NCBI RefSeq assembly: GCF_001613345.1
Contig: NZ_BDCE01000064.1
Coordinates: forward strand, 62,001-126,000
Direction: 5' to 3'
DNA: 64,000 nucleotides
Source of the DNA: Nocardia uniformis NBRC 13702
GTDB taxonomy: Bacteria > Actinomycetota > Actinomycetes > Mycobacteriales > Mycobacteriaceae
This document shows positions 1 through 64,000 of the stretch, piece by piece. The stretch's first letter is position 1. The number at the start of each line of letters is the position of its first letter. Below the pieces are notes generated by a model. The model saw nothing but the letters and a program-made list of their open reading frames with translations. It made no database searches and was not told the origin of the DNA. The position numbers were made by a program, and so were the translations under genes.

Positions 1-584
1 AACGGGCCGGTCTGCTTTTCGGTCTCTTCCTTGAATTCGACCCAGCTGTCGACGGGAGTGCCGTTGACGGCGGTCACCAGGTCGCCGCGTTGCAGCCCGG
101 CGCGCTGGGCGGGGCCGTCACCGGTGCAGTCCTGATATGTCTTATCGGGGTTCTCGGTGCGCACGCAGCTCATCGACCCCAGCTGCGTCTCCGGCGGCTG
201 CGTCAGATGCGGCAGTCCCCAACCGACCGCGAGGATCACAATGAGGATGTAGCCGAGCAGGAAGTTCATCGCGATGCCGCCGGACATGACGAACAGACGC
301 TTCCAGGTGGCCTGCCGGTACATGGCCCGGTCCAGATCCTCCGGCGCGATCTCGTCGAGGGCGGTCATACCCGCGATATCGCAGAAACCGCCCAGTGGCA
401 GCGCTTTCAGACCGTATTCGGTCTCGCCGCGGCGAAACGAGAACACACTCGGGCCGAAACCCACGAAGTACCGGCGCACCTTCATCCCGGTGGCCTGCGC
501 GGCCCACATATGGCCGCATTCGTGCAGCGCGACCGACAAGGTGATGCCGAGGGCGAACAGCGCGAACCCGATCGCGTAAACCAT
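1..584 (-). CDS. rip1: RIP metalloprotease (site-2 protease, M50), C-terminus outside window
   Basis: This is a membrane zinc metalloprotease that cleaves transmembrane anti-sigma factors and similar substrates inside the bilayer. The N-terminal 194 residues are visible. The first membrane segment carries the zinc motif HECGH near residue 20, followed by GFGPTVFSFRRG, and a PDZ region begins near residue 160 with GDLVTAVNGTPVDSW. ATG at 584 is the first start downstream of dxr and puts HExxH in the usual place. The gene follows dxr by about 20 bases on the same strand, the order known from mycobacteria (Rv2870c-Rv2869c). The reading frame is open to base 1, so the truncation is only the window edge. 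Confidence 0.93.
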   Translation of the reverse strand, partial: MVYAIGFALFALGITLSVALHECGHMWAAQATGMKVRRYFVGFGPSVFSFRRGETEYGLKALPLGGFCDIAGMTALDEIAPEDLDRAMYRQATWKRLFVMSGGIAMNFLLGYILIVILAVGWGLPHLTQPPETQLGSMSCVRTENPDKTYQDCTGDGPAQRAGLQRGDLVTAVNGTPVDSWVEFKEETEKQTGP

Positions 585-605
585 GCTGGTTTCGAACCCT
601 CCTAG

Positions 606-1745
606 CTAGCCGCGCACGAATGTGCGGGCGCACTCACGCGCCCACGTATCCGCCGCGAGCACCTCGTCCAAAGTACTGGGTTCCCCGGCCCACCGGTCGG
701 CGGACTCCACCACCCGGGCCACCGTGCGCACGATGTCCGGGAAACGAATCACGCCGTCGAGGAATGCCTGTACGGCGACTTCATTGGCGGCGTTGTAGAC
801 CGCCGTCACACATCCACCCGTCGTACCCGCCTGGCGCGCCAGTTCGACGGCCGGGAACACCGTATTGTCCACGGGCTCGAACGTCCACGTCGAGGCGGTC
901 GAGAAATCGCAGGCCGCCGCCGCGCCCGGCACCCGATCCGGCCAACCCAGCGCGAGCGCGATGGGCAGCTTCATATCGGGTGGACTGGCCTGGGCGAGAG
1001 TCGAGCCGTCGGTGAAGGTGACCATGGAATGCACAATGGACTGCGGATGCACGGTCACGTCGATGCGGTCGTAGGGGATGCCGAAGAGCAGATGCGTCTC
1101 GATGAGCTCCAGGCCCTTGTTCACCAGGCTGGCCGAGTTGAGGGTGTTCATCGGTCCCATGGACCAGGTCGGATGGGTCTTGGCCGCATCGGGATTCACC
1201 GATTCGAGCATGTCGGCGGTCCAGCCGCGGAACGGACCCCCGGAGGCGGTGAGCACCAGCCGATCCACCTCCTCGGCACGGCCGCCGCGCAAGCACTGCG
1301 CGAGCGCGGAATGCTCCGAATCCACCGGCACGATCTGGCCGGGCGCGGCGGCGCGAGTCACCAGGGAGCCGCCCGCGACGAGAGATTCCTTATTGGCCAG
1401 CGCCAGTCGCCGCCCGGATTCGAGGGTGGCGAGGGTCGGCTCCAGCCCGAGCGAGCCGACCAGTGCGTTGAGCACCACATCGGCGTCGGTGCGCCGCACC
1501 AGCTCGGTCGCGGCATGCGGACCGGCAAGCGCCACACCGAGTTTCGCGGCCGCCGCCGCATCGGCAACGGCCACATTGCGGGTACCGGTCTCGGCGATCT
1601 GGCGGGCCAGCAGTTCGGTATTGCCGCCGCGCGCGGCCAGACCAACCACTTCGAAACGATCGGGGTTGGCCGCGATGACCTCGAGGGCCTGGGTGCCAAT
1701 GGAACCGGTGCTGCCCAGCAGCAGAACTTTCACAACGTCGGACAC
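606..1745 (-). CDS. dxr: 1-deoxy-D-xylulose 5-phosphate reductoisomerase
   Basis: Converts DXP to 2-C-methyl-D-erythritol 4-phosphate with NADPH, the committed step of the MEP isoprenoid pathway. The 379 residues match the family length. Visible motifs are the nucleotide-binding [16 protein letters not shown] at residue 9, [10 protein letters not shown] near 115, the metal/substrate segments [13 protein letters not shown] near 140 and [22 protein letters not shown] near 190, and NAANEVAV near 320. It starts the dxr-rip1 operon. It is divergent from the DUF2631 gene, and about 120 bases between them can hold both promoters. Confidence 0.97.
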
Positions 1746-1864
1746 GCGCCCATTGTCTCCTGACTCGATTTCCCATACCCCACGCCGCCACCCTGCTGGC
1801 TACGACGACCGGTCGTATGCCACCATATTGACCAGCAATCGTATCGAGCCATGAAGGAGCGAAA

Positions 1865-2128
1865 GTGGCCACGGAACTGGAACCCGCCCACAGCGCCGGG
1901 GTCGTCACCAAGGTCGATCCGGCCGAGGTTCCTTCCGCCGCTTGGGGTTGGAGCGGCGAGTCGAAGCGCACCTTCCGCATTGCCGGTTGGTTCGTCGTCG
2001 TCGCCCTGCTGGCGATGATCATCGGCAATCACAGCGGCAAGATCGAGGACATCTACCTGGTGGGATTCGCCGCGCTGCTCGCGGGCATCCTGGTGCGCGA
2101 TTCGGTGCTGGCGCGTAAGCCGCGCTAG
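1865..2128 (+). CDS. DUF2631 small membrane protein
   Basis: An 87-residue protein with GTG start at 1865, 5 bases after a good ribosome-binding site (AAGGAGCG). The N-terminal third is soluble and carries SAAWGWSGES. It is followed by two predicted membrane helices (about residues 38-55 and 62-78) and a basic tail ARKPR. It matches the actinobacterial DUF2631 family that lies beside dxr in mycobacteria and relatives. No biochemical role is known. It ends 13 bases before a strong hairpin terminator. Confidence 0.85.
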   Translation: MATELEPAHSAGVVTKVDPAEVPSAAWGWSGESKRTFRIAGWFVVVALLAMIIGNHSGKIEDIYLVGFAALLAGILVRDSVLARKPR

Positions 2129-2140
2129 TTTCTCGAGCAT

Positions 2141-2185
2141 AGCGAAGCGGGCCGGATCACCACTGGTGATCCGGCCCGCTTCGCT
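2141..2185. terminator. Bidirectional hairpin terminator
   Basis: A perfect 21-bp inverted repeat (2141-2161 and 2165-2185) with a 3-base loop lies between the converging DUF2631 gene and the secreted-protein gene. It has no clear U tract on either side, as is common in high-GC actinobacteria. Confidence 0.85.
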
Positions 2186-2217
2186 GTGCAGAGCCCGAGA
2201 GTGGTTGAGCCTGAGAA

Positions 2218-2940
2218 TTACTGGTTCTCGGGGGCGTTGATGCGGTTGTGGAAACCGATGGCCACGATGATCGCGGCGGGCACACCGGTCAGCACCAGAC
2301 CAGCGGCGGCACCCAGCGGGATACCGATGGCCGCGCCGGCGAGGCAGCCGGCGATACCGGTCGCGCCGCCCAGGTCCAGCACCGGAATGCCCAGCACCAG
2401 GCCGCCGATGCCGCCGATGGCGCAACCCGCGCCGCCGCCGACGATGGTGCCGACCAGGGTGCCGATGGCGGTGATGATGCCGAACTGAGTGGCGGCCGCC
2501 GAAACGGCGTCATCGAAGGCTTCCTGCTTCACGACCGGCTTGACGGCGATCGGACGCGCGTCGGCCGGGTTCTTGCTCGGGGTCAGGGTGGCACGCAGCC
2601 CGTCGACGGCCGCGTTGATCGGGTACTCGACGTCATTGAGCGAGTAGCTCAGCGGGAACGCGGTCACGATATTGCCGAGGTCGTCGCGCACCGCGAACTG
2701 ACCGTTGTCGGTGGTCAACGAGCCGGCGGTGGTCTCCAGCACGATGGACTCACCCTCGAGGTGGGTGTTCCAGCCAATGCTGGGGGCGACCTGGTTGACG
2801 CCCTGGTTGATGCCGTCGATCAGGGACGGGATCACGCCCGGAGCGGGGGCCGGAGCCGGCTGCGCGTAAGAGGTGCCGGTGGCGATTCCGAGAGCCGCGA
2901 TGACCAGAGCCGAGGTGGCGGCGATTTTCTTGAGCTTCAT
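2218..2940 (-). CDS. Secreted protein with glycine/alanine-rich C-terminal hydrophobic domain
   Basis: A 240-residue protein. ATG 2940 is chosen because it opens directly into a signal peptide (MKLKKIAATSALVIAALG...) with a probable AQA cleavage site near residue 26; an upstream in-frame start would only add a basic tail. The mature part has a beta-rich middle (residues 45-130). From about 155 to the end it is a Gly/Ala/Ile-rich hydrophobic region with repeated GGG/GIGG turns that could insert in a membrane or the mycomembrane. Proteins of this build are common in Nocardia. I do not recognise a function. Confidence 0.8.
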   Translation of the reverse strand: MKLKKIAATSALVIAALGIATGTSYAQPAPAPAPGVIPSLIDGINQGVNQVAPSIGWNTHLEGESIVLETTAGSLTTDNGQFAVRDDLGNIVTAFPLSYSLNDVEYPINAAVDGLRATLTPSKNPADARPIAVKPVVKQEAFDDAVSAAATQFGIITAIGTLVGTIVGGGAGCAIGGIGGLVLGIPVLDLGGATGIAGCLAGAAIGIPLGAAAGLVLTGVPAAIIVAIGFHNRINAPENQ

Positions 2941-3212
2941 ATGCGTGCGTCGCTTTCGAACAACGGTGCGCGCTACCAACTTCTGGAGCACGGGGCCTCG
3001 GTGAGCACCCATGGTCAAGTGTCCAGAAGATTGTTGCTGAGATGTAACTTAGAAAGCCATAAGCGTTAGGAAAGTATCAAGAAGAACAGACTTCAGGTAC
3101 GAAACGCTTTGAGATGGACAGGCTTTCAGTCCCTACGGGGACGACTATGATCCGCACCACAAATAATCCGAAACTGGACATTTGCGGCGTGGCTCACAGG
3201 ATATAAATGCAG

Positions 3213-3929
3213 CTAGCGGCCTCGGCGACGCGGGTTCTTCTGCCCCGAGGCACGGCTTCGCCCACCCGTGTCGCGCTTGCCGACACCGGTTCGGGCACCA
3301 CCGCGCTCAGGCTTCTTCACCTTGGACTTTTTCGGCTGCTCAACGGTTGCCGCACGTCCGGAGGGTGAACGGGAGCTGCGCTCGGTCCGCCCGCGCACGA
3401 TTCCGACGAACTCCTCGGTGATATCGGAGGTCGAGTCCACCGGCCAAGCCAGGGCCACCTCGGTCTCGGGCATATCGGTCACCGTCCGGTAGACGGTGTC
3501 CTTGCGGTGATGCAGCCGGGCTATGGAATGCGGCACGATGGCCACCCCGACATTGGCGGCCACCAGTTCGATGGCGTCGACCGCGCCATCCAGATCCGAG
3601 GTGTCCTGAATCCGCTCATCGGCCAGCTCCGCGGTACTCACCTGGTCGAAGACCGAGATGGGGTGATCCTTCGGGACCACGACGACCGGCACCTCGCGAT
3701 AGAGCGGAATGGCGTGCATCCCGTCACGGTTGATGGGTAAGCGGACGAAGCACATATCGACGCGTCCATCGCGCAGCGCGGCGTCCTGCTCCCCCTGCGC
3801 GACGCCGACCAGTTCCAGTGGCCGCTCGGGAAACCGCTCCCGCCACTTGCGTTCCCACTTGGTCGGGGTGACGCCGGGGACGAACCCGACCCGCAGCACG
3901 GGAGCGTCGGATGGCGCGTGGTCACTCAT
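3213..3929 (-). CDS. LysR-type effector-binding domain protein without DNA-binding domain
   Basis: A 238-residue protein starting at MSDHAPSDAPVLRVGFVPG. Residues 10-190 resemble the periplasmic-binding-like effector domain of LysR regulators (VGFVPGVTPTKW, DGRVDMCFVRLPI, VPKDHPI, GVAIVPHSIARL). The usual N-terminal helix-turn-helix is absent. The last 60 residues are Arg/Lys/Gly-rich and disordered. It is divergent from the DUF5997 gene with about 60 bases between, an arrangement known in other actinomycetes. It may sense a ligand or regulate through a partner. The basic tail could bind nucleic acid. Confidence 0.75.
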   Translation of the reverse strand: MSDHAPSDAPVLRVGFVPGVTPTKWERKWRERFPERPLELVGVAQGEQDAALRDGRVDMCFVRLPINRDGMHAIPLYREVPVVVVPKDHPISVFDQVSTAELADERIQDTSDLDGAVDAIELVAANVGVAIVPHSIARLHHRKDTVYRTVTDMPETEVALAWPVDSTSDITEEFVGIVRGRTERSSRSPSGRAATVEQPKKSKVKKPERGGARTGVGKRDTGGRSRASGQKNPRRRGR

Positions 3930-3990
3930 TCCCGAAAGCGTATTGCACCGCCGGGAAAGCTCGGGCAACCCGGCCCGATAGGCTTACTCG

Positions 3991-4404
3991 GTGAGCCCGG
4001 ACCAGAAATCGCAGACCATGAAGCCGCTGACAGCGGCCACCAAGCTCGGCATCTACCTCCCCGCGACCCCGGAGGAGTTCCGCAGCAACCCGATTTCACG
4101 CGCTCAGCTCGAGGAACTCCGCACCAATCCCCCGCAGTGGCTGATCGACCTGCGCAGCACCGGCCCGTTCCCACGCGATATCACCGCCAAGAAGCTCGGC
4201 ATCACCAATAGCGGCCTGTCCCGCGCCGAGATCTCCGACGCGCTCACCGCCGCCGAAATCGCCGAACTGATCGCCGACCCGCCGGAGTGGCTCATCCGCG
4301 AACGCAAGAACGCCGCCGATGTCCGCGCCGAAGAGGCCCGGGTCAAGGCGCAGCGCGAGGAACGGCGCCTCGCCTCCAACCGCCCGGCCAAGAATCGTTT
4401 CTGA
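3991..4404 (+). CDS. DUF5997 family protein
   Basis: A 137-residue protein. GTG 3991 is used; an ATG at 4018 (MKPLTAATKLGIYLP) is an alternative. The sequence holds two similar helical blocks, each with a PPxWL motif (NPPQWLIDLR near residue 48 and DPPEWLIRERK near 100). A charged coiled tail (VRAEEARVKAQREERR) ends in KNRF. This agrees with DUF5997 proteins found opposite LysR-effector-domain genes. The function is unknown; the repeated helical blocks suggest protein or nucleic-acid binding. Confidence 0.75.
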   Translation: MSPDQKSQTMKPLTAATKLGIYLPATPEEFRSNPISRAQLEELRTNPPQWLIDLRSTGPFPRDITAKKLGITNSGLSRAEISDALTAAEIAELIADPPEWLIRERKNAADVRAEEARVKAQREERRLASNRPAKNRF

Positions 4405-4498
4405 CTGCCTCCCAGCGCGCGTTTTCGGCCACGGCATGATGTGCTGAGCCGGATACAGTAGGCGCCGTCCGCGGCGCGACCGCGGTGAGGAGACAACG

Positions 4499-4537
4499 AT
4501 GTCGGACCTGACGCACGCCGAAAAGACCGCGCGATGA
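4499..4537 (+). CDS. 12-codon leader ORF coupled to the SDR gene
   Basis: ATG 4499 lies 5-8 bases after a strong GGTGAGGAGA site and opens a 12-residue peptide, MSDLTHAEKTAR. Its stop overlaps the SDR start (ATGA at 4534-4537). The SDR ATG has no ribosome-binding site of its own, so translation may depend on this leader. It could instead be a relic of a longer N-terminus. Confidence 0.4.
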   Translation: MSDLTHAEKTAR

Positions 4538-5292
4538 CCTCGCAGCAGTCCGTATTCATCAGCGGGGCCGCCGCCGGAATCGGCCGGGCCATCGCCGAAC
4601 GCTTCGCGGCGGGCGGCTGGCTGGTGGGCCGATACGATATCGACGAGGCCGCGGTGCGGGCCGCCGGATCCGGTCCCGCCGGGCGGCTGGATGTCACCGA
4701 CCCCGCGTCATGGACCCGGTCCCTGACCGAATTCCACAATGCCGCAGGACGATTGGACGTTCTGGTCAACAATGCGGGCATCCTGACCTCCGGTTCCTTC
4801 ACCGGCATCCCCCTGGCCCGACACCACCAGATCATCGACGTGAACGTCAACGGCCTACTGAGCGGCTGCCATCTGGCCTTCGATCACCTGAGGAACACCC
4901 CCGGCGCCCAGGTGATCAACCTCTGCTCCGCCTCGGCGTTCTACGGCCAACCCGGTCTGGTGTCCTACGCCGCCAGCAAGTCGGCGGTAGCCAGCATCAC
5001 CGAGGGGCTGGACCTGGAATGGCGGACCCACGGCATAACCGTTCGCGATATCCAGCCGTCCTTCGTCTCCACCGCCATGGCCCGAGCCGCCGGCGAGGCA
5101 GGAGCTTTGGCCCGCCTCGGCGTGCACCTCACCCCGGAGGACATCGCCGAGGCGGTCTGGCGCACCGCCCACCGCCGACCCGGCAGAGTTCACATTCCCG
5201 TCGGCCCGCACGCCCGCATTCTGGGTCCGGCCACCCGACTGGCCCCCGCCCGCCTGGCACGAGCCGCCGCGGCGTTCATCGCCAGGGCCTGA
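4534..5292 (+). CDS. Short-chain dehydrogenase/reductase
   Basis: A 252-residue classical SDR, an NAD(P)-dependent alcohol/carbonyl oxidoreductase of unknown substrate. The nucleotide motif is SGAAAGIG (residues 8-15) in place of TGxxxGIG. The structural NNAG lies near residue 80, and the catalytic set is Ser near 132 plus YAASK near 148-152. The C-terminal 40 residues are Ala/Pro/Arg-rich. The start at 4534 overlaps the stop of a 12-codon leader. No neighbours suggest a pathway. Confidence 0.9.
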   Translation: MTSQQSVFISGAAAGIGRAIAERFAAGGWLVGRYDIDEAAVRAAGSGPAGRLDVTDPASWTRSLTEFHNAAGRLDVLVNNAGILTSGSFTGIPLARHHQIIDVNVNGLLSGCHLAFDHLRNTPGAQVINLCSASAFYGQPGLVSYAASKSAVASITEGLDLEWRTHGITVRDIQPSFVSTAMARAAGEAGALARLGVHLTPEDIAEAVWRTAHRRPGRVHIPVGPHARILGPATRLAPARLARAAAAFIARA

Positions 5293-5331
5293 CGCCGCAC
5301 CCCTTCAGCGGCCGAGCGGCGCCGGACAGGG

Positions 5332-6198
5332 TCAGCCGCCCGGCGGGCCGAGATACTGGCCGGGATGTTGCTGCGGGTACGCGCCGGGGTACTGGGGGTA
5401 GCCACCAGGGTACTGCGGGTAGCTGGGTGCGGGCTTGAAGTACGCGCCCGATCGCCCATTCCAGAGCAGGACTACGGCACCGAGGCCGACCGCCCACACC
5501 AGGAAGTTGATGGCGGTGGTGATTGCCGTGTCCCCGGCTCCGGGTAGGAAGAGAGCGACCACGGCGAACAGCATGGAGACCGTGTACAGGCCGAAGAAGA
5601 CGGTGGCGGTGATTCGCGCCCAATTCTTGCCGGCCCGGTTGGCAAAGGCCATCCACAGCCACAGTCCGACCGAGATCAAGGTGACCACGACCCCGCCTGC
5701 GAACGAGGCGGTAATGATGGTGTCGAGCTGGTCGTCGGTCAAGGCACCGTCGGAGGTCCGCAGTGTGTCTTCTCGCACTGTCGCCAGCTGTGTCAAGCCG
5801 AACAGCAGGCCGAGGACGGTGAGCACCGCACCGGCCAGCATCAGGTAGAAGGCATTCATCACCGGTGGCGGTGGCGCCGACGGGACGGGTGCGGGCGCAC
5901 CCGAATAGGGCTGCGGCGCACCGGGATACGGCTGGTACGTACCCTGGTGGATGGCCGGGTCCTGGTACTGCGGCGGCGACGCCTGGTACGGCGACTGATA
6001 TTGCGGCTGCTGGTACGGCGACTGGTACTGCGGCGGCGGCTGGTACGGCTGCGGCGGCTGGTACGGCTGCGGCGACGGCTCGTACTGCGACGGCTCGTAC
6101 GGCTGCGGTGGTTGCTGCTGCTGCGACTCGTACGCCTGCGGCGGTTGCTGCTGCTGCGGCTGGTACGGCGACTGCGACTGCGGCGGTTCGTTGGTCAT
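5332..6198 (-). CDS. Pro/Gln/Tyr-rich tail plus multi-pass membrane protein
   Basis: A 288-residue protein. Residues 1-110 are a low-complexity Pro/Gln/Tyr region with many PYQP/PQY units. Residues 115-250 hold about four membrane helices (AFYLMLAGAVLTVLGLLFGL, TASFAGGVVVTLISVGLWLW, ITATVFFGLYTVSMLFAVVALF, INFLVWAVGLGAVVLLW). A second Pro/Tyr/Gly tail (YPQYPGGYPQYPGAY) follows. This architecture is widespread in Nocardia and mycobacteria without a fixed function. The repeats use CAG/CCG/TAC codons and create long spurious antisense reading frames. Confidence 0.8.
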   Translation of the reverse strand: MTNEPPQSQSPYQPQQQQPPQAYESQQQQPPQPYEPSQYEPSPQPYQPPQPYQPPPQYQSPYQQPQYQSPYQASPPQYQDPAIHQGTYQPYPGAPQPYSGAPAPVPSAPPPPVMNAFYLMLAGAVLTVLGLLFGLTQLATVREDTLRTSDGALTDDQLDTIITASFAGGVVVTLISVGLWLWMAFANRAGKNWARITATVFFGLYTVSMLFAVVALFLPGAGDTAITTAINFLVWAVGLGAVVLLWNGRSGAYFKPAPSYPQYPGGYPQYPGAYPQQHPGQYLGPPGG

Positions 6199-6282
6199 GG
6201 CGCTCCCCCTCGACGTTGATCTCGGTGGAGCATATCGGCCGGGCACAGGTCGGCGTGCGGGAGCAATCTTCCGGCATCTAGT

Positions 6283-6933
6283 ATGCAAGTTGTGTCCAAG
6301 ACGTATTCGAGCGCTGAGCGGGCCTACCTGGAAGTCAAAGAGCGCATTCTGGGCGGGGTGCTGCCGGGCGGTGAGCTGGTCAGTGAGAACGAGATCGCGG
6401 GCGAACTCGGAATGTCGCGGACACCGGTGCGGGAGGCGTTCCTGCGGCTCGAGACCGAGGGGTGGATGCGGCTGTATCCGAAGCGCGGCGCACTGGTGGT
6501 ACCCGTACCACCGAACGAGGCCGAGGATGTGGCGCATGCGCGGTATGTGGTGGAGACAGCCGCGGTGCGGGCGCTGGCGGTGAGTGATCGAGCCGGGCTC
6601 ATGGCGGAGCTACGCGCTTCACTGCAGCGGCAGCGAGCGCTCGCCGAGGTACCGGATTTCGATGAATTCGCCGTGGTGGACGCCGATTTCCATCGTGCGT
6701 ACGTGGTGGCGGCGGGGAATCCATTGCTGACGGGTTTCTACGACTCACTGCGTGAGCGGCAGCGGCGGATGAACAGTGCGGCGCTGCGGCACGGTGGAAT
6801 CGATACCGGCCGGATTATCGAACAGCACCAGCGACTGGCGGATCTGATCGAGGCCGGGGACCCGGACCGCTTCGCGAGCGGGCTGGCAGCTCATCTGACC
6901 CAGGTGCACGGTGTCGCCCTGCGGGGTCTGTGA
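6283..6933 (+). CDS. GntR-family (FCD) transcriptional regulator
   Basis: A 216-residue regulator. A winged HTH occupies residues 8-75 (GGELVSENEIAGELGMSRTPVREAFLRLE), followed by an all-helical FCD ligand domain with the metal-binding acidic/His positions DADFHRAY near 127 and HLTQVHG near the end. Its stop overlaps the start of the MFS gene, so the two form an operon and it probably controls the transporter. The start codon lies inside GCAT-CTAGT-ATGC, which could be an autoregulatory site. Confidence 0.9.
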   Translation: MQVVSKTYSSAERAYLEVKERILGGVLPGGELVSENEIAGELGMSRTPVREAFLRLETEGWMRLYPKRGALVVPVPPNEAEDVAHARYVVETAAVRALAVSDRAGLMAELRASLQRQRALAEVPDFDEFAVVDADFHRAYVVAAGNPLLTGFYDSLRERQRRMNSAALRHGGIDTGRIIEQHQRLADLIEAGDPDRFASGLAAHLTQVHGVALRGL

Positions 6934-8150
6934 TGGCCACACTGACAACCGTCGAACACCACCCGGCACGCACGTCCACCCGCGCCTGGTGGTCCGTCGC
7001 GGCCACCATATTCGCGATCGCCTGGGGCGGAAACGAGTTCACGCCGCTGCTGGTGATGTACAAACAGGACGGACTACCGCTCACCACGGTGGATCTTCTG
7101 CTGTTCGAGTACGTCTTGGGCATCGTGCCCGCACTCCTGATCGGCGGCCCGCTGTCGGACCGCTACGGCCGCCGCCCGCTCATGCGCCCCGCTCCCCTGG
7201 TCGCCGCGGCCGGATCGCTGCTGCTGGCCTTCGGATCCGATTCCGTGCCAATGCTTTCCGCGGGCCGGGTATTGAGCGGTGTAGCCCTCGGACTGGCCAT
7301 GGCCGTCGGCAGCAGCTGGCTCAAGGAACTCTCACAGCCACCGTTCGCATCCGAAACCGCCGCGGGCACCGGGGCGCGCCGGTCGGCGATGAGCCTGACC
7401 GGTGGATTCGCGGTGGGAGCCGGTGTCGCTGGCGTGCTGGCGCAATGGGCTCCGCTGCCGGAAACGCTGACCTATCTGATCAATGCGGCGCTCTGTGTCG
7501 CCGCGGCGGCCTGGCTGGCACGCATCCCGGAAACCGCGGCACCCCAGCCGAATCCGACACGCCTGGTGGACGACCTGAAGGTTCCGGCCGCCGGGCATCG
7601 GCGTTTCCGCTTCATCGCGCTACCCATCGCCCTGTGGCTGTTCACTTCCTCCGCAACGGCATACGCCATCATGCCCACCCTCATGATGCCCCGCGTACAC
7701 AGCGCGCCCATCGCGTTCTCGGCCCTGATCACGGTGATCATGCTGGGTTGCGGCTTCGCCATCCAATCGGTCGCCCGTCGGATCGACCGGCCCGGCACCA
7801 TTCGCGGCGCGGTCCTCGCCCTGGTCCTGATCGCCTGCGGAATGGGTTCGGCCGCACTGAATTCCAGCATCCTCACGCTGTGGGCGACGATCGCCACCGC
7901 GGTCCTGCTCGGTGCGGGCTTCGGCATCGGCATGGTCGCCGGGCTCCAGGAAATCGAACGGATCGCCCGCCCCGGCGATCTCGCGGGTCTGACCGCTGTC
8001 TTCTACTCGGTTTCCTATCTGGGTTTCGGTGTCCCCGCCCTGATGGCCACCCTGCACATTGCCGGAATCGGCTATCCGGCAATGTTCACCGTCGCGGCGC
8101 TGCTGGCGGCGAGCAGCCTGGCTCTGCTCGCGCACGGTCGCCGCGGCTGA
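6930..8150 (+). CDS. MFS transporter
   Basis: A 406-residue major facilitator transporter with about 12 predicted helices. The loop 2-3 signature GGPLSDRYGRRPLMRPAPL lies near residue 73. The start is GTG 6930 or ATG 6933, overlapping the GntR stop (TGATG), so the two are co-transcribed. The substrate is not evident. The coupling to a FCD-type GntR suggests a small organic acid or aromatic compound. Confidence 0.88.
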   Translation: MMATLTTVEHHPARTSTRAWWSVAATIFAIAWGGNEFTPLLVMYKQDGLPLTTVDLLLFEYVLGIVPALLIGGPLSDRYGRRPLMRPAPLVAAAGSLLLAFGSDSVPMLSAGRVLSGVALGLAMAVGSSWLKELSQPPFASETAAGTGARRSAMSLTGGFAVGAGVAGVLAQWAPLPETLTYLINAALCVAAAAWLARIPETAAPQPNPTRLVDDLKVPAAGHRRFRFIALPIALWLFTSSATAYAIMPTLMMPRVHSAPIAFSALITVIMLGCGFAIQSVARRIDRPGTIRGAVLALVLIACGMGSAALNSSILTLWATIATAVLLGAGFGIGMVAGLQEIERIARPGDLAGLTAVFYSVSYLGFGVPALMATLHIAGIGYPAMFTVAALLAASSLALLAHGRRG

Positions 8151-8164
8151 CACCTCCGAACTCG

Positions 8165-9232
8165 TCAGTCGGACGCGACCAATGCGACGGCACGACGCGC
8201 GATGGCACCGCCGAGCTCCGCGGTTGTGGCGGTACCACCGAGGTCCGGTGTGCGGATCTGCCCGTCGCGCAGGACATCGCACACCGCACGATCCACCGCG
8301 GTAGCCGCGGCATGCTCACCGAGATGATCGAGTAGCATGGCTCCGGCGAGGATCTGTGCGACCGGATTGGCGATACCCTGTCCGGCGATATCGGGGGCGC
8401 TGCCGTGCACCGCCTCGAACATCGACGGCACCGTGCGGTCGGGGTTGATATTGCCGGAGGGGGCGAGGCCGAGCCCGCCGGTCACGGCCGCGGCGAGGTC
8501 GGACAGGATGTCGCCGAACAGATTCGACCCGACGATCACATCCAGCCGATCGGGGTGCAGCACGATTTCGGCGGCCAGCGCGTCCACATGCATCTCCCGG
8601 GTGGACACCTGCGGATATTCCTTGGCAATGCGCTCGAATACGCTGTCCCAATACGGCATCGAGTGCAGCAGCCCATTCGATTTGGTGGCCGAGCACAGGC
8701 GGCCGCCGCGTTCGGCGGCGCGTTCGAAGGCGTACCGAATGATGCGTTCACAGCCCACCCGCGTGAATACCGACTCCTGCAGGACGAATTCGTCCGGACG
8801 GCCGGGGTTGTGCATTCCGCCTATGGCGGAATACTCACCCTCCGAATTCTCTCGCACGATCAGGATGTCCAGATCCTCGGCGGTGCGGTCGCGCAGCGCC
8901 GATTCGGTGCCGGGCAGCAGCCGGACCGGACGCAGGTTCACGTACTGGCCGAAGGCCCGACGCAGCGGAATGAGCAACCCCCACAACGACACATGGTCGG
9001 GGACGCCCGGAAATCCGACCGCGCCGAGCAGGATCGCATCGCATCCGGCCAGCTGTTCGGGAGCGTCGGCGGGCATCATCGCGCCGGTGCGCAGGTAGTT
9101 CTCGCACGACCAGTCGAATTCTGTCCATTCGATCCCGGGCACCACCGCATCGAGCACTGCGACCGCCTCGGCGGTCACATCGACGCCGATACCGTCGCCG
9201 GGAATCGTCGCGATTCGGTAGGTCTGTTTCAC
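8165..9232 (-). CDS. Tartrate/D-malate dehydrogenase-type beta-decarboxylating dehydrogenase
   Basis: A 355-residue isocitrate/isopropylmalate dehydrogenase-family protein. Features are IPGDGIG at residue 9, DHVSLWGLLIPLRR near 80 (typical of the tartrate/D-malate branch), VRENSEGEYSAIGG near 135 with the substrate-binding region, the catalytic Lys in SATKSNGL near 190, the metal-binding Asp in GSNLFGDILSDLAA near 240, and the NAD motif HGSAPDIAGQGIANP. GTG 9232 overlaps the stop of the upstream aldehyde dehydrogenase (GTGA), so translation is coupled. It likely oxidatively decarboxylates a C4 hydroxydiacid in this catabolic cluster. Confidence 0.88.
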   Translation of the reverse strand: MKQTYRIATIPGDGIGVDVTAEAVAVLDAVVPGIEWTEFDWSCENYLRTGAMMPADAPEQLAGCDAILLGAVGFPGVPDHVSLWGLLIPLRRAFGQYVNLRPVRLLPGTESALRDRTAEDLDILIVRENSEGEYSAIGGMHNPGRPDEFVLQESVFTRVGCERIIRYAFERAAERGGRLCSATKSNGLLHSMPYWDSVFERIAKEYPQVSTREMHVDALAAEIVLHPDRLDVIVGSNLFGDILSDLAAAVTGGLGLAPSGNINPDRTVPSMFEAVHGSAPDIAGQGIANPVAQILAGAMLLDHLGEHAAATAVDRAVCDVLRDGQIRTPDLGGTATTAELGGAIARRAVALVASD

Positions 9233-10701
9233 AGTCGCACTCCGATGTACTTGGTTTCCAGGAACTCGTCGATACCGGTGCTGCCGCCTTCGCGACCCAG
9301 CCCGGATTCCTTCACACCGCCGAACGGTGCGGCGGGATTGGACACCACACCCTGATTCAGTCCCACCATGCCGGTTTCCAGCGCCTCGCACACCCGTAAT
9401 CCGCGCCGCAGATTCTCGGTGAAGACGTAGCCCACCAATCCGAACGGCGTGTCATTGGCCCGCACGACGACCTCGGCCTCGGTATCGAAGGTGCCGATTG
9501 CCGCGACCGGTCCGAAGATTTCGGTGTGGCACATCTCCGCGTCGTCGGGCACACCGGTGAGCACGGTCGCGGGATAGAAGTTCCCCGGGCCGTCCACCGC
9601 CGTGCCGCCGGTGCGCACGGTGGCACCCCGGCGAACAGCATCGGCGACCAGGCTCGTCACCTTCGCCACGGCGGCGGCGTCGATGAGCGGTCCGACGACC
9701 ACGTCGGGCTCGGTGCCCCGGCCCATCGGCAGGGCCGCCATGCGGGCGGTGAACCGCGCGGCGAATTCGTCGGCGATACCGTGCTGCACGAGGATTCGGT
9801 TCGCGGCGGTGCAGGCCTGCCCGATATTGCGCATCTTCGCCGCGAGCGCGCCCTCGACGGCCTCATCGAGATCGGCGTCGTCGAACACGATGAACGGCGC
9901 ATTGCCACCGAGCTCCATCGAGGTGCGCATGACGGTCCGCGCGCACTGTTCGAGCAGTTGTTTGCCGACCGCGGTGGAACCGGTGAACGACAGTTTGCGC
10001 GAGCGGCTGTCCAGAATGAGCGGCGTCATCACCGCGCCCGGTGCCGAGGTGGTGATCACATTCACGACCCCGGCGGGGACACCGACCCGATCCAGGATGT
10101 CGGCCAGCGCCAGCGTCGACAATGGCGTCTGCGCAGCGGGTTTCACCACACAGGTGCACCCGGCGGCCAGTGCCGGGCCGATCTTGCGGGTGGCCATGGC
10201 GAGGGGGAAGTTCCACGGTGTGATGAGCAGACTCGGGCCGACCGGCTGCCTGGTCACCAGAAAGCGTGATCCGCCCGCCGGTGCCGGTAGATACCCGCCG
10301 TCGAGGCGGACCGCCTCCTCGGCGAACCAGCGGAAGAACTCTGCCGCATAGGCGATCTCGCCACGCGCCTCGGCGAGCGGCTTACCCATTTCCAGGGTCA
10401 TGACGAGCGCGAGGCGTTCGGTGTCGGCGAGCAGCGCCCGGTGGGCGTTCATGAGGATGTCGCCGCGCTGCCGCGGCGGTGTCCGCGCCCACTGCGCCTG
10501 TGCCCGGTCGGCCGCGGCCAGGGCATCGAGCCCGGCGGTGGGATCGGCGTCGGCCACTTCGCACAGCAGCTGTCCGGTCGACGGATCGGTGACCGCCAGC
10601 GTGTCGGCTGTGGTCCGCCACTGCCCGGCGATGAAAAGGCCGGTCGGCACGGTATCTATCGCGGCGCGTTCGGCTGCGGTCAGGATGGTCTCGGTGATCA
10701 T
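9229..10701 (-). CDS. Succinate-semialdehyde dehydrogenase-like aldehyde dehydrogenase
   Basis: A 490-residue NAD(P)-dependent aldehyde dehydrogenase closest in pattern to succinate/glutarate semialdehyde dehydrogenases (GabD). Motifs are ITPWNFPLAM near residue 160, FTGSTAVGKQL near 240, the catalytic general base in MELGGNAPFIV near 265, the nucleophile Cys in NIGQACTAANRI near 298, and the C-terminal PFGGVKESGLGREGG. The gene is divergent from the aminotransferase across a 137-base region holding a 28-base palindromic operator, so the two enzymes probably act in sequence on an omega-amino acid. Confidence 0.9.
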   Translation of the reverse strand: MITETILTAAERAAIDTVPTGLFIAGQWRTTADTLAVTDPSTGQLLCEVADADPTAGLDALAAADRAQAQWARTPPRQRGDILMNAHRALLADTERLALVMTLEMGKPLAEARGEIAYAAEFFRWFAEEAVRLDGGYLPAPAGGSRFLVTRQPVGPSLLITPWNFPLAMATRKIGPALAAGCTCVVKPAAQTPLSTLALADILDRVGVPAGVVNVITTSAPGAVMTPLILDSRSRKLSFTGSTAVGKQLLEQCARTVMRTSMELGGNAPFIVFDDADLDEAVEGALAAKMRNIGQACTAANRILVQHGIADEFAARFTARMAALPMGRGTEPDVVVGPLIDAAAVAKVTSLVADAVRRGATVRTGGTAVDGPGNFYPATVLTGVPDDAEMCHTEIFGPVAAIGTFDTEAEVVVRANDTPFGLVGYVFTENLRRGLRVCEALETGMVGLNQGVVSNPAAPFGGVKESGLGREGGSTGIDEFLETKYIGVRL

Positions 10702-10766
10702 GGCGCGGACTCCTTTTCGTCCTGGCACGGCCGCGGGCATTGCCGCGAGCCCAGCGACCATGTTAT

Positions 10767-10794
10767 GCATATTGTCAACAATCCGACAATATGC
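10767..10794. promoter_or_regulatory. Probable GntR operator (site 1)
   Basis: A perfect 10-bp inverted repeat, GCATATTGTC-N8-GACAATATGC, lies in the divergent promoter region of the aldehyde dehydrogenase and aminotransferase genes. It contains ATTGTCAACAATCCGA (10771-10786), which recurs exactly at 15309-15324. TTGT-CA-ACAA has the form bound by FadR/GntR regulators. The gene at 16840 is the likely regulator. Confidence 0.7.
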
Positions 10795-10838
10795 GAATCT
10801 GCGCGGCGCGCACTCACGCGCCCGAGAGGCGGACCACC

Positions 10839-12080
10839 ATGACCGAGTTGTCCCCCGTCCTCAAACAAGCCACCCCCGTGACCGTCGATCACGGCTCCGG
10901 CTGCTACCTCTACGGCACCGATGGCCGCCGCTACCTCGACTTCACCGCCGGGATCGGCGTCACCAGCACCGGCCACTGCCATCCACATGTGGTGGCGGCG
11001 GCCCAGGCCCAGGTCGCCAGCCTGATCCACGGCCAATACACCACCGTGATGCATCGGCCGATGCTCGAACTCATCGAACGGCTCGGCGCGGTCCTGCCCG
11101 AGGGCCTGGACACGCTGTTCTTCGCCAATTCCGGCAGCGAGGCGATCGAGGCCGCGCTGCGCCTGGCCCGCCAGGCCACCGGACGGCCGAATGTCATTGT
11201 CTTCCACGGCGGATTCCACGGCCGCACCGTCGCGGCGGCCACCATGACGACCTCGGGCACCCGATTCTCCGCCGGGTTCAGCCCGCTGATGTCCGGGGTC
11301 CACGTGGCACCGTTCCCCACCGCGTACCGGTACGGCTGGACCGAAGAGGAGGCCACCGCGTTCGCGCTGCGCGAGCTCGACTATCTCTTCGCCACCATCA
11401 CCTCCCCCGCGGAGACCGCGGCGTTCGTGGTGGAGCCGATGCTGGGCGAGGGCGGCTATATTCCAGGCAACACCGGGTTCTTCCGCGGCCTGCGCGAACG
11501 TGCGGACCGGCACGGCATTCTGCTCATTGTCGATGAGATCCAGACCGGCTTCGGCCGCACCGGAAAGTTCTTCGGCCACCAGCACTTCGGATTCCGCCCC
11601 GATATCATCACCATTGCGAAAGGCCTGGCCAGCGGGTTCCCGCTGTCGGGCATCGCGGCGTCGCGCGAGCTCATGGCCCAGGCGTGGCCGGGATCGCAGG
11701 GCGGGACCTACGGCGGCAATGCCGTGGCCTGTGCCGCCGCGGTCGCCACCCTCGAGGTGATCGAATCGGAGGGGTTGGTGGACAACGCCGCCGCGCGCGG
11801 TGCGCGATTGCTCAGCGGCCTGCGCGACAGCGCCACCAAGCCCATCGGTGACGTACGCGGTCTCGGACTCCTCGCGGGTGCCGAGTTCACCACCGCGACA
11901 GGCGAACCCGATTCCGCGACCGCCGCCGCGGCGCAACGGCTCGCGGTCGAGAAGGGGCTGCTGCTGCTCACCTGCGGTGCGCATATGAATGTGGTGCGCA
12001 TGATCCCGCCGCTGATTGTGACCGATACTCAGATCGACGATGCGCTCGCGATCTGGTCGGCGGTTCTCGCCGAACTGTGA
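10839..12080 (+). CDS. Class III aminotransferase (4-aminobutyrate/omega-amino acid type)
   Basis: A 413-residue PLP enzyme. ATG 10839 follows GAGAGGCGG. Motifs are GCYLYGTDGRRYLDFTAGIG near residue 20, FANSGSEAIEAALR near 95, FHGGFHGRT near 120, IVDEIQTGFGRTGKFFG near 232, and IAKGLASGFPLSG near 258 with the PLP lysine. The family transfers amino groups from GABA or other omega-amines, giving a semialdehyde that the divergent dehydrogenase could oxidise. It is followed after 19 bases by a DUF3830 gene on the same strand. Confidence 0.9.
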   Translation: MTELSPVLKQATPVTVDHGSGCYLYGTDGRRYLDFTAGIGVTSTGHCHPHVVAAAQAQVASLIHGQYTTVMHRPMLELIERLGAVLPEGLDTLFFANSGSEAIEAALRLARQATGRPNVIVFHGGFHGRTVAAATMTTSGTRFSAGFSPLMSGVHVAPFPTAYRYGWTEEEATAFALRELDYLFATITSPAETAAFVVEPMLGEGGYIPGNTGFFRGLRERADRHGILLIVDEIQTGFGRTGKFFGHQHFGFRPDIITIAKGLASGFPLSGIAASRELMAQAWPGSQGGTYGGNAVACAAAVATLEVIESEGLVDNAAARGARLLSGLRDSATKPIGDVRGLGLLAGAEFTTATGEPDSATAAAAQRLAVEKGLLLLTCGAHMNVVRMIPPLIVTDTQIDDALAIWSAVLAEL

Positions 12081-12099
12081 ACCAGGAAGGGCAGGACCG

Positions 12100-12594
12100 A
12101 TGGCTCGCTACATCACCATCACGCTGACCAAGGCAGGCGTGACCTGCCGGGCCCGACTACTCGACGCGGAGGCCCCGCGAACATGTGACGCGGTGTGGGA
12201 CGCGCTGCCGCAGGAGGGCGACGCGTTCCACGCCAAATACGCCCGCAATGAGGTGTACACGCTGGTGCCGCGCCTTGTCGCGGCCCCGCGCCGAGAGAAT
12301 CCGACCGTCACCCCCATCCCCGGCGATGTCTGCCTCTTCGATTTCGAACCGTGGGAGATCGGCAATCCGGCCTACGGTTACGAACCCGGTTCGGCGGCGC
12401 ACCACAACCAGGGGGCAACCGATCTGGCCCTCTTCTACGGCCGCAACAATCTGCTCATCAATGGCGATCTGGGCTGGGTGCCGGGCAATGTCTTCGCGAC
12501 CATCGAAGACGGCCTGACCGACCTCGCCACCGCCTGCAACACCTTGTGGTTGCACGGCGTCCAGGGCGAGACCCTGGCGTTCGCCCGCGAGTAG
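12100..12594 (+). CDS. DUF3830 family protein
   Basis: A 164-residue protein opening MARYITITLTKAGVTCRARLLD with the family's EAPRTCDAVWDALP near residue 25 and conserved NEVYTLVP, GDVCLFDFEP, FYGRNNLLINGDLG and PGNVFA segments. ATG 12100 follows AGGAAGG. The fold is cyclophilin-like. DUF3830 genes often sit with amidases, aminotransferases and racemase-like enzymes, as here. The reaction is not established. Confidence 0.85.
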   Translation: MARYITITLTKAGVTCRARLLDAEAPRTCDAVWDALPQEGDAFHAKYARNEVYTLVPRLVAAPRRENPTVTPIPGDVCLFDFEPWEIGNPAYGYEPGSAAHHNQGATDLALFYGRNNLLINGDLGWVPGNVFATIEDGLTDLATACNTLWLHGVQGETLAFARE

Positions 12595-12901
12595 GCCCGC
12601 GCCCGGTATCGCGCCCCCGCTCCGTCATTCCGGCGTGCGCCGCGACACCCTCCGTCATTCCGGCCAAAACATGCCGGGATGACGGAGCGCGCCGATAGCG
12701 CGCATGCGGACTCGGCCAGTCGGTGGCGAGCGGCTTCACGGCTTCGACCGCTGTCATCGCCGCCACGCCAACGACTCCGGACATACCGAGGTTGCCCGCG
12801 CGATGTCGGCGCCCCGTCATCCGGCAGGCTTCGCCGGCACGACAGGGCGGCGCGGCGACATCACGGCAGCAAACGCCGCAATCGGCCGTATCGGGCGGCA
12901 G
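12595..12901. terminator. Intergenic region with terminator hairpin and repeated CCGTCATTCCGGC unit
   Basis: No gene is seen here. CTCCGTCATTCCGGC occurs twice (12620-12634, 12650-12664), and a one-mismatch inverse copy is at 12673-12687, so the second unit can form a 15-bp hairpin with an 8-base loop. It probably ends the aminotransferase-DUF3830 transcript and the converging amidase transcript. The unit looks like a dispersed REP-type repeat, though its copy number elsewhere cannot be judged from this window. Confidence 0.55.
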
Positions 12902-14302
12902 CTACCCGGCCAGCACGTACTCGGCGTAGCGCGCGACGGCGAGCACCAGATCATCGGAGTGCCGCGGCCCGACGATCTGCAGGCCGACCGGCAGCCCGGC
13001 GCGGGTGGTGCCCACCGGAATACTGATCGCGGGCTGCTGGGTGAGGTTGAACGGGTAGGTGAACGGTGTCCACTGCGCCCAGCTGTCCAGGCCGCTGCCC
13101 GGCGGTACATCGTGGCCTGCCTCGAATGCGGTGATCGGCATCGTGGGGGTGATCAGAACGTCGTAGGTGGTGTGGAAGGCGCCCATCCGGATACCGAGCT
13201 GCGCGGCCACATCGCGAGCCTTCAGATAGTCGACGGCACCGACGGATTCACCCCGCTCCCAGACGGCACCCAGTCCAGGGTCCACCTGTTCGCGCGCGCC
13301 GTCCGGGAAGTTCGACAGCATGGTCGCCGCGCCGACGGCCCACAGCAGTTCGAACGCCTCGAGTGGATCGGTGAAGCCCGGATCGGCCGCGGTGACCCGC
13401 AATTCGGCCTCGGCCAACTGTCGCACCGCCGTTTCCACGATCTCGGCGACCTCCGGATCGACCTCGGCGTAGCCGAGGTTCGCCGAATAGGCGACGGTGA
13501 GTCCGCGCACCTCTCGCCCAAGCTGGCCACGGAAGGTCGTCAGCGTCGGCGGCAGCGCCGTCGGATCGCGCGGGTCGGGCAATGACAGGATATCCATCAA
13601 CAGCGCCGCGTCCTCGACCGTCCGGGTCATCGGTCCCGCGTGCGCCAGTGGACCGAACGGGCTCGCCGGATACAGCGGGATCCTGCCGTGCGTCGGCTTG
13701 AAGCCCACAATGCCGCAGAAAGCCGCCGGAATGCGGATGCTGCCGCCGCCATCGGTGCCGACCGAGACCGGACCCATACCCGCTGCCACCGCGGCGGCGC
13801 TGCCACCGGACGAGCCGCCCGCCGTGGTCGCCGGATCGACCGGATTGCGGGTGATACCCGTCAGCGGGCTGTCGGTGACGGCCTTCCAGGCGATCTCGGG
13901 CGTTGTCGTCTTCCCGAGGAACACCATGCCGTCCTCGCGCAACCGCGCCGCGACCGGACTGTCCACCTGCCAGGGGCCAGCCGGATCGACCGATGTGGAC
14001 CCGCGCCGCGTGGGCCAGCCCTCGGTCAGGAAGATGTCCTTGATCGAAATCGGGACACCGTCGAGTAGCCCACGGGTGTAGCCGGAATGCCAGCGTGACT
14101 CGGATTCCTTGGCCTGCACCAGCGCTCGATCGGGATCGACCAGGCAGAAGGCGTTCAGCGCACCGTCGCGGGCCGTAATGGCCGCGAGTACCGCTTCGGT
14201 CGCCTCGACCGGTGAGAGGGCGCCTGCGGTGTAGGCCGTAACCAGTTCGACGGCGGTCATAGCGGCCGGTTGTGTCGCACTGTTGATGTCGGGGTAGCTC
14301 AT
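12902..14302 (-). CDS. Amidase (amidase-signature family)
   Basis: A 466-residue amide hydrolase. The catalytic Ser-cisSer-Lys triad is visible: Lys in PISIKDIF near residue 72, and the glycine/serine-rich signature GGSSGGSAAAVAAGMGP near 145 followed by TDGGGSIRIPAAFCG. ATG 14302 is used because MSYPDINSATQ leads straight into the domain; a longer upstream frame has no family similarity. It lies 13 bases downstream of the 2-hydroxyacid dehydrogenase, in one minus-strand operon. It may open a cyclic or linear amide in the local catabolic route. Confidence 0.9.
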   Translation of the reverse strand: MSYPDINSATQPAAMTAVELVTAYTAGALSPVEATEAVLAAITARDGALNAFCLVDPDRALVQAKESESRWHSGYTRGLLDGVPISIKDIFLTEGWPTRRGSTSVDPAGPWQVDSPVAARLREDGMVFLGKTTTPEIAWKAVTDSPLTGITRNPVDPATTAGGSSGGSAAAVAAGMGPVSVGTDGGGSIRIPAAFCGIVGFKPTHGRIPLYPASPFGPLAHAGPMTRTVEDAALLMDILSLPDPRDPTALPPTLTTFRGQLGREVRGLTVAYSANLGYAEVDPEVAEIVETAVRQLAEAELRVTAADPGFTDPLEAFELLWAVGAATMLSNFPDGAREQVDPGLGAVWERGESVGAVDYLKARDVAAQLGIRMGAFHTTYDVLITPTMPITAFEAGHDVPPGSGLDSWAQWTPFTYPFNLTQQPAISIPVGTTRAGLPVGLQIVGPRHSDDLVLAVARYAEYVLAG

Positions 14303-14315
14303 AGCTGGCTCTCCT

Positions 14316-15281
14316 TCAGCCGGGCACGTACCCCAGCTCCTTGTCGACCACATTGTTCAACGGCCGGCCGGCGATCCAATTGTCGAAGTTCTCGGTGAAA
14401 GCGGTGACGACCGCGGTTCGCCACCCGATGAAATCCCCGGAATTGTGTGGGGTGATACGTACGTTCGGCAGATCCCACAGTGGGTGCTCAGCCGGGAGCG
14501 GCTCCGGATTCACCACATCGAGTGCCGCTCCGGAGATCGATCCTGTCGTGAGCGCGGCGATAAGGTCGTCGGTCACAACGAGTTCCCCGCGGCCGACGTT
14601 GATAAACCTCGCGTGCGGCTTCATTGCGGCAAATGCTCTGGCGTCGAACATTTTCCGGGTCTGTGCCGTCAGCGGCGCGACGGCCACCACATAGTCGGCG
14701 GCGGGCAGTTCGGCATACAGATCCGCACCGACCGCGCCGAAATCCGGATCGGATGTCCGGGCGCGCCGACCCACCGCGCGCACCGTCATACCGGCCGCCC
14801 GCAGCAATCGCGCCACGCTGCGGCCGATCGGACCGGTCCCGACAATCAAGACGGAGGCCCCCGCGATCCGCTCAGATTCGCGATGATGCCACTCGTGTCG
14901 TTGCTGAAGTCGCAGCGATCCCGCCAGATCCTTGGCGAAACCGAGGATCTGCCCCAGTACGTATTCCGCTATGGCGGTGTCGAATACCCCGCGCGTATTG
15001 GTGACCACCACCTCGCTGGCCCGCAGTTCCGGAAACATTGCCGGATCCACTCCGGTCGAGCCCATATGTAGCCAGCGCAGCCGATCGGCCGCCGGCCAGG
15101 CGGCGGGTATCGCGCGGGTCAGGAAGTCATAGACGAACAGCGCATCGGCGCCGCGCAAGGCGTCTGCCAATCCGGCTGCTTCGGTATAGCGCACAGTGGC
15201 TCGACGTGCCACGGGGGCCATGAGATCCGCCCCCGGCACATTGTCACTGTGCAGGACGACAATATTGGGGCCCGCTTCCAC
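14316..15281 (-). CDS. D-isomer-specific 2-hydroxyacid dehydrogenase
   Basis: A 321-residue NAD(P)-dependent oxidoreductase. The Rossmann motif VGTGPIGRSVARLLRAAG lies near residue 140. The catalytic Arg/Glu/His region appears as INVGRGELVV near 225, ALDVVNPEPLPAEHPLW near 250 and ITPHNSGD near 273. It reduces 2-oxoacids to D-2-hydroxyacids or the reverse. It heads an operon with the amidase and is divergent from the first maleate-isomerase-like gene over a region holding operator site 2. Confidence 0.88.
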   Translation of the reverse strand: MEAGPNIVVLHSDNVPGADLMAPVARRATVRYTEAAGLADALRGADALFVYDFLTRAIPAAWPAADRLRWLHMGSTGVDPAMFPELRASEVVVTNTRGVFDTAIAEYVLGQILGFAKDLAGSLRLQQRHEWHHRESERIAGASVLIVGTGPIGRSVARLLRAAGMTVRAVGRRARTSDPDFGAVGADLYAELPAADYVVAVAPLTAQTRKMFDARAFAAMKPHARFINVGRGELVVTDDLIAALTTGSISGAALDVVNPEPLPAEHPLWDLPNVRITPHNSGDFIGWRTAVVTAFTENFDNWIAGRPLNNVVDKELGYVPG

Positions 15282-15308
15282 GTTGACACACTAAGATCGC
15301 ATCGTATG

Positions 15309-15324
15309 ATTGTCAACAATCCGA
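15309..15324. promoter_or_regulatory. Probable GntR operator (site 2)
   Basis: ATTGTCAACAATCCGA repeats exactly the core of the operator at 10771-10786. It sits between the divergent 2-hydroxyacid dehydrogenase (start 15281) and maleate-isomerase-like gene (start 15368). The outer palindrome of site 1 is not conserved here, so the 16-base core is probably what is recognised. Confidence 0.65.
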
Positions 15325-15367
15325 TCGTGTTCGGAGGTTTACCCGGCTGAGCGCGAGAGGGGCCGCT

Positions 15368-16108
15368 GTGGAACTCAGCTTTCCCGATATAGAAGGCCCC
15401 GTCGCACAGCGGGGTATCGGGGTTATCGCACCGTTCGACCTAGCGCTGGAACGAGAACTCTGGCGGTGGGCTCCGCTGGACGTCAGCCTGCACCTGGCCC
15501 GCACTCCCTATGAACCGGTCCCGGTGTCGCTGACAATGGCCGAACTGGTGTCCAATCCCGCGCACTTGACTGCGGCGACCCGCGACGTGCTGCACGTGGA
15601 GCCCGAGGTGGTTGCCTATCTGTGCACCTCGGGCAGTTTCATCAAGGGCCTGGCGTACGAGAGGTCATTGCGCGACACCATCTGCGCGGCCGGTGCGCGC
15701 GATGCCGTCACCACCTCCGGTGCGCTCGTGGAGGCGATTCGGCATCTGGATATCACCAGGGTTTCGGTGCTCACCCCCTACGACGAGATCCTCACGAACA
15801 AGCTGCGTGATTTCCTGGCCGAGGCGGGCTGCACCGTAATCCGTTCCGACCACCTCGGTTTGGGCGGCGGTATCTGGAAGGTCAATTACCGCACCATCGC
15901 CGAACGCATTGTCGGGGCCGATGACCCCGACGCCCAGGCAATTTTCGTCAGCTGCACCAATCTCCCGACCTATGACGTCATCGAACCGCTCGAAAAGGCG
16001 CTCGGTAAGCCCGTGCTCACCGCCAACCAGCTCACCATGTGGGCGTGCCTGGGTCGGATGAAGTTGCCGATGATGGGTCCGGGAAAGTGGCTACTCAACG
16101 TTTTCTGA
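15368..16108 (+). CDS. Maleate isomerase/arylmalonate decarboxylase-like Asp/Glu racemase-superfamily enzyme
   Basis: A 246-residue protein with GTG start. Both catalytic cysteines of the maleate cis-trans isomerase type are present: YLCTSGSFIKG near residue 82 and FVSCTNLPTYDVI near 198. The ending PVLTANQLTMWACL is also typical. It is the first gene of a three-gene operon with a second homologue and a GntR regulator. A role in isomerising or decarboxylating a dicarboxylate is likely; the substrate is unknown. Confidence 0.85.
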   Translation: MELSFPDIEGPVAQRGIGVIAPFDLALERELWRWAPLDVSLHLARTPYEPVPVSLTMAELVSNPAHLTAATRDVLHVEPEVVAYLCTSGSFIKGLAYERSLRDTICAAGARDAVTTSGALVEAIRHLDITRVSVLTPYDEILTNKLRDFLAEAGCTVIRSDHLGLGGGIWKVNYRTIAERIVGADDPDAQAIFVSCTNLPTYDVIEPLEKALGKPVLTANQLTMWACLGRMKLPMMGPGKWLLNVF

Positions 16109-16121
16109 TCGGAAGTACAGC

Positions 16122-16853
16122 ATGCAGGCACCCACCGTCGGTTTCATCTATCCCGATCACGCGGCCGAGGACGACTACCCGCTGGCCGCGGCGGTCCTCG
16201 GCGCGCGACTTCCGGTGGCGCACATCTACGGGACCGATCTGCACGCCATTCCCGAACTGCTCGATCTGGGCAGCCCGGACAAGCTGCGGCACGGTGCCGA
16301 ACTGCTCGCGCCACACCGGCCGGATGCGGTGGTATGGGCCTGCACCTCGGGCAGTTTCGTCTACGGACCGCGGGGGGCACGCGACCAGGTACGGGCACTG
16401 TCGGAGGTCGCGGGCGTACCGGCGTCCAGCACCGGCCTGGCCTTCGTCGCGGCGGCGCAGGCGCTCGGCGTACGCCGGGTCGCCATCGCCGCCAGCTACC
16501 CCGACGAGGTGGCGCGGCTGTTCGTGGAGTTCCTGGCCGACGCCGGGATCGAGGTGGTCTCGCTGTCGAGCGCGGGGATCGACACCGCCGCCGAGGTGGG
16601 CACGCTGACCGCAGCGCAGGTGCGCGAATTGGCGGTGACCAACGATCATCCGCAGGCGCAGGCACTGCTGATTCCGGATACCGCCATGCACACCCTCGGC
16701 GTACTCCCGGAATTGGAGTCCGCCCTCGGCAAGCCGGTACTGACCGCCAACCAGGTCACTATCTGGGAAGGACTGCGCCTGGCCGGCCACACCGCGGCCA
16801 GCGCGACCCTCGGCACCCTCTTCTCGGAAAGGCACGTACATGTCGGTCGTTGA
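16122..16853 (+). CDS. Second maleate-isomerase-like protein lacking one catalytic Cys
   Basis: A 243-residue paralogue of the preceding gene. The first cysteine is kept in WACTSGSFVYGP near residue 73. At the position of the second cysteine it has LLIPDTAMHTLGV (near 185), with no Cys. The C-terminal PVLTANQVTIWEGLRLAGH is conserved. Loss of one of the two catalytic Cys residues should abolish classical racemase/isomerase chemistry and points to a different reaction or to a partner subunit for the 15368 protein. Its 3' end overlaps the GntR gene by 14 bases. Confidence 0.8.
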   Translation: MQAPTVGFIYPDHAAEDDYPLAAAVLGARLPVAHIYGTDLHAIPELLDLGSPDKLRHGAELLAPHRPDAVVWACTSGSFVYGPRGARDQVRALSEVAGVPASSTGLAFVAAAQALGVRRVAIAASYPDEVARLFVEFLADAGIEVVSLSSAGIDTAAEVGTLTAAQVRELAVTNDHPQAQALLIPDTAMHTLGVLPELESALGKPVLTANQVTIWEGLRLAGHTAASATLGTLFSERHVHVGR

Positions 16854-17508
16854 GTTCGAGCCGGTGAACCGGCAGTCGACCGCGGAAATGATCGCGGACC
16901 GACTACGGGAGGCGATCATGCGGGGCGCAGTCGCGCCCGGCGACCAACTCGGCGAGGCCGATCTCGCGGCGCGATTCGGGGTATCGCGCGGTCCGGTCCG
17001 GGAGGCGATGCAGCGATTGGTCTCCGAGGGGCTGCTGCACAGCATCCGCAATCGCGGCATCTTCGTCATCGACCTGGCCTTCGACGATGTGGTCGATATC
17101 TATCGGGCCCGGACCGCCATCGAGACCGGGGCCCTCGCGCTCATTCTCGACGGCCGCCGGGAAATCGCCTATGCCGCGCTCGGTCCCAGCGTCACCGATA
17201 TGTGCGAGCGCGCCGAAAACGGCGATGCCGTCGGGGTTTCCGATGCCGACCAGGCGTTCCACGAGGCCCTGGTCGACAGCGCGGGCAGCCCGCGCCTGGT
17301 GCGCGCGGCTCGCACCCTGCTGATCGAAACCCGAATGTGCCTGGGGGCCTTGCAGACCACCTATCCGGACCTGCGCGAGCAGGCTCGCGAGCACGTCGAG
17401 CTGCGCGAAGCGATCGGGGCCGGACCGATTCTCCGGGCCCGCACCCTGCTGGCCGAGCATATGGACGATGCCGTGCAGCGGCTGACGAGAGGTAAGTCCG
17501 CGAACTGA
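16840..17508 (+). CDS. FadR-type GntR regulator of the catabolic cluster
   Basis: A 222-residue regulator. The winged HTH spans residues 15-80 (GDQLGEADLAARFGVSRGPVREAMQRL), and the helical FCD domain carries the conserved RTAIETGAL, DQAFHEALV and HMDDAVQRL positions. ATG 16840 lies inside the end of the preceding gene, so it is co-transcribed with the two isomerase-like genes. It is the best candidate to bind the shared ATTGTCAACAATCCGA sites. FCD proteins bind small carboxylates, which fits the cluster. Confidence 0.9.
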   Translation: MSVVEFEPVNRQSTAEMIADRLREAIMRGAVAPGDQLGEADLAARFGVSRGPVREAMQRLVSEGLLHSIRNRGIFVIDLAFDDVVDIYRARTAIETGALALILDGRREIAYAALGPSVTDMCERAENGDAVGVSDADQAFHEALVDSAGSPRLVRAARTLLIETRMCLGALQTTYPDLREQAREHVELREAIGAGPILRARTLLAEHMDDAVQRLTRGKSAN

Positions 17509-17587
17509 GAGTCATCCAACCGACCGTCCGCTACGAATACCCGCTAATCCGTTGTATTCGACTAGCAGAGGAAGGACAAGGACAACG

Positions 17588-17659
17588 ATGATTCCGCAGT
17601 TCATCAACCAGATTGTCGGTATGGTCTCGACCCTCATGACGACACTTCTGATCCCGTAG
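17588..17659 (+). CDS. Possible 23-residue hydrophobic peptide
   Basis: ATG 17588 follows AGAGGAAGGACAAGG and opens MIPQFINQIVGMVSTLMTTL..., 23 residues, uncharged and strongly hydrophobic or amphipathic. A clear hairpin terminator starts 12 bases after the stop, so the ORF forms a compact monocistronic unit. It is too short for similarity to judge. It could be a membrane-active or regulatory peptide, or chance. Confidence 0.4.
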   Translation: MIPQFINQIVGMVSTLMTTLLIP

Positions 17660-17671
17660 TACCAGCGCATC

Positions 17672-17703
17672 GAGTCCCCGGGGCGTCGGAGCCCCGGGGA
17701 CTC
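17672..17703 (+). terminator. Hairpin terminator after small ORF
   Basis: A perfect 13-bp stem (GAGTCCCCGGGGC with its complement at 17691-17703) with a 6-base loop. It lies between the small peptide ORF and the converging membrane-protein gene, so it can serve both directions. Confidence 0.8.
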
Positions 17704-17708
17704 CGCGC

Positions 17709-17975
17709 TTATTTCGCACCGGGTTCCGCGACCACCAGCCGACAGGCTCCGTCCTCACACGACCGGCGCAGCCGACCCCGCGAGATGGTCTGGAGCAATC
17801 CGATCGCCCAGCAGGTCGGGCAGCCACGCAGGGCGAGGAGGCCGACCGGTAGCAGCAGCAGACTCACGAACCCGACCACCGGCATGAGCGCGAACGAACC
17901 GAGCAGAGCGCCGAATCCGATTGCGCCGCGGGCCACATGGCGCGGGACCGAGGAACTGGCGAAGTCATTGCTCAT
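17709..17975 (-). CDS. Small membrane protein with CPTC motif
   Basis: An 88-residue protein with two predicted helices (residues 15-35 and 38-52), a CPTCWAIGLLQ motif near 52 and a further cysteine pair CEDGAC near 73. Four cysteines in the C-terminal half suggest metal or redox binding on one membrane face. The start overlaps the end of the ECF sigma gene by 11 bases, so they are co-translated. It could be a small anti-sigma or effector membrane protein; no family is recognised. Confidence 0.7.
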   Translation of the reverse strand: MSNDFASSSVPRHVARGAIGFGALLGSFALMPVVGFVSLLLLPVGLLALRGCPTCWAIGLLQTISRGRLRRSCEDGACRLVVAEPGAK

Positions 17976-18519
17976 TCTCGGCCTCCGGCCTCGGCTCCCG
18001 CAGACTCAGCTGTATCGCGGCCCGCGCCCGATGCAGTCGCGACTTCATCGCCGCCGCACTCAGTCCCAGTAGGTCCGCGACCATCCGTCCGCTGTAGCCC
18101 TGCACATCCCGCATGATCAGCACTCGCCGCTGCTCCTCCGGTAATGCCGCGATGGCCGCCGCCACCCGCTCGGCCTCCAGCCGATGCATCACCTGCTCCT
18201 CCGCCGAGGCGATCGTCGAGTCGGGAATCGCCTCCGCCCGTCGAGTCCGCAACCGCAGCTGCCGCAGACATTCATTGCGCACAATCCGAAACATCCACGA
18301 CGCCAACGCCCCCGACGCCCGCAAGGTGCCGATCTTCCGATACAGAATGATCAGCGCCTCCTGCGCCGCATCCTCGGCATCCTCCGGCGACGCGCACAGC
18401 GAGTAGGCGAACCGCCGCACATGCGGATGCGAGCCGGACACCAGCATGACGGTCGACTCGAAATCCCCCTCCCGTGCCGCGGCAACGAGCCGCTCGTCGG
18501 GCCACCGCACCTCAACCAC
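17965..18519 (-). CDS. ECF-type RNA polymerase sigma factor
   Basis: About 184 residues. Region 2 is seen in SPEDAEDAAQEALIILYRKIG near residue 45, with SWMFRIVRNECLRQLR after it. Region 4 is seen in LPEEQRRVLIMRDVQGYSGRMVADLLG with an HTH ending in AAMKSRLHRARA. The start is uncertain: GTG 18519 overlaps the stop of a 29-residue ORF, and GTG 18510 lies just after it. The overlapping CPTC membrane protein is downstream. Confidence 0.85.
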   Translation of the reverse strand: MVEVRWPDERLVAAAREGDFESTVMLVSGSHPHVRRFAYSLCASPEDAEDAAQEALIILYRKIGTLRASGALASWMFRIVRNECLRQLRLRTRRAEAIPDSTIASAEEQVMHRLEAERVAAAIAALPEEQRRVLIMRDVQGYSGRMVADLLGLSAAAMKSRLHRARAAIQLSLREPRPEAENEQ

Positions 18520-18601
18520 GGGATCGGCTCCACTTCCGCAATACCGTGACACTGCAGGCACCGACCAGCAGGACCCCGACAACAACCGCGGCAATGATCA
18601 C
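18512..18601 (-). CDS. Possible 29-residue membrane peptide coupled to the sigma gene
   Basis: GTG 18601 lies 6 bases after GGGAGG and encodes VIIAAVVVGVLLVGA followed by CSVTVLRKWSRSRG. That is a single membrane helix with a basic tail. Its stop overlaps or abuts the sigma start, implying translational coupling. It is too short to classify but has all the marks of a real small gene. Confidence 0.45.
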   Translation of the reverse strand: MIIAAVVVGVLLVGACSVTVLRKWSRSRG

Positions 18602-18723
18602 CACAAACCTCCCGATCTCGTGCCGACCGTATTGCCGACACAAGTATGAGAGATGCGGGCCCGCGCAAAGGATTCACGGCGATCTCACGAGCGCGAATCG
18701 CGCGAACCCACTTCCTGAGGCAT

Positions 18724-18845
18724 TCAGCCTTCGGCGGCCAACTGCCCGCAGGCGGCGGCGATTTCCTGGCCGCGGGTATCGCGGACGCCATGCGCAACGG
18801 ATATACAGCTCCGCCGACCACGTTCACCACACGCTTGGGGAACGT
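18724..18845 (-). pseudogene. rlmN 3' remnant A (leftmost, heavily deleted)
   Basis: About 60 bases match the rlmN 3' end ([12 protein letters not shown] on the minus strand, with altered stop context). After a divergent stretch, GACCACGTTCACCACACGCTTG matches a segment roughly 500 bases upstream in rlmN (the RVV-AVRR region). It is therefore an internally deleted copy. It marks the left edge of the array and may be what is left of the original chromosomal 3' end. Confidence 0.7.
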
Positions 18846-18900
18846 GGTCCGCGGGCGTGGAGCAGCGTGAGGCCCAAACTATCGATGCAATCGCAATGAA

Positions 18901-20067
18901 TCAGTCCCGCGGCCGATAATTACGGAAGAAGGCGCGGACGTCGTCGAGCAGCAGGTCCGGGGCCTCCATGGCGGCGAAATGCCCGCCGCGGTCGTATTCG
19001 GTCCAGGACACGATGTTGTTGGAGCGCTCGTCGTAGCCGCGGATCGCGACATCCTGAATGGTGAACTGCGCGACCGCCGTCGGGACCGTGGCGGGTTCGG
19101 GCAACCCCCAGCCGGCACCGGAATGCGCATCCTCGTAGTACGCCGCTGCCGACGATCCGGCGGTCTGGGTAAACCAGTAGATACTTGCCTGGGTGAGCAA
19201 CATGTCCCGGCCGACCGCCTCGTGCGGGAGCTGGTCGAGATTGGTGAAATCGTTGTACTTGTCCACAATCCAAGCCAGCTGCCCGATCGGTGAATCGGTG
19301 AGTGCGTAGGCGAGTGTCTGCGGGCGAGTGGACTGGATGGCCAGATACCCTCCGGCCTCCTGCATGAATTCGTTCATCCGGGTAATCCGCGCCTGCTCGG
19401 TCTCGGTGAGTGCGGCGATCTCCTCGTCGGACAGCTGCGGATAGGACAGGCCGCCGTTGACATGCAGGCCGATCATATGTTCGGAATCGATCAGGCCGAG
19501 TTCCCGGCAGATACCAGCACCCACGTCACCGCCCTGGGCGCCATAGTAGTCATAGCCGAGTCGCGCCATCAGCTCGGCGAACGCCGCCGCGATACGCCGC
19601 GGTGACCAACCCGGTTCGGTTGTGGGTCCGGAAAATCCGAAGCCCGGGATGGAGGGCACCACGATATGGAAGGCGTCGGCCGGGTCGCCACCGTGACGCA
19701 CCGGATCGGTCAGCGGGCCGACGAGGCCCGCGAACTCGACGACCGACCCGGGCCACCCGTGCACCAGCAGCAACGGCACCGCGCCCGGTTCGGGGGAACG
19801 GATGTGCAGGAAGTGCATGCTCTGACCGTCGATATCGGTGGTGTACTGCGGGAAGGCATTGAGCTTCGCCTCCTGCGCCCGCCAGTCGAAGCCGTCGCGC
19901 CAGTAGTCGGCCAACTCCCGCAGATAGGCCAGGGGTACGCCGCGGCTCCACCCGAGTTCCGGAATCTCCTGGGGCCAACGGGTTTTGCCCAATCGGTCGG
20001 CGAGATCGTCCAACGCGGTCTGCGGAATATCGATCAGGAGCGGTCGGATCGTTGCTGTTCGAGTCAT
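18901..20067 (-). CDS. Epoxide hydrolase (EHN plus alpha/beta hydrolase)
   Basis: A 388-residue enzyme. An epoxide-hydrolase N-terminal domain occupies residues 1-110 (RPLLIDIPQTALDDLADRL, TRWPQEIPELGWSRGVPLAYL). An alpha/beta hydrolase fold follows, with oxyanion motif LLVHGWPGSVVEF near 115, nucleophile Asp in GAQGGDVGAGI near 190, and the C-terminal catalytic His in DRGGHFAAMEAPDLL near 360. It adds water to epoxides. ATG 20067 is the start closest to the conserved domain. It is divergent from an XRE regulator. Confidence 0.9.
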   Translation of the reverse strand: MTRTATIRPLLIDIPQTALDDLADRLGKTRWPQEIPELGWSRGVPLAYLRELADYWRDGFDWRAQEAKLNAFPQYTTDIDGQSMHFLHIRSPEPGAVPLLLVHGWPGSVVEFAGLVGPLTDPVRHGGDPADAFHIVVPSIPGFGFSGPTTEPGWSPRRIAAAFAELMARLGYDYYGAQGGDVGAGICRELGLIDSEHMIGLHVNGGLSYPQLSDEEIAALTETEQARITRMNEFMQEAGGYLAIQSTRPQTLAYALTDSPIGQLAWIVDKYNDFTNLDQLPHEAVGRDMLLTQASIYWFTQTAGSSAAAYYEDAHSGAGWGLPEPATVPTAVAQFTIQDVAIRGYDERSNNIVSWTEYDRGGHFAAMEAPDLLLDDVRAFFRNYRPRD

Positions 20068-20130
20068 ACGGACGATCCTCCTTGTCCCACAACCTGATAC
20101 CCAGAGGTCGAGTGTTCCCCGGTCAGGCAA

Positions 20131-20154
20131 TCCTGGGTCTGGCAGTGCCAGGAT
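20131..20154. promoter_or_regulatory. Inverted repeat between epoxide hydrolase and XRE regulator
   Basis: CTGGCA-G-TGCCAG at 20139-20151, extended by TCCTGG on one side and GGA on the other, lies 25 bases before the XRE start in the divergent promoter region. It is a candidate operator for that regulator. Confidence 0.4.
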
Positions 20155-20179
20155 CCGATCCTGACTAGGGTGGTCCGGT

Positions 20180-21028
20180 ATGGACCGCTGGGCTGAATTG
20201 GGTGCGTTTCTGAAGTCGCGGCGGGCGGGCTTGTCGCCGGAAGACGTGGGAGTGCGCCCCGTTGGGAACCGGCGCCGGGTCTCCGGGCTACGTCGGGAAG
20301 AACTGGCACCGCTGGCCCGAATCGGGGTGGACTACTACACGCGGCTCGAGCAGGGGCGCGTCCAAGGAGTATCAGCCGAGGTGCTGGAGGCGGTGTTCGA
20401 CGCGCTGCGGCTGAGCCCGGACGAACGTGAGTACGCCCGCAACCTCGCCGGTCCGGCGCGGACCATACCGCTGGGCCCACGCACGGTTCGTCCCGCGCTA
20501 CAGCATCTCCTGGATTCGACACCGGACACGCCCGCCTACGTGATCGGGCCGCTGGCCGATGTCATTGCCTGGAACCAGCTCGCCTGCGCGATGTTCACCG
20601 ATTTCGCTGCCATGGCGATCAAGGATCGGAACTGGTCTCATTTCCTATTCGTCGACGAGCACATGCAGGCGCTGTTCGACGATCCCATGATCGGCCGCCG
20701 AGAGAATGTGGCCTTCCTGCGGCTGCAACTGAGCAGACACCCCGGCGATCCCGACATCACCCGATTAGTGGAGCGAATGCTGGCCCGCAGCCCAATTTTC
20801 CGGGAGATCTGGGCGACCTATGATGTCGCCGACAAGGCGCACAACGACTTTCTGTTCCACCATCCAGTCGTCGGTGATCTAACGCTGGCGTTCCAGGCGG
20901 CGAGACTGCCGAACGACCCTGGGCAAATGCTCATCACCTACACCGCCGAACCCGATACCGCGTCCGCGGCCGCGCTGCATAAGCTCCGCCGCGGCGAGCC
21001 GCCCACCGACGCATACCGTTCCGCCTGA
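20180..21028 (+). CDS. XRE-family regulator with MmyB-like ligand-binding domain
   Basis: A 282-residue protein. The N-terminal HTH region ends in RRVSGLRREELAPLARIGVDYYTRLEQGR (residues 37-65). It is followed by the MmyB-like PAS-related domain (VIAWNQLACAMFTDF near 130, FLRLQLSRHPGDPDITRLVERM near 175, TLAFQAARLPNDPGQMLITYTAEP near 235). This domain is proposed to bind fatty acids or other small ligands in Streptomyces. It is divergent from the epoxide hydrolase and probably controls it. Confidence 0.9.
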   Translation: MDRWAELGAFLKSRRAGLSPEDVGVRPVGNRRRVSGLRREELAPLARIGVDYYTRLEQGRVQGVSAEVLEAVFDALRLSPDEREYARNLAGPARTIPLGPRTVRPALQHLLDSTPDTPAYVIGPLADVIAWNQLACAMFTDFAAMAIKDRNWSHFLFVDEHMQALFDDPMIGRRENVAFLRLQLSRHPGDPDITRLVERMLARSPIFREIWATYDVADKAHNDFLFHHPVVGDLTLAFQAARLPNDPGQMLITYTAEPDTASAAALHKLRRGEPPTDAYRSA

Positions 21029-21085
21029 CACCGCGCGCTGGACAGCAATCCGTGTCCTTCGTCGCGGATATGACTATCTGTCGAC

Positions 21086-21655
21086 TCAGCCTTCGGCGGC
21101 GAGTTGCCCGCAGGCGGCGGCGATTTCCTGGCCGCGGGTATCGCGGACGGTGCAGGGGACGCCCTGTTCGTTGACGCGGCGAACGAACTCGCGCTCAACG
21201 GGTTTCGGGCTGGCATCCCATTTGCTGCCCGGGGTCGGGTTCAGCGGGATGACGTTGACGTGGACGCGGGAGCCGAGGGCCTTGTGCAGCTTCTTGCCGA
21301 GCAGGTCCGCGCGCCAGGGCTGGTCATTGATATCGCGGATCAACGCGTATTCGATGGAGACGCGGCGGCCGGACTTGTCGGCGTAATACCGTGCGGCGTC
21401 GAGGACTTCGGCGACCGACCAGCGGTTGTTCACCGGGACCAGGGTGTCGCGGAGTTCGTCGTCGGGGGTATGCAGGGAGACGGCGAGGGTGACCGAGAGA
21501 TCCTCATCGGCCAGCTTGCGGATAGCGGGGGCCAGGCCGACCGTCGAGACGACGACATTGCGCTGGGAGATACCGAGGCCGTCGGGGGCCGGAGAGGTGA
21601 TGCGGCGGACCGCGTTCACCACACGCTTGTAATTGGCGAGCGGTTCGCCCGTGCC
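21086..21655 (-). pseudogene. rlmN 3' copy B (frame intact from GMGEPL to stop)
   Basis: About 190 codons of RlmN from (T)[10 protein letters not shown] through [42 protein letters not shown] and [12 protein letters not shown]. The frame is open and uninterrupted. The N-terminal half, including the radical-SAM cysteine motif that precedes GMGEPL in the family, is missing. Upstream, where intact RlmN reads NVVFMGMGEPL, this copy reads [11 protein letters not shown] because of the element-end sequence. It is one of the three longest copies. Confidence 0.9.
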
Positions 21656-21657
21656 CC

Positions 21658-21682
21658 CCGTTTTACAAACACGCTGACCAGC
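21658..21682 (-). other. Conserved rlmN junction/attachment-like sequence (copy B)
   Basis: CCGTTTTACAAAC-ACGCT-GACCAGC on the plus strand, directly right of the rlmN homology. The same sequence, with few changes, abuts copies C, D, E, H and I. It is not part of rlmN, so it probably marks one end of an inserted element. Confidence 0.7.
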
Positions 21683-21708
21683 AGAAATCGCCAATAATGC
21701 GCCACACA

Positions 21709-22269
21709 TCAGTCGAGACGCCGACGAACTTCCGCCGCGAAGCCTGAAACTCCTGAGCGGTCCAGTACGTCAAGAAGACCCTCAATGTGCTTGGGCGGCC
21801 GCTTGTGCTCGGCCACTTGCTTGCGCAACAGTCGGATCACATGCCCCGGGGCCAGGTCCAACACATCCAGAAGAAGCGCATCTGGATGCAGCAACTCCGG
21901 AAACCCCTCGCCGATAGGCCTGACCTTGAAGTCTTTCAGGTTGAAGGTTAGAAGCACATCCGCGTTGCCCTGTAACGCTGCCGCCAGGACGTGCCGGTCC
22001 TTAGGATGGTTTTCCATTCTGTCGACCAGCCCCTCATACCCCGTGACCATCGCGTCGGGAAAGAATCCCTCAAGGGTGCCGACCAGGCGAGCAACATTCG
22101 CCAACGCACACTCGTCACCACCGTGCCGCGCCGCGAGATTCCGTCTGAGCTCCTCGAGGATCTCGGCGGACCAAAGCGGCTGGATGAGATCGGCTTCTGC
22201 AAGGCGCAGAAAGCAATCTCGCAGATGAGCCGGGTACAAAACGCAGGTGTCAAGGAGGACTCGCTGCAT
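21709..22269 (-). CDS. PIN-domain toxin
   Basis: A 186-residue PIN-fold ribonuclease toxin. Acidic active-site candidates are Asp in LLDTCVLYP (residue 7), Glu in [11 protein letters not shown] near 38, Asp in [12 protein letters not shown] near 97 and the NLKDFKV segment near 113. The ATG overlaps the antitoxin stop by one base (TGATG), so the pair is one operon. It belongs to the class of PIN proteins paired with excisionase-like HTH antitoxins. It is the first gene next to rlmN junction B. Confidence 0.85.
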
Positions 22270-22745
22270 CAGTCGTGCCGGCTCAGTGGTTCTGACGGAA
22301 CATCGTCATAGAGTCCCAGATCTTCGGAAATCCTGGTCAACTCAGAGAGCCCAGCAGCCCGTTCGGCACGACGATACTCTCGAAAAGCCAATACGTCGGC
22401 GAGACGAACACGACGATGCCGACCAGGACGGGTAAACGGGATTTCCGCTGCATCCAGCAGCTTCACGAAGGTAGGCCTGCTCATTCCCAGCAGTTCGGCC
22501 GCTTCCTGGGTCGTCAGCGTCGTGTGCAAAGGCGCGACGGTCACCGCCTTCCCCTCCGCGAGGGCCACGGCCAACAGGCGAAGACCTTCGAAAACCTCGG
22601 CAGGCAATGCCACCACCTCGCCCTCGGCCGACCGCAAAATGGTCACTTCGACAGGCGAGGCCATCGAGTCGAGGAAGCGCCGCACCTCCGCGAGCTGGTC
22701 CGGGTGCTCAGGCAAGAGTGTGCGCTCATTCAACGTCTCGGTCAC
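22269..22745 (-). CDS. Excisionase/MerR-like HTH antitoxin
   Basis: 158 residues from GTG 22745, which lies 4 bases after GGAGG. The C-terminal half holds an excisionase-type winged helix (TTQEAAELLGMSRPTFVKLLD near residue 75, GRHRRVRLADVLAFREYRR near 108). The acidic tail LTRISEDLGLYDD probably contacts the toxin. It is operonic with the PIN toxin. A 35-base perfect palindrome just upstream is the likely autoregulatory operator. Confidence 0.82.
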   Translation of the reverse strand: MTETLNERTLLPEHPDQLAEVRRFLDSMASPVEVTILRSAEGEVVALPAEVFEGLRLLAVALAEGKAVTVAPLHTTLTTQEAAELLGMSRPTFVKLLDAAEIPFTRPGRHRRVRLADVLAFREYRRAERAAGLSELTRISEDLGLYDDVPSEPLSRHD

Positions 22746-22770
22746 TGTGCCTCCTCCATAGACATCTATC

Positions 22771-22805
22771 ATGCCCCACTTTCGAATAAATCGAAAGTGG
22801 GGCAT
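22771..22805. promoter_or_regulatory. Perfect 15-bp palindrome upstream of the PIN TA operon
   Basis: ATGCCCCACTTTCGA (22771-22785), a 5-base spacer ATAAA, then the exact reverse complement (22791-22805). It lies 26 bases before the antitoxin GTG. It is likely the operator for the antitoxin-toxin complex, although a hairpin in the leader RNA cannot be excluded. Confidence 0.65.
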
Positions 22806-22863
22806 CGCGGCCGCGCCGACCGGCGTCCGGACACCGCAGTGATCCGGACTTAGTCTGTGGCGA

Positions 22864-23180
22864 TCTTCGACGCGCTGGCGGCGAACGTAGTTGCCAACGT
22901 CGAAATTGTTGCGGCCGTCGCTGATTCCACCCCGGAGTCCGACCCCGAACCGCCAGACAAGTTCTGGCATGAGCACACTCGAATCCTGCTCACCGAGGTC
23001 CGCCCCGATACCGACGCCGACCTGCTGGCGACGCTGCTGCTCAACACACTGTCAGGAAGCCCCGTGCTGCGCCTGATTCGAGACGGGCATGGAACCCGCT
23101 ATATCGACAGCGTCCGCACACTTATCACCTCGGTGATAAGTGCAGGCGCAGCCTCAACTCATCCCTCGGCGGCGAGTTGA
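22864..23180 (+). pseudogene. TetR regulator C-terminal fragment (copy of 48605 gene)
   Basis: About 100 residues nearly identical to the C-terminal half of the TetR gene at 48605 ([54 protein letters not shown]). The DNA-binding half is missing. As in the intact gene, the last codons (HPSAAS) and stop lie within the antisense strand of an rlmN 3' end, so TetR and rlmN were duplicated together. Confidence 0.85.
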
Positions 23181-23727
23181 CCGCAGGCAGCAGCGATTTC
23201 CTGGCCGCGGGTGTCGCGGACCGTACACGGCACACCCTGTTCGTTGACGCGCCGAACGAATTCGCGCTCAACAGGTTTCGGGGCGGCGTCCCACTTGCTG
23301 CCCGGGGTCGGTTCAACGGGATGACGTTCACGTGCACACGGGAGCCGAGAGCCTTGTGCAGCTTCTTGCCGAGCATGTCCGCGCGCCATGGTTGATCGTT
23401 GATGTCGCGGATCAGGGCGTATTCGATCGATACCCGGCGGCCGGACTTGTCGGCGTAATACCTTGCGGCATCGAGGACTTCAGCGACCGACCAGCGATTG
23501 TTCACCGGCACCAACGTGTCGCGGAGTTCATCGTCGGGGATGTGCAGCGAGACCGCGAGGGTGACCGAGAGATCCTCATCGGCCAGCTTGCGGATAGCGG
23601 GGGCCAAGCCCACGGTGGAGACGACGACATTGCGCTGGGAGATACCGAAACCGTCGGGGCGGGTGAGGTGATGCGGCGGACGGCGGCGACTACCCGCTTG
23701 TAGTTGGCGAGGGGTTCACCCATGCCC
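23159..23727 (-). pseudogene. rlmN 3' copy C (frameshifted)
   Basis: A full-length 3' copy from [12 protein letters not shown] to [13 protein letters not shown] base is missing near 23312 (GGTCGGTTCAAC where copy B has one more G), and another frame change lies near 23660. The amino-acid sequence is close to copy B, but many third positions differ, so it is not a recent duplicate. The left end overlaps the TetR fragment. Confidence 0.88.
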
Positions 23728-23728
23728 A

Positions 23729-23753
23729 CCGTCTTACAAACGCCGCGACCAGC
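23729..23753 (-). other. Conserved rlmN junction sequence (copy C)
   Basis: CCGTCTTACAAAC-GCCGC-GACCAGC, the same element-end sequence as at copy B with few changes, directly abutting the rlmN homology. Confidence 0.65.
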
Positions 23754-23815
23754 GGATATAGGAGAGTCCCGAGGTTCGGCGGTAGTCTGGGCAGAGAACA
23801 AGCAGAGGAGGAGCA

Positions 23816-24157
23816 ATGACGGACGATGGGCGTGACCAGCGCAGATACAGCAAGCCCGTCGTAATGCCAGAGGACCTGCACCTACTCACCGGTCCTACCA
23901 GCGGCGTCGTCCACCTCCCGAAACACCTCGATTGGTCAGGCCACGCCGACTACGACCTGGACCGCCCCGGACGAATCGTCGACCTTTACCGCACCGTTAT
24001 CAACGAAGCGGCCACACCGGACGACCTCCACACCTATCTCGACGGCTCGGTGCTCAGACGTCTCTGGTCCTACATGTGGCTTCCCCCTCAGACCAGGCGG
24101 GCCTGGGAGAATCGTTTCGCCGAACTCGCCCAACTCAGCCGACTGGCATCGGCGTAG
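23816..24157 (+). CDS. Putative antitoxin of a nucleotidyltransferase TA pair
   Basis: A 113-residue acidic/helical protein ([20 protein letters not shown] near residue 32, [22 protein letters not shown] near 82). ATG 23816 follows GAGGAGGAG. It sits 6 bases before an AbiEii-like nucleotidyltransferase gene, the usual position for the cognate antitoxin. It is the first gene right of junction C. The family assignment rests on context. Confidence 0.65.
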
Positions 24158-24163
24158 GTCCGG

Positions 24164-24809
24164 ATGGAACCGCGCCACCGCAGACTCGCCGAAATCGCGC
24201 TGGCCGTAGCGGGCGATCAGGGATTCGCTCTCGCCGGCGGCTACGCGCTGCGAGCCCACGGCATGGGCAACCGCCCCAAGTGGCGACCTAGATCTCTTCA
24301 CCGACTGGCACCGACGGGCGGACTTCCCAGGGGCAGTAGACGCCGTCGTCGCGGAGCTGGAACTACACGGCTACGACGTCACAGCCGCCATGAGCAATGA
24401 GACCTTCGCGCGTCTGCTGGTCTTGTCCGCGGACGGAGGTCCAGACAAGTTGGAGATGTCGGCGGACTGGCGTGCACATCCTCCGGTACTCCTCGAAATC
24501 GGTCCGGTGCTGCATCCCGATGACGCTGTGGCGAACAAGATGTGCGCGCTCTTCGGACGTGCACTCCCACGAGACTTTCTCGACATCGATGCCGCATTCA
24601 CCAGTGGCCGATACGGCCACGACAGATTGCTCGAACTCGCGAAGAACGCCGACGACGGCTTCGAACCGAGGATGTTCGCCGACGCGCTCGGAGCGCTCAC
24701 CCAAATCACCGATGACGCATTTGCCGAATACGGTGTTCCGCCAGAGGACGTCGACGCCATGCGTAAGCGATTTGCAGATTGGCGAAGGGAACTTCTCGCC
24801 ACCTCCTGA
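24164..24809 (+). pseudogene. AbiEii-like nucleotidyltransferase toxin, frameshifted
   Basis: A nucleotidyltransferase of about 214 residues when read across one frameshift. Frame 1 gives FALAGGYALRAHGMGNRP. An extra C in the run near 24274 shifts the frame, after which SGDLDLFTDW (the catalytic D-x-D) and then [38 protein letters not shown] and TQITDDAFAEYG follow. GG...D-x-D is the polymerase-beta-like active site of this toxin family. The break separates the glycines from the aspartates, so the toxin should be dead. A second copy at 50821 is truncated differently. Confidence 0.8.
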
Positions 24810-24903
24810 CCCGCCGTGAGGCCGATAACATGGCAATCGGTAGGCCGCGAGACCTCACAGTTCGCCGCACTACAGGGCGCTGACTTGCGCATGCCCCAAT
24901 TCT

Positions 24904-25134
24904 TTCTCCAAGCTGGCCGCCACGGTGCTGACCGGACCCATCGTTCGCCTGCGCCGGTTGCTCATCGGCGAGGCCGAGCGATTCCCCGAACTGGCCGCGG
25001 AACACTTCGCCTTCCTCGTCATGGGCGCCTCGCTGAACCGCGCCCTGTTCGAGGCGACGACGCCATACGCCCCGGAGGGCATCGAGAAACGCGCGCACGC
25101 AGGCATAGACACATTCCTCCGCGCCTACCGATAA
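24904..25134 (+). pseudogene. TetR-family regulator C-terminal fragment
   Basis: About 70 codons resembling the C-terminal ligand domain of a TetR protein (LRRLLIGEAERFPELAAEHF, LVMGASLNRALFEATT, EKRAHAGIDTFLRAYR). No HTH region precedes it; upstream is the end of the nucleotidyltransferase pseudogene. It is unrelated to the other TetR fragment in the window. Confidence 0.6.
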
Positions 25135-25206
25135 CGAAACAAGTCTCGTCCCGGTGCATTACCGCGCGTCCGCTTACGCGGCGGGAAGGGAATCCATGCC
25201 GACGAT

Positions 25207-25236
25207 GGCATCTCCCGCCTTCCGGTGGGAGATGCC
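25207..25236. terminator. Hairpin terminator
   Basis: GGCATCTCCCGCC and GGTGGGAGATGCC form a 13-bp stem (one G-T pair) with a TTCC loop, 28 bases after the stop of the converging hydrolase gene. Confidence 0.7.
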
Positions 25237-25264
25237 GTCCATTTGAGGCATCGCTGGGTTGGGC

Positions 25265-26191
25265 CTACTCGCCCGGCGCATCAAGGAACGGTTCGATGAT
25301 CGGGAGCAGTAGGTCGGCGCGGTAGAGGATGTCGTAGTGCGTTGTGCCCGGGACGATTTCCAGTGTGGCTGCCGCGGTGTCGCTCGTCGCGTCGGCTGTT
25401 CCGCTGCCGAGCAGGTTGATCAGGTCGACGGCGTGCGGGCGTTCGACGATATCGGATTCGGCGATTACGACGAGCGTGGGTGCGGTGATCGCGGCGACTT
25501 CCGTTGTCCAGTCGAAGTCCCGGGTGAGCAGTTGCTTCGTCTTGGCGGCGAAAACGGGCCAGTCTCCGGGTCGTGGCGCGGTCCGGGTGTAGGCCTCGTG
25601 CATCGGTGTTCCGATCATGGCGGTGGGGTCGATGCTCGCCATTCCGGTCCGACCCTCGGCAGTCCACCCGTCGAACCGGTAGGCAGCGGAGTTGATGACC
25701 AGCTTATTCACCACGTCCGGATTTCGGCTGCCGAGTTGGAGCGCGACACCGCCGCCCAGCGAGTACCCGAGGACGTCGACCTTTTCCAGTTCCAGGTGGT
25801 CGATCAGACCGGCGACGTCATCGGCCATCTGCTCGAAGCTCAGTGGGCGATCGATGTCGGCGGTGTGGCCGTGTGCCTGTAGGTCGACCGTGATGACCTT
25901 TCTGTTCTTGGTCAGTTCGGGTAGGAGCGCACTGAAGGAGGTCTCGGCATTGCCGAGCCCGCCGTGGAGCAGGACCAGAGGTTGGCCGGTGCCGTGGATT
26001 TCGTAGTAGAGCTGGAGACCGTTGACCGCGGCATAGCGGCCTTTGCCGTCCCCGCTGACCGTATCGGTGATGGATTCTTGACTCGCGGTGGCAGTGTCCG
26101 CAGTGTCGTCGTCGTCGGTGGCGCATCCGGTGATGAGCATCGCGGACAGAGCGACTGCGGTGATGACGTGCAACGGCTTGTTGATCTTCAT
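25265..26191 (-). CDS. Alpha/beta-hydrolase lipoprotein
   Basis: A 308-residue secreted lipoprotein. The signal peptide ends in a lipobox (LITGC, Cys 23) followed by a Thr/Asp-rich linker to residue 50. The hydrolase fold has the oxyanion motif VLLHGGLGNAE near 74, nucleophile Ser in LGYSLGGGVA near 147, Asp in VIAESDIVERP near 250 and His in PGTTHYDIL near 283. It is transcribed from a promoter facing away from the YCII gene. Both promoters carry ECF42-type elements, so the sigma factor at 26948 probably controls it. Confidence 0.88.
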   Translation of the reverse strand: MKINKPLHVITAVALSAMLITGCATDDDDTADTATASQESITDTVSGDGKGRYAAVNGLQLYYEIHGTGQPLVLLHGGLGNAETSFSALLPELTKNRKVITVDLQAHGHTADIDRPLSFEQMADDVAGLIDHLELEKVDVLGYSLGGGVALQLGSRNPDVVNKLVINSAAYRFDGWTAEGRTGMASIDPTAMIGTPMHEAYTRTAPRPGDWPVFAAKTKQLLTRDFDWTTEVAAITAPTLVVIAESDIVERPHAVDLINLLGSGTADATSDTAAATLEIVPGTTHYDILYRADLLLPIIEPFLDAPGE

Positions 26192-26242
26192 CGGTCCTCT
26201 TCTGATCGGCTCGAAAGCCTGCTGTCAGGCTCTTACCAACGC

Positions 26243-26269
26243 ATCGAATGGGCCCCGGCAGGATCGACA
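26243..26269 (-). promoter_or_regulatory. ECF42-like promoter of the hydrolase lipoprotein
   Basis: On the minus strand, TGTCGA (26269-26264), 17-base spacer, CGAT (26246-26243), followed by the hydrolase ATG at 26191. The spacing and sequence equal those of the opposite promoter. ECF42 sigma factors are known to use TGTCGA at -35 and CGA/TC-like -10 elements. Confidence 0.65.
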
Positions 26270-26364
26270 CCGCCATAAAAGACATTGGAGTGTCCTGCGT
26301 CACATCGCTGTGGCGACCGTTGGAGCCCATGTGACGCAGGACACGCCGATAGTGTTGCGGGGGG

Positions 26365-26391
26365 TGTCGATCTGGCGGGGACCCGTTCGAT
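26365..26391 (+). promoter_or_regulatory. ECF42-like promoter of the YCII gene
   Basis: TGTCGA (26365-26370), 17-base spacer, CGAT (26388-26391), about 57 bases before the YCII ATG. It matches the published ECF42 pattern and the mirror promoter at 26243-26269. Confidence 0.7.
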
Positions 26392-26447
26392 GCGTAGGTA
26401 AGGGCCGGAGGCGGTCCGCACCGAAACCGAGAAGTAAGGACACCGCA

Positions 26448-26807
26448 ATGCGATTCATGATGACCCTAACGATGGACCCGGCCACCGCGCCGACGGGCGG
26501 CCCCAGCCCTCAGATGATGGAGGACATGGGCAAGCTGATCGAGGAGATGGCCAAGGCCGGCGTGCTGTTGGATACCGGTGGCCTGCAGGACATTACCGAG
26601 GGCACCCGGATTGAGCTGTCGGGTGGTAAGCAGACAGTGATCGACGGGCCCTTCATCGAGGCGAAAGAGGTGGTCGGCGGATACGCCATCATCCAGGCGA
26701 AGTCGAAAGAAGAGGCGCTCGAATGGGCCTCTCGATTCCTGGCCACCCACGGCGAGGAGTGGGACATAACCTCGGAGATCCGTCAGATTCAAGAGCCCCC
26801 GGCCTGA
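26448..26807 (+). CDS. YCII/DGPF-family protein
   Basis: A 119-residue protein of the YCII (DGPF) fold with MRFMMTLTMDP at the N-terminus, GGLQDITEGTRIELSGGK near residue 44 and the signature DGPFIEAKEVVGGYAIIQAKS near 65. DGPF genes are the hallmark partners of ECF42 sigma genes, as here (sigma gene 140 bases downstream). The biochemical role is unknown; a role in oxidative or antibiotic stress has been discussed for the group. The start is fixed by the conserved N-terminus. Confidence 0.9.
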   Translation: MRFMMTLTMDPATAPTGGPSPQMMEDMGKLIEEMAKAGVLLDTGGLQDITEGTRIELSGGKQTVIDGPFIEAKEVVGGYAIIQAKSKEEALEWASRFLATHGEEWDITSEIRQIQEPPA

Positions 26808-26947
26808 CCGGTCAAGGCCCAGAGGCGGTAGCGGAGCGTAACCACGCAGGGCCTCCGGGCAGGCCCAATCAACACAGCTGAGCCCCACGTGACCCTCGCC
26901 GGGCGGGCGCATTGTGCCCGCCCGGCAGCGGCAGTAAGGATCGCATC

Positions 26948-28231
26948 GTGACCGACGAGCCCACCCGACGTGCCATCGACGCGGTATGGCGGATCGAGTC
27001 GCCGAGACTCATCGCCGGGCTCACCCGCATGGTCCGCGATATCGGAACCGCCGAAGAACTCGCGCAGGACGCTTTGGTCGCCGCAATGGAACAGTGGCCG
27101 GACGCGGGTGTGCCGCGTAATCCGGGCGCGTGGCTGATGCTCACAGCGAAACGTCGCGCGATCGACCTGCTGCGCCGCAATGAGACCTACGCACGCAAGC
27201 TGCAGATCGTCGGCCACGAACTGGAAACCGAGCAGCGCATCCAGGACACCGTGCCCGGCGGGGTCGACCCGGCCCGTGCCATCGAAGACGACCTGCTGCG
27301 AATGGTTTTCACCGCTTGCCACCCGGCACTGTCCCGCGAGGCTCGCGTCGCCATCACCCTCCGGCTACTCGGCGGACTCACAACCGACGAGATCGCTCGC
27401 GCGTTCCTGGTCCCGGAGTCCACCGTGGCCCAACGCATAGTTCGTGCCAAACGCACCATCGCCACGAAACAGATCCCCTACGAAGTCCCACACGGAGCGG
27501 AGCTCGCCGAGCGGTTGACCTCGGTGCTCGAGGTCGTTTATCTGATCTTCAACGAAGGTTATGCCGCCACCAGCGGAGCGGATTGGATGCGGCTGGACCT
27601 GTGCGAGGACGCGTTACGGCTCGGTCGAGTAATTGCGGGCCTGATGCCGGACGAACCCGAGGTGCACGGCCTGGTCGCGCTGCTGGAATTGCAGGCGTCC
27701 CGGTCGCGCGCGCGCACCGGATCGGCCAACACCCCCATCATGCTCCTCGACCAGGATCGGTCCCGGTGGGATCAACTGCTCATTCATCGCGGCCTGGCCG
27801 CTCTGGCCCGATCCGGTGCATTGAGCCGGGCCCGCGGCGTTGCCGCGGGCCCCTACGCGCTGCAGGCAGGGATCGCGGCCACCCACGCTATGGCCCGCAC
27901 ACCGGAGAAGACCGATTGGATACGCATCGCAGGACTGTATGCGGTCCTCGCCAACCGGGCCCCGTCCCCAGTGGTCGAACTCAATCGGGCGGTTGCCGTC
28001 GCCATGGCCTACGGGCCGGCCGCCGGCCTGGAACTGGCCGACACGCTCGCCGCCAGCGGAGCGCTGAACGGCTACCACCTGCTGCCCAGCGTCCGCGGGC
28101 ACCTGCTCGCCGAACTCGGCCGCAACGCCGAGGCTCGCACCGAGCTCGAACAGGCTGCCGCACTCACCGGCAACGGCGCGGAACGGGCACTACTCCTCGA
28201 ACGCGCCACGGCAGTCGACCCGAACAGTTGA
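26948..28231 (+). CDS. ECF42-type sigma factor with long C-terminal extension
   Basis: 427 residues from GTG 26948. Sigma region 2 is at residues 10-75 (LTRMVRDIGTAEELAQDALVAAMEQW, PGAWLMLTAKRRAIDLLRR). Region 4 is near 115-165 (LSREARVAITLRLLGGLTTDEIARAFLVPESTVAQRIVRAKRTI). The roughly 230-residue helical C-terminal extension (LIFNEGYAATSG, EVHGLVALLELQASR, LNRAVAVAMAYGPAAGLELAD) is typical of ECF42/SigJ-like factors and replaces an anti-sigma factor. It likely drives the two TGTCGA promoters upstream. Confidence 0.92.
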   Translation: MTDEPTRRAIDAVWRIESPRLIAGLTRMVRDIGTAEELAQDALVAAMEQWPDAGVPRNPGAWLMLTAKRRAIDLLRRNETYARKLQIVGHELETEQRIQDTVPGGVDPARAIEDDLLRMVFTACHPALSREARVAITLRLLGGLTTDEIARAFLVPESTVAQRIVRAKRTIATKQIPYEVPHGAELAERLTSVLEVVYLIFNEGYAATSGADWMRLDLCEDALRLGRVIAGLMPDEPEVHGLVALLELQASRSRARTGSANTPIMLLDQDRSRWDQLLIHRGLAALARSGALSRARGVAAGPYALQAGIAATHAMARTPEKTDWIRIAGLYAVLANRAPSPVVELNRAVAVAMAYGPAAGLELADTLAASGALNGYHLLPSVRGHLLAELGRNAEARTELEQAAALTGNGAERALLLERATAVDPNS

Positions 28232-28279
28232 CGCGCGCGGCTCGAAGATGGAAGAGTCCCGCGGCTGGTTCACGAAACG

Positions 28280-28378
28280 CTATTCCTCGGCCGCGAGCTG
28301 GCCACACGCCGCGGCGACGTAATCCGTTGCACCGCAGCAAGAACCCGCCGGAAGTTGGCTAATGGTTCACCCATGCCC
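28280..28378 (-). pseudogene. rlmN 3' copy D (large internal deletion)
   Basis: The last dozen codons ([13 protein letters not shown] stop) are fused directly to the first 24 codons after the junction ([19 protein letters not shown]). About 470 internal bases are missing. The right end keeps the normal GMGEPL boundary. Confidence 0.85.
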
Positions 28379-28379
28379 C

Positions 28380-28404
28380 CCGTTTTACAAACCCCGCGAC
28401 CTGC
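28380..28404 (-). other. Conserved rlmN junction sequence (copy D)
   Basis: CCGTTTTACAAAC-CCCGC-GACCTGC abuts the rlmN remnant. The translation across it ([17 protein letters not shown]) parallels copies B, C and I. Confidence 0.65.
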
Positions 28405-28442
28405 ATAAATGCGCATCTTGGTCGATGAGGGATCGGGGCCCG

Positions 28443-28687
28443 ACAGTGGCCAGTCGACCGTTGTCGTGCTCAACCGAAGCGAAGAACTGATATCCGGCTG
28501 CCATCAGCGACTGCACCAAACCTTCGGCTTGGGTGTCATCAGCAACCGCGGCTGCGATGTCGATGTCTTGAGTGAATCGGGGATTCGACCGGGCAGACAC
28601 GGCGAACCCGCCAACTACTGCCCATCGACATCCACGATTGTCGAGATCAGAAGCAGCCCTTCGGAGAGCAGCCTCGAGCGGGTTCAC
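28443..28687 (-). pseudogene. MenT1-like nucleotidyltransferase toxin, C-terminally truncated
   Basis: GTG 28687 overlaps the antitoxin stop (GTGA). The first 82 residues (VNPLEAALRRAASDLDNRG, VVGGFAVSARSNPRFTQDIDIAAA) closely match the intact toxin at 49355-49951. Homology stops after GRLATV and runs into junction D. The D-I-D active-site pair is present, but the C-terminal catalytic region (LLARDD..RPQD in the other copy) is lost. Confidence 0.82.
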
Positions 28688-28890
28688 GCGAACCTGGCCG
28701 AAGGACGGCCTCGCCCTTCGCCGAGTGGTTCATACGGTCGCGACAGCAACCAACGGTCAATGGCAGTGTCGATGAACGACTCGTCCGTCTCGGGATACGC
28801 GCGGCGAAACCGTGCACGCTGCATTCCCAAGCCGAACTCGAACATGTCGATTGCGAGCCGGAGACGTTCCGCAGGCGAGTCTTCGTCCAT
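28684..28890 (-). CDS. MenA1-like small antitoxin
   Basis: A 68-residue protein (MDEDSPAERLRLAIDMFEFG, DESFIDTAIDRWLLSRPYEPLGE), nearly identical to the one at 49948. It precedes and overlaps the nucleotidyltransferase gene. Size and order match the mycobacterial MenA1-MenT1 pair (Rv0078B-Rv0078A); that identification is inferred from layout and motif, not a search. With its toxin truncated it is an orphan antitoxin. Confidence 0.75.
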   Translation of the reverse strand: MDEDSPAERLRLAIDMFEFGLGMQRARFRRAYPETDESFIDTAIDRWLLSRPYEPLGEGRGRPSARFA

Positions 28891-28940
28891 GGCAAGCAGC
28901 CTACCGTTTAGCCTCGATCCACGGATGTGGTCTTGGTTGG

Positions 28941-29171
28941 TCAGACGGTGGCCGAGCGTGGGGGTGCGTAACCGATCGTGGTGTCCGACAACATGAGCCA
29001 CGCTTCGGACCAGGGCCAGTGCCGCGGTAGGTGGAGGATAGGTCGGCGTTGGGGGCAGGCCAGGCGTGCGGGAACGTTGACGAGTTTGCGGCGCAGGGTG
29101 GCCGCGCGGGCTTTGCCGTGCGGGCCGCCGGCGAGGATCGCGGTGGCGCGCAACAGGTTGAGTGGAGTCAT
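28941..29171 (-). mobile_element. IS1380-like transposase C-terminal remnant
   Basis: The last roughly 76 residues of a DDE transposase: NLLRATAILAGGPHGKARAA, TLRRKLVNVPARLAC, RRPILHLPRHWPWSEAWL. This ending is typical of IS1380-family transposases. The catalytic part is missing, and the fragment is fused to the broken nuclease-like gene on its right. It is the only insertion-sequence trace I recognise in the window. Confidence 0.65.
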
Positions 29172-30073
29172 CGCTGCTGTCCTCCTGGGCACGAACGTGC
29201 TTCACGAACTGGCTTGATGTCCAGATCTTCTTGTCCGCCAATAGCTCCCGCAATACCGGCAGCTGAGCGGCACGGTAGTCGGGAACGACGACGTGGGCTG
29301 CGGTCGGCGGCTTCGCGGCGATCATGAAGGGGTCGACCTGGTCTTTGACGTCGACCTCCAACTTCCGGCCAGCAACGTGAACCAGCAAATCGATTGCGTC
29401 GAGACCCGCCCACATGCCGACCTGCACGTCCTCGATCTTCTGAAGGTCCCGTTCGAGTGCCAGTTCGGAGATGCCCGGTACCGTGATGTGGCGCCAGACC
29501 GACAGTTCCAGGCAAACGGATCCTTCTGTCACGATAGCGTCGGGGCTGCGGTGTGATTCTGTGAACGACGACAGGAGTGGCTGTCCCTCAGGACTCGTCG
29601 GGTCCGCGAGCCGGAACCGCGCATCGTGATGACGGAAGTCGCAGCTCACCATTGGGGGACGGACTCTCATCGGCCAGCGACAGACTGGACAACGGCCACC
29701 AATATCCGGAGCCGCCGCCCGGCCAGACGCGCTCCGGTCCGATCGGGCCGTACTTGGCGACGTTTCGAGCACCCACCTTGTTCCTGAGTTCGATTAACTT
29801 CCGGCCGTCTCCGGCGGGGTACTCGATGAGGAACCGGCGCGTTGCCTCGTAGGCGCGCTGGTCAGCGCTCGCGACGAGACCGCTGTAGACCGCCCTCTCG
29901 ACTTGCTCTTGTCGCTGCCAAGTCCAACTCGGCAGCCAATTCTGTGATGGGTCGGCGCTATTCGGGAAGAGTCCCTCGGCGTACTCGCACGCGATGTCGA
30001 CAGCGGCGTCACTCAGGCTTGCCGTCTGCGTCGAGCAGCACCACGTCGCTGACGGGACTACTCGGCCCCACAA
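29172..30073 (-). pseudogene. Frameshifted PD-(D/E)xK nuclease-like gene
   Basis: Two overlapping frames make one protein. The first (from about 30073) gives ACEYAEGLFPNSADPSQNWL, KVGARNVAKYGPIGPERVW. The second (from about 29700) gives a zinc-ribbon start CPVCRWPMRV, VSCDFRHH, then WAGLDAIDLLVHVAG and LEVDVKDQVDPF, which reads like a PD-(D/E)xK core (E-x-DVK). The combination resembles the REase protein found with pPIWI-RE islands, but that is tentative. The frame breaks near 29700 and the 3' end is cut by the transposase remnant. Confidence 0.5.
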
Positions 30074-30152
30074 GCGCCGAAAGCGGTTGGTACAGCTTCT
30101 CGATCAACATCGCCAGGGTGAACGACGTGTCCGCCGGACCGAACACCTTCAT
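30009..30152 (-). CDS. 47-residue ORF upstream of the nuclease-like pseudogene
   Basis: ATG 30152 to TGA 30009 encodes MKVFGPADTSFTLAMLIEKL then YQPLSALVGPSSPVSDVVLLDADGKPE. It overlaps the start of the nuclease-like frame, as in a compact operon. It could be a small gene or the C-terminal end of a larger broken protein. No family is recognised. Confidence 0.35.
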   Translation of the reverse strand: MKVFGPADTSFTLAMLIEKLYQPLSALVGPSSPVSDVVLLDADGKPE

Positions 30153-30442
30153 TACGACTCCCGTCATTCGGGAGATTTCTGGCCATGCCTCCGTACGGTT
30201 CTCGCGCTGAGATCATGCCACTGCGGCGCGAAGGGCGCAGAGGTAACCAGACGAACCGTCTGGTGATCAGACTGGAATTCGTGCATGCGCTGGACGATAG
30301 CGATACCCACTGACAGGTTCCCGTGATCCAGCGGTGCGCACCGCGCCCGCAGCACCTATTGCCAAGCGGGGACACTCCAGAGCGCTATCCCTTCATCGAG
30401 TAGCAATGCACTGCGACGACTCGTCTGCGTTAGCAGACCTGG

Positions 30443-31165
30443 CTACGTATCGGCGAACAGCGTCTTCTCAAGTCGCGCTACTGAATCCACGTGTATTCGC
30501 ATTGCTGGGTCCATTACCCAGCAATGCTGGGTATACCGCTGAAACCCCAATGATTCCCAGGTCCGCTCTACCTTCGCCAACTCTTCCGCGAAGCGCGGAT
30601 GCTCGGCCAGACCAGTACGATCGTCCCACTCCTTGAACAGCTCGATCGGGAAAGGATGCGTCGCCACGACACCAGCGGACTCAGCGAAGATCCGAAGAAT
30701 ACGACTAATGAGCAGACGACCGACTCCGCCACGACCTCGCCACGTCTCCGCCATGTAGACCCGGTCGATCAGGACGGCTGCGGAGTGCATGCCTTCGATG
30801 ATCTCAGCGAGGTCAGGATGGAAGTGATTGTCGCCGCCGAACAGAGGTGCGAAATGTGAGTAGTCCTGGGACATGCCATCAAGGAGGTCATCGATGCGGC
30901 TCTCGACGATGTACGGATCGACCAGCAGACCGTGCATCGTCAGCACCGTCCATTGCTTCTCGCGATCGCCACGTTCGTCAGTGTGGACTACCGAGAGGCC
31001 AAGCGGAGCGTCATCAGCTGGGCTCTTGTCGTCGGAACTGACGGTGTACGTGGCAGTCCCAGTCCAGCGCATCAGCCCTGGGTCGTTGTAATGGCCGACC
31101 ACGGGTGCGGAGATGTTGACGTTCACCGCGAAGGATGCCCAATCGATCTGACCTTGTGGCGTCAT
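30443..31165 (-). CDS. GNAT-like acetyltransferase
   Basis: A 240-residue protein. The middle (residues 130-165) has the acetyl-CoA motif ETWRGRGGVGRLLISRIL after a hydrophobic strand AAVLIDRVYMAE, as in GNAT motif A. Motif-B-like LAKVERTWESLGFQRY follows near 210. The N-terminal 120 residues are unfamiliar. GC content is lower than in neighbours, suggesting transfer. Single-gene GNATs can be toxins (with a ribbon-helix-helix partner) or small-molecule acetylases; no antitoxin gene is adjacent. Confidence 0.65.
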   Translation of the reverse strand: MTPQGQIDWASFAVNVNISAPVVGHYNDPGLMRWTGTATYTVSSDDKSPADDAPLGLSVVHTDERGDREKQWTVLTMHGLLVDPYIVESRIDDLLDGMSQDYSHFAPLFGGDNHFHPDLAEIIEGMHSAAVLIDRVYMAETWRGRGGVGRLLISRILRIFAESAGVVATHPFPIELFKEWDDRTGLAEHPRFAEELAKVERTWESLGFQRYTQHCWVMDPAMRIHVDSVARLEKTLFADT

Positions 31166-31341
31166 GGCGCAATCCTATTGATCTGCAAACAAACTGGCAC
31201 GTGTAAATGCGGGAAGACGATGCCGAAAGAATGCCGCCGATGCTGGCCGGATCATCCGGTCTCGTCCAGCTACGGCAAATCGCGGAGCGTCGAACGGCCA
31301 CAGGCGCTTGTGGCTATATCTCAGTGACCTGGTCGAGCAAA

Positions 31342-31910
31342 TCAGCCCTCCGCGGCGAGTTGTCCGCAAGCCGCGGCGATCTCCTGACCACGGGTGTCGC
31401 GGACCGTGCAGGGCACGCCCTGTTCGTTCACGCGGCCGACGAATTCGCGTTCGACCGGCTTGGGAGCGGCGTCCCATTTGCTGCCGGGGGTGGGGTTGAG
31501 CGGTATGACGTTGACGTGCACTCGGGAACCCAATGCCTTGTGCAGTTTCTTGCCGAGCATGTCCGCACGCCAGGGCTGGTCGTTAACATCCCGGATGAGG
31601 GCGTACTCGATGGAGACGCGGCGGCCCGACTTGTCGGCGTAATACCTTGCGGCGTCCAGAACTTCGGCGACCGGCCAGCGATTGTTGACCGGCACCAATG
31701 TGTCTCGCAGCTCGTCGTCCGGAGTGTGCAGGGAGACAGCCAAAGTCACCGAGAGGTCTTCGTCCGCGAGCTTACGAATAGCCGGGGCCAGGCCGACAGT
31801 CGAGACGACGACGTTGCGCTGGGAGATGCCGAAACCATCCGGTGAAGGCGACGTAATGCGCCGGACAGCTGACACTACTCGACGATAGTTCGCCAGCGGC
31901 TCGCCGATCA
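31342..31910 (-). pseudogene. rlmN 3' copy E (frame intact)
   Basis: A complete 3' half from [12 protein letters not shown] to [12 protein letters not shown] with an open frame. GMGEPL is altered to VIGEPL at the junction. Protein identity to copies B and I is very high, while many synonymous bases differ (for example TTGTCCGCAAGCCGCGGCGA against the B version), so it evolved as a coding sequence in a different lineage before arriving here. Confidence 0.9.
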
Positions 31911-31913
31911 CGA

Positions 31914-31937
31914 CCGTCTTACAAGTCGATGACCTGC
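31914..31937 (-). other. Conserved rlmN junction sequence (copy E)
   Basis: CCGTCTTACAA-GTCGAT-GACCTGC, the most diverged of the six junction sequences but in the same position relative to the rlmN codons. Confidence 0.6.
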
Positions 31938-31974
31938 GCATATTCAGAAGGAGTCAAACACTATACAGATGCCA

Positions 31975-32013
31975 GATAGTATCGCTTGCGATAGTATCTC
32001 ATCCAGTAGTATC
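31975..32013 (+). repeat. Three direct repeats of (G)ATAGTATC, 15-bp period
   Basis: GATAGTATC at 31975 and 31990 and AGTAGTATC at 32005 lie at exact 15-base spacing, just upstream of the ATPase ribosome-binding site. AT-rich repeats of this sort are candidate operators for a regulator binding cooperatively. Confidence 0.55.
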
Positions 32014-32035
32014 CATCGAGCTTTGGAGGCGCGCC

Positions 32036-33460
32036 TTGGTCGACTTCATCGGACGGCAACATGAGCTGGACACACTTGCGGCCGCACTGGCCGGGGTACG
32101 GACGGAAATCAGAACGGCAAGGCCGGGACGTTGCCTGATCCTGCGCGGACGACGCAGGATCGGGAAGTCCGCCTTGGTGGAGGAGTTCGTGGACCGGAAC
32201 CAGGTACCCAACGTCTTTCACACCAGTGAGATCGGCTTCGGCACGGATCCACTCACCGAGTTCGTCGATGCCGTGCGCAGTTCGTCGCTTCCTGACGCCG
32301 AAATCTTCTCCGATGCCCTCCCCGGCAACTGGACCGCAGCGCTGCGCCAGCTCTCCGGCATTTTGCCCGACGATCAGCCGAGTGTAGTCGTGCTCGACGA
32401 AGTGCCGTACCTCATGGATCCAGCCGGCGCATTCGAAAGCGTTCTGCAACGAGCGTGGGACCGCGAACTCTCACGTAAGCCGGTACTCCTGATCCTCATC
32501 GGTTCCGATCTCGCCATGATGCAAGCTCTCACCTCATATGGACGGCCCTTCCATCAACGCGGCACCGAAATGCGTCTGGGACCACTCAATCCAGCCGACG
32601 TAGCGACGATGACCGGTCTGGAACCAGCGGCTGCCTTCGACGCGGCACTGGTGACGGGAGGGCTACCCGTCATCGCAGCACGCTGGCCAGCAGGTGAAGA
32701 TGTCCGGGCATTTCTTGCCCGAGAACTGGCCGACCCGGTGAGCCCCTTGGTCGTTTCCGCGCAACTGTCGCTGGCCGCCGAATTTCCGGACCAAACCCAA
32801 GCCCGGCAGGTGTTGGCGGCAATCGGCAGCGGTGAGCGCACCTTCACCAATATCGCCAGAGCAGCCGGCGGCATCGCGCACTCGACACTGACACGGGCTA
32901 CCGAACTGCTGACCACCAAGGGCATCGTCGCGGCTGAGTTGCCGATCAGCCTCACACCATCCAAGGAACGCCGCTACCGGATCACCGACCCATATCTGCG
33001 CTTCTGGCTGACCTTCCTCGGTCCCCATCTCACCGAATTGGACCGTATGCGCCCCGACCTCACCCTCGAACGAATTCACCGCGGATGGACGAGTTGGCGA
33101 GGCCGTGCCGTGGAACCACTGGTCCGAGAATCACTTGCGCGTCTACTCCCCGCGCACGGCATCCCGGCATGCCCCGCGATCGGCGGCTACTGGACCCGTA
33201 GCAATGACGTGGAAATCGACATCGTCGGCGCGGACCGCGAACCTGTCGCGCACGAACTGGCATTCCTCGGATCCATCAAGTGGCTCGAAAACTCACCCTT
33301 CGACAACCACGACCTGACCGCCCTCCAGCGCCACCGCCACCGCATCACCGACGAACCGATTCCACTCGTCGCCGTCACCCGTTCCGGAGTCACTACCGAG
33401 CACCTCGACGCCGCATTCACCCCGGCGGATCTCCTCGAAGCGTGGCGGCTTCGGCGGTGA
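32036..33460 (+). CDS. AAA+ ATPase with DUF234 nuclease-like domain
   Basis: 474 residues from TTG 32036, 6 bases after TTTGGAGG. The N-terminal ATPase_2 domain opens DFIGRQHELDTL and has Walker A LRGRRRIGKSALVEEF near residue 38 and Walker B VVVLDEVPYLMD near 117. A winged-helix region spans about 250-310 (TFTNIARAAGGIAHSTLTRATELL). DUF234 at the C-terminus has GYWTRSNDVEIDIVGAD near 383, a PD-(D/E)xK-like E-x-D pattern. Such proteins are common in archaea and in mobile islands. A defence or TA-like role is plausible but unproven. It is alone between rlmN copies E and F. Confidence 0.85.
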   Translation: MVDFIGRQHELDTLAAALAGVRTEIRTARPGRCLILRGRRRIGKSALVEEFVDRNQVPNVFHTSEIGFGTDPLTEFVDAVRSSSLPDAEIFSDALPGNWTAALRQLSGILPDDQPSVVVLDEVPYLMDPAGAFESVLQRAWDRELSRKPVLLILIGSDLAMMQALTSYGRPFHQRGTEMRLGPLNPADVATMTGLEPAAAFDAALVTGGLPVIAARWPAGEDVRAFLARELADPVSPLVVSAQLSLAAEFPDQTQARQVLAAIGSGERTFTNIARAAGGIAHSTLTRATELLTTKGIVAAELPISLTPSKERRYRITDPYLRFWLTFLGPHLTELDRMRPDLTLERIHRGWTSWRGRAVEPLVRESLARLLPAHGIPACPAIGGYWTRSNDVEIDIVGADREPVAHELAFLGSIKWLENSPFDNHDLTALQRHRHRITDEPIPLVAVTRSGVTTEHLDAAFTPADLLEAWRLRR

Positions 33461-33622
33461 CCAATCGAGTTGATTCGGAGAAAACGTCACGGGTGTCAAG
33501 CTGGAAAAAATCTTCGAACCGTTCGAAGTTCCGCCACCACGTCGACGGCCGACAGCCACGCGAAAGTAGCTCGGTGGCAGGCAGCACGCCGGACGAAGGC
33601 CTGCATTCTGCTCGGACGGAAG

Positions 33623-33722
33623 TCAGCCCTCGGCGGCGAGTTGGCCGCAGGCGGCGGCGATTTCTTGGCCTCGGGTGTCGCGGACGGTGCAGGGGACGCC
33701 CTGTTCGTTGACGCGGCGGACG
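33623..33722 (-). pseudogene. rlmN 3' copy F (short terminal fragment)
   Basis: Only the last roughly 32 codons remain ([18 protein letters not shown] to LAAEG, TGA stop). The upstream edge is fused in frame to a membrane-segment coding sequence, not at the usual GMGEPL site, so this copy has lost its junction. Confidence 0.85.
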
Positions 33723-34015
33723 AAGAAGATCCGGCACGAGTAGAAGATCACCGGCAGGCTCAACAGCAGACCGCCCACCTCGATAACCGCGGTCACGTGC
33801 GACTCGGGGCCCTGCTGCTGGCCGTTGGAGTAACCGGTCACGGCACCCGCCTCCTCATTGGAACCTGCAGTCGATTGCATTCCGTTGTGCGCGTTTGTTA
33901 TTGAGAACCGAGGGCACCAACTTGCAGCGAACGCCGAACGCCAGCTCTTCACCGACCAGCATTCGCGCCGCGACCGCAACCCGGAAGAGAAGCCGGCCCC
34001 GATTTCGCGGGCCAC
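33723..34015 (-). pseudogene. Membrane-protein fragment fused to the rlmN tail
   Basis: An open frame of about 97 residues ending in a hydrophobic segment ([23 protein letters not shown]) that runs directly into rlmN copy F (VRRVNEQ...). The Gln/Gly/Asn-rich stretch before the helix suggests the C-terminal part of a membrane protein. The start is uncertain and no family is recognised. The fusion is most likely a deletion product. Confidence 0.35.
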
Positions 34016-34082
34016 AATCCCCTATCAACCGGTGGACCGGACGCCAGACCCGGCATCCAGCGAGCGCCTATTCGCACCTCAG

Positions 34083-34996
34083 TCAGCACCCTGGAGAACA
34101 CCGTAGCTCGGCAGCATTGATGGCCTCTCGGGTGTCGGCCAGTTCGACAGGCGGGAGGTCAATCGGATGGTGGGCAAACGCGTTGTCCTCGAGCCTCGTC
34201 ACGCTCAGCCCTGCCGTGTCGCAGAGCCCACTGAGCCAGTCCTGCGTTTGCAACAGCAGAGCCGACGACTCGGTTCCCTTATCGATCAGTTGGTGCCGGT
34301 CGAAGCATTCGGACAGGCTGCGGAATGCATCCGCTCGCTCCGGCGCCGAATGCCGTTCCGCCTCGAGAGCTGTCATGTCCACCTGGTCATCCAAGTTTGT
34401 CCAAGTCCAGCCCGGCCAACGCTCGGCAATCTCTTGCATGGCGCTGGAGCTTCCCCCGATCGCCCACAGCGAGCCGGCTTTCCGCACGGGGTCGAGCTGA
34501 ACCCCGTTCCACAGCATGGCGGGAATGCGGTTCGCCACCTTCCGACCGGCGATGGCCTCGATCAGCGCGGGGCCCTGTTCCAACAGGTTTTCGAGATCGA
34601 CCGGGGGCGTATACAGGCATCTGGGACGTCGAGCACGACCATGCACCGCGGCCATCGACCGTCGCAGTAGTCGATCAAGTCCCGCTCCCTGAATCCCGCC
34701 CATTGAATGCACCAGTCCGGCCAGGTGATCCACATGGTCTCGAATACAGCGAATCTCAGCGCGTCGTCGGCGCACGTCGCCGAAAACCAAAGCAGTGTCT
34801 TGTTGTCAACGTCGATCACCGCTGCCGCTTCCAGGTCGAACACCCAACCATCAACTCGGTTCTGTGCAGTGGCGAAACGTAGCGCCGACCGCGGCCCCGG
34901 CAGGAGATCCAGGTGCAGCGACTCGGCACCCCAGTGGGTGTAGTACTTCTGCTGCTGCCCCTCTTCGATAGCGATTATCTCGGCACGTGACCCCAT
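34083..34996 (-). pseudogene. Frameshifted hypothetical gene
   Basis: Two frames join near 34613. The first starts at ATG 34996 (MGSRAEIIAIEEGQQQKYYT, VIDVDNKTLLWFSATCADDA, WITWPDWCIQWAGFRERDL). The second continues as YTPPVDLENLLEQGPALIEA, VANRIPAMLWNGVQLDPV, DALEAERHSAPERADAF-like segments to a stop at 34083. Together they give about 300 residues of a soluble Trp-rich protein with a beta-rich N-terminal half. I do not recognise the family. Confidence 0.55.
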
Positions 34997-35039
34997 GCCA
35001 GCCACCATAGCGACCAACTATGATGCGAGGCAGGCGAAT

Positions 35040-35308
35040 TTATCCTTCGGCGGCGAGTTGCCCGCAGGCGGCGGCGATTTCCTGGCCGCGGGTGTCGCGC
35101 ACAGTGCACGGCACACCCTGGTCGTTGACGCTTCAGCCACCGGCCAGCGATTATTAACCGGCACCAGCGTATCCCGCAGCTCATCATCCGGAGTATGCAG
35201 CGACACAGCCAAAGTCACCGACAAACCGTTGTGCGCCAGCTTCCGGATCGCCGGTGCCAGACCCACCGTCGACACCACCACATTCCGCTGCGAAATCCCG
35301 AACCCCCC
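35040..35308 (-). pseudogene. rlmN 3' copy G (internal deletion, junction lost)
   Basis: The 3' end (roughly 33 codons, TAA stop) is joined after VNDQGV to the WPVAEA...PVNNRWP segment and on to [18 protein letters not shown]. About 300 bases between are missing. The right end stops within PNPFGIS and is fused to a nucleotidyltransferase remnant, so the GMGEPL boundary is absent. Confidence 0.85.
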
Positions 35309-35312
35309 GAAC

Positions 35313-35516
35313 ATTCGCTGGCGATGAAAGTGCGGGCAGCCAGAGCGGTACGCGACGCTGCCGACATTCGGATCCTGCTCGATCATCTCGACTTGCGCGG
35401 AGTCGATCAGGTGGTCTCGTTGGTATCCAACTATTTTCCGGATGAACCACTGTCGGACCGCTCGCGCATGATGCTCGAGGACATCATCGCCGAACGCGCC
35501 TCATCACCTAGGCGGG
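35313..35516 (+). pseudogene. C-terminal remnant of a DUF6036-like nucleotidyltransferase
   Basis: In frame from the rlmN junction: [67 protein letters not shown] is the C-terminal pattern of DUF6036/AbiEii-type nucleotidyltransferases. The catalytic N-terminal domain is gone. The real stop is uncertain because the frame continues into the antisense of jetD. Confidence 0.55.
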
Positions 35517-35549
35517 AAGCGTCCCCCAATGGTTCTGGTCGTTCGCACA

Positions 35550-36761
35550 TCAGTTGCCGGCGGATAATCCGTCGGCCGCGGCGCGCAGGTCACTCAGAAG
35601 CAGCGGCAACACAGCTTCTTCGTGCAAGTCCTTACCGAAAGCTGCCCTGGCCTCCACCAAATTGACTCCCGATTCCACACCAATCCCGAAATATGTTGCG
35701 TAGGTGGCAGTGTCGAATCGCCATGGACTTGCGTGGCGCGCGGCCGACTGGACCGCGGACACGATCATGAACCCTGTCGGATCGATATCAGCGCGGACTC
35801 GAACCTCGGTGCGCGACTCGTCGATTCCGGCTATCAGGTCGAGTGCCGCGAGGGCCGGGACACCATCGGTGCAGACCAAGGGCGGACACCGCGGGCCGAG
35901 TTCGTCCGCGGCCGCCTCCACGATCGTCGGGTTCTCGCAGACGAAGAGCCGGGCCGGGACCGGGTCGAACCGCCACGATCCGAGGAGGTCTCGCAACGTT
36001 AGCCAGGTCGGCACCCCACGTCGGTGGCCCGCAGTGAAATCCAGTGGCACGTTGAGTGTGAGCACGCGGGAGGAGACGGTATCGCACCGTATGCCCGCCG
36101 ATGCCCAGGCCGCCCGCCACTCCCTGCCCGGCCTGTTCGGGCGCGGCAGACCGGTGCTGGCCGCGATCAGTCGGGCAACGGTTCGCCCAAGATCGGTGGA
36201 GTAGTCGAGTCCGTGCGCGCCCCCGGTTGCCTCGGCCGCGAGTTGGGCGAGACGCAATCCTGGTCCATCCCACGGCAGCCGCGGCCACACAAGAGCTATC
36301 TGCCGGGCTATTTCCGCCGCCGCGCCAGACCCCAAGCGGGGCGCCCTGGGGCTGGCCAACCACCCGTCCCCCACGTGCTCGGCAATCCCCACGGCGCACA
36401 GGATTCGTAGGGAACTCCGCCGCTCCTCTTCTGCTGCGATATGTTCGACCGCCTGCGCTTCCCGGCGAACTGTCAGCTTCCGTCCGTCGAAGAGCTCGAC
36501 GAATTGCCGTACGGTCAAACCGTGCTCGGCAAGGGCGCGGCCGAGCGCACGTAAAGTCACCGCCTTGTTGCTGACTTCCCAACCGGTGCCGAGCAATCGG
36601 GCTACCTGGGTGCGCTGTTCGGGCGTCAAACTCACGCTCAGCGAACCGCTTTCCAGTCCCCCGCCACGCGACACACGTCTACGAATGGCATCGAGAACCG
36701 CGGCGGGCCCCGATGTGCCCGCCCACGCGCGCAGCCCGTCCGGCAGGGTCGGTTCATCCAT
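35550..36761 (-). CDS. jetD: Wadjet nuclease JetD (TIGR02679, DUF2399 type)
   Basis: A 403-residue topoisomerase-VI-like nuclease subunit of the Wadjet anti-plasmid complex. The C-terminal Toprim-like DUF2399 domain shows the family acidic residues in RLFVCENPTIVEAAADELG near residue 258, LVCTDGVPALAALD near 283 and VRADIDPTGF near 312. The N-terminal part (VARLLGTGWEVSNKAVTLRA near 55) is the arm/winged-helix region. It is last of four minus-strand genes and overlaps jetC by 8 bases. In this system it cuts plasmid DNA after loop extrusion by JetABC. Confidence 0.9.
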   Translation of the reverse strand: MDEPTLPDGLRAWAGTSGPAAVLDAIRRRVSRGGGLESGSLSVSLTPEQRTQVARLLGTGWEVSNKAVTLRALGRALAEHGLTVRQFVELFDGRKLTVRREAQAVEHIAAEEERRSSLRILCAVGIAEHVGDGWLASPRAPRLGSGAAAEIARQIALVWPRLPWDGPGLRLAQLAAEATGGAHGLDYSTDLGRTVARLIAASTGLPRPNRPGREWRAAWASAGIRCDTVSSRVLTLNVPLDFTAGHRRGVPTWLTLRDLLGSWRFDPVPARLFVCENPTIVEAAADELGPRCPPLVCTDGVPALAALDLIAGIDESRTEVRVRADIDPTGFMIVSAVQSAARHASPWRFDTATYATYFGIGVESGVNLVEARAAFGKDLHEEAVLPLLLSDLRAAADGLSAGN

Positions 36762-39700
36762 CGGAGAACCCGAACAACCCCTCGCTCAGTTCGGCCCGCG
36801 ACTCGACAACGCCGAGTCTATCGACATCGATGCTGGTCAGCCTGCCGCCGCACCACAGGTAGGGCAGCACATCCACGCCTGGCAGGTGCCGTTCTCGAGC
36901 GAGGTCGTACACCGCGACCGCGGGAACGGTGTCGTAGTTGCACCATTCGTCGTGCGCGGTGAGCATGATGTCGAGTTCGAAGTCGACCGTGAGGCCCATG
37001 AACGAAGCCTTCACCTGGGCGTCGACCCCGGTCATCGCCTCGTCGAGCCACACCCAGCGCGGGGCGTGCGCTGCTGCCGCGTCATAGGCGACCACGGCGG
37101 CGGCGAACAACGGCTGCGACAGCAGCACAACCTTCTCACCGCCGGACTTCGCACCGTGCTTGGCCGCGTCGAACAGCGTGAATTTGCTCGTTGCCCCGGC
37201 CCGATATTGCAAGGTGATTTTGAGCCAGCCGCGATAGTCCAGCGCACGGGTGAGCTGCTGCTTCCAGTCAGCCGCGCCTTCGGCGGTGGCCTCGGCGCGG
37301 GCTTGGTCGATCTTGCGGGCCAGGAACTGACGCACCATTTCCTGCCGATCACTCGACAGTTCGTGGTAACCCTTGCCCAGCGCCCCCACCACCGATGCCG
37401 CGTCGGGGTCGGCGGGATCAGCACCCCACTCCACCTTCACCGCATGGCCCTGCCTGGTCGGATGAGCCGCGAGATGGTTATTGATGTTGGCGAAGGTGCG
37501 GGTGGTGTAGTCGAGTCGTTCCTTCAGATGTTCGATGAAGGTCGATCCGAGCAGTGTGGCCAAAACCCGCTGCTGTTCCTCGTCGTAGCCGTCGCGCTGC
37601 TGGCTGACTCGCTCCGCCAACGTGTCGGCCGCGGCGGGTGGCAACTGGAATCCAAGGGTGGCGTCGGTGTGGATCTCCACCCTGGGCAAGGTGTCCTCGT
37701 CGTCGAGCACCCGTGCGTCCTGCTGCGGCAGTAGGGATTGGCGCAATTCTTCCAGTTTTTGCAGGCAAAGCCGCCACGCCCGTTCGGCATCGGCCTGCTC
37801 GGCTTTGACATTGACCTCCCGGCGGATCGCCGTCGCGAGTTCACGTGCCGACTGCACGTTCTGACGTTGCGGTGGATCGAGCGAGAGCGGGTGAGTGAGT
37901 CCGCTGTCGACCGCCTCCCAGAGTGCGGTCATCGCGGCGTCGCGCTGGCGCTCCGCATCAGCGCGACTCGCTTCGTGATTGTTCAGGGTCTGCTCTGCGA
38001 CCGCGCACGCGGTTCGGGCGTTGCCCCGCTGATCGGTGAGCCGATCCAGCTCGGATTCCAGTGTCTCGATGCGCTTTTCGATCGTTTCCTTGCGCGCGAT
38101 CTGCTGCTGTTGATCCTCGCCCAACGCTGACCGCGCGGTATCGAGCTGCACCTGAACTCGCCGTTGATCGGTCTCCAGATCGACGAGATCGACTTCGGCC
38201 TGTTGGCGGGCCTTTTCGCGATCCTGGTGGACACCTACCGCAGTGTCGAGCGCTTCCTCGGCCATGACGAGTTTGTCGAGCGCGCTGCCGAACCGCTCGA
38301 GATAGGTACGGAAATCCGTCAGCGCTCGCTGCTGTGCATCGAGGTCGGTCAAGGCGAATCGGTGGGTGCTCGCATACTCGGCGAAATGAGCGCGGGCCTC
38401 GTCACGGCGGGTGAGATCGGCACCGTGTGCGCGCTCGGCGACGTCGAGTTCGGCCGTCCGTGCAAGCAGGGCGCGGCCGCGATCGGCCCACCGAACTACA
38501 GCCGCGGCCAGCTCGCGCTCGCCTGTCGTCGGCAATGCCTTTTCCTCGGTCACCAAGCGCGACAACGCGGCTCGCGCGATGCCGAGTTGCCGGTCGATAT
38601 CAGCGACGTGGCTTTCGACCTCGACTTGTTCTGCTTCCAATGTCGCGATCAAGCGTACGCGGGCAGCCTCGCGCGCCGCAGTACCGAGATAAGCCGCCGG
38701 TCCGGCTGCCTCCGCGCGTCCTGCCAGTCCCCCGACTCGCCAACTTCCGTCCGCGGCAAGCCAATCTCGATCGTCGAGATCGTCAGCGAAACCGCCTTCG
38801 CGCCAGCCGAACTGCCCGAGGATACGCGCGGCGGTCTCGACGCTGACACCACCAGCCTCCACCGGCTCCAGGATGGCCAGCAGAGTGTGCGCACCGCGCT
38901 CATCACCACGGGAGTGACTCACCGCCAGATCAGCAACTCCGAAATCGACTGAGCCATCCGGTGATACCCATGCATCGAGCAAACCCGACCCAGCCAGTGC
39001 GGCTTCCACCGTGGCGAGCGCGGCGTCGTCGACGCCTGCCATCGGATTCACCAGACGCCACAGCGGAGCACCCGCGCGCTCGGACAACTCCGGTCGAGTC
39101 CGTCGCCGCCACAGCGTGGGCGACGGTGGCGCACCGTCGGTCTCGGCACGAACAGTCGCCAAGCGCTCAGCGATCTCGGCCAGGCGCGCCGACAGCGGCT
39201 GCCGCTGCAGCCTCAAGCTCTCTGCCTGCCGGGTCCAACCCTCCCGGCGCTGGGTCACATGTGCTCGCATCGCGTCGACCACCGACGCGTGCTCAGGCAC
39301 CGAACCGGTGTCATCGATCTCGGTCATGCCCGCGATCAGGTCGCACCACGAGCCGACGAGCGAGATGTCACCGGTGGACATCTCGGCGTTGGCCGCCCAC
39401 CCGCGGACCTGATCTTCGAGCAACTGCGCCGCCACCTGAACGGTCGCCAACGCTTGGTCCTGGCCCGCTCGCGCCGTGTCGACGGACTCGGCGGCGAGTT
39501 CGACCTTCTGTCCGGAACGTTCCGCCGCCTTGGCTTCCTTCGAATACGTGGCATCGAGGGTTCGCAGATGCTCGAAACGCTCAGTGCGCGACTGGAGTTC
39601 ACCGGCCAGGGCATCGACATCACGGTCGGGCAAATACCGGGCGACGGCGATGGCGAGGCCGGCAGGTTCGCTTGCCTCGGTGATCGCCTCAGCTGTGGTA

Positions 39701-40980
39701 CGAACCGCACCGCCCGCCCGCTCGGAGTTCGCTTGCGCCTGCGCGACCGTGGTAGCCGCCTTCGACTCGGAAGCACGCTCTCGATCAACATGTTTCGCCG
39801 CATGAATAACCTGTGCTTTCACACCGCTCAACGCCTGACCCAGGCTGTCGATCCGCCCCGCCGCCGCGACAGCATCCTGGTAGGAATGCGATTCCAGCAA
39901 CTCTCGCAGTGCGGTATTGCTGTCGCTGTAGTCGCGCTTGGTCGTGCCCAGTTCCGTCTCGGATCGCGCCAACAGCTCCCCGGCATCGGCCAGTTGCTGC
40001 TCAGCGGCCTTCTTGGCAGCAGTCGTCTTATCCAAACTGGTGGTCGCACTGGCCATTTCATCAGACCGCCGACGCATCACCACCCGAGCCCACGGCTGCC
40101 AACCAAGTCGGACGAACTGCGCGATGGCCCGTGCGGCATCCTCGGTGCGCTGCATCGCCAATCGTAACTGCTCGAGATGTTCCCAACCGTCCGCGAGCTG
40201 ATCCACCTCATGTGTAGCCAAGGGCGGCAACGCATCTCGCAGTGTCATGGCCAAACTGGCGGGATTGAGCCGCTCCCCCAGTTTGGGCTTGCGCAGTTGT
40301 TTGAGCAATTCGGTGAGGTTGTCGTAGGACTCGGGCGAAAGCCCGAACAGTTCATCGGCGAGCCGAGCACGGTAGGCGGCAGCGCTGGTGGGTACAACGA
40401 CACCTTCGATCTTCTTGAGGTCTTTGTGCTCCACCGCCCGACCCGCGTCCAGTAAGCGAAAGTCTTGGCCGAGGCGACGTTTGGTCACGAAATGCCAGGT
40501 GGTGACGTTGGCCGAGCCGGTTCCCGCACGCGCGGACGCACCGAGTCCGCAGGTGAAGTACTCCGCCGATCCGTCCAGAGTCATGCGCCCGAATTCCACC
40601 CAGGCATAACCGAGTCCAGCGTCGGCCGGGGCACGCGGATCGTCGCCGTCGCCGGTGGGCAGGAGGTTGAATCGCATGGTGCGGTGTTGAGAGCCGAAGG
40701 GGTCGAGCACCGAGGGCGCTATCTCGCCACGCAACAGCAGCAATGTCGTCAATTCCAACACTTTGGTCTTGCCCGCGCCGTTGCCACCGCGCAGCACCAA
40801 TCTGCCGTCCGCAAACCAGAATTCGGCGTCGTCGTACTCCCACAGGTTGGCGATTCCCACCCGCAGCGGTTGCCACCGGGACCGGCCCGGAGTCGGCAAC
40901 CCGCCGTCAAGTGCCGCACGCAGCCACTCGGGACCGAACTGGCCCACCCCGGTGTCGGGCTGGTCCATAGTTTCGGTCAT
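36754..40980 (-). CDS. jetC: Wadjet SMC-like ATPase JetC (TIGR02680)
   Basis: A 1408-residue SMC-family ATPase that extrudes DNA loops and recognises closed circular DNA. The N-terminal ABC half has Walker A RGGNGAGKTKVLEL near residue 66. Residues 270-1150 are long charged helices forming coiled coil with a hinge. The C-terminal half holds signature AKSGGEKVVLLSQPL near 1275 and Walker B WVWLDEAMTGVDAQ near 1320. The start overlaps the jetB stop (ATGA). TIGR02680 is always found with TIGR02677-02679, as here. Confidence 0.95.
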   Translation of the reverse strand: MTETMDQPDTGVGQFGPEWLRAALDGGLPTPGRSRWQPLRVGIANLWEYDDAEFWFADGRLVLRGGNGAGKTKVLELTTLLLLRGEIAPSVLDPFGSQHRTMRFNLLPTGDGDDPRAPADAGLGYAWVEFGRMTLDGSAEYFTCGLGASARAGTGSANVTTWHFVTKRRLGQDFRLLDAGRAVEHKDLKKIEGVVVPTSAAAYRARLADELFGLSPESYDNLTELLKQLRKPKLGERLNPASLAMTLRDALPPLATHEVDQLADGWEHLEQLRLAMQRTEDAARAIAQFVRLGWQPWARVVMRRRSDEMASATTSLDKTTAAKKAAEQQLADAGELLARSETELGTTKRDYSDSNTALRELLESHSYQDAVAAAGRIDSLGQALSGVKAQVIHAAKHVDRERASESKAATTVAQAQANSERAGGAVRTTAEAITEASEPAGLAIAVARYLPDRDVDALAGELQSRTERFEHLRTLDATYSKEAKAAERSGQKVELAAESVDTARAGQDQALATVQVAAQLLEDQVRGWAANAEMSTGDISLVGSWCDLIAGMTEIDDTGSVPEHASVVDAMRAHVTQRREGWTRQAESLRLQRQPLSARLAEIAERLATVRAETDGAPPSPTLWRRRTRPELSERAGAPLWRLVNPMAGVDDAALATVEAALAGSGLLDAWVSPDGSVDFGVADLAVSHSRGDERGAHTLLAILEPVEAGGVSVETAARILGQFGWREGGFADDLDDRDWLAADGSWRVGGLAGRAEAAGPAAYLGTAAREAARVRLIATLEAEQVEVESHVADIDRQLGIARAALSRLVTEEKALPTTGERELAAAVVRWADRGRALLARTAELDVAERAHGADLTRRDEARAHFAEYASTHRFALTDLDAQQRALTDFRTYLERFGSALDKLVMAEEALDTAVGVHQDREKARQQAEVDLVDLETDQRRVQVQLDTARSALGEDQQQQIARKETIEKRIETLESELDRLTDQRGNARTACAVAEQTLNNHEASRADAERQRDAAMTALWEAVDSGLTHPLSLDPPQRQNVQSARELATAIRREVNVKAEQADAERAWRLCLQKLEELRQSLLPQQDARVLDDEDTLPRVEIHTDATLGFQLPPAAADTLAERVSQQRDGYDEEQQRVLATLLGSTFIEHLKERLDYTTRTFANINNHLAAHPTRQGHAVKVEWGADPADPDAASVVGALGKGYHELSSDRQEMVRQFLARKIDQARAEATAEGAADWKQQLTRALDYRGWLKITLQYRAGATSKFTLFDAAKHGAKSGGEKVVLLSQPLFAAAVVAYDAAAAHAPRWVWLDEAMTGVDAQVKASFMGLTVDFELDIMLTAHDEWCNYDTVPAVAVYDLARERHLPGVDVLPYLWCGGRLTSIDVDRLGVVESRAELSEGLFGFSDG

Positions 40981-42125
40981 GGGGCAGGCTCCTCGATGCG
41001 TACGGTCACCGCGATGACCTCAGGATCACGATAACGTGCGGCGATGGGGGTCAGCTGCCACAGTCCAGGGTGCAGACCCGGTCGCAGCAGGTCGAGAGCG
41101 CGGAGTAGTTCCAGCGCTCGGTCACGGCGTAGCGTTTCGGTGGCGATCTCGGCGGTGACCGACTTGGGATGCCGGTGCGCGACCTCGGAGACGGCGGCAA
41201 CCAGATCGGACTCGGTGACCACGCCCATCTCGTCACGGCAACGATACAACTCGTCGAGTATCAGCAAACTCGCGAAGTCGACCGCGCGCATGCGGGGGAA
41301 TGCCAAGTCGGTGTGGGCTTCCTCGGCCGCGATCAGCGCCAGCCCCTCGGCGCGCTGCTCGATCGTCCAGCCTGTCATCTCGGTGCACCATGAGACGATG
41401 CGCGATCGCTGCCTGATCAGGTAGGCCCGCTCGGGTTCGGTCAAGTCGCTATACAGGCATACCGGCAACTCGATGAGTCGGCGCATCACGGTGAACCGTT
41501 CCGCGTCGTCACCGAATGTCGGACCACGTTGGCCAAGCGCGGCCGCGAGCGAGGCCGGATCGACCATGCGTAGCAACATCTCTCGCTGCACCGCATAGGT
41601 TGCGCCGACTTTGTCCGAGCGGCGCGCCCAGTTGTCCTGCTGGTCGCCACCGGCTGCCCCGAGAGGCGCCAACGCGCCCGTCGAAGCCAGCAAACGCACC
41701 GACTCGGCGAATATCTTTCGCTCCGCGTACCTATCTGGTTCGTAGGCAGAAACACCGGTGTCCTCGCGTGCGGAGAGCACCCGCACCCGGTCGGACAAGT
41801 CCTGTGTGGTGGTGACATCCTCGGCATCCTCAGCCGCTGCGGCGGCCAGCAACGCGAGGACCAACATTCGCCGGGGCGGGGTGGTCACCCGCCGTGGTGC
41901 GATCACGGTGTCGCCGAGGGGCAGCCGAAACAGCCGGGCCGCCGTATCGGTGATCACCAATCGGTACCCGAGACGGGTGCGGAACCAGCTGACCAGTTCG
42001 GGCCGATGTCGAGGATCGCGTACCAAACCGAATAGTTCCCGGTCACGACGACGGTCCACCACCGGACTCGCCAGCAACCCGACGAAGGCGCGGCGTCGGT
42101 CTTCTTCGTCTCTGTTCGTACTCAC
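40977..42125 (-). CDS. jetB: Wadjet KITE-like subunit JetB (TIGR02678, DUF2398)
   Basis: A 382-residue DUF2398 protein. Recognisable segments are RRRAFVGLLASPVVDRRRD near residue 12, LFRLPLGDTVIAP near 64, RMLVLALLAAAAAEDAED near 85, CLYSDLTEPERAYLIRQR near 222 and LLRPGLHPGLWQLTPIAARYR near 345. It is the winged-helix partner linking kleisin JetA to the JetC head. It begins 4 bases after jetA and overlaps jetC by 4. Confidence 0.92.
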   Translation of the reverse strand: MSTNRDEEDRRRAFVGLLASPVVDRRRDRELFGLVRDPRHRPELVSWFRTRLGYRLVITDTAARLFRLPLGDTVIAPRRVTTPPRRMLVLALLAAAAAEDAEDVTTTQDLSDRVRVLSAREDTGVSAYEPDRYAERKIFAESVRLLASTGALAPLGAAGGDQQDNWARRSDKVGATYAVQREMLLRMVDPASLAAALGQRGPTFGDDAERFTVMRRLIELPVCLYSDLTEPERAYLIRQRSRIVSWCTEMTGWTIEQRAEGLALIAAEEAHTDLAFPRMRAVDFASLLILDELYRCRDEMGVVTESDLVAAVSEVAHRHPKSVTAEIATETLRRDRALELLRALDLLRPGLHPGLWQLTPIAARYRDPEVIAVTVRIEEPAP

Positions 42126-42129
42126 ACCA

Positions 42130-43686
42130 CTATTCCCCGGCGGCCAGCTTTGTCGGGTCTAGCACGAAATGCCAATTGCGCGTGACGAATTGACCTTGCG
42201 CGGCCGTCAGCGCAGTGGTCGTCGCGTCTTCGGGCGCGGTCAGGGTCACCCGCCACCGCCCATCCTCGGTCACCGCGCTGCGCGTGGATTCACCGCCCCG
42301 CACTCGGGCGATCGCCAGATACTCCAGCAGCAGTTGGAGTTCGGGTTCGGTGAGCGCGGCCCACTCCGACATCGCGGTACCCGAGCGCGCACGCAAGGTC
42401 ACCTCGGCCGACCGCCGCTGCGCCAGCGCCGCTGCTCTAGACCTGCGGGCCGCTTCCCTGCCTACCGAGTTGTCTATCGCCTTGGTGCGTTTGCCGACCG
42501 CCGCGCGGTGTCCGTGCTCACGGAACCGCGCGGTGATCGGGGCCGCATCGGCGTCAGCCCAGGCAAGAGTGTGTTCGTCCGCGCTTTCTGCGGCAATCAG
42601 CAAGTGCCTTGCCCCGAAAACACCGACGGCCGTATCCCACATTTGCCACGCGGTGTCGTCGTCGGGGGCGCGTTCAATCGCCCGCACCAGGTCGAGGAGT
42701 TCGCCGCGACGGGTGAGCGCGCCGCCGGTATCCATCAAAATGTGCATATTCCGAGCCCACGGCGCCACCAGGTCGCGCAACTGTCGGCGCAGCCGACGTG
42801 CTTGCCCATCGGCCCCCGCGAACCAGCCGCCCAACGCGTCCCAGGTACGCACCCACCGCTGCGTCTGATTCTCGACGATCGTCTCCGACGCATCCTGCGC
42901 GAGCGCGCCCCGGACGCACGCCCGCCACACTGATTCGGTGAGCTGAGGTTCAAGCTCGGTGATCACCTGCGCGACCGCGGGAGTGTAGATGTCGACCTGT
43001 TCGCCCCACATCCCCACATAGGACTGCAAGGTGAGCCACAGGATCTCTTGCTTATCCGGGTCGGGGCCACCAGAGAGCGCGTGCGCCAGACTGCGCTGCC
43101 ACGACCGTGCCGCCACCGCCATACCATGGTGTAGCGCGATGATCTGCTGATATTCCGAGGCCGCGGCAGGGAACCGACGCTCGTCGATCGCGGTGGCGAA
43201 TTCGCGAAGACGGTCGTGGATCGCGCGCGGCGCCAAGGTCAGGTCTGCGGCAGCGTCTTCGTCGGCAGCGAGTTCGAGTGTCCAGAAGGTGTGCAGTCGG
43301 GCTGCGGTGGGGGTGAGCTGAAACCGGTCACGGCGCCGCAGAAAGTCCTCACCGGTGCGCGCGGGCTCCTGCCATCGAGTAAGCACTGCCCACCGCACCA
43401 AACTGTCCAGCCGAGCGTCGAGCACGAACGCGTCCTCGTGCATGAGCCGGTCGGCTACGTCCGACCCGGTCTTGGCACTCACCCACGCCCGAAGTTTCAG
43501 TGCGATGTCGTCGTAGGACATGCCGGTGAGGCTCGTGTCCTGCGCCTCGACCATCACATCGACAATCGCCCGATATTGCGCCGCGAACCGTGACACCAGA
43601 TAGGCAGGAACAAGTTCCTGTCCCGGCAGGTGGGCCGCCCACGGGTCAGCCCCTGCCGACTCGACCAGCTCGTCCCCGTCCCTCAC
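42130..43686 (-). CDS. jetA: Wadjet kleisin-like subunit JetA (TIGR02677, DUF2397)
   Basis: About 518 residues. Conserved DUF2397 segments are LVSRFAAQYRAIVDVMVEAQ near residue 40, LDSLVRWAVLTRW near 95, FQLTPTAARLHTFWTLE near 125, ILMDTGGALTRRGELLDLV near 320 and PELQLLLEYLAIARVRGGE near 445. GTG 43686 is chosen because the longer frame upstream (to 43785) is antisense rlmN copy H. No clear ribosome-binding site is visible. It is the first gene of the Wadjet operon, which lies wholly between rlmN copies G and H. Confidence 0.9.
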   Translation of the reverse strand: MRDGDELVESAGADPWAAHLPGQELVPAYLVSRFAAQYRAIVDVMVEAQDTSLTGMSYDDIALKLRAWVSAKTGSDVADRLMHEDAFVLDARLDSLVRWAVLTRWQEPARTGEDFLRRRDRFQLTPTAARLHTFWTLELAADEDAAADLTLAPRAIHDRLREFATAIDERRFPAAASEYQQIIALHHGMAVAARSWQRSLAHALSGGPDPDKQEILWLTLQSYVGMWGEQVDIYTPAVAQVITELEPQLTESVWRACVRGALAQDASETIVENQTQRWVRTWDALGGWFAGADGQARRLRRQLRDLVAPWARNMHILMDTGGALTRRGELLDLVRAIERAPDDDTAWQMWDTAVGVFGARHLLIAAESADEHTLAWADADAAPITARFREHGHRAAVGKRTKAIDNSVGREAARRSRAAALAQRRSAEVTLRARSGTAMSEWAALTEPELQLLLEYLAIARVRGGESTRSAVTEDGRWRVTLTAPEDATTTALTAAQGQFVTRNWHFVLDPTKLAAGE

Positions 43687-43757
43687 CGCGTCAACGATAC
43701 GAATCTGGCCCGACGTGGCGCCGCCGGGGTGGTCGCAGTCTCCCAGCGGGATAGGAA

Positions 43758-44189
43758 CTATCCTTCGGCGGCGAGTTGCCCGCAAGCCGCGGCGATCTCC
43801 TGACCGCGCGTATCACGCACCGTTTCTTCCCCAACATATCCGCACGCCACGGCTGATCATTGACGTCACGGATGAGGGCATACTCGATCGATACTCGACG
43901 ACCGGACTTGTCCGCGTAATACCGTGCCGCGTCGAGGACCTCGGCGACAGGCCATCGGTTGTTCACCGGCACCAGCGTATCCCGCAGCTCATCATCCGGA
44001 GTATGCAGCGACACAGCCAAAGTCACCGATAGGCCGGTATCCGCCAACTTCCGGATCGCCGGCGCCAACCCCACTGTCGATACCACCACATTCCGCTGCG
44101 AAATCCCGAACCCATCCGGCGACGGCGACGTAATCCGTTGCACCGCAGCAAGAACCCGCTTGAAGTTCGCTAACGGCTCGCCCATACCG
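43758..44189 (-). pseudogene. rlmN 3' copy H (one internal deletion)
   Basis: The 3' tail (about 22 codons, TAG stop) is joined to KKR-GMLGKK, after which the sequence runs without gaps ([36 protein letters not shown]) to [12 protein letters not shown]. About 140 bases are missing. The start of jetA lies 72 bases to its left. Confidence 0.87.
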
Positions 44190-44190
44190 A

Positions 44191-44214
44191 CCCTTTTACA
44201 AATCACTGACCAGC
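44191..44214 (-). other. Conserved rlmN junction sequence (copy H)
   Basis: CCCTTTTACAAAT-CACT-GACCAGC directly abuts GMGEPL codons, as at the other intact junctions. Confidence 0.65.
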
Positions 44215-44342
44215 ACATACGCGAAAACGAGGGAACGAACACCGCCCCGGAAGCAGTCTCTCTGTGTAAGTCGAACGTGTACGGCTGGAGCCCGAGGGCG
44301 CAACGCGAGCCTCGACGTGCCACAGCGTGGTACGGTGTGGGT

Positions 44343-44636
44343 ATGCCAGTCCCTGAAGTGCCGCAGCCGACCGAGGTCAGCGTGCGTCAATTCGTCAACG
44401 ACTCCGGTGCCGTCACCCGCGGCCTGCGGGAAGGCAGACAATATGTCCTCACCATCAACGGCGAACCACTGGCCGAAGTAAGGCCCATCAGACGGCGTCG
44501 CTTCGTGCCGACCGGGCAGGCCCAGGCGATGTTCGCCGCCGCGCCCGCACTCGACTACGACGCGCTGCGCGACGACCTGGACGCAGCCGTAGACGGCGAG
44601 CTCTCCGACGACCCGCTGGAAGGAACCGGGCTGTGA
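44343..44636 (+). CDS. Phd/YefM-type antitoxin
   Basis: A 97-residue protein with the Phd/YefM N-terminal DNA-binding pattern: [20 protein letters not shown] (residues 8-27), then [16 protein letters not shown] near 36. The C-terminal acidic tail ([20 protein letters not shown]) should bind the PIN toxin. The stop overlaps the toxin GTG. It is the first gene right of rlmN junction H. Confidence 0.88.
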
Positions 44637-45061
44637 CTCGTCAAGCCAGGGGTGTTCTCGACACCAGCATCGTCGCGGCCTTCGCCCTGTTCGATCCGGC
44701 CGAGCTTCCTGTCGAGTCCGCCATCACCGCAGTCACCCTGGGCGAGCTCTCGCGTGGGCCGTACGCCACCGATGATCCGGGCAGACGCGCCCGACGGATC
44801 GCCGTACTGCAGCACGCCGAAGCCACATTCGGCGACGCGCTCCCCTATGACAGCGAGGCCGCACGACTGTTCGGGTTGATCTGCGCCTCGGTCTACGCAA
44901 TCGGCCGACAACCGCGCCGACGGACGGCCGACCTCATGATCGCAGCGACCGCGGCGCGAAACGGATTGCCGCTGTACACCACCAATCCCAAAGACTTCGC
45001 CGGCCTCGAGTCCCACGTCATGATCGTCCCGGTTACCCGCCCAGAGGGGGCTACCGGGTGA
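44633..45061 (+). CDS. VapC-type PIN-domain ribonuclease toxin
   Basis: A 142-residue PIN toxin. Active-site acids are Asp in VLDTSIVAAF (residue 10), Glu in TAVTLGELSRG near 38, Asp in RRRTADLMIAATA near 100 and the TTNPKDFAG segment near 120. GTG 44633 overlaps the antitoxin stop. It is a VapBC-like pair, length normal and all key residues present, so probably active. The 3' end overlaps the converging 45051 gene by 11 bases. Confidence 0.9.
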   Translation: MTRQARGVLDTSIVAAFALFDPAELPVESAITAVTLGELSRGPYATDDPGRRARRIAVLQHAEATFGDALPYDSEAARLFGLICASVYAIGRQPRRRTADLMIAATAARNGLPLYTTNPKDFAGLESHVMIVPVTRPEGATG

Positions 45062-46214
45062 TATTGGGATCCGCGAGTCGCCTGAGGAAGGCCGGCCGAC
45101 GAGCGTGCCGTTCACGCAGGTTCGCCACACGACAAGCGAATTCGTTTGTGTACCCGTCGCGTTCGGCCAGCTCACGCAGATCGGCCAACAGCTCGGCGGC
45201 TTCATCGTAGGAACGGCCCCTGCCGGTTTCGACCAGCGCCTCCACTCGGCCCCAAACAGCCTCCCCCTCTGTGGTCAAACGGCGCAGGCGACGTTCCCGC
45301 TCGCGGAGGTGTTCAGCCTCTTGCCGAGCGAGTTCACGGTCCCGTTCCGCAGCCTGGACGCGTTCCCGTTCGGCTCGGTGGCGTGCCGCACCGTCGAGCA
45401 GATCCGTGACCGTGCGAGTGCCCGCCATCGCCGGTTGTGCAGCACCGCCGCGATAGCGGCGCAGCAACTCCGCCCGCACCGCCGTGGACTCACCGAGCGC
45501 CACCCGCAACAGCAGCCCATCCTTGTCCGCGATATCCAGACTGGAGATCCAAGCGGCCACCGCACTCGGATCGTCGGTAGTGGCAGCCAGATTCGGACTC
45601 GCCCGCGCCGCGACCTCGAGCACATCCGGGTCCACCCGCAGGAATTCGGCCAGCGCCAGCTGCGGAGCGGTCAGCGCGCGCAGGCCGGGCGGCACCGGCG
45701 GCCCGAGCTGCTCATCGTGGTCGCGGTCGAAAGCATCCTCATCGCGCTCCCAGGTGCCGTATCCGGCCAGCCAGGCCAGATATAGCGCGCGCAGATCACC
45801 GCTCGCCAACTCGGAACGCACGCCGATCAGCACCGACAGCGAATCCTCCGCGGATTCCTCCCAGTCGCCGTCGTACTCGTCGCTGGTCATATCGATGAGC
45901 AGATGCTCCCCCACCGTCCACGCCGTCACGTAGTCGCCGACGCAATACTGGTCGACGACATCCAGGCCGAGTGCCGTGCGCGGCAACTTGAACAGGAAAC
46001 GGTGCGTGCCCCAAGTGGTCACATACAGGTGCGCATCGTAGTAGCGCTCCACCATGCGGACGGGATCGCCTTTGAAGTTCCCCCAGTGGTATTCGTTGAC
46101 GAAGCGCGTCGCGGTGATCCGCGCCCGGGTCGACAGCTCGCGCACCTGCGCCTGCTGAGATTCGGTCAGCGGCCGGTCAACCGCGACGAATTCGTAGTAC
46201 TGGTATTCGCTCAA
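45051..46214 (-). CDS. Conserved hypothetical protein with coiled-coil C-terminus
   Basis: A 387-residue protein opening MSEYQYYEFVAVDRPLTESQ. Residues 1-120 include YHWGNFKGDPVRMVERYYDA and a TWGTHRFLFKLP strand. Residues 270-330 are strongly charged helix (RAERERVQAAERDRELARQE). The C-terminal 50 residues are also helical. Proteins with this opening recur in actinomycetes but I know no function. The ATG overlaps the stop of the 125-residue gene upstream (ATGA), so they form a two-gene unit, possibly an uncharacterised defence or TA pair. Confidence 0.75.
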   Translation of the reverse strand: MSEYQYYEFVAVDRPLTESQQAQVRELSTRARITATRFVNEYHWGNFKGDPVRMVERYYDAHLYVTTWGTHRFLFKLPRTALGLDVVDQYCVGDYVTAWTVGEHLLIDMTSDEYDGDWEESAEDSLSVLIGVRSELASGDLRALYLAWLAGYGTWERDEDAFDRDHDEQLGPPVPPGLRALTAPQLALAEFLRVDPDVLEVAARASPNLAATTDDPSAVAAWISSLDIADKDGLLLRVALGESTAVRAELLRRYRGGAAQPAMAGTRTVTDLLDGAARHRAERERVQAAERDRELARQEAEHLRERERRLRRLTTEGEAVWGRVEALVETGRGRSYDEAAELLADLRELAERDGYTNEFACRVANLRERHARRPAFLRRLADPNITR

Positions 46215-46588
46215 TGCCGTTCCTCGGGCCCCGCGGAGTCGAATGGCACAGCGCGGAAACCGGATTCGTCACCCAGGTGGAAGTACAAGCGTCCGCGTAG
46301 AATTCCGTCTTCGGCCACGACCGCCCAGCCACGCCCACTCGCCGGGTCGCACTCGTCGTTTCCCTCCCAGCTGAAACCGACACCGTCACGACCATCGTGT
46401 TGCTCCGGGCGACAATCCATACCGCCGTTCACCGCGATGATCGCGAACTTCCCTGTGCCGTTCGCGTAGAACTCGATGTACCCGGGACCGCACAGATCGA
46501 TCGCGTCGCGGTCCCAGTTGTCCATCTCCACGATCCGCCAGCGACCGAGCACAGCCTCTGGAAGCCGGGTGCGTTTCCTAGGTGCCAT
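46211..46588 (-). CDS. Small conserved hypothetical protein, operonic with 45051 gene
   Basis: A 125-residue protein (MAPRKRTRLPEAVLGRWRIV, DRDAIDLCGPGYIEFYANG, GVGFSWEGNDECDPASGRG, LRGRLYFHLGDESGFRAVPF). It looks like an all-beta single-domain protein. ATG 46588 is the last start before the family-like sequence; the longer frame upstream is rlmN copy I. Function unknown. It is translationally coupled to the following gene. Confidence 0.7.
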   Translation of the reverse strand: MAPRKRTRLPEAVLGRWRIVEMDNWDRDAIDLCGPGYIEFYANGTGKFAIIAVNGGMDCRPEQHDGRDGVGFSWEGNDECDPASGRGWAVVAEDGILRGRLYFHLGDESGFRAVPFDSAGPEERH

Positions 46589-46628
46589 CGCGAAGAAGGC
46601 TACTGCGAGCCGAGCCTTCGATCCAGGG

Positions 46629-47198
46629 CTATGCCTCGGCGGCAAGCTGGCCGCAGGCGGCGGCGATTTCCTGGCCTCGGGTGTCACGGACCGTGCACGG
46701 CACACCCTGCGCCTCGACCCGGCGAACGAACTCGCGCTCAATAGGTTTCGGAGAAGCGTCCCACTTGCTGCCCGGGGTCGGATTGAGCGGGATCAAGTTC
46801 ACATGGACGCGGGAGCCGAGTGCCTTATGGAGCTTCTTGCCGAGCATATCGGCGCGCCAGGGCTGGTCGTTGATATCGCGGATCAAGGCGTACTCGATGG
46901 ACACGCGACGACCGGTTTTGTCCGCGTAATAGTGCGCGGCATCCAGGACTTCAGCCACCGGCCAGCGATTATTGACCGGCACCAACGTATCCCGCAGCTC
47001 ATCATCCGGAGTATGCAGCGACACAGCCAAAGTCACCGACAAACCCGTGTCCGCCAGCTTCCGGATCGCCGGTGCCAGACCCACCGTCGACACCACCACA
47101 TTCCGCTGTGAAATCCCGAACCCATCCGGCGACGGCGACGTAATCCGTTGTACCGCAGCCAAAACCCGCTTGAAGTTCGCTAATGGTTCCCCCATGCC
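46629..47198 (-). pseudogene. rlmN 3' copy I (frame intact)
   Basis: A complete 3' half with an open frame from [19 protein letters not shown] to [12 protein letters not shown] (TAG stop). Small protein differences from copies B and E ([27 protein letters not shown]) are mostly conservative, which indicates selection on the encoded protein. The radical-SAM half is missing. Confidence 0.9.
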
Positions 47199-47200
47199 CC

Positions 47201-47225
47201 CCGTTTTACAAACTCGCTGACCAGC
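47201..47225 (-). other. Conserved rlmN junction sequence (copy I)
   Basis: CCGTTTTACAAAC-TCGCT-GACCAGC, nearly identical to the copy B junction although the adjacent cargo differs. Confidence 0.7.
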
Positions 47226-47259
47226 TGAAATCGAGGAATCGCGCCGATCATCTTGCATT

Positions 47260-47670
47260 ATGTCGCCATCGACATACACTGGATTCGTGGGTGACCTCTT
47301 CACCGTCGAACTTGAGCCTGAGGTGCGGGACTGGCTCCAAGCTCTGCCAGCCAAACACTTCCTCAAGATCGACGAATACGTCGGACTCCTTGCCGAGCAA
47401 GCCGAGACCCTCGGCGAGCCTTACTCCCGATATCTCGGCGACGGTGTCCGTGAGCTGCGCCCAACCTTGGACGGCGCCCGTATCCGCATCACCTACTGGC
47501 TCGCACCGGACCGGAGCGCAGTTTTGGTGACCGTGTTTCGCAAGACACGGATGCGTGAAGACGCCGAGGTGAAACGGGCGAAGTTCGCGCAGCAGATCTG
47601 TCAGATCGAACACGAACCCGCCCATCAGGAGTTCATCCGCACGATCGAGAAGGGAGAATTGGACCGGTGA
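47260..47670 (+). CDS. RelE/HigB-type toxin
   Basis: A 136-residue RelE-superfamily mRNA interferase ([20 protein letters not shown] near residue 62, [20 protein letters not shown] near 88, the typical R-ITY-...-FRK pattern). GTG 47287 ([17 protein letters not shown]) is an equally likely start. The stop overlaps the start of an XRE antitoxin, so toxin-first HigBA order. It is the first gene right of rlmN junction I. Confidence 0.88.
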
Positions 47671-48008
47671 GCCACACACGCTGGAAGACCCTCCGGGAAC
47701 GCAAACTCACCGAGGGCTACACCGAACCGACCGAGGTCGCTGAGACCCGGCGCGAAATCCAGCTCTCCATGACGCTGGCCAAAGCCGTCTACGACCGTCG
47801 CGTAGAACTCAGACTCACCCAAGCCGACCTCGCCGAACGCGCCGGACTGACCCAAGCGAAGATCTCGCGCATCGAAGGCTCGGACACCGTCCCCACCCTG
47901 CCCCTGCTCGCCAAACTCGCCGACGCTCTGGACGCAACACTCAACATCGCACTCGACTCCGACGACACCCGCGTCAGCTTCACCAGCCACCACACCGACG
48001 CTGCCTGA
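47667..48008 (+). CDS. XRE-type (HigA-like) antitoxin
   Basis: A 113-residue protein with GTG start overlapping the toxin stop. The HTH lies at residues 45-95 (LRLTQADLAERAGLTQAKIS then RIEGSDTVPTLPLLAKLADA). The N-terminal 40 residues probably wrap the toxin. It should repress its own operon. It converges with the oxidoreductase remnant. Confidence 0.9.
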   Translation: MSHTRWKTLRERKLTEGYTEPTEVAETRREIQLSMTLAKAVYDRRVELRLTQADLAERAGLTQAKISRIEGSDTVPTLPLLAKLADALDATLNIALDSDDTRVSFTSHHTDAA

Positions 48009-48030
48009 GGCTGACCGAACCGGATAGTCA

Positions 48031-48519
48031 CTACGGCGTGAGGACCACCATTCCGCGGTGCTCCCGAGCCTCGATGAGCCGATGAGCCTCGGCGGCATGC
48101 TCCAGGGGAAGAGTCGTGTCGACCAGAGGGACGAGGCGGCCACTGGCGGCGAAATCGATAGCCTGGCGGCGAGTTTCGGCAAGTCGGGCATGGAAAGCCA
48201 GGCCACCGCACCCCGTCAGGGTCAAACCCCGAGACATGAGGTCCATCGCGGTGACAGCGGCGGGTAAACCACTGAGCATGCCGTAGTGCACCATTCGCCC
48301 GCGCAGCGGTGTCATCAGGTCCAGTAGGCCCGTTGCCGACTCACCACCGATCGATTCGAAAACAACGTCTACGGTGCGCTCGCCGAGATGCTCCGACAGC
48401 CGCCGCTGCCAATCCGGGTCGGTTGAATCCACGACATGCTGCGCACCGAGCTTCCGGGCCTGCTCCTGCTTCGTTCGCCCAGCCGTACCCAGAACCAAAG
48501 CACCTGCCTGCGCAGCCAA
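48031..48519 (-). pseudogene. MDR/quinone oxidoreductase, N-terminal half deleted
   Basis: 162 residues covering the nucleotide-binding and C-terminal part of a medium-chain NADPH:quinone-type reductase (LGTAGRTKQEQARKLGAQHV, DVVFESIGGES, LVPLVDTTLPLEHAAEAHRL). The N-terminal catalytic domain (about 150 residues) is absent. A ribosome-binding site GGAGGGG lies just before TTG 48519, so the deletion seems to have kept the original start region. It is divergent from a TetR gene that probably regulated the intact enzyme. Confidence 0.78.
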
Positions 48520-48535
48520 TTACCCCTCCAATAAA

Positions 48536-48585
48536 TTGACTATCAGTCCAGTTGGTCTGCCGCTAACATATGGACCGCCAGTCAA
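48536..48585. promoter_or_regulatory. TetR operator pair
   Basis: TTGACTATCAGTCCA (48536-48550) and TGGACCGCCAGTCAA (48571-48585) are inverted copies with 20 bases between, in the divergent promoter region of the TetR gene and the truncated oxidoreductase. They are probable binding sites for the adjacent TetR. Confidence 0.6.
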
Positions 48586-48604
48586 GTTGTCAACGGGAGG
48601 TGCG

Positions 48605-49210
48605 GTGCACGACGAGGAACCCCGGATCCGAGCCGACGCCGCACGCAACCGGCGAGCCATCCTGGACGCCACGGCCGGGCTACTGGCCGAGTTCGGCTAT
48701 GAGCACGTCACCATGGATCGCGTGGCCTCGGCGGCTGGCGTCGGCAAGGGCACGATCTTCCATCGCTTCGGCAGCCGCGCGGGCTTGTTGCACGCGCTGG
48801 CACTTGACGACGCGAACGCATTACGCCACGGCGTCAGCTCCGGACCACCACCGCTCGGCCCAGGCGCTCCTGCCGAAAAACGCTTGTTCGCATTCTTCGA
48901 CGCACTGGCGGCGAACGTAGTTGCCAACGTCGAACTTGTTGCGGCCGTGTCTGATTCCACCCCGGAGTCCGACGCCGAACCGCTGCACAAGTTCTGGCAT
49001 GAGCACACTCGAATCCTGCTCACCGAGGTCCGCCCCGATACCGACACCGACCTGCTGGCGACGCTGCTGCTCAACACACTGTCAGGAAGCCCCGTGCTGC
49101 GCCTGATTCGAGACGGGCATGGAACCCGCTACATCGACAGCGTCCGCACACTCATCACCTCGATGATACGTGCAGGCGCAACCTCAACTCATCCCTCCGC
49201 GGCGAGCTGA
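48605..49210 (+). CDS. TetR-family regulator
   Basis: A 201-residue regulator from GTG 48605 after CGGGAGG. The N-terminal HTH reads [52 protein letters not shown]. The ligand domain contains [20 protein letters not shown]. The last six codons and stop are the antisense strand of rlmN copy J, so the C-terminus was fixed by the rlmN junction. A partial duplicate lies at 22864 with the same arrangement. Confidence 0.88.
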
Positions 49211-49342
49211 CCGCAGGCAGCGGCGATCTCCTGGCCGCGGGTGTCACGCACCGTGCACGGCACACCCTGGTCGTTGACGGGGCGAACGAATTCGCGCTAA
49301 ACAGGTTTCGGAGCCGCGTCCCCCTTGCTGCCCGGGGTCGGA
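49189..49342 (-). pseudogene. rlmN 3' copy J (terminal fragment)
   Basis: About the last 50 codons of rlmN (from the PTPGSKG region to LAAEG, TGA stop) with small frame-breaking changes. The sequence stops abruptly after CCCGGGGTCGG and is followed 12 bases later by the MenT-like toxin stop. It pairs with copy C as part of the TetR-rlmN duplication. Confidence 0.82.
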
Positions 49343-49354
49343 GACATCACGTGG

Positions 49355-49951
49355 CTAAACGTCGCTAGGCGGTTTCGGCATGTCTGCCAGCAGTTCAGCC
49401 AGATCACGGTCCCGATTGAATCCCCGCTCAGCAATCAACCGAACCGCCTCGGCAGCGTCTGCCATGTCCCTCGTGGTCGCAACCGCAGCTAAGTTCCTGA
49501 GATCCGCGCTGTCCTGAGGACGGCTCTCATCATCGCGGGCAAGCAGCTTCAATGCAATGAGGTGCCCGGTACGAGCGACCGGCACAACCAGCCCCGGGAA
49601 GATCTCGAGTGACTCCGCAGCCTGAACAATCTCTGGCTCGATGCCTGAACTGGCAAACAGCAGGTCCACGACCACCGAGACTCCGTCGATACGCCGTTTG
49701 AGTCGAACAGTCGCCAGCCTCCCACTATCGTGTTCAACCGACGCGAAGAACTGGTATCCGGTTGCCATCAGCGACTGCACCAAAGCCTCCGCTTGACTGT
49801 CGTCGACAACTGCGGCAGCGATGTCGACATCCTGTGTGAATCGCGGCTCCGATCGAGCGGACACCGCGAACCCGCCGACAATTGCCCATTGAAATCCGCG
49901 CTGGTCGAGATCGGAAGCAGCCTTTCGCAGAGCGGCTTCGAGTGGGTTCAC
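49355..49951 (-). CDS. MenT1-like nucleotidyltransferase toxin (intact)
   Basis: A 198-residue polymerase-beta-fold nucleotidyltransferase. GTG 49951 overlaps the antitoxin stop. The active-site pattern is IVGGFAVSARSEPRFTQDVD (residues 22-41), then VVVDLLFASSGIEPEIV near 88 and HLIALKLLARDDESRPQDSA near 128. Related mycobacterial MenT toxins add nucleotides to tRNA 3' ends and block aminoacylation. Length and the preceding 68-residue antitoxin match the MenA1-MenT1 layout; the assignment is by motif and context only. The toxin appears complete. Confidence 0.8.
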   Translation of the reverse strand: MNPLEAALRKAASDLDQRGFQWAIVGGFAVSARSEPRFTQDVDIAAAVVDDSQAEALVQSLMATGYQFFASVEHDSGRLATVRLKRRIDGVSVVVDLLFASSGIEPEIVQAAESLEIFPGLVVPVARTGHLIALKLLARDDESRPQDSADLRNLAAVATTRDMADAAEAVRLIAERGFNRDRDLAELLADMPKPPSDV

Positions 49952-50154
49952 GCGAACCTGGCCGCAGGTCGGCCCCGCCCTTTGCCGAGCGGCTCGTAAG
50001 GTCGCGCCAGCAACCACTCGTCAACCGCTGCATCGATCACCGACTCATCCGCGTCCGGATGCAAACGACGAAGTCGGGCACGCTTCATCCCCAAGCCGAA
50101 CTCGAACATCGCGATCGCGAGCCGCAGTCGTTCCGCGGGTGAGTCTTCGTCCAT
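49948..50154 (-). CDS. MenA1-like small antitoxin
   Basis: A 68-residue protein (MDEDSPAERLRLAIAMFEFG, DADESVIDAAVDEWLLARPY). ATG 50154 gives the same length as the copy at 28684; a TTG two codons earlier is possible. Helical, with a basic C-terminus (GKGRGRPAARFA). It is the first gene of the two-gene operon and overlaps the toxin by 4 bases. Confidence 0.78.
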   Translation of the reverse strand: MDEDSPAERLRLAIAMFEFGLGMKRARLRRLHPDADESVIDAAVDEWLLARPYEPLGKGRGRPAARFA

Positions 50155-50340
50155 GGCCAAAGACTACCGCCGTTCGCCGGAACCCTGCCCCACCTCACAA
50201 GTCCCGCTGACTTCCACACCGGCCGGGCGTCCGGCATTGACCAGCCAACCCAGGCTGGAACAAACTGCGTTGGTCTTGCACGACTTGGCAATACGCTGAG
50301 ATACAGGCTCGATCCGCGAATCTTCGATGGAGGCCGATAC

Positions 50341-50679
50341 ATGAACCGCCACAGTGGCATAAGGCGACCTTCAACCGGTAGACGTTTCGTTCTGTTCATT
50401 GCCACCTGGTTCAAGGACCATCCGAACGGAACCAACGAAGAGTGCCGTTGTGACGCGGAGAAGAACTTCGACGAAGTCACCGTCGAGAAGGTCGAGCACG
50501 CCCTCGATTCCATTCACTCTGCGCTAGCAGCGGGAAGAGGGATACCGGTCGGCGTGTACAGGCCCTATACGCAGGAGTCTCAGAACGAGCATTCGCCAGC
50601 GATTGCCCAGATGCCCCGAGAACCCTGCCCCTCATGCGACGTCATTCCTGACTACGCTGGTCACTGTCGGTGTGGGTGA
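50341..50679 (+). CDS. Hypothetical 112-residue protein
   Basis: ATG 50341 lies 7 bases after GGAGG. The protein has an N-terminal hydrophobic patch (FVLFIATWFKDH), a charged middle (NFDEVTVEKVEHALDSIHSA) and a C-terminal cysteine cluster (CPSCDVIPDYAGHCRC) that could bind zinc. It runs up to rlmN copy K. No family recognised; an overlapping frame on the other strand is less convincing because it lacks a ribosome-binding site. Confidence 0.4.
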   Translation: MNRHSGIRRPSTGRRFVLFIATWFKDHPNGTNEECRCDAEKNFDEVTVEKVEHALDSIHSALAAGRGIPVGVYRPYTQESQNEHSPAIAQMPREPCPSCDVIPDYAGHCRCG

Positions 50680-50701
50680 GAAGGGCTACCTGTCGTCGGC
50701 A

Positions 50702-50820
50702 CTAGCCTTCGGCGGCGAGTTGCCCGCAGGCGGCAACGAACTCCTAACCGCGGGTGTCGCGGACGGTGCAGGGGACGCCCTGTTCGTTGACGCGGCGAAC
50801 GAATTCGCGCTCAACGGGTT
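50702..50820 (-). pseudogene. rlmN 3' copy K (rightmost fragment)
   Basis: The last 39 codons ([20 protein letters not shown] to LAAEG, TAG stop), with a few altered bases near 50735-50750. The upstream edge ends at the KPVER codons and is fused to a nucleotidyltransferase fragment, so the normal junction is missing. No further rlmN sequence is seen to the right. Confidence 0.87.
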
Positions 50821-51290
50821 TGGTAGCCGCGCTCGAACAACACGGATACGTCGTCGAAACCGCAATGACCGCAGAAACATTCGCACGACTGCTCGTGTCA
50901 GCACCCAACGAACCTGGCAGCGAACCGGATAAGTTGGAGATGTCGGCCGACTGGCGGGCGCATCCTCCGGTGCTGCTCGATATCGGACCGGTGCTGCACC
51001 CCGATGATGCCGTCGCCAACAAGATGTGCGCACTCTTCGGTCGGGCGCTCCCCAGAGATTTCCTCGATGTCGACGCCGCGATCACCAGCGGACGATACAG
51101 CCGCGATCAACTGCTCGAGCTTGCCAAGAACTCCGATGACGGCTTCGACCCGCACATGTTCGCCGATGCAATCGGCGCACTGAGCCAAATCACCGACGAT
51201 GCCTTCACCGAGTACGACATTCCATCGGAAGTCATCACGGCCATGCGCCAGCAATTCGCCGAATGGCGCAGAAGACTCCAGGCTCGGTAG
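50821..51290 (+). pseudogene. AbiEii-like nucleotidyltransferase toxin, N-terminus missing
   Basis: About 156 residues ([60 protein letters not shown]) closely matching the protein at 24164-24809. The first roughly 60 residues, including GG and D-x-D active-site motifs, are missing, replaced by rlmN copy K. It cannot be catalytically active. Confidence 0.82.
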
Positions 51291-51321
51291 CTCGCCGGCC
51301 GCCGCATCGGTGGAACTGAGC

Positions 51322-51702
51322 TCATTCGATGGCGGTCAGCTCGAGTTCAACCGGGGTGACGATACCCAGATCGTGGCAACCCGGTTCCGCCCACTGCGCA
51401 ACGTCGTCCCGGAACCTGGCTCCGAACTCTTCGTCGTCGGCGTCATAGTTGGCCACGCGGCCCGCGGCAATGGCCAGGCCCAGGCCGCTGATGCGGACCG
51501 CAAGGTTGAGATCGTCCAGGCTGCTGATCGTCAGCTGCATCGGGGCGGTGGAGGAAATCAATACATGGCGACTGGCCACAGTACCGGTACTGCCGTCAGA
51601 GCAGGTGATCGTCAACTCGGCATCCTTACCGTTGCCCGCATAGACGATCTCGCGAACTGGCTTGTTGCTCAACGGAAGTGTTTCCCATGGGGCTTCCCTC
51701 AT
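51322..51702 (-). CDS. Hypothetical beta-rich protein
   Basis: A 126-residue protein (MREAPWETLPLSNKPVREIV, LTITCSDGSTGTVASRHVLI, QLTISSLDDLNLAVRISGLG, YDADDEEFGARFRDDVAQWA). Alternating strands and an acidic C-terminus suggest a small soluble domain. No family recognised and no operon partner; it converges with the nucleotidyltransferase fragment. Confidence 0.6.
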   Translation of the reverse strand: MREAPWETLPLSNKPVREIVYAGNGKDAELTITCSDGSTGTVASRHVLISSTAPMQLTISSLDDLNLAVRISGLGLAIAAGRVANYDADDEEFGARFRDDVAQWAEPGCHDLGIVTPVELELTAIE

Positions 51703-51742
51703 GGCGCACAATCATGGCAGGCCGCGCGGGATTCAGCGGCGT

Positions 51743-51868
51743 TATGGCGTGAGCACCAGCATTCCGCGGTGGGCTCGCGCCTCGATGCGGCGATGCGCCT
51801 CGGCGGCACGCTCTAGTGGCAGCGTCACGTCGACCAGCGGGACGAGTTGGCCGCTGGCCGCTAGTGCG
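51743..51868 (-). pseudogene. MDR oxidoreductase C-terminal fragment
   Basis: 42 residues (ASGQLVPLVDVTLPLERAAE, HRRIEARAHRGMLVLTP) almost identical to the end of the truncated oxidoreductase at 48031. It is a second, much shorter remnant. Confidence 0.78.
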
Positions 51869-52322
51869 GGGCTTGAACACCCCTACCTCGTCTTCGACAG
51901 GCCGTGTTCAGGGTCAACCGCCCGGCGGATCTTTTCTAGCTGGCAGTTGCCGCGGCCTGTCGTTGAGACCGTCGTAGAGCGCCCCGTGCTCACGGCGATA
52001 CTCGGGGGCAGGGGCCAACTCCGGTATCGACCGCACCGCCCCCTGCGCGCACTGCACCGCGTCCATGTCCTCCGCAGCGCGGTACAGGATGGGCGGATCT
52101 GGTCGGCGCGTACGAGCGGGCTGGGCTTCCCCGAGGACACCGAACTCGCCGCAGCGACGGCCGCCGCGATCACCTAGCGCGATCAGCGTGCACTGAGCGG
52201 ACTGGTTCAATTCTGGAGCCGGGATACTCCATGGGGGGGCTTGAACACGTCTTCGGCGCGTCGGCGGCCGTGCGTAACTCATTGGCTTACACACGGCAAC
52301 GGCCTGCGATGGGCGTCGTTTC
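51869..52322. other. Island edge without intact gene
   Basis: No convincing gene. GGGGCTTGAACAC occurs at both ends (about 51868 and 52237) as a short direct repeat. A minus-strand frame inside ends in a segment reading AVRSIPELAPAPEYRREHGA then LYDGL, which could be the C-terminus of a sugar-kinase-like protein, but support is weak. The region separates the rlmN/TA island from the mce operon. Confidence 0.4.
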
Positions 52323-52889
52323 TTATTTCAGGGGCAGGGCGGCGGCGGTGCCGCCGACGTCGGTGATCTTCCAGTCCAGGTTCTTGTCGAGAGTGACGTT
52401 GTAGGTGACGGTGGTTTGGGCGCCGTCAGGAGTTTGGGCACTGCTGGAAGTGACGTTCACGAAGACGTCGACCTTGTAGATGCCGCCTTCCACGGTCGAG
52501 ACTTTCGCCGCGATCGGCGTGGCGGTGGACATCCACTTCAGCGGCGTGAGGATCTGTTCCAGCTTCGGGGCGGTGGCGTCGAACTTGGCGGCCAACTGCG
52601 GTGTGGTTCCGGCCTTGAGCTTGCCCACCCAACCGGCGAGGTCGGTGGCGTTGATAGTGGCCGCTCCGATGGCGTAGTCGGTGGCGGCTTGTTCGGCGTG
52701 GCGGTTGTCCGCGGCGGCCGAGTCTCGTTCGGAGACTTGGCCTTTGGCCTGGATCAGCAGAACACCGACGACTGCCAGCGCGGTGATCAGGGCGGCGACA
52801 ACGGCTCCGGTGACCATGGTGGACAGGCGCAGCGAAACGCTGCGCGGGGTGGCGAGCTCGGCGGGGGTGGGCTCGGATTCGGTTGTCAT
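52323..52889 (-). CDS. Mce-associated membrane protein
   Basis: A 188-residue protein with an N-terminal cytoplasmic tail, one membrane helix (residues 27-48, VVAALITALAVVGVLLIQ) and an extracytoplasmic NTF2-like domain (ATDYAIGAATINATDLAGWV near 70, YKVDVFVNVTSSSAQ near 138, TYNVTLDKNLDWKITDV near 160). Such Mas proteins follow mceF in actinobacteria and help assemble or stabilise Mce transporters. It lies 18 bases after mceF. Confidence 0.88.
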   Translation of the reverse strand: MTTESEPTPAELATPRSVSLRLSTMVTGAVVAALITALAVVGVLLIQAKGQVSERDSAAADNRHAEQAATDYAIGAATINATDLAGWVGKLKAGTTPQLAAKFDATAPKLEQILTPLKWMSTATPIAAKVSTVEGGIYKVDVFVNVTSSSAQTPDGAQTTVTYNVTLDKNLDWKITDVGGTAAALPLK

Positions 52890-52907
52890 GGAAGCTCCTC
52901 GGTCGCG

Positions 52908-53876
52908 CTATTTAAGGTTGATTTGTAGTTGCAGTGCGCCGTCGGGGCTGGTGCCGCGCAGGGCTTGTTCGATGAGGGCGGACAGGTCTATCCCGGGCAG
53001 GGATCCGGCCGCGTTGTTCAGCAGCGGCTGCACGACGGGGAAGAGTTGTTGCAGGTCGGGGCCGATCTGGTCGATGTAGGTGGTGACCTCGCTGAGGAAG
53101 GGCAGCAGTCCGGTGCCGGTGGAGTACGCCTCGGGCACCGGGCGTGCGTTCAGCAGTCGTTCCAGCGAGTCGACGACCTCGCGGACCTTGACACCGAATT
53201 CTCCCCATTCGGGTCCTGCCGCAGCCATATTCGCTCCGGCACGTGCCACGTCGGGCCCGGGGACCTGGGCGTTGTCGAGTAGCGCCCGGATCTGTGGGGC
53301 CCGGCTGAGCAGGGTCGCGGCGAGCAGGTTGGAGGCACGGGCGAGTTCGGGAATCAGAGCGTCGGTGCCGGCGATGGCCTGGGAGAAGGTGGCAATGATC
53401 GAGCTGATGGCTTGCGGATCGAACTGTTCGAGCAGGGTGGTGATGGTGTGCGCCATATCGGGGATGGATACGGGCAGCCGTACCTGCTCGGCGCGCACCC
53501 TGGCCCCGTCGGTCAGATATGGCCCGCCGCCGGTGGTTCGCGGCCGGAATTCGATGTAGAGCTCGCCCAGCGCGGACAACTGTTCGAGGGTGATGACGCT
53601 GTCGGCGGGAATGCGGTAGCCGTCCTCGATACGGAAGTCCACGTCGACCCCGGCCGGGGTCGTGGTCACGGCGGTGACCTCGCCGACCTTGACGCCCGAC
53701 AGCAGCACCGGTGAGCGCGGGACCAGGCTGACCGCGTCGGGCAGTTCCATGGTCGCGGTCGTGTAGTGCTCGGACCAGCGCACGCCCACGATGCCGAAAG
53801 TCAGATAGACGCTGCCGATGACGAAGACGACGGCGATCGAGCCGAGCGAAAGTAAGGAACCCAGGCGAGGTTTCAT
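52908..53876 (-). CDS. mceF: MceF family protein
   Basis: A 322-residue subunit of an Mce lipid-import complex. One N-terminal helix (residues 10-30), an MCE domain about 38-115 (DAVSLVPRSPVLLSGVKVGE, ALGELYIEFRPRTTGG) and a helical C-terminal tail. It overlaps mceE by 4 bases. The last position of the mceA-F series supports the letter. Confidence 0.85.
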   Translation of the reverse strand: MKPRLGSLLSLGSIAVVFVIGSVYLTFGIVGVRWSEHYTTATMELPDAVSLVPRSPVLLSGVKVGEVTAVTTTPAGVDVDFRIEDGYRIPADSVITLEQLSALGELYIEFRPRTTGGGPYLTDGARVRAEQVRLPVSIPDMAHTITTLLEQFDPQAISSIIATFSQAIAGTDALIPELARASNLLAATLLSRAPQIRALLDNAQVPGPDVARAGANMAAAGPEWGEFGVKVREVVDSLERLLNARPVPEAYSTGTGLLPFLSEVTTYIDQIGPDLQQLFPVVQPLLNNAAGSLPGIDLSALIEQALRGTSPDGALQLQINLK

Positions 53877-54955
53877 CGCACCATGCCGATCATCCGCAGG
53901 GTCGCCAGCATGCTGTTCACCTGGTCGTCGGAGGACACGGTGGTCGTGCCGTCGGCGTTCTCGATTCCGAGGCCGGTGACGTTGACCTTCGGGCCGCGCT
54001 CGAAGAACGGAATCACCTTGTCGTGAAACAGCGCGACCAGCCGATTGAGGTTCGACGGAGCATCCAGATTCAGCGGTCGGCCGTCCGCCAGCAGCATCGG
54101 CACGAAGGCTTTGGCAGCCGCGTCACCGCCCTTGACCAGGGGTGCGAGCCACTCCAGGGCGTGCGCGATACCGCCCAGTGCGCCGATCACGCCGACGACA
54201 TTGATCAGCGACTGCGCGATACCGGTGATGGTGACCGCGCCCTCGGGGGTGAGCAGGACGTCGAGCGCCTGCCGATTGTCTTGCACCACAGCCGCATTGG
54301 TGGCGATCGCGTCCAGGAAGGCGTCGACCTCGTCGAGGTGCCGGGATACGTCGATCAAGTCGTCCTTGAGGGTCGCGGCGATCCGCCCGGTTTCGGCGGG
54401 GTCCTGCGGTAGCGCCGCATTGAGCTGATTCACGATGTCCTGTGCCGAATGCAGCGCCCCGCCGGAGACGAAGGTCGCCAGCCCGGCGATGACGTCTTCG
54501 ATTTGCAGGGCCGGCGCGGTCTGCCGCACCGGGATGGTGTCGTCGGGGCGAAGATCCGGACCGGCATCCACGGCGGTGGTGTCGAGGGAGATGTAGATGT
54601 CGCCGAGCACGGTGGCCTGCCGCAATTGCGCCCGGGTGCCGGCGGGGAGCACCACCGCCCGTTGCACATCGATGTCGGCGACGGCGTATCCGGGCGTGCC
54701 GACGGTCGGGTCGGTCACCGTGATCCGGCGCAGTTGCCCCACGCGCGCCCCGTCGGCCATGACCTTCGCTCCGGACGGCAGGTTCAGCGCATTGCTGAAT
54801 TGGATGTGCAGTGTGTAGGTGGGTCCGCTCACTCCCGCACCGGGCAGGGTCAGCCGGGCCGGATCCACGGTGCAGCCGCCCACCAGCAGCAGCGCGGTCA
54901 GGACCGCGGTCGGCACCGCGAAGGCACGTACTCGTCGTGTAGGAGGAGTTGTCAA
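53873..54955 (-). CDS. mceE: MceE family lipoprotein
   Basis: 360 residues from TTG 54955, which overlaps the mceD stop. The signal peptide ends in a lipobox (TALLLVGGC), the usual mark of MceE. The MCE domain follows (YTLHIQFSNALNLPSGAKVM, ATVLGDIYISLDTT) and then a long helical region with VVGVIGALGGIAHALEWLAP near 255. It is anchored in the outer leaflet and forms part of the periplasmic MCE tube. A longer upstream frame is out of step with the family and is rejected. Confidence 0.87.
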   Translation of the reverse strand: MTTPPTRRVRAFAVPTAVLTALLLVGGCTVDPARLTLPGAGVSGPTYTLHIQFSNALNLPSGAKVMADGARVGQLRRITVTDPTVGTPGYAVADIDVQRAVVLPAGTRAQLRQATVLGDIYISLDTTAVDAGPDLRPDDTIPVRQTAPALQIEDVIAGLATFVSGGALHSAQDIVNQLNAALPQDPAETGRIAATLKDDLIDVSRHLDEVDAFLDAIATNAAVVQDNRQALDVLLTPEGAVTITGIAQSLINVVGVIGALGGIAHALEWLAPLVKGGDAAAKAFVPMLLADGRPLNLDAPSNLNRLVALFHDKVIPFFERGPKVNVTGLGIENADGTTTVSSDDQVNSMLATLRMIGMVR

Positions 54956-56055
54956 CGCGCACCTGCCATTCCGAGCACCAGCGGCACGAGGTCCACTGTC
55001 GTCAGCCCGTTCGCCGCGGTGCAGCGTCCGGGCATCGCGGCATTGATGGTGCCGCACACCAGGTCGGCGTCCGGCTGGTCGAGGGCGACCCGCGGCCCCG
55101 CGTAGGTCATGGCCAGGCGTCCGGTATCGGGGTCGGTGGTCGCACGGAATGCCGGGGTTACGGCGGGGATCATGTCGATGAGCTTTTGCAGGGTGCCGAC
55201 ATTGGCTCCGATCAGATGGAGCTTGGATACCGAGCTGTCGAGGATCTGCAGGATCGGGCCGCCGTATTCGGTGGTGATGTCGTTGAGCCAGGGCAGGATG
55301 GTGACGACGGAGTTCACGAACTCGATCACCATGTCCCACACTCCATTGACGAGCTGCAGGATCGGCGCGAATCCGTTCAGCATCTCCCGCAGATCGCCCC
55401 AGCCATTGGCGACACTGGCGGACAGTTCGGTCAGCCGGTCGATCAGCGACCCGATGTGCCCGATCGCGGCATCGGGTGCACGCAGGGCGCTCGCCAGCGC
55501 TGTGATGGTGTCGTTGAGTTTGGTTCCGGTCCCGGCGGTCGCTTGATCAAAGGCCGTCACCGCGCGCCGCACGCGGTCGCGTTGCGCCGGATCGTCGCCG
55601 CCTTGCAGTTGGTCGGCGATTTTCGACATGGCGTCGAGGGTTTGGGTGAGGCTCTTGGGTGTCATGGTCTTGGTGAGACACCGACGCGGATCCCAGTCCG
55701 CGCCGCCTGTGACGCCCAGCACCGCCAGTTTGCGGTCGGCGACGATGGTGGTGGCCAGGGTCGTCGCGGTCGCCTCGCCGCGCAGGGGATGTTCGGCGTC
55801 GACCTCGAATTCGACTCGGGCGCCGGTGCCTTCGGGTCGGACGGTGGTGACGGTGCCGACCTTGATGCCGCGCATGGTCACCTCGTTGCCGGTATAGAGG
55901 CCGATCGCGTCGGGCATCATCGCGCAGTAGCCGATCATCTTCTTGGTCGGATCGAGCAGGACGAAACCGGCGGCCGCAACGACGGCGGCGGCGAGTGCCG
56001 CGCCGAGGATCGAGATGAAGGCCCGCGAGGCGAGCAGGGTGCGCAGCATCAGCAT
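54952..56055 (-). CDS. mceD: MceD family protein
   Basis: A 367-residue subunit. N-terminal helix (SILGAALAAAVVAAAGFVLL, residues 13-32), MCE domain 40-120 (YTGNEVTMRGIKVGTVTTVR), then a helical channel region with LREMLNGFAPILQLVNGVWD near 230 and a C-terminal domain with two cysteines (DLVCGTINAAMPGRCTAANG) that may form a disulfide. ATG 56055 overlaps the mceC stop; ATG 56049 is an alternative. Confidence 0.86.
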   Translation of the reverse strand: MLMLRTLLASRAFISILGAALAAAVVAAAGFVLLDPTKKMIGYCAMMPDAIGLYTGNEVTMRGIKVGTVTTVRPEGTGARVEFEVDAEHPLRGEATATTLATTIVADRKLAVLGVTGGADWDPRRCLTKTMTPKSLTQTLDAMSKIADQLQGGDDPAQRDRVRRAVTAFDQATAGTGTKLNDTITALASALRAPDAAIGHIGSLIDRLTELSASVANGWGDLREMLNGFAPILQLVNGVWDMVIEFVNSVVTILPWLNDITTEYGGPILQILDSSVSKLHLIGANVGTLQKLIDMIPAVTPAFRATTDPDTGRLAMTYAGPRVALDQPDADLVCGTINAAMPGRCTAANGLTTVDLVPLVLGMAGAR

Positions 56056-57077
56056 CCCTTCCCGGGCACCGGGACGCATACTGCGGTCGCCGAAATTAGT
56101 TGTGTCGATTGGTCAATGGTGACGCCGCCCGAAGCGGTGGCCAGCTCCTGCAGTCTGGTGTTCAGTTGCCCGATGGTGTCGGCCACGCCGCCGAGCCGGT
56201 TCCCCAGTTGTTCCAACTGCGGCCAGGCCTCGATGAGTTTGTGCGCCAGCGGTTGCAGCCGGATGGTCCAGGCCGGTTCGATCGCGGCAATGCGGGACAG
56301 CAACTCCGAAACCACCTGTAGCACCGCGAGCACCTCGGCGCGCCGGTTGAGCACGACGGTCTCCATGAGGCCGATCTTGGACAGCATGGCGCCGATGACG
56401 TGGCGGGATTGCCCCAGCAGGGTCAGGTATTCGTCGGCGACGTCCAAAGCCCGGCTCACGTCGTTGTTCTGACGGTTCACCAGGTCGACGAAGGTCGCCA
56501 TGGCGTCGGCCATATCGCGGATCGAGTCCGGGTTCTGTTCCAGCGCCGAGGTCAGCGCGGCCATATTGCGGCGCAGGGTGTCGCCGTCGATGGCCGCGAG
56601 CGGGCGTTCCGCGTCCTGCACGGCCTGGGCCAGGTTGTAGGGCAGCTTCACGTGGTCGGCGGGAATCGTCGTGCCGCCCAACGGATTGTCACCCGCGGGA
56701 ACCAGCGAGACGTAGTGTCCGCCGACGGCGGTGAGCATCCTGATCTCGAGGGTGGACTGCGCGCCGATGAACACCTGCCGGTCGACGGTGAACGTCATGG
56801 TCACCGAATCCTCGTGCAGGGCAAGCGATCGCACCGTGCCGACCGCGATGCCCGCGATGCGGATCTCGTCACCGACCTGCGCCGAGGTCGCCTCGGTGAG
56901 CGCGGCGGTGTAGGTGGATTTGCCGATCGGCAGGAAGTAGATGATGGCGCTGGCGGCGATGAGCACCGCCGCCGCGACCATGCCGGCGATGCCCAGCCAC
57001 AGCTGCCGTTTGCGGGCCGCCGCCTCGTGGCGGTCGGTGCCGAGTACGAAATCGATTGCCTGCCTCAGCCTTTGCAT
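56049..57077 (-). CDS. mceC: MceC family protein
   Basis: A 342-residue subunit with basic N-terminus, helix at residues 27-48, MCE domain 55-135 (EATSAQVGDEIRIAGIAVGT, LTAVGGHYVSLVPAG) and a long helical segment (SALEQNPDSIRDMADAMATF; VVLNRRAEVLAVLQVVSELL). It overlaps mceB by 13 bases at its start and mceD at its end. Confidence 0.86.
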   Translation of the reverse strand: MQRLRQAIDFVLGTDRHEAAARKRQLWLGIAGMVAAAVLIAASAIIYFLPIGKSTYTAALTEATSAQVGDEIRIAGIAVGTVRSLALHEDSVTMTFTVDRQVFIGAQSTLEIRMLTAVGGHYVSLVPAGDNPLGGTTIPADHVKLPYNLAQAVQDAERPLAAIDGDTLRRNMAALTSALEQNPDSIRDMADAMATFVDLVNRQNNDVSRALDVADEYLTLLGQSRHVIGAMLSKIGLMETVVLNRRAEVLAVLQVVSELLSRIAAIEPAWTIRLQPLAHKLIEAWPQLEQLGNRLGGVADTIGQLNTRLQELATASGGVTIDQSTQLISATAVCVPVPGKGC

Positions 57078-58084
57078 ACCGCGATCCTCTGTCCTCGGAT
57101 CAGTACGTCCACGACCGCCGGCACCTCTGCCCGGCCGCGTGAGCAGGTCAGGTCGACCCCGGTGTTCCCGGCGGGCATCAGCGCGATCAGTGATTGCAGC
57201 AGGCCCGGCAACCGGCTCAGCGTGTCGATGGCGGCATCGGGGTCCGGGAAGAGCCGTTGCAGATCGTTGTCCAGATCCGGGTTGGCGGGATAGGTGAAGC
57301 CCAGGGTGGCGAGCAGATTGTTGATCGGGGTGAAGATCGAGGGCGCGACGTCGACCATGTCCATCAGTCCGTCGAACTGTTTTTGCAGGTTGACGAACAC
57401 ATCGGAGATGCCCTGGATGAGGATGCCCGCCTCGGGTGAGGTGCCGCCGATCTGGTCGGCGATCTGCTTGAAATTGCGCAGCAGCACCGAGATCACGGCC
57501 TGCCGGTCGGTCGCGAATCCACTGAGCGTGCCGATCGCGTCGAGGGTCGCCCCGATGCGGGTGCCGTCGCCCTGCAAGACCGCCAGGGCATTGACCGCCA
57601 ACTGGTTCACCGCCTCGGGCGAGAATTCCTTCAGCACCGGTTCCATCCCGTTGAAAAGACTGGTGATATCGAAGGAACCGGTGGTGTGGTCGAGGCCGAC
57701 CGTGGCGCCGGCGGCGAGCCGTTCTCCCGGTGAATCCGGTTGCCGCACTTCGATATATCGCTGCCCTGCCAGGTTTTGGTAGCGAATGGACAAGATGCTG
57801 GACCGGTACACCGGACGATCACGATGCACCGTGAACCCGACGCGCGCCCGCTTACCGTCCAGCGCAATGGATTTCACCTTGCCGACGGCGACGCCGAACA
57901 TGCGGACGTCGTCACCGGTCTTGAGTCCGCTGGAGTCGGCGAACAGTGCGGTGAAGGAATTGGTGTCCCCGGCGATCGGGCGCTGGATGGCTTGCACGAT
58001 TCCGGCGGTCAGCAGCATCATGGCCGCCACGAACAGCGCGAATCGCCACGCCAGTCCGCGAGTTGTGGGTCGCCCCTTCATCAT
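57065..58084 (-). CDS. mceB: MceB family protein
   Basis: A 339-residue subunit. N-terminal helix (LAWRFALFVAAMMLLTAGIV), MCE domain about 40-115 (SSGLKTGDDVRMFGVAVGKV, YQNLAGQRYIEVRQPDSPG) and a helical tail ending with a cysteine-containing segment (VDLTCSRGRAEVP, RIAVCKG). ATG 58084 or 58081, overlapping the mceA stop. Confidence 0.87.
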   Translation of the reverse strand: MMKGRPTTRGLAWRFALFVAAMMLLTAGIVQAIQRPIAGDTNSFTALFADSSGLKTGDDVRMFGVAVGKVKSIALDGKRARVGFTVHRDRPVYRSSILSIRYQNLAGQRYIEVRQPDSPGERLAAGATVGLDHTTGSFDITSLFNGMEPVLKEFSPEAVNQLAVNALAVLQGDGTRIGATLDAIGTLSGFATDRQAVISVLLRNFKQIADQIGGTSPEAGILIQGISDVFVNLQKQFDGLMDMVDVAPSIFTPINNLLATLGFTYPANPDLDNDLQRLFPDPDAAIDTLSRLPGLLQSLIALMPAGNTGVDLTCSRGRAEVPAVVDVLIRGQRIAVCKG

Positions 58085-59121
58085 CGGCCTCCCGTCGGCA
58101 GCGGTCGCCCGCCCAGCAGCGGCACCGCCAGCCCCGGCACTCCACGCAGGGTGATGGCGAGGTTCAGCTCGGGGCCGGTAGGCGTGTCAGTGAAGGTCCG
58201 GTTCCAGCGATCGAGCAGCTCGGTCAGGTTGGTGGCGCTGCGCCCGGGAGCGGGCACCATCAGCGCCAACTGATTGAGCAGCGTGCCGAAGGTATCGGTG
58301 TAGCCGCTCAGATACTTCTGTGCCGTCCAGCCCAGATTTGCGACATACGGAAACAACTGGTCGGTGACCAGGCCGACCCCGACGTCGAAATGGGCTCGGT
58401 CCGTGCGTAATACGTCGATGCCGTAGACCTCGTAGATGAGCTTGATCGTCCCGTCCGAGAACTTTGCAACGCCGTCGAAGAAAGCGCCGTACTGCTCGAT
58501 CAGGAACGACGATGGGAATCGCTGACTGTCCGCGACCGCGCGACTCACTGAAATCAATGCCTGGATGATCGGGGTGAACGCGGCCAGATCCGCTCCGGCC
58601 TTGGTGAGCAACTCGGTCAATCGCGGTGTGAGGATGTCGGTGGCGGTGGCCGACAGCCCGCGCAACAGATTGCCCATCGTGACGTCGGTGACCCGTCCGG
58701 TGGCCGTCAGGTCGACAATCGCGCTGTCGTGCAACAGATTTCCTCCGGAGCGCCGCTTCAACACGATCGAGCTGATCCCGAACAGGTTCGACGGCGCGTA
58801 GTCGATATCGAAACTATCGGTGAGCCCGTGCAGTTTCGACGGCCGCAAGGACAGCGTCACCAGTTGCTGCCCCCGCTGCGGGCTGTCGACGGAGGCGATG
58901 GTGCCCACCGTCACACCGGTGAGGCGGACCTCCGCACCGGGCACGACACCGTCGCCGATCCCACTGGTGCGCAATTGGATTCGCATTTCATCGGCGCCGC
59001 GCGTGCTCGCGCCCACGCGCCAGCCGACACCGATCACCACCGCGAGCACCAACGCGAGGACCCCGACAAGCCGCGCCGCGCGCAGGCTGGTGTTCGTTCC
59101 TGGAAGTCCGTATACAGGCAT
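58081..59121 (-). CDS. mceA: MceA family protein
   Basis: The first Mce subunit, 346 residues. Helix at residues 14-34 (ARLVGVLALVLAVVIGVGW), MCE domain 45-125 (GDGVVPGAEVRLTGVTVGTI, NLFGISSIVLKRRSGG), then helices including QYGAFFDGVAKFSDGTIKLI. It begins 3 bases after yrbEB, fixing the canonical yrbEA-yrbEB-mceA-F order. Confidence 0.88.
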   Translation of the reverse strand: MPVYGLPGTNTSLRAARLVGVLALVLAVVIGVGWRVGASTRGADEMRIQLRTSGIGDGVVPGAEVRLTGVTVGTIASVDSPQRGQQLVTLSLRPSKLHGLTDSFDIDYAPSNLFGISSIVLKRRSGGNLLHDSAIVDLTATGRVTDVTMGNLLRGLSATATDILTPRLTELLTKAGADLAAFTPIIQALISVSRAVADSQRFPSSFLIEQYGAFFDGVAKFSDGTIKLIYEVYGIDVLRTDRAHFDVGVGLVTDQLFPYVANLGWTAQKYLSGYTDTFGTLLNQLALMVPAPGRSATNLTELLDRWNRTFTDTPTGPELNLAITLRGVPGLAVPLLGGRPLPTGGR

Positions 59122-59124
59122 CCG

Positions 59125-59985
59125 CTACCCCGAGAACGTGATGGACGAGTTGATGCCCCACAGCAGGACGGTGAGCACCATGTCGAGGGTGATGATGGCG
59201 ATGAAGCTGGCGCGTACCGCACGCCCTGAGGCGATACCCACGCCCTCCGGGCCGCCGGTGGCGAAAAACCCTTGGTAGCAATGGATCAGGATCACGGCGG
59301 CGCTGAAGACCGCCACCTTGATCACCGCGGCGAGCACGTCCCACCCGTTGATGAACTGATCGAAGTAGTGGTTGTAGACGCCCGTCGACTGACCGTGCAG
59401 CACCAGTACCACCGCCGAACAGGTCAGATAGCTCAGCAGCAAGGTGACCAGGAAGGTCGGCACCACCGTGATGGCCCCCGCGATGAGCCGCGTCGTCACC
59501 ACGAACGGCATAGACTTGATACCCAGCGCCTCGATGGCGTCGATCTCCTCCGAAATCCGCATAGCGCCGATCTCCGCGGTCATCCGGCACCCGGCCTGCG
59601 CGGCGAACCCCACCGCCGCCGCGATCGGCGCGAGCTCGCGGGTATTGGCGAAGGCCGACACGATGCCGGTCAGCGGCCCGAGCCCCAGCAGATTCAGCGA
59701 GGCGAACGACTGGATGCCGACGCCCGCGCCCATGGCGATGCCCAGCACCACCAGTACCGGCACGGTGCCGCCGCCCACGATCACCGACCCGCGCCCCCAG
59801 GTCATATCGGTGATCATTTTCATGGTTTGCGGCCGATACCTGCGCAGCGTCAAGGGAATCGACGCGAACACCTGCCAGACGAAACTCAGCGCGAAACCAA
59901 TCGAATCAACCGGCGCGAAGAGTCGGCCGCCGCGCACCGCCCGCGCGGCCCGGCCCAACCCCAGCGGGGTGTACGGCGCGGCCAT
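59125..59985 (-). CDS. yrbEB: Mce ABC-type permease YrbEB
   Basis: A 286-residue MlaE-family permease with about five or six membrane helices. The coupling-helix region is conserved as AELAPIAAAVGFAAQAGCRM-like (NTRELAPIAAAVGFAAQAGC, TAEIGAMRISEEIDAIEALG near 135). It pairs with YrbEA to form the membrane channel driven by a distant MceG ATPase. ATG 59985 overlaps the yrbEA stop by one base. Confidence 0.92.
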   Translation of the reverse strand: MAAPYTPLGLGRAARAVRGGRLFAPVDSIGFALSFVWQVFASIPLTLRRYRPQTMKMITDMTWGRGSVIVGGGTVPVLVVLGIAMGAGVGIQSFASLNLLGLGPLTGIVSAFANTRELAPIAAAVGFAAQAGCRMTAEIGAMRISEEIDAIEALGIKSMPFVVTTRLIAGAITVVPTFLVTLLLSYLTCSAVVLVLHGQSTGVYNHYFDQFINGWDVLAAVIKVAVFSAAVILIHCYQGFFATGGPEGVGIASGRAVRASFIAIITLDMVLTVLLWGINSSITFSG

Positions 59986-60839
59986 CAGGCGATCCTGGTC
60001 GGCAGGAACATGGTCACCAATTGCGTGATGCCCACATTGACCACGGCGATGGCCAGAATCGACACCACCACAGCCGCATTCACCCCATCGGCCACGCCGC
60101 GAGGCCCGCCCTTGGCCTCCAGGCCGCGCTGGCAGGCGATGATCACCACCAGGAAACCGAACAGCATGGCCTTGGCCGCCGAGATCCACACATCGGTGAG
60201 TGTGGCGAAGGATCCGAACGAGGCCCAGTAGCTACCGGGCGTCACATTCTGAACACCCGTGGCGACCGCGTATCCGGCGAGCACACCGGCGAAGATGATC
60301 AACATATTCAGCAGCGGCGCGACCACCAGCATGGCCGCCATCCGAGGAATCACCAGGCGGTGCAGCGGACTGATGCCCATGGTGTCCAGGGCGTCGATCT
60401 CATCCCGGATACGCCGTGCCCCGAGGTCGGCGGCAATGGTGGCGGTGCCCGCACCGCCCAACAGCAATCCGGTGGCCATCGGCGCACCCTGCTGAATGAC
60501 GCCCAGACCACCGGCCGCCCCCAGCAGCGAATCCGCGCCGACCTGATGGATCAGATTGCCCACCTGCACCGAGACGACGACACCGAACGGCACCGCCATC
60601 AGCACCGCCGGTATCGCTGTCACTGTCACCAAATACCAGCACTGATGCAGGGTTTCGCGCCACTGGAATCGACCCGCCACCAGATCGGAGACCGCCCCCA
60701 CCACCGCCTCGATGGCCATCGCGACCACCCGCCCGAAGGTCCGCACGCTCGACAGCACCACGTCGGAGAAGTTCCGGCCGACGATTCGCGTCAATCGTTC
60801 GGGAGTGGTAACCACGGTCGGTGGTCCTGTTGATCTCAT
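59985..60839 (-). CDS. yrbEA: Mce ABC-type permease YrbEA
   Basis: A 284-residue MlaE-family permease. The helical core and cytoplasmic motif GGAGTATIAADLGARRIRDE then IDALDTMGISPLHRLVIPRM near residue 140 match YrbEA. ATG 60839 is chosen since the longer frame upstream runs through the terminator region. It heads the mce operon; its promoter must lie in 60840-60902. Confidence 0.91.
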   Translation of the reverse strand: MRSTGPPTVVTTPERLTRIVGRNFSDVVLSSVRTFGRVVAMAIEAVVGAVSDLVAGRFQWRETLHQCWYLVTVTAIPAVLMAVPFGVVVSVQVGNLIHQVGADSLLGAAGGLGVIQQGAPMATGLLLGGAGTATIAADLGARRIRDEIDALDTMGISPLHRLVIPRMAAMLVVAPLLNMLIIFAGVLAGYAVATGVQNVTPGSYWASFGSFATLTDVWISAAKAMLFGFLVVIIACQRGLEAKGGPRGVADGVNAAVVVSILAIAVVNVGITQLVTMFLPTRIA

Positions 60840-60902
60840 CGTTCCCCTAAAGCTGAGCACTTGCCCGATACAGCGATGACGCGAGTCACTCCCGCGGATC
60901 GT

Positions 60903-60933
60903 GCCGAGGACGGTGTGGCGCACCGTCCTCGGC
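60903..60933 (-). terminator. Hairpin terminator between the reductase operon and the mce operon
   Basis: A perfect 13-bp stem (GCCGAGGACGGTG and its complement at 60921-60933) with a 5-base loop, 66 bases after the reductase stop. It shows that the upstream operon ends here and that the mce operon has its own promoter. Confidence 0.78.
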
Positions 60934-60998
60934 GCCGCGAGGGTGATCAACTGGCGGTGCTGACATGAGTGGACTCACGCCGACCGCTGGAACAAGCG

Positions 60999-62045
60999 CT
61001 ACTGGTCGAACGCGATGTGCAGTTGGTCGGACTCGGGCAGGGTCTGGCATGCGAGGGTGAGGCCCGCGGCGAGTTCGTCGTCGATGAGCGATTCGTTCAT
61101 GAGCATTCGGGTCCGCCCGGATTTGACGCTGCATACGCAAGTGCCGCAGGCCGATTCCCGGCAGACGTACGGCGCGTCGATGCCGTGGTCGAGGAGCATG
61201 TCGAGGAGCTTGGTGTCGCGCGGCCAGTTCAGCATGTGTGTCTCGCCGTCGATCTCGACCCGCACGGTCGCGGTGTCCTTACCCGCCCCGGTGGGTGTGG
61301 GAGTCGCCGCGGGCGCGGTGTGCTCGAATGGGTTGTCGGTGAGTGAGCGGTACTGTTCGCGGTGGACTCGCTGTTCGGGTATCCCGAGTTGGCCGAGCGC
61401 CGCAAGCGTTACTGCGGTGAATCCGGTTGGGCCGCAGAGGAACACGTCGTGATCTCGATGATCACGCGCGAGTTCCACCAGCCCGGCCACAGTGGGCAGG
61501 CCGCGTTCGTTCTCCAGCCAGTGCCGGACCGTCAGCCGCTGCGGGAAGCGTTGCGTCAGCCGGTCGAATTCGTTGCCGAAGATGACCGCGTCGGCGTCGC
61601 GGTTGGCGTAGACCACGACAACATCGCCGGTGCCGGCGGCAAGCACCGACTTGGCGATCGACATGATCGGCGTGACGCCGCTGCCCGCCGCGAACAGCAG
61701 CAGGTCCTCGTCCAGGGACCGTGGTGTGAAGACACCGGCGGGTTCGAGCACGCCGATGAGGTCGCCGGATTCGAGGTTGTCGCAGATCCAGTTCGAGCCG
61801 TAACCGCCCGCTGTGCGTTTGACCGTGACCGCCAAGCGGTCCTCGCAGTGCGGGCTGCTCGACAGCGAGTAACAGCGGGCGACCGACCCGGTGCGGTCGC
61901 TGGGCACCCGCACCGTGAGGAACTGGCCGGGCTGGTAGCGGAAGCGGGGCGCGAGGTCCTCGGGGATGTCGAAGGATACCGTGACCGCGTCGCCGGTCTC
62001 GGCGACGACGTCGCGTACCTTCACCTCGTGAGCGCGTGGGGTCAT
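60999..62045 (-). CDS. Ferredoxin reductase component of a Rieske-type oxygenase (KshB-like)
   Basis: A 348-residue electron-transfer protein. FAD domain (ARCYSLSSSPH near residue 57), NAD domain (LLLFAAGSGVTPIMS near 115, DVFLCGPTGF near 200) and a C-terminal plant-type 2Fe-2S ferredoxin domain with CRESACGTCVC near 296 and the last ligand in LACQTL near 332. This is the layout of KshB/HsaB-type reductases used in steroid degradation. It overlaps the hydrolase gene (ATGA). The partner oxygenase is not in the window. Confidence 0.9.
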   Translation of the reverse strand: MTPRAHEVKVRDVVAETGDAVTVSFDIPEDLAPRFRYQPGQFLTVRVPSDRTGSVARCYSLSSSPHCEDRLAVTVKRTAGGYGSNWICDNLESGDLIGVLEPAGVFTPRSLDEDLLLFAAGSGVTPIMSIAKSVLAAGTGDVVVVYANRDADAVIFGNEFDRLTQRFPQRLTVRHWLENERGLPTVAGLVELARDHRDHDVFLCGPTGFTAVTLAALGQLGIPEQRVHREQYRSLTDNPFEHTAPAATPTPTGAGKDTATVRVEIDGETHMLNWPRDTKLLDMLLDHGIDAPYVCRESACGTCVCSVKSGRTRMLMNESLIDDELAAGLTLACQTLPESDQLHIAFDQ

Positions 62046-62932
62046 CCGGCCAATCCGATTCGTCCGAGGGCTTTTTCGGTGAGAACGAGTAGTTCAGTGG
62101 CGACCTCGTCGCGGTGCTCGTAGGGCAGGTGGTGACCTGCCCGCGGAAACTCCTGCAGCCGGGCATGGGGTAGTCGCGCGGCGATGATGTGGCTGTGCGC
62201 GGCCGGTGTGATCGGGTCCCCGCCGCCAGCCATGATGACCACGTCGGTGTCGTCGAACACCGCGAGTGTGTCGTAGCGGTCGTGGCGCAAAATCGACGCG
62301 CCCATGTCGGCGACTGCGCGCAGGTGACTCTGCGCGGCCTGCCAGACCACGCGGTTCAGGTCGTGGCGGCGTGGACGGGGTCCGAACATGCCGAATCGGT
62401 TGAACTGGCGGGCCAAGAACAATGGCTTGCTCGGTAGCCGCAGGTGCGCGATCAGCGCGACTGCGAGGGCGGTGATCGGCGGGAACCGCAGCAGCCGCCG
62501 CCCCACTGCGGGCAGATCGCCCGCGCTGGTGGCGACGAACGCGACGCCGTGCACCCGGTCCCGAATCAACTCGGGGTGCCGTTCACCCAGTGCCATCAGT
62601 GTCATGCCGCCCATGGAGTGCCCGCCCAGCACCAGGGCCCCGGTCGGCACGAGCGTGTCGATCAACGCGTCGAGATCATCGGCTAGTAGCTCCAAGCTTG
62701 CCCGCATGCGCGCCGACTGCCCGTGGCCGCGGTGGTCGTAGGCGATCACCCGCAGCGTCGGATCGGCGATGACCAGACGTTCGGCAACGTCCTCCCAGGA
62801 ACGGCGCGACAGGGACCAGCCGTGCGCGAGCACCACGGTCACCTCGGCGGTCGGCACACCCCACTCGGTGACATGCAGCCAACCGCCGGATTCTCGGGGA
62901 AATCGGTGCTCGCGGTGCTCGCCGGCGGTCAC
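62042..62932 (-). CDS. Alpha/beta hydrolase
   Basis: A 296-residue serine hydrolase. Oxyanion motif VVLAHGWSLSRRSW near residue 33, DHRGHGQSA near 65, nucleophile Ser in LGGHSMGGMTL near 105, Asp in GGGDPITPAA near 237 and His in RAGHHLPYEH near 265. It is coupled by 4-base overlaps to the SDR upstream and the reductase downstream, so it likely acts in the same pathway, for example ester or lactone cleavage after oxygenation. Confidence 0.9.
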   Translation of the reverse strand: MTAGEHREHRFPRESGGWLHVTEWGVPTAEVTVVLAHGWSLSRRSWEDVAERLVIADPTLRVIAYDHRGHGQSARMRASLELLADDLDALIDTLVPTGALVLGGHSMGGMTLMALGERHPELIRDRVHGVAFVATSAGDLPAVGRRLLRFPPITALAVALIAHLRLPSKPLFLARQFNRFGMFGPRPRRHDLNRVVWQAAQSHLRAVADMGASILRHDRYDTLAVFDDTDVVIMAGGGDPITPAAHSHIIAARLPHARLQEFPRAGHHLPYEHRDEVATELLVLTEKALGRIGLAG

Positions 62933-63873
62933 TTGCGGGCCTCCACCCGGGCGGGCTCGGTCTTCGACGTCGGCGCGGGCATGTCGGCACCGATCAGCTT
63001 CATCGCCCGTTCAGCGACCGACTCGAGCGCATCGACGGTGAAGTACCGGGCGATGTTGCGGTTGATGCCGGGGGCGACGCGCATCAGGAAGTACCCGAGC
63101 CACGCTTCGGCCCGGACCGGCACTACGGCGAGGTCGTAGCGCAGTGCCCTGGTCGCGGCGCGGGCGACGAGGTTCGGGCTCAGTGGCGAGAACGGGAGTT
63201 TCGCGGCCAGTTCCTGAATCCGGACACTCGCCTGCTTGCTTCGTTCGACCGTCGCGTCGTCGACACCGACCATCACTCCGTTGAGGCCGATGTTGGTGTT
63301 GATGACGCCGGGGCAGATCGCGCTGACGCCGATACCGTGCGGAGCGAACTCGAGTCGCAGGCATTCGCTGAGCATCTTCACTCCGGCCTTGGACACCGAA
63401 TAGGCCGACATGACCGCCGTCGGGGTGAACGCGGCCGCCGAGGCGATGTTGATGATGTGCCCGCCCTGGCCCCGGTCGATCATCTGTTTGCCGACCACAC
63501 GACAGCCGTGGATCACGCCCATCAGGTTGACGCCGAGCTGTCGGTCCCAGTCCTGCGGCGCCAGATCCACGAAGGCGCCACTGATGACCATGCCCGCGTT
63601 GTTGACCAGCACATCCGGCACGCCGTGGTCGGCGTGGACGTCGCGGGCGAAGGACTCCCACGCCTGCGGGTCCGTCACGTCGAGGCGGGCCGCGGTGGCC
63701 TTGTTGCCCTTGCCGCGGATCATCGCCACCGTGGCTTCGGCGGCGTTCAGGTCGATGTCGGAGACGACGACGTGCGCGCCCCTGTTCGCGAATCGGAGGG
63801 CGATGGCGCGGCCGATGCCGCTGCCCGCGCCGGTCACGACGACGAGTTTCGGGTGCAGTGTGTTGATTTTCAC
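62929..63873 (-). CDS. Short-chain dehydrogenase/reductase
   Basis: A 314-residue classical SDR with TGAGSGIG at residues 14-21, DIDL near 40 (NAD preference), DVTDP near 65, NNAG near 92, catalytic Ser in IASAAAFTP near 145 and YSVSK near 158. The C-terminal extension of about 60 residues includes PGINRNIARYFTVDALESVA. GTG 63873 overlaps the stop of the partial upstream gene (GTGA). Confidence 0.9.
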   Translation of the reverse strand: MKINTLHPKLVVVTGAGSGIGRAIALRFANRGAHVVVSDIDLNAAEATVAMIRGKGNKATAARLDVTDPQAWESFARDVHADHGVPDVLVNNAGMVISGAFVDLAPQDWDRQLGVNLMGVIHGCRVVGKQMIDRGQGGHIINIASAAAFTPTAVMSAYSVSKAGVKMLSECLRLEFAPHGIGVSAICPGVINTNIGLNGVMVGVDDATVERSKQASVRIQELAAKLPFSPLSPNLVARAATRALRYDLAVVPVRAEAWLGYFLMRVAPGINRNIARYFTVDALESVAERAMKLIGADMPAPTSKTEPARVEARK

Positions 63874-64000
63874 GCGGATTCCTTCACGGTGGGCACGGAC
63901 GTTGCGGCGACGGGTGCCGTGGTCGTGTAGTTGTAGACTTCGAGGTTGAAATGGCGGTTGTGCCAGTACATTTCGCCGTGCGTGGTGGGCCGGAACGGCG
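63870..64000 (-). CDS. C-terminal end of an unidentified gene (continues beyond window)
   Basis: The last 42 codons read PFRPTTHGEMYWHNRHFNLE then VYNYTTTAPVAATSVPTVKE. It overlaps the SDR start, so it is part of the same operon. The tail is too short to assign. By neighbours it could be an FAD-dependent monooxygenase or another redox enzyme, but this is a guess. Confidence 0.6.
   Translation of the reverse strand, partial: PFRPTTHGEMYWHNRHFNLEVYNYTTTAPVAATSVPTVKESA

Follow-up and report, generated by a model that had tools for sequence, protein, structure and literature searches.

The closest described systems are the EutABCDE-Ssd-Atf and DoeABCD systems of S. meliloti, R. pomeroyi and H. 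elongata, which break down the salt-stress protectants ectoine and 5-hydroxyectoine. Their regulator, EnuR, is placed in the MocR/GabR sub-family in one report (PMC5924519), and this sub-family carries an aminotransferase-like sensor according to another (PMC5320631). For Bacillota and Actinomycetota, a 2026 paper (PMC13188858) describes putative ectoine clusters whose transporters are of the EhuABCD or BCCT type, some of them also with eutA, and states that ectoine consumption had previously not been demonstrated in Gram-positive bacteria. These clusters were found via EutD and EutB queries.

We analyzed a stretch of 64,000 nucleotides from Nocardia uniformis NBRC 13702 (the window) that carries a catabolic gene cluster (Table 1) with neither EutD nor EutB. 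EutA-like proteins, an SSADH-like dehydrogenase and a class-III transaminase are common to this cluster and the EutABCDE/DoeABCD systems, and in relatives Ehu transporters and DoeA-type hydrolases lie under the same operator. The window instead has an amidase, a DUF3830 protein, a hydroxyacid dehydrogenase, a tartrate dehydrogenase-type enzyme (TTC) and a second EutA paralogue. The regulators also differ. EnuR and the protein encoded at 16840 both belong to the GntR superfamily and are presumed substrate-induced repressors of a catabolic cluster, but EnuR is of the MocR/GabR type and the 16840 protein has an FCD domain. Our literature search returned no paper that we recognized as describing this gene set.

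Table 1 Features of the cluster, with positions in the window.
Feature	Position	Strand	Family, closest match or sequence
TTC, tartrate / D-malate-type decarboxylating dehydrogenase	8165-9232	-	PF00180
SSADH-like aldehyde dehydrogenase	9229-10701	-	PF00171
Operator 1 (predicted)	10771-10786	+	palindrome ATTGT-CA-ACAAT (10771-10782), then CCGA, overlapping a further ACAAT
Class-III aminotransferase	10839-12080	+	PF00202; nearest solved, 4-aminobutyrate aminotransferases
DUF3830 protein, cyclophilin-like fold	12100-12594	+	PF12903, 201.6 bits
Amidase-signature hydrolase	12902-14302	-	PF01425; NF004815, 755.8 bits, above cut-off 506
D-2-hydroxyacid dehydrogenase family	14316-15281	-	PF02826
Operator 2 (predicted)	15309-15324	+	palindrome GATTGT-CA-ACAATC (15308-15321)
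EutA1, EutA / arylmalonate decarboxylase-maleate isomerase family	15368-16108	+	PF17645
EutA2, paralogue of EutA1	16122-16853	+	PF17645
FCD-GntR regulator, probable owner of both operators	16840-17508	+	PF00392, PF07729

At E 1e-5, the window held no match to EutB, EutC, EutD or EutE and no relative of Ehu, BCCT or ProP. Because it lacks these four enzymes and such a transporter, the cluster is not a textbook eutABCDE, and filing it as one was rejected. EutB and EutC were also without a match in 208 loci, and the EutE/DoeB deacetylase had none in the window, in the 208 loci at E 1e-15 or in the window's own genome. The S. meliloti EutE/DoeB control passes its own model, as do the EutB and EutC controls. 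The best EutB and EutC candidates of the own genome scored 247.3 against a cut-off of 413.35 and 54.9 against 471.65, both on other contigs. None of the four Eut enzymes passed its cut-off in that genome, and for the EutD/DoeA ectoine hydrolase the same held in all 59 same-genus genomes searched.

The enzymes of the cluster were compared with family models and solved structures. TTC lies above the TIGR02089 tartrate dehydrogenase cut-off (482.6 against 470.4 bits) and below that of NF006048 (461.3 against 501), and its gene adjoins the SSADH gene in most, not all, same-genus loci. The SSADH-like enzyme falls below the TIGR01780 SSADH cut-off (554.9 against 646.35 bits), with succinate-semialdehyde dehydrogenase 3jz4 as the nearest solved structure; its resemblance to SSADH was rejected as ectoine evidence, since solved succinate-semialdehyde dehydrogenases are also very near. 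Identity between the aminotransferase and its counterparts in two rhizobial ehu clusters is only 30-33%. DUF3830 has one solved relative, 3kop, at about 59% identity, followed by the folds of the Pictet-Spenglerases KslB/McbB; plasmids gave one remote match only, and a full-text search of the accessible literature found no paper on it. The solved proteins nearest to the hydroxyacid dehydrogenase are D-2-hydroxyacid dehydrogenases and related reductases. EutA1 has the two-Cys signature of the Asp/Glu racemase / maleate isomerase superfamily, with both C86 and C196 conserved throughout a set of 20 sequences. EutA2 does not, as its second catalytic-type Cys is replaced by Asp (Asp186 in 17 of 17). 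The two homologues scored 104 (EutA1) and 106.7 bits against TIGR02990 EutA, with a cut-off of 318, and share 33% and 29% identity with the S. meliloti protein.

The 16-base sequence ATTGTCAACAATCCGA has exactly two exact copies in the window, and a first-pass annotation had already placed each between divergent enzyme genes. Our window search confirmed this: one copy lies between the SSADH-like and aminotransferase genes, the other between the hydroxyacid dehydrogenase and EutA1 genes. With up to three mismatches there are four matches against 0.29 expected, a number reached in none of 100 dinucleotide shuffles; the two weaker ones (18274 and 19258) fall within ORFs matching a sigma factor and an epoxide hydrolase. 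Operator 2 includes a candidate leftward -35, TTGACA. Across the whole genome (8,766,665 bases) the palindrome ATTGTNNACAAT occurs in three places and a reversed-pattern control in none. The third copy (C52:228009) was rejected as an operator as it sits within a coding ORF, which we take to be lumazine synthase-like. TTGTCNACAATCCGA has two copies in this genome.

Both sites are conserved within Nocardia. All 97 same-genus loci examined for site 1 (the window included) have ATTGTNNACAAT ahead of the aminotransferase gene. For site 2, TTGTCAACAATCCGA lies no further than 120 bases ahead of EutA1 in 80 of 80 same-genus loci, with the full ATTGTNNACAAT retained in 75 of these. Among the loci listed, the 32 named ones (of 80, the other 48 being same-genus) all have the palindrome ahead of the aminotransferase, as do all 26 with EutA1 in range ahead of that gene. 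One of the 32, L233, is a Nocardia MAG, two others (L173 and L308) overlap and come from the same genome, and in eight the regulator gene is absent from the examined stretch. Of 148 same-genus genomes, 98 contain TTGTCNACAATCCGA, namely the 96 carrying EutA1 plus G110 and G122. The 183 site-2 rows count both strands and are not 183 loci. In two genomes the gene modules are unlinked on one contig (2.09 versus 3.55 Mb in G087, 4.96 versus 2.48 Mb in G142), and each module keeps its own site; an apparent miss in L087 on the hydroxyacid dehydrogenase side came from too short a search span, and its site was found at -69 from EutA1. Footprinting across the Nocardia loci shows that the predicted operator sites are under selection.

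The genes themselves also travel together. EutA1 (at E up to 1e-40) and DUF3830 (matches above 187 bits, a line set after the scores had been seen, 187.6 and next 114.1) occur in the identical 19 of 396 phylum genomes. Judged by sequence comparison, the cluster is conserved as a single unit in many actinobacteria. The two operators and their flanking genes almost certainly form one regulon. Two further proposals of the first-pass annotation, a shared operator that ties two divergent promoters together and enzyme genes that act as one pathway, are supported, the former strongly, by conserved sites that persist in unlinked modules and that outside the genus follow the 16840-type regulator, and the latter by synteny and co-occurrence.

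The regulator of both operators is very probably the 16840 protein. The predicted FadR-type GntR was found in the cluster at this position, with GntR and FCD domains over their cut-offs (PF00392, 77.3 bits; PF07729, 66.7 bits). FCD/FadR-subfamily GntR regulators combine the same wHTH and FCD domains and use short palindromic operators, which resemble the site here. We found no characterized orthologue, a search of NCBIfam models included: the best NCBIfam match is phnR_burk (111.7, cut-off 271.5), and the EhuR model gave 19.1 bits (cut-off 480). Comparative sequence analysis brings out the operators, their conservation and their association with this regulator. In every one of the 80 same-genus loci that keep site 2, its gene is the same-strand neighbor of EutA2. 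Outside the genus, the palindrome is present in 10 of 11 genomes with a 16840-type regulator and in none of five without one. G211 has the regulator and the site only in one-mismatch versions, and the lack of the regulator in L178/L307 (G351) is weak evidence because both are short contigs.

A second FCD-GntR gene lies at 6283-6933, its end about 3.8 kb from site 1, and could in principle own the operators. We consider ownership by this or another regulator very unlikely. We detected no 6283-type gene in any of the 80 other same-genus loci with conserved sites, of which 74 cover 9.1 kb or more upstream of EutA1, and beyond the genus the sites track the 16840 family; the 6283 protein was rejected as site owner, its gene not being conserved with the cluster. 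A functionless repeat, arisen by chance or recent duplication, would fit the presence of only two copies in the window. Such an origin is extremely improbable, as the sites are retained across genera and where the modules are unlinked, and the regulator-bearing outgroup genomes have 26 palindromes in 13 loci compared with none in 100 mononucleotide shuffles. Random site loss in gene-keeping relatives would also be expected, and the opposite was observed.

An ectoine-type compatible solute, whether ectoine itself, 5-hydroxyectoine or a near derivative, is the probable substrate: relatives also have the operator ahead of Ehu, ProP-like and BCCT transporter genes and, in one genome, ahead of a gene for a DoeA/EutD-type hydrolase. 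In five same-genus loci EhuBCDA follows TTC in the same orientation, and in four of four f4/g7 loci it adjoins DUF3830; Ehu genes also occur in L175, L178 and L179. In L175, operators lie ahead of ProP-like, EutA2, EutA1 and EhuB genes, and in L306, from the same genome, before the hydroxyacid dehydrogenase, a DoeA/EutD-type hydrolase, DUF3830 and the aminotransferase. BCCT genes in L174 and L176 have the palindrome at their 5' end. The L306 hydrolase scores 352 bits to the solved ectoine hydrolase DoeA, with the next family at 78, and 416.5 against TIGR02993. A second, weaker DoeA relative adjoins an operator in L177. The two hydrolases belong to two genomes other than that of the window, and both are below the NCBI equivalog cut-off of 613. 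The evidence points to such a solute, not to the cyclic imides, omega-amino acids and unsaturated diacids that had been suggested as test substrates.

A genuine 16840 regulon for some other nitrogenous substrate (e.g., a betaine, a cyclic amide or an N-acyl amino acid) is also conceivable, though we hold it to be rather unlikely; family breadth would then, with the same low likelihood, account for the three kinds of transporter (Ehu, ProP-like, BCCT) and for the DoeA-like hydrolases. Several observations favor this. Relatives of DUF3830 and EutA turn up in unrelated settings, for example alongside branched-chain ABC genes in Caballeronia and alongside 5-oxoprolinase genes. The blank result for EutB, EutC and EutE in the 208 loci, the GABA aminotransferases as nearest solved transaminases and the scores of the relatives' ProP-like genes (402-470, under the ProP cut-off of 544) point in the same direction. 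Against it, three transporter families are linked to the cluster in relatives, all of them compatible-solute groups, and the 352-bit DoeA relative has its own operator. Some EhuB results weigh against the ectoine-type reading. EhuB labels also adjoin 5-oxoprolinase genes, so such a label is no proof of ligand. EhuB is over its cut-off in just 16 of 59 same-genus genomes, one of which (G016) is without EutA1, and the best EhuB-like gene of the own genome (C44) is only slightly over it (202, cut-off 190.9) and is on a contig without the operator. Degradation of pantothenate, nicotinate or a lactam was also considered and not adopted.

We favor, as the probable whole, a two-operator repressed regulon that degrades an ectoine-type compatible solute. 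We infer its binding, repression, substrate and every reaction as follows. A dimer of the FCD-GntR protein would bind ATTGTNNACAAT at 10771 and 15309 and repress two divergent promoter pairs, SSADH-TTC / aminotransferase-DUF3830 and hydroxyacid dehydrogenase-amidase / EutA1-EutA2-regulator. The regulator gene lies in the latter unit under its operator and would therefore be autoregulated, and the pathway substrate or an intermediate would free the protein from the operators. In the likely order of steps, the amidase, and perhaps DUF3830, would open the ring and deacylate the product, followed by stereochemical adjustment by EutA1/EutA2. The terminal amine would then be transaminated and the semialdehyde oxidized, with TTC and the hydroxyacid dehydrogenase leading into central metabolism.

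More speculatively, and in our estimate improbably, the cluster could encode an actinobacterial EutBCDE-independent ectoine route, in which DUF3830 is a new enzyme acting on the cyclic amidine or a derived imine, the hydroxyl of 5-hydroxyectoine is kept, EutA1/EutA2 set the stereochemistry and the repressor is an FCD-GntR protein, not EnuR. Transamination and oxidation of 3-hydroxy-diaminobutyrate would give 3-hydroxyaspartate, which might proceed to oxaloglycolate or tartrate and then to glycerate via the tartrate dehydrogenase and hydroxyacid dehydrogenase.

Our analyses provide a defined operator and a putative regulator, both recurring in several families of actinobacteria, for a set of catabolic genes without an assigned substrate, and they propose a testable substrate class for it. 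If the proposal is true, it would reveal how actinobacteria consume ectoines, and DUF3830 would gain a role.

The 16-mer ATTGTCAACAATCCGA occurs in both divergent promoter regions of the catabolic cluster, confirming the first-pass annotation, which had proposed a 16-base operator present twice. Its core is the palindrome ATTGT-CA-ACAAT, which is longer at site 2 (GATTGT-CA-ACAATC). The core ATTGTNNACAAT is found in three places in the whole assembly (8,766,665 bases). The third copy is located within an ORF, presumably lumazine synthase-like, and both intergenic copies therefore belong to the cluster.

Cluster genes, operators and neighboring features, from left to right
Feature	Position	Strand
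Second FCD-GntR gene, upstream of cluster	6283-6933	
MFS gene (pair with preceding gene, 6283-8150)	6930	
TTC, tartrate/D-malate-type dehydrogenase	8165-9232	-
SSADH-like	9229-10701	-
Site 1	10771-10786	
Class-III aminotransferase	10839-12080	+
DUF3830	12100-12594	+
Inverted REP-like CGTCATTCCGGC units	12617-12690	
Amidase	12902-14302	-
D-2-hydroxyacid dehydrogenase	14316-15281	-
Site 2	15309-15324	
EutA1	15368-16108	+
EutA2	16122-16853	+
FCD-GntR regulator (16840)	16840-17508	+
23-codon ORF (MIPQFINQIVGMVSTLMTTLLIP)	17588-17659	
Related partial repeats	18724-18787, 21081-21682, 23154-23753	

Among 148 same-genus genomes, EutA1 was found in 96, the aminotransferase in 97 and the pattern TTGTCNACAATCCGA in 98, the last set comprising all 96 with EutA1 together with G110 and G122. 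The G122 contig stops at the hydroxyacid dehydrogenase. In G110, the hydroxyacid dehydrogenase and regulator genes are retained along with site 2, and the stretch around the site has no match to EutA1, EutA2 or DUF3830. One further match, in G077 (L126), is on a different contig, and no cluster gene was detected in the 19 kb examined around it. We sampled the EutA1 side in the first 80 same-genus loci besides the window. All 80 have TTGTCAACAATCCGA at most 120 bases upstream of EutA1 and a 16840-type gene adjoining EutA2 on the same strand; 75 have the full ATTGTNNACAAT upstream of EutA1, and the remaining five differ at the first base. ATTGTNNACAAT also precedes the aminotransferase in 97/97 loci (window included). 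The hydroxyacid dehydrogenase-side site was found with at most one mismatch in 96 of 97 loci; the 97th (L087) was cut by the scan range, and its site was found upstream of EutA1. The aminotransferase and EutA modules are unlinked on one contig in G087 (2.09 and 3.55 Mb) and G142 (4.96 and 2.48 Mb), with the palindrome retained at both aminotransferase modules, and in G090 the module is inverted with its site retained. The modules thus move yet keep their sites, which is not as expected of a functionless repeat.

Beyond Nocardia, EutA1 was found in 19 of 396 phylum genomes drawn. The same 19 had DUF3830 matches above 187 bits, and the remaining 23 genomes with a DUF3830 match reached at most 114 bits. 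Of the 16 EutA1 genomes outside the genus, 11 carry a 16840-type regulator, and the palindrome is present in 10 of these; in the 11th (G211), both expected intergenic regions contain versions with one mismatch. The palindrome was absent from all five non-genus EutA1 genomes without the regulator (four from one family and genus, f4/g7, and one fragmented assembly). The 13 loci of regulator-bearing outgroup genomes contain 26 palindromes, versus none in 100 mononucleotide shuffles. We also examined 32 loci (L230-L261) from Rhodococcus, Hoyosella, Janibacter, Georgenia, Occultella, Amycolatopsis, Allokutzneria, Mycobacteroides, Mycobacterium and one Nocardia MAG. The palindrome is upstream of the aminotransferase in 32/32 and of EutA1 in all 26 with EutA1 in range, nine Amycolatopsis loci have an extra third site between EutA1 and EutA2, and in eight the regulator gene is not within the stretch examined. 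The earlier claim that the two sites form one regulon is thus supported, and it extends to unlinked modules and beyond the genus. Outside Nocardia, the cluster can also include a Glu/Leu/Val dehydrogenase-family gene (L241, L243, L244, L246, L173, L174, L176, L177, L307), which adjoins the palindrome in L174, L176 and L177 and may replace a transamination step.

We infer from sequence that the 16840 protein owns both sites and would act as a repressor. Its wHTH domain contains the stretch VSRGP-RE--QRL, which does not vary across 12/12 aligned orthologues. On the minus strand of site 2, TTGACA is 17 bases from TAGTGT (read by eye), and a dimer at this site would thus occlude a plausible -35 element for the leftward direction. 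In G110, site 2 is directly 5' of the regulator gene, suggesting that the regulator controls its own gene. This locus (L122, 12312-14051), with the operator between hydroxyacid dehydrogenase and regulator, offers a ready-made comparison strain.

The second FCD-GntR gene and its MFS partner were found in none of the 80 other same-genus loci, 74 of which were covered for 9.1 kb or more upstream of EutA1; the pair may be a separate insertion. The DUF3830 and amidase genes converge on the REP-like units, which are perhaps a terminator. The short ORF 3' of the regulator gene possibly encodes a small membrane-active peptide. The two long partial repeats are 88% identical over 603 aligned bases, and the translation of the repeats resembles what we take to be the C-terminal part of RlmN; they are possibly repeated insertions or gene remnants.

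The cluster substrate is most likely an ectoine-type compatible solute, based on the EutA-family pair, the transporters, a hydrolase in L306 and a DoeA relative in L177. Both EutA-family proteins score well under the EutA cut-off. In five same-genus loci (L035, L037, L039, L047, L051), EhuBCDA, a label that is not specific, follows TTC downstream on its strand, with ~0.3-0.5 kb between matches. EhuBCDA also adjoins DUF3830 in 4/4 f4/g7 loci, and Ehu genes are present in L175, L178 and L179. In L175, the ProP-like, EutA2 and EutA1 genes and the Ehu operon are each preceded by one palindrome, and EhuB (267.4 bits), EhuC (263.7) and EhuA (375.6) of this operon are all above cut-offs. The best solved match of this EhuB is 2q88/2q89 (223.8 bits; next 65.3), which we take to be S. 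meliloti EhuB. Its presumed ectoine pocket is retained at the Glu, Arg and aromatic positions, the aromatic ones with Phe/Tyr/Trp exchanges. The palindrome is at the start of the longest ORF of BCCT genes in L174 and L176; ProP-like genes score under the ProP cut-off. L306, in the same genome as the EutA1 locus L175 and 87 kb away from it, has four palindromes, before hydroxyacid dehydrogenase, M24 hydrolase, DUF3830 and aminotransferase. Over 391 residues, this hydrolase shares 43.7% identity with S. meliloti EutD; it scores 352 bits against the ectoine hydrolase DoeA (6twk; next family 78) and 416.5 against TIGR02993, whose cut-off is 613. The weaker relative in L177, which adjoins a palindrome, scores 149.7 bits against DoeA (next 92).

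In the proposed pathway, the amidase could stand in for EutE in deacylation, with the aminotransferase and SSADH in place of Atf and Ssd. The TTC protein passed one tartrate dehydrogenase model (482.6 versus 470.4) and failed another (461.3 versus 501); it would fit a route keeping the 5-hydroxyectoine hydroxyl, with 3-hydroxyaspartate converted to oxaloglycolate or tartrate and on to glycerate, and the hydroxyacid dehydrogenase putatively serving as reductase. EutA1 retains both cysteines in 20/20 sequences. In EutA2 and relatives, the second catalytic-type Cys is Asp in 17/17 and the first is Ser in 4/17; EutA2 is a consistent paralogue and may act in partnership with EutA1. Many polar residues of DUF3830 are invariant, and its predicted model (mean pLDDT 79) matches 3kop first, followed by the Pictet-Spenglerases KslB (E 1.3e-6, TM 0.68) and McbB (E 9.0e-6), with ordinary cyclophilins next at weaker scores. 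These residues and fold matches make it a candidate imine/amidine enzyme.

Several findings weigh against an ectoine-type substrate, and the textbook eutABCDE system was not recognized in the window. At E 1e-5, the window contains no Ehu, BCCT or ProP relative and no EutB, EutC, EutD or EutE; its own genome has no EutE match and no EutB, EutC or EutD above cut-off. EutD was above cut-off in 0/59 same-genus genomes and EhuB in 16/59, once without EutA1. S. meliloti EutB, EutC and EutE queries had no match in 208 loci, and the aminotransferase is 30-33% identical to counterparts in two rhizobial ehu clusters. PMC5924519 sets out the EutABCDE proposal, describing most of it as biochemically unevaluated, and its figure legend names a hydroxyacid dehydrogenase gene among the members of some ectoine clusters; a passage of PMC13188858 terms provisional the Gram-positive clusters found via EutD and EutB. 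In a literature search of partial coverage, we recognized no paper describing this gene set. With no EutB, EutC, EutD or EutE in the window, the Nocardia pathway would either open the ring by another enzyme or use a derivative.
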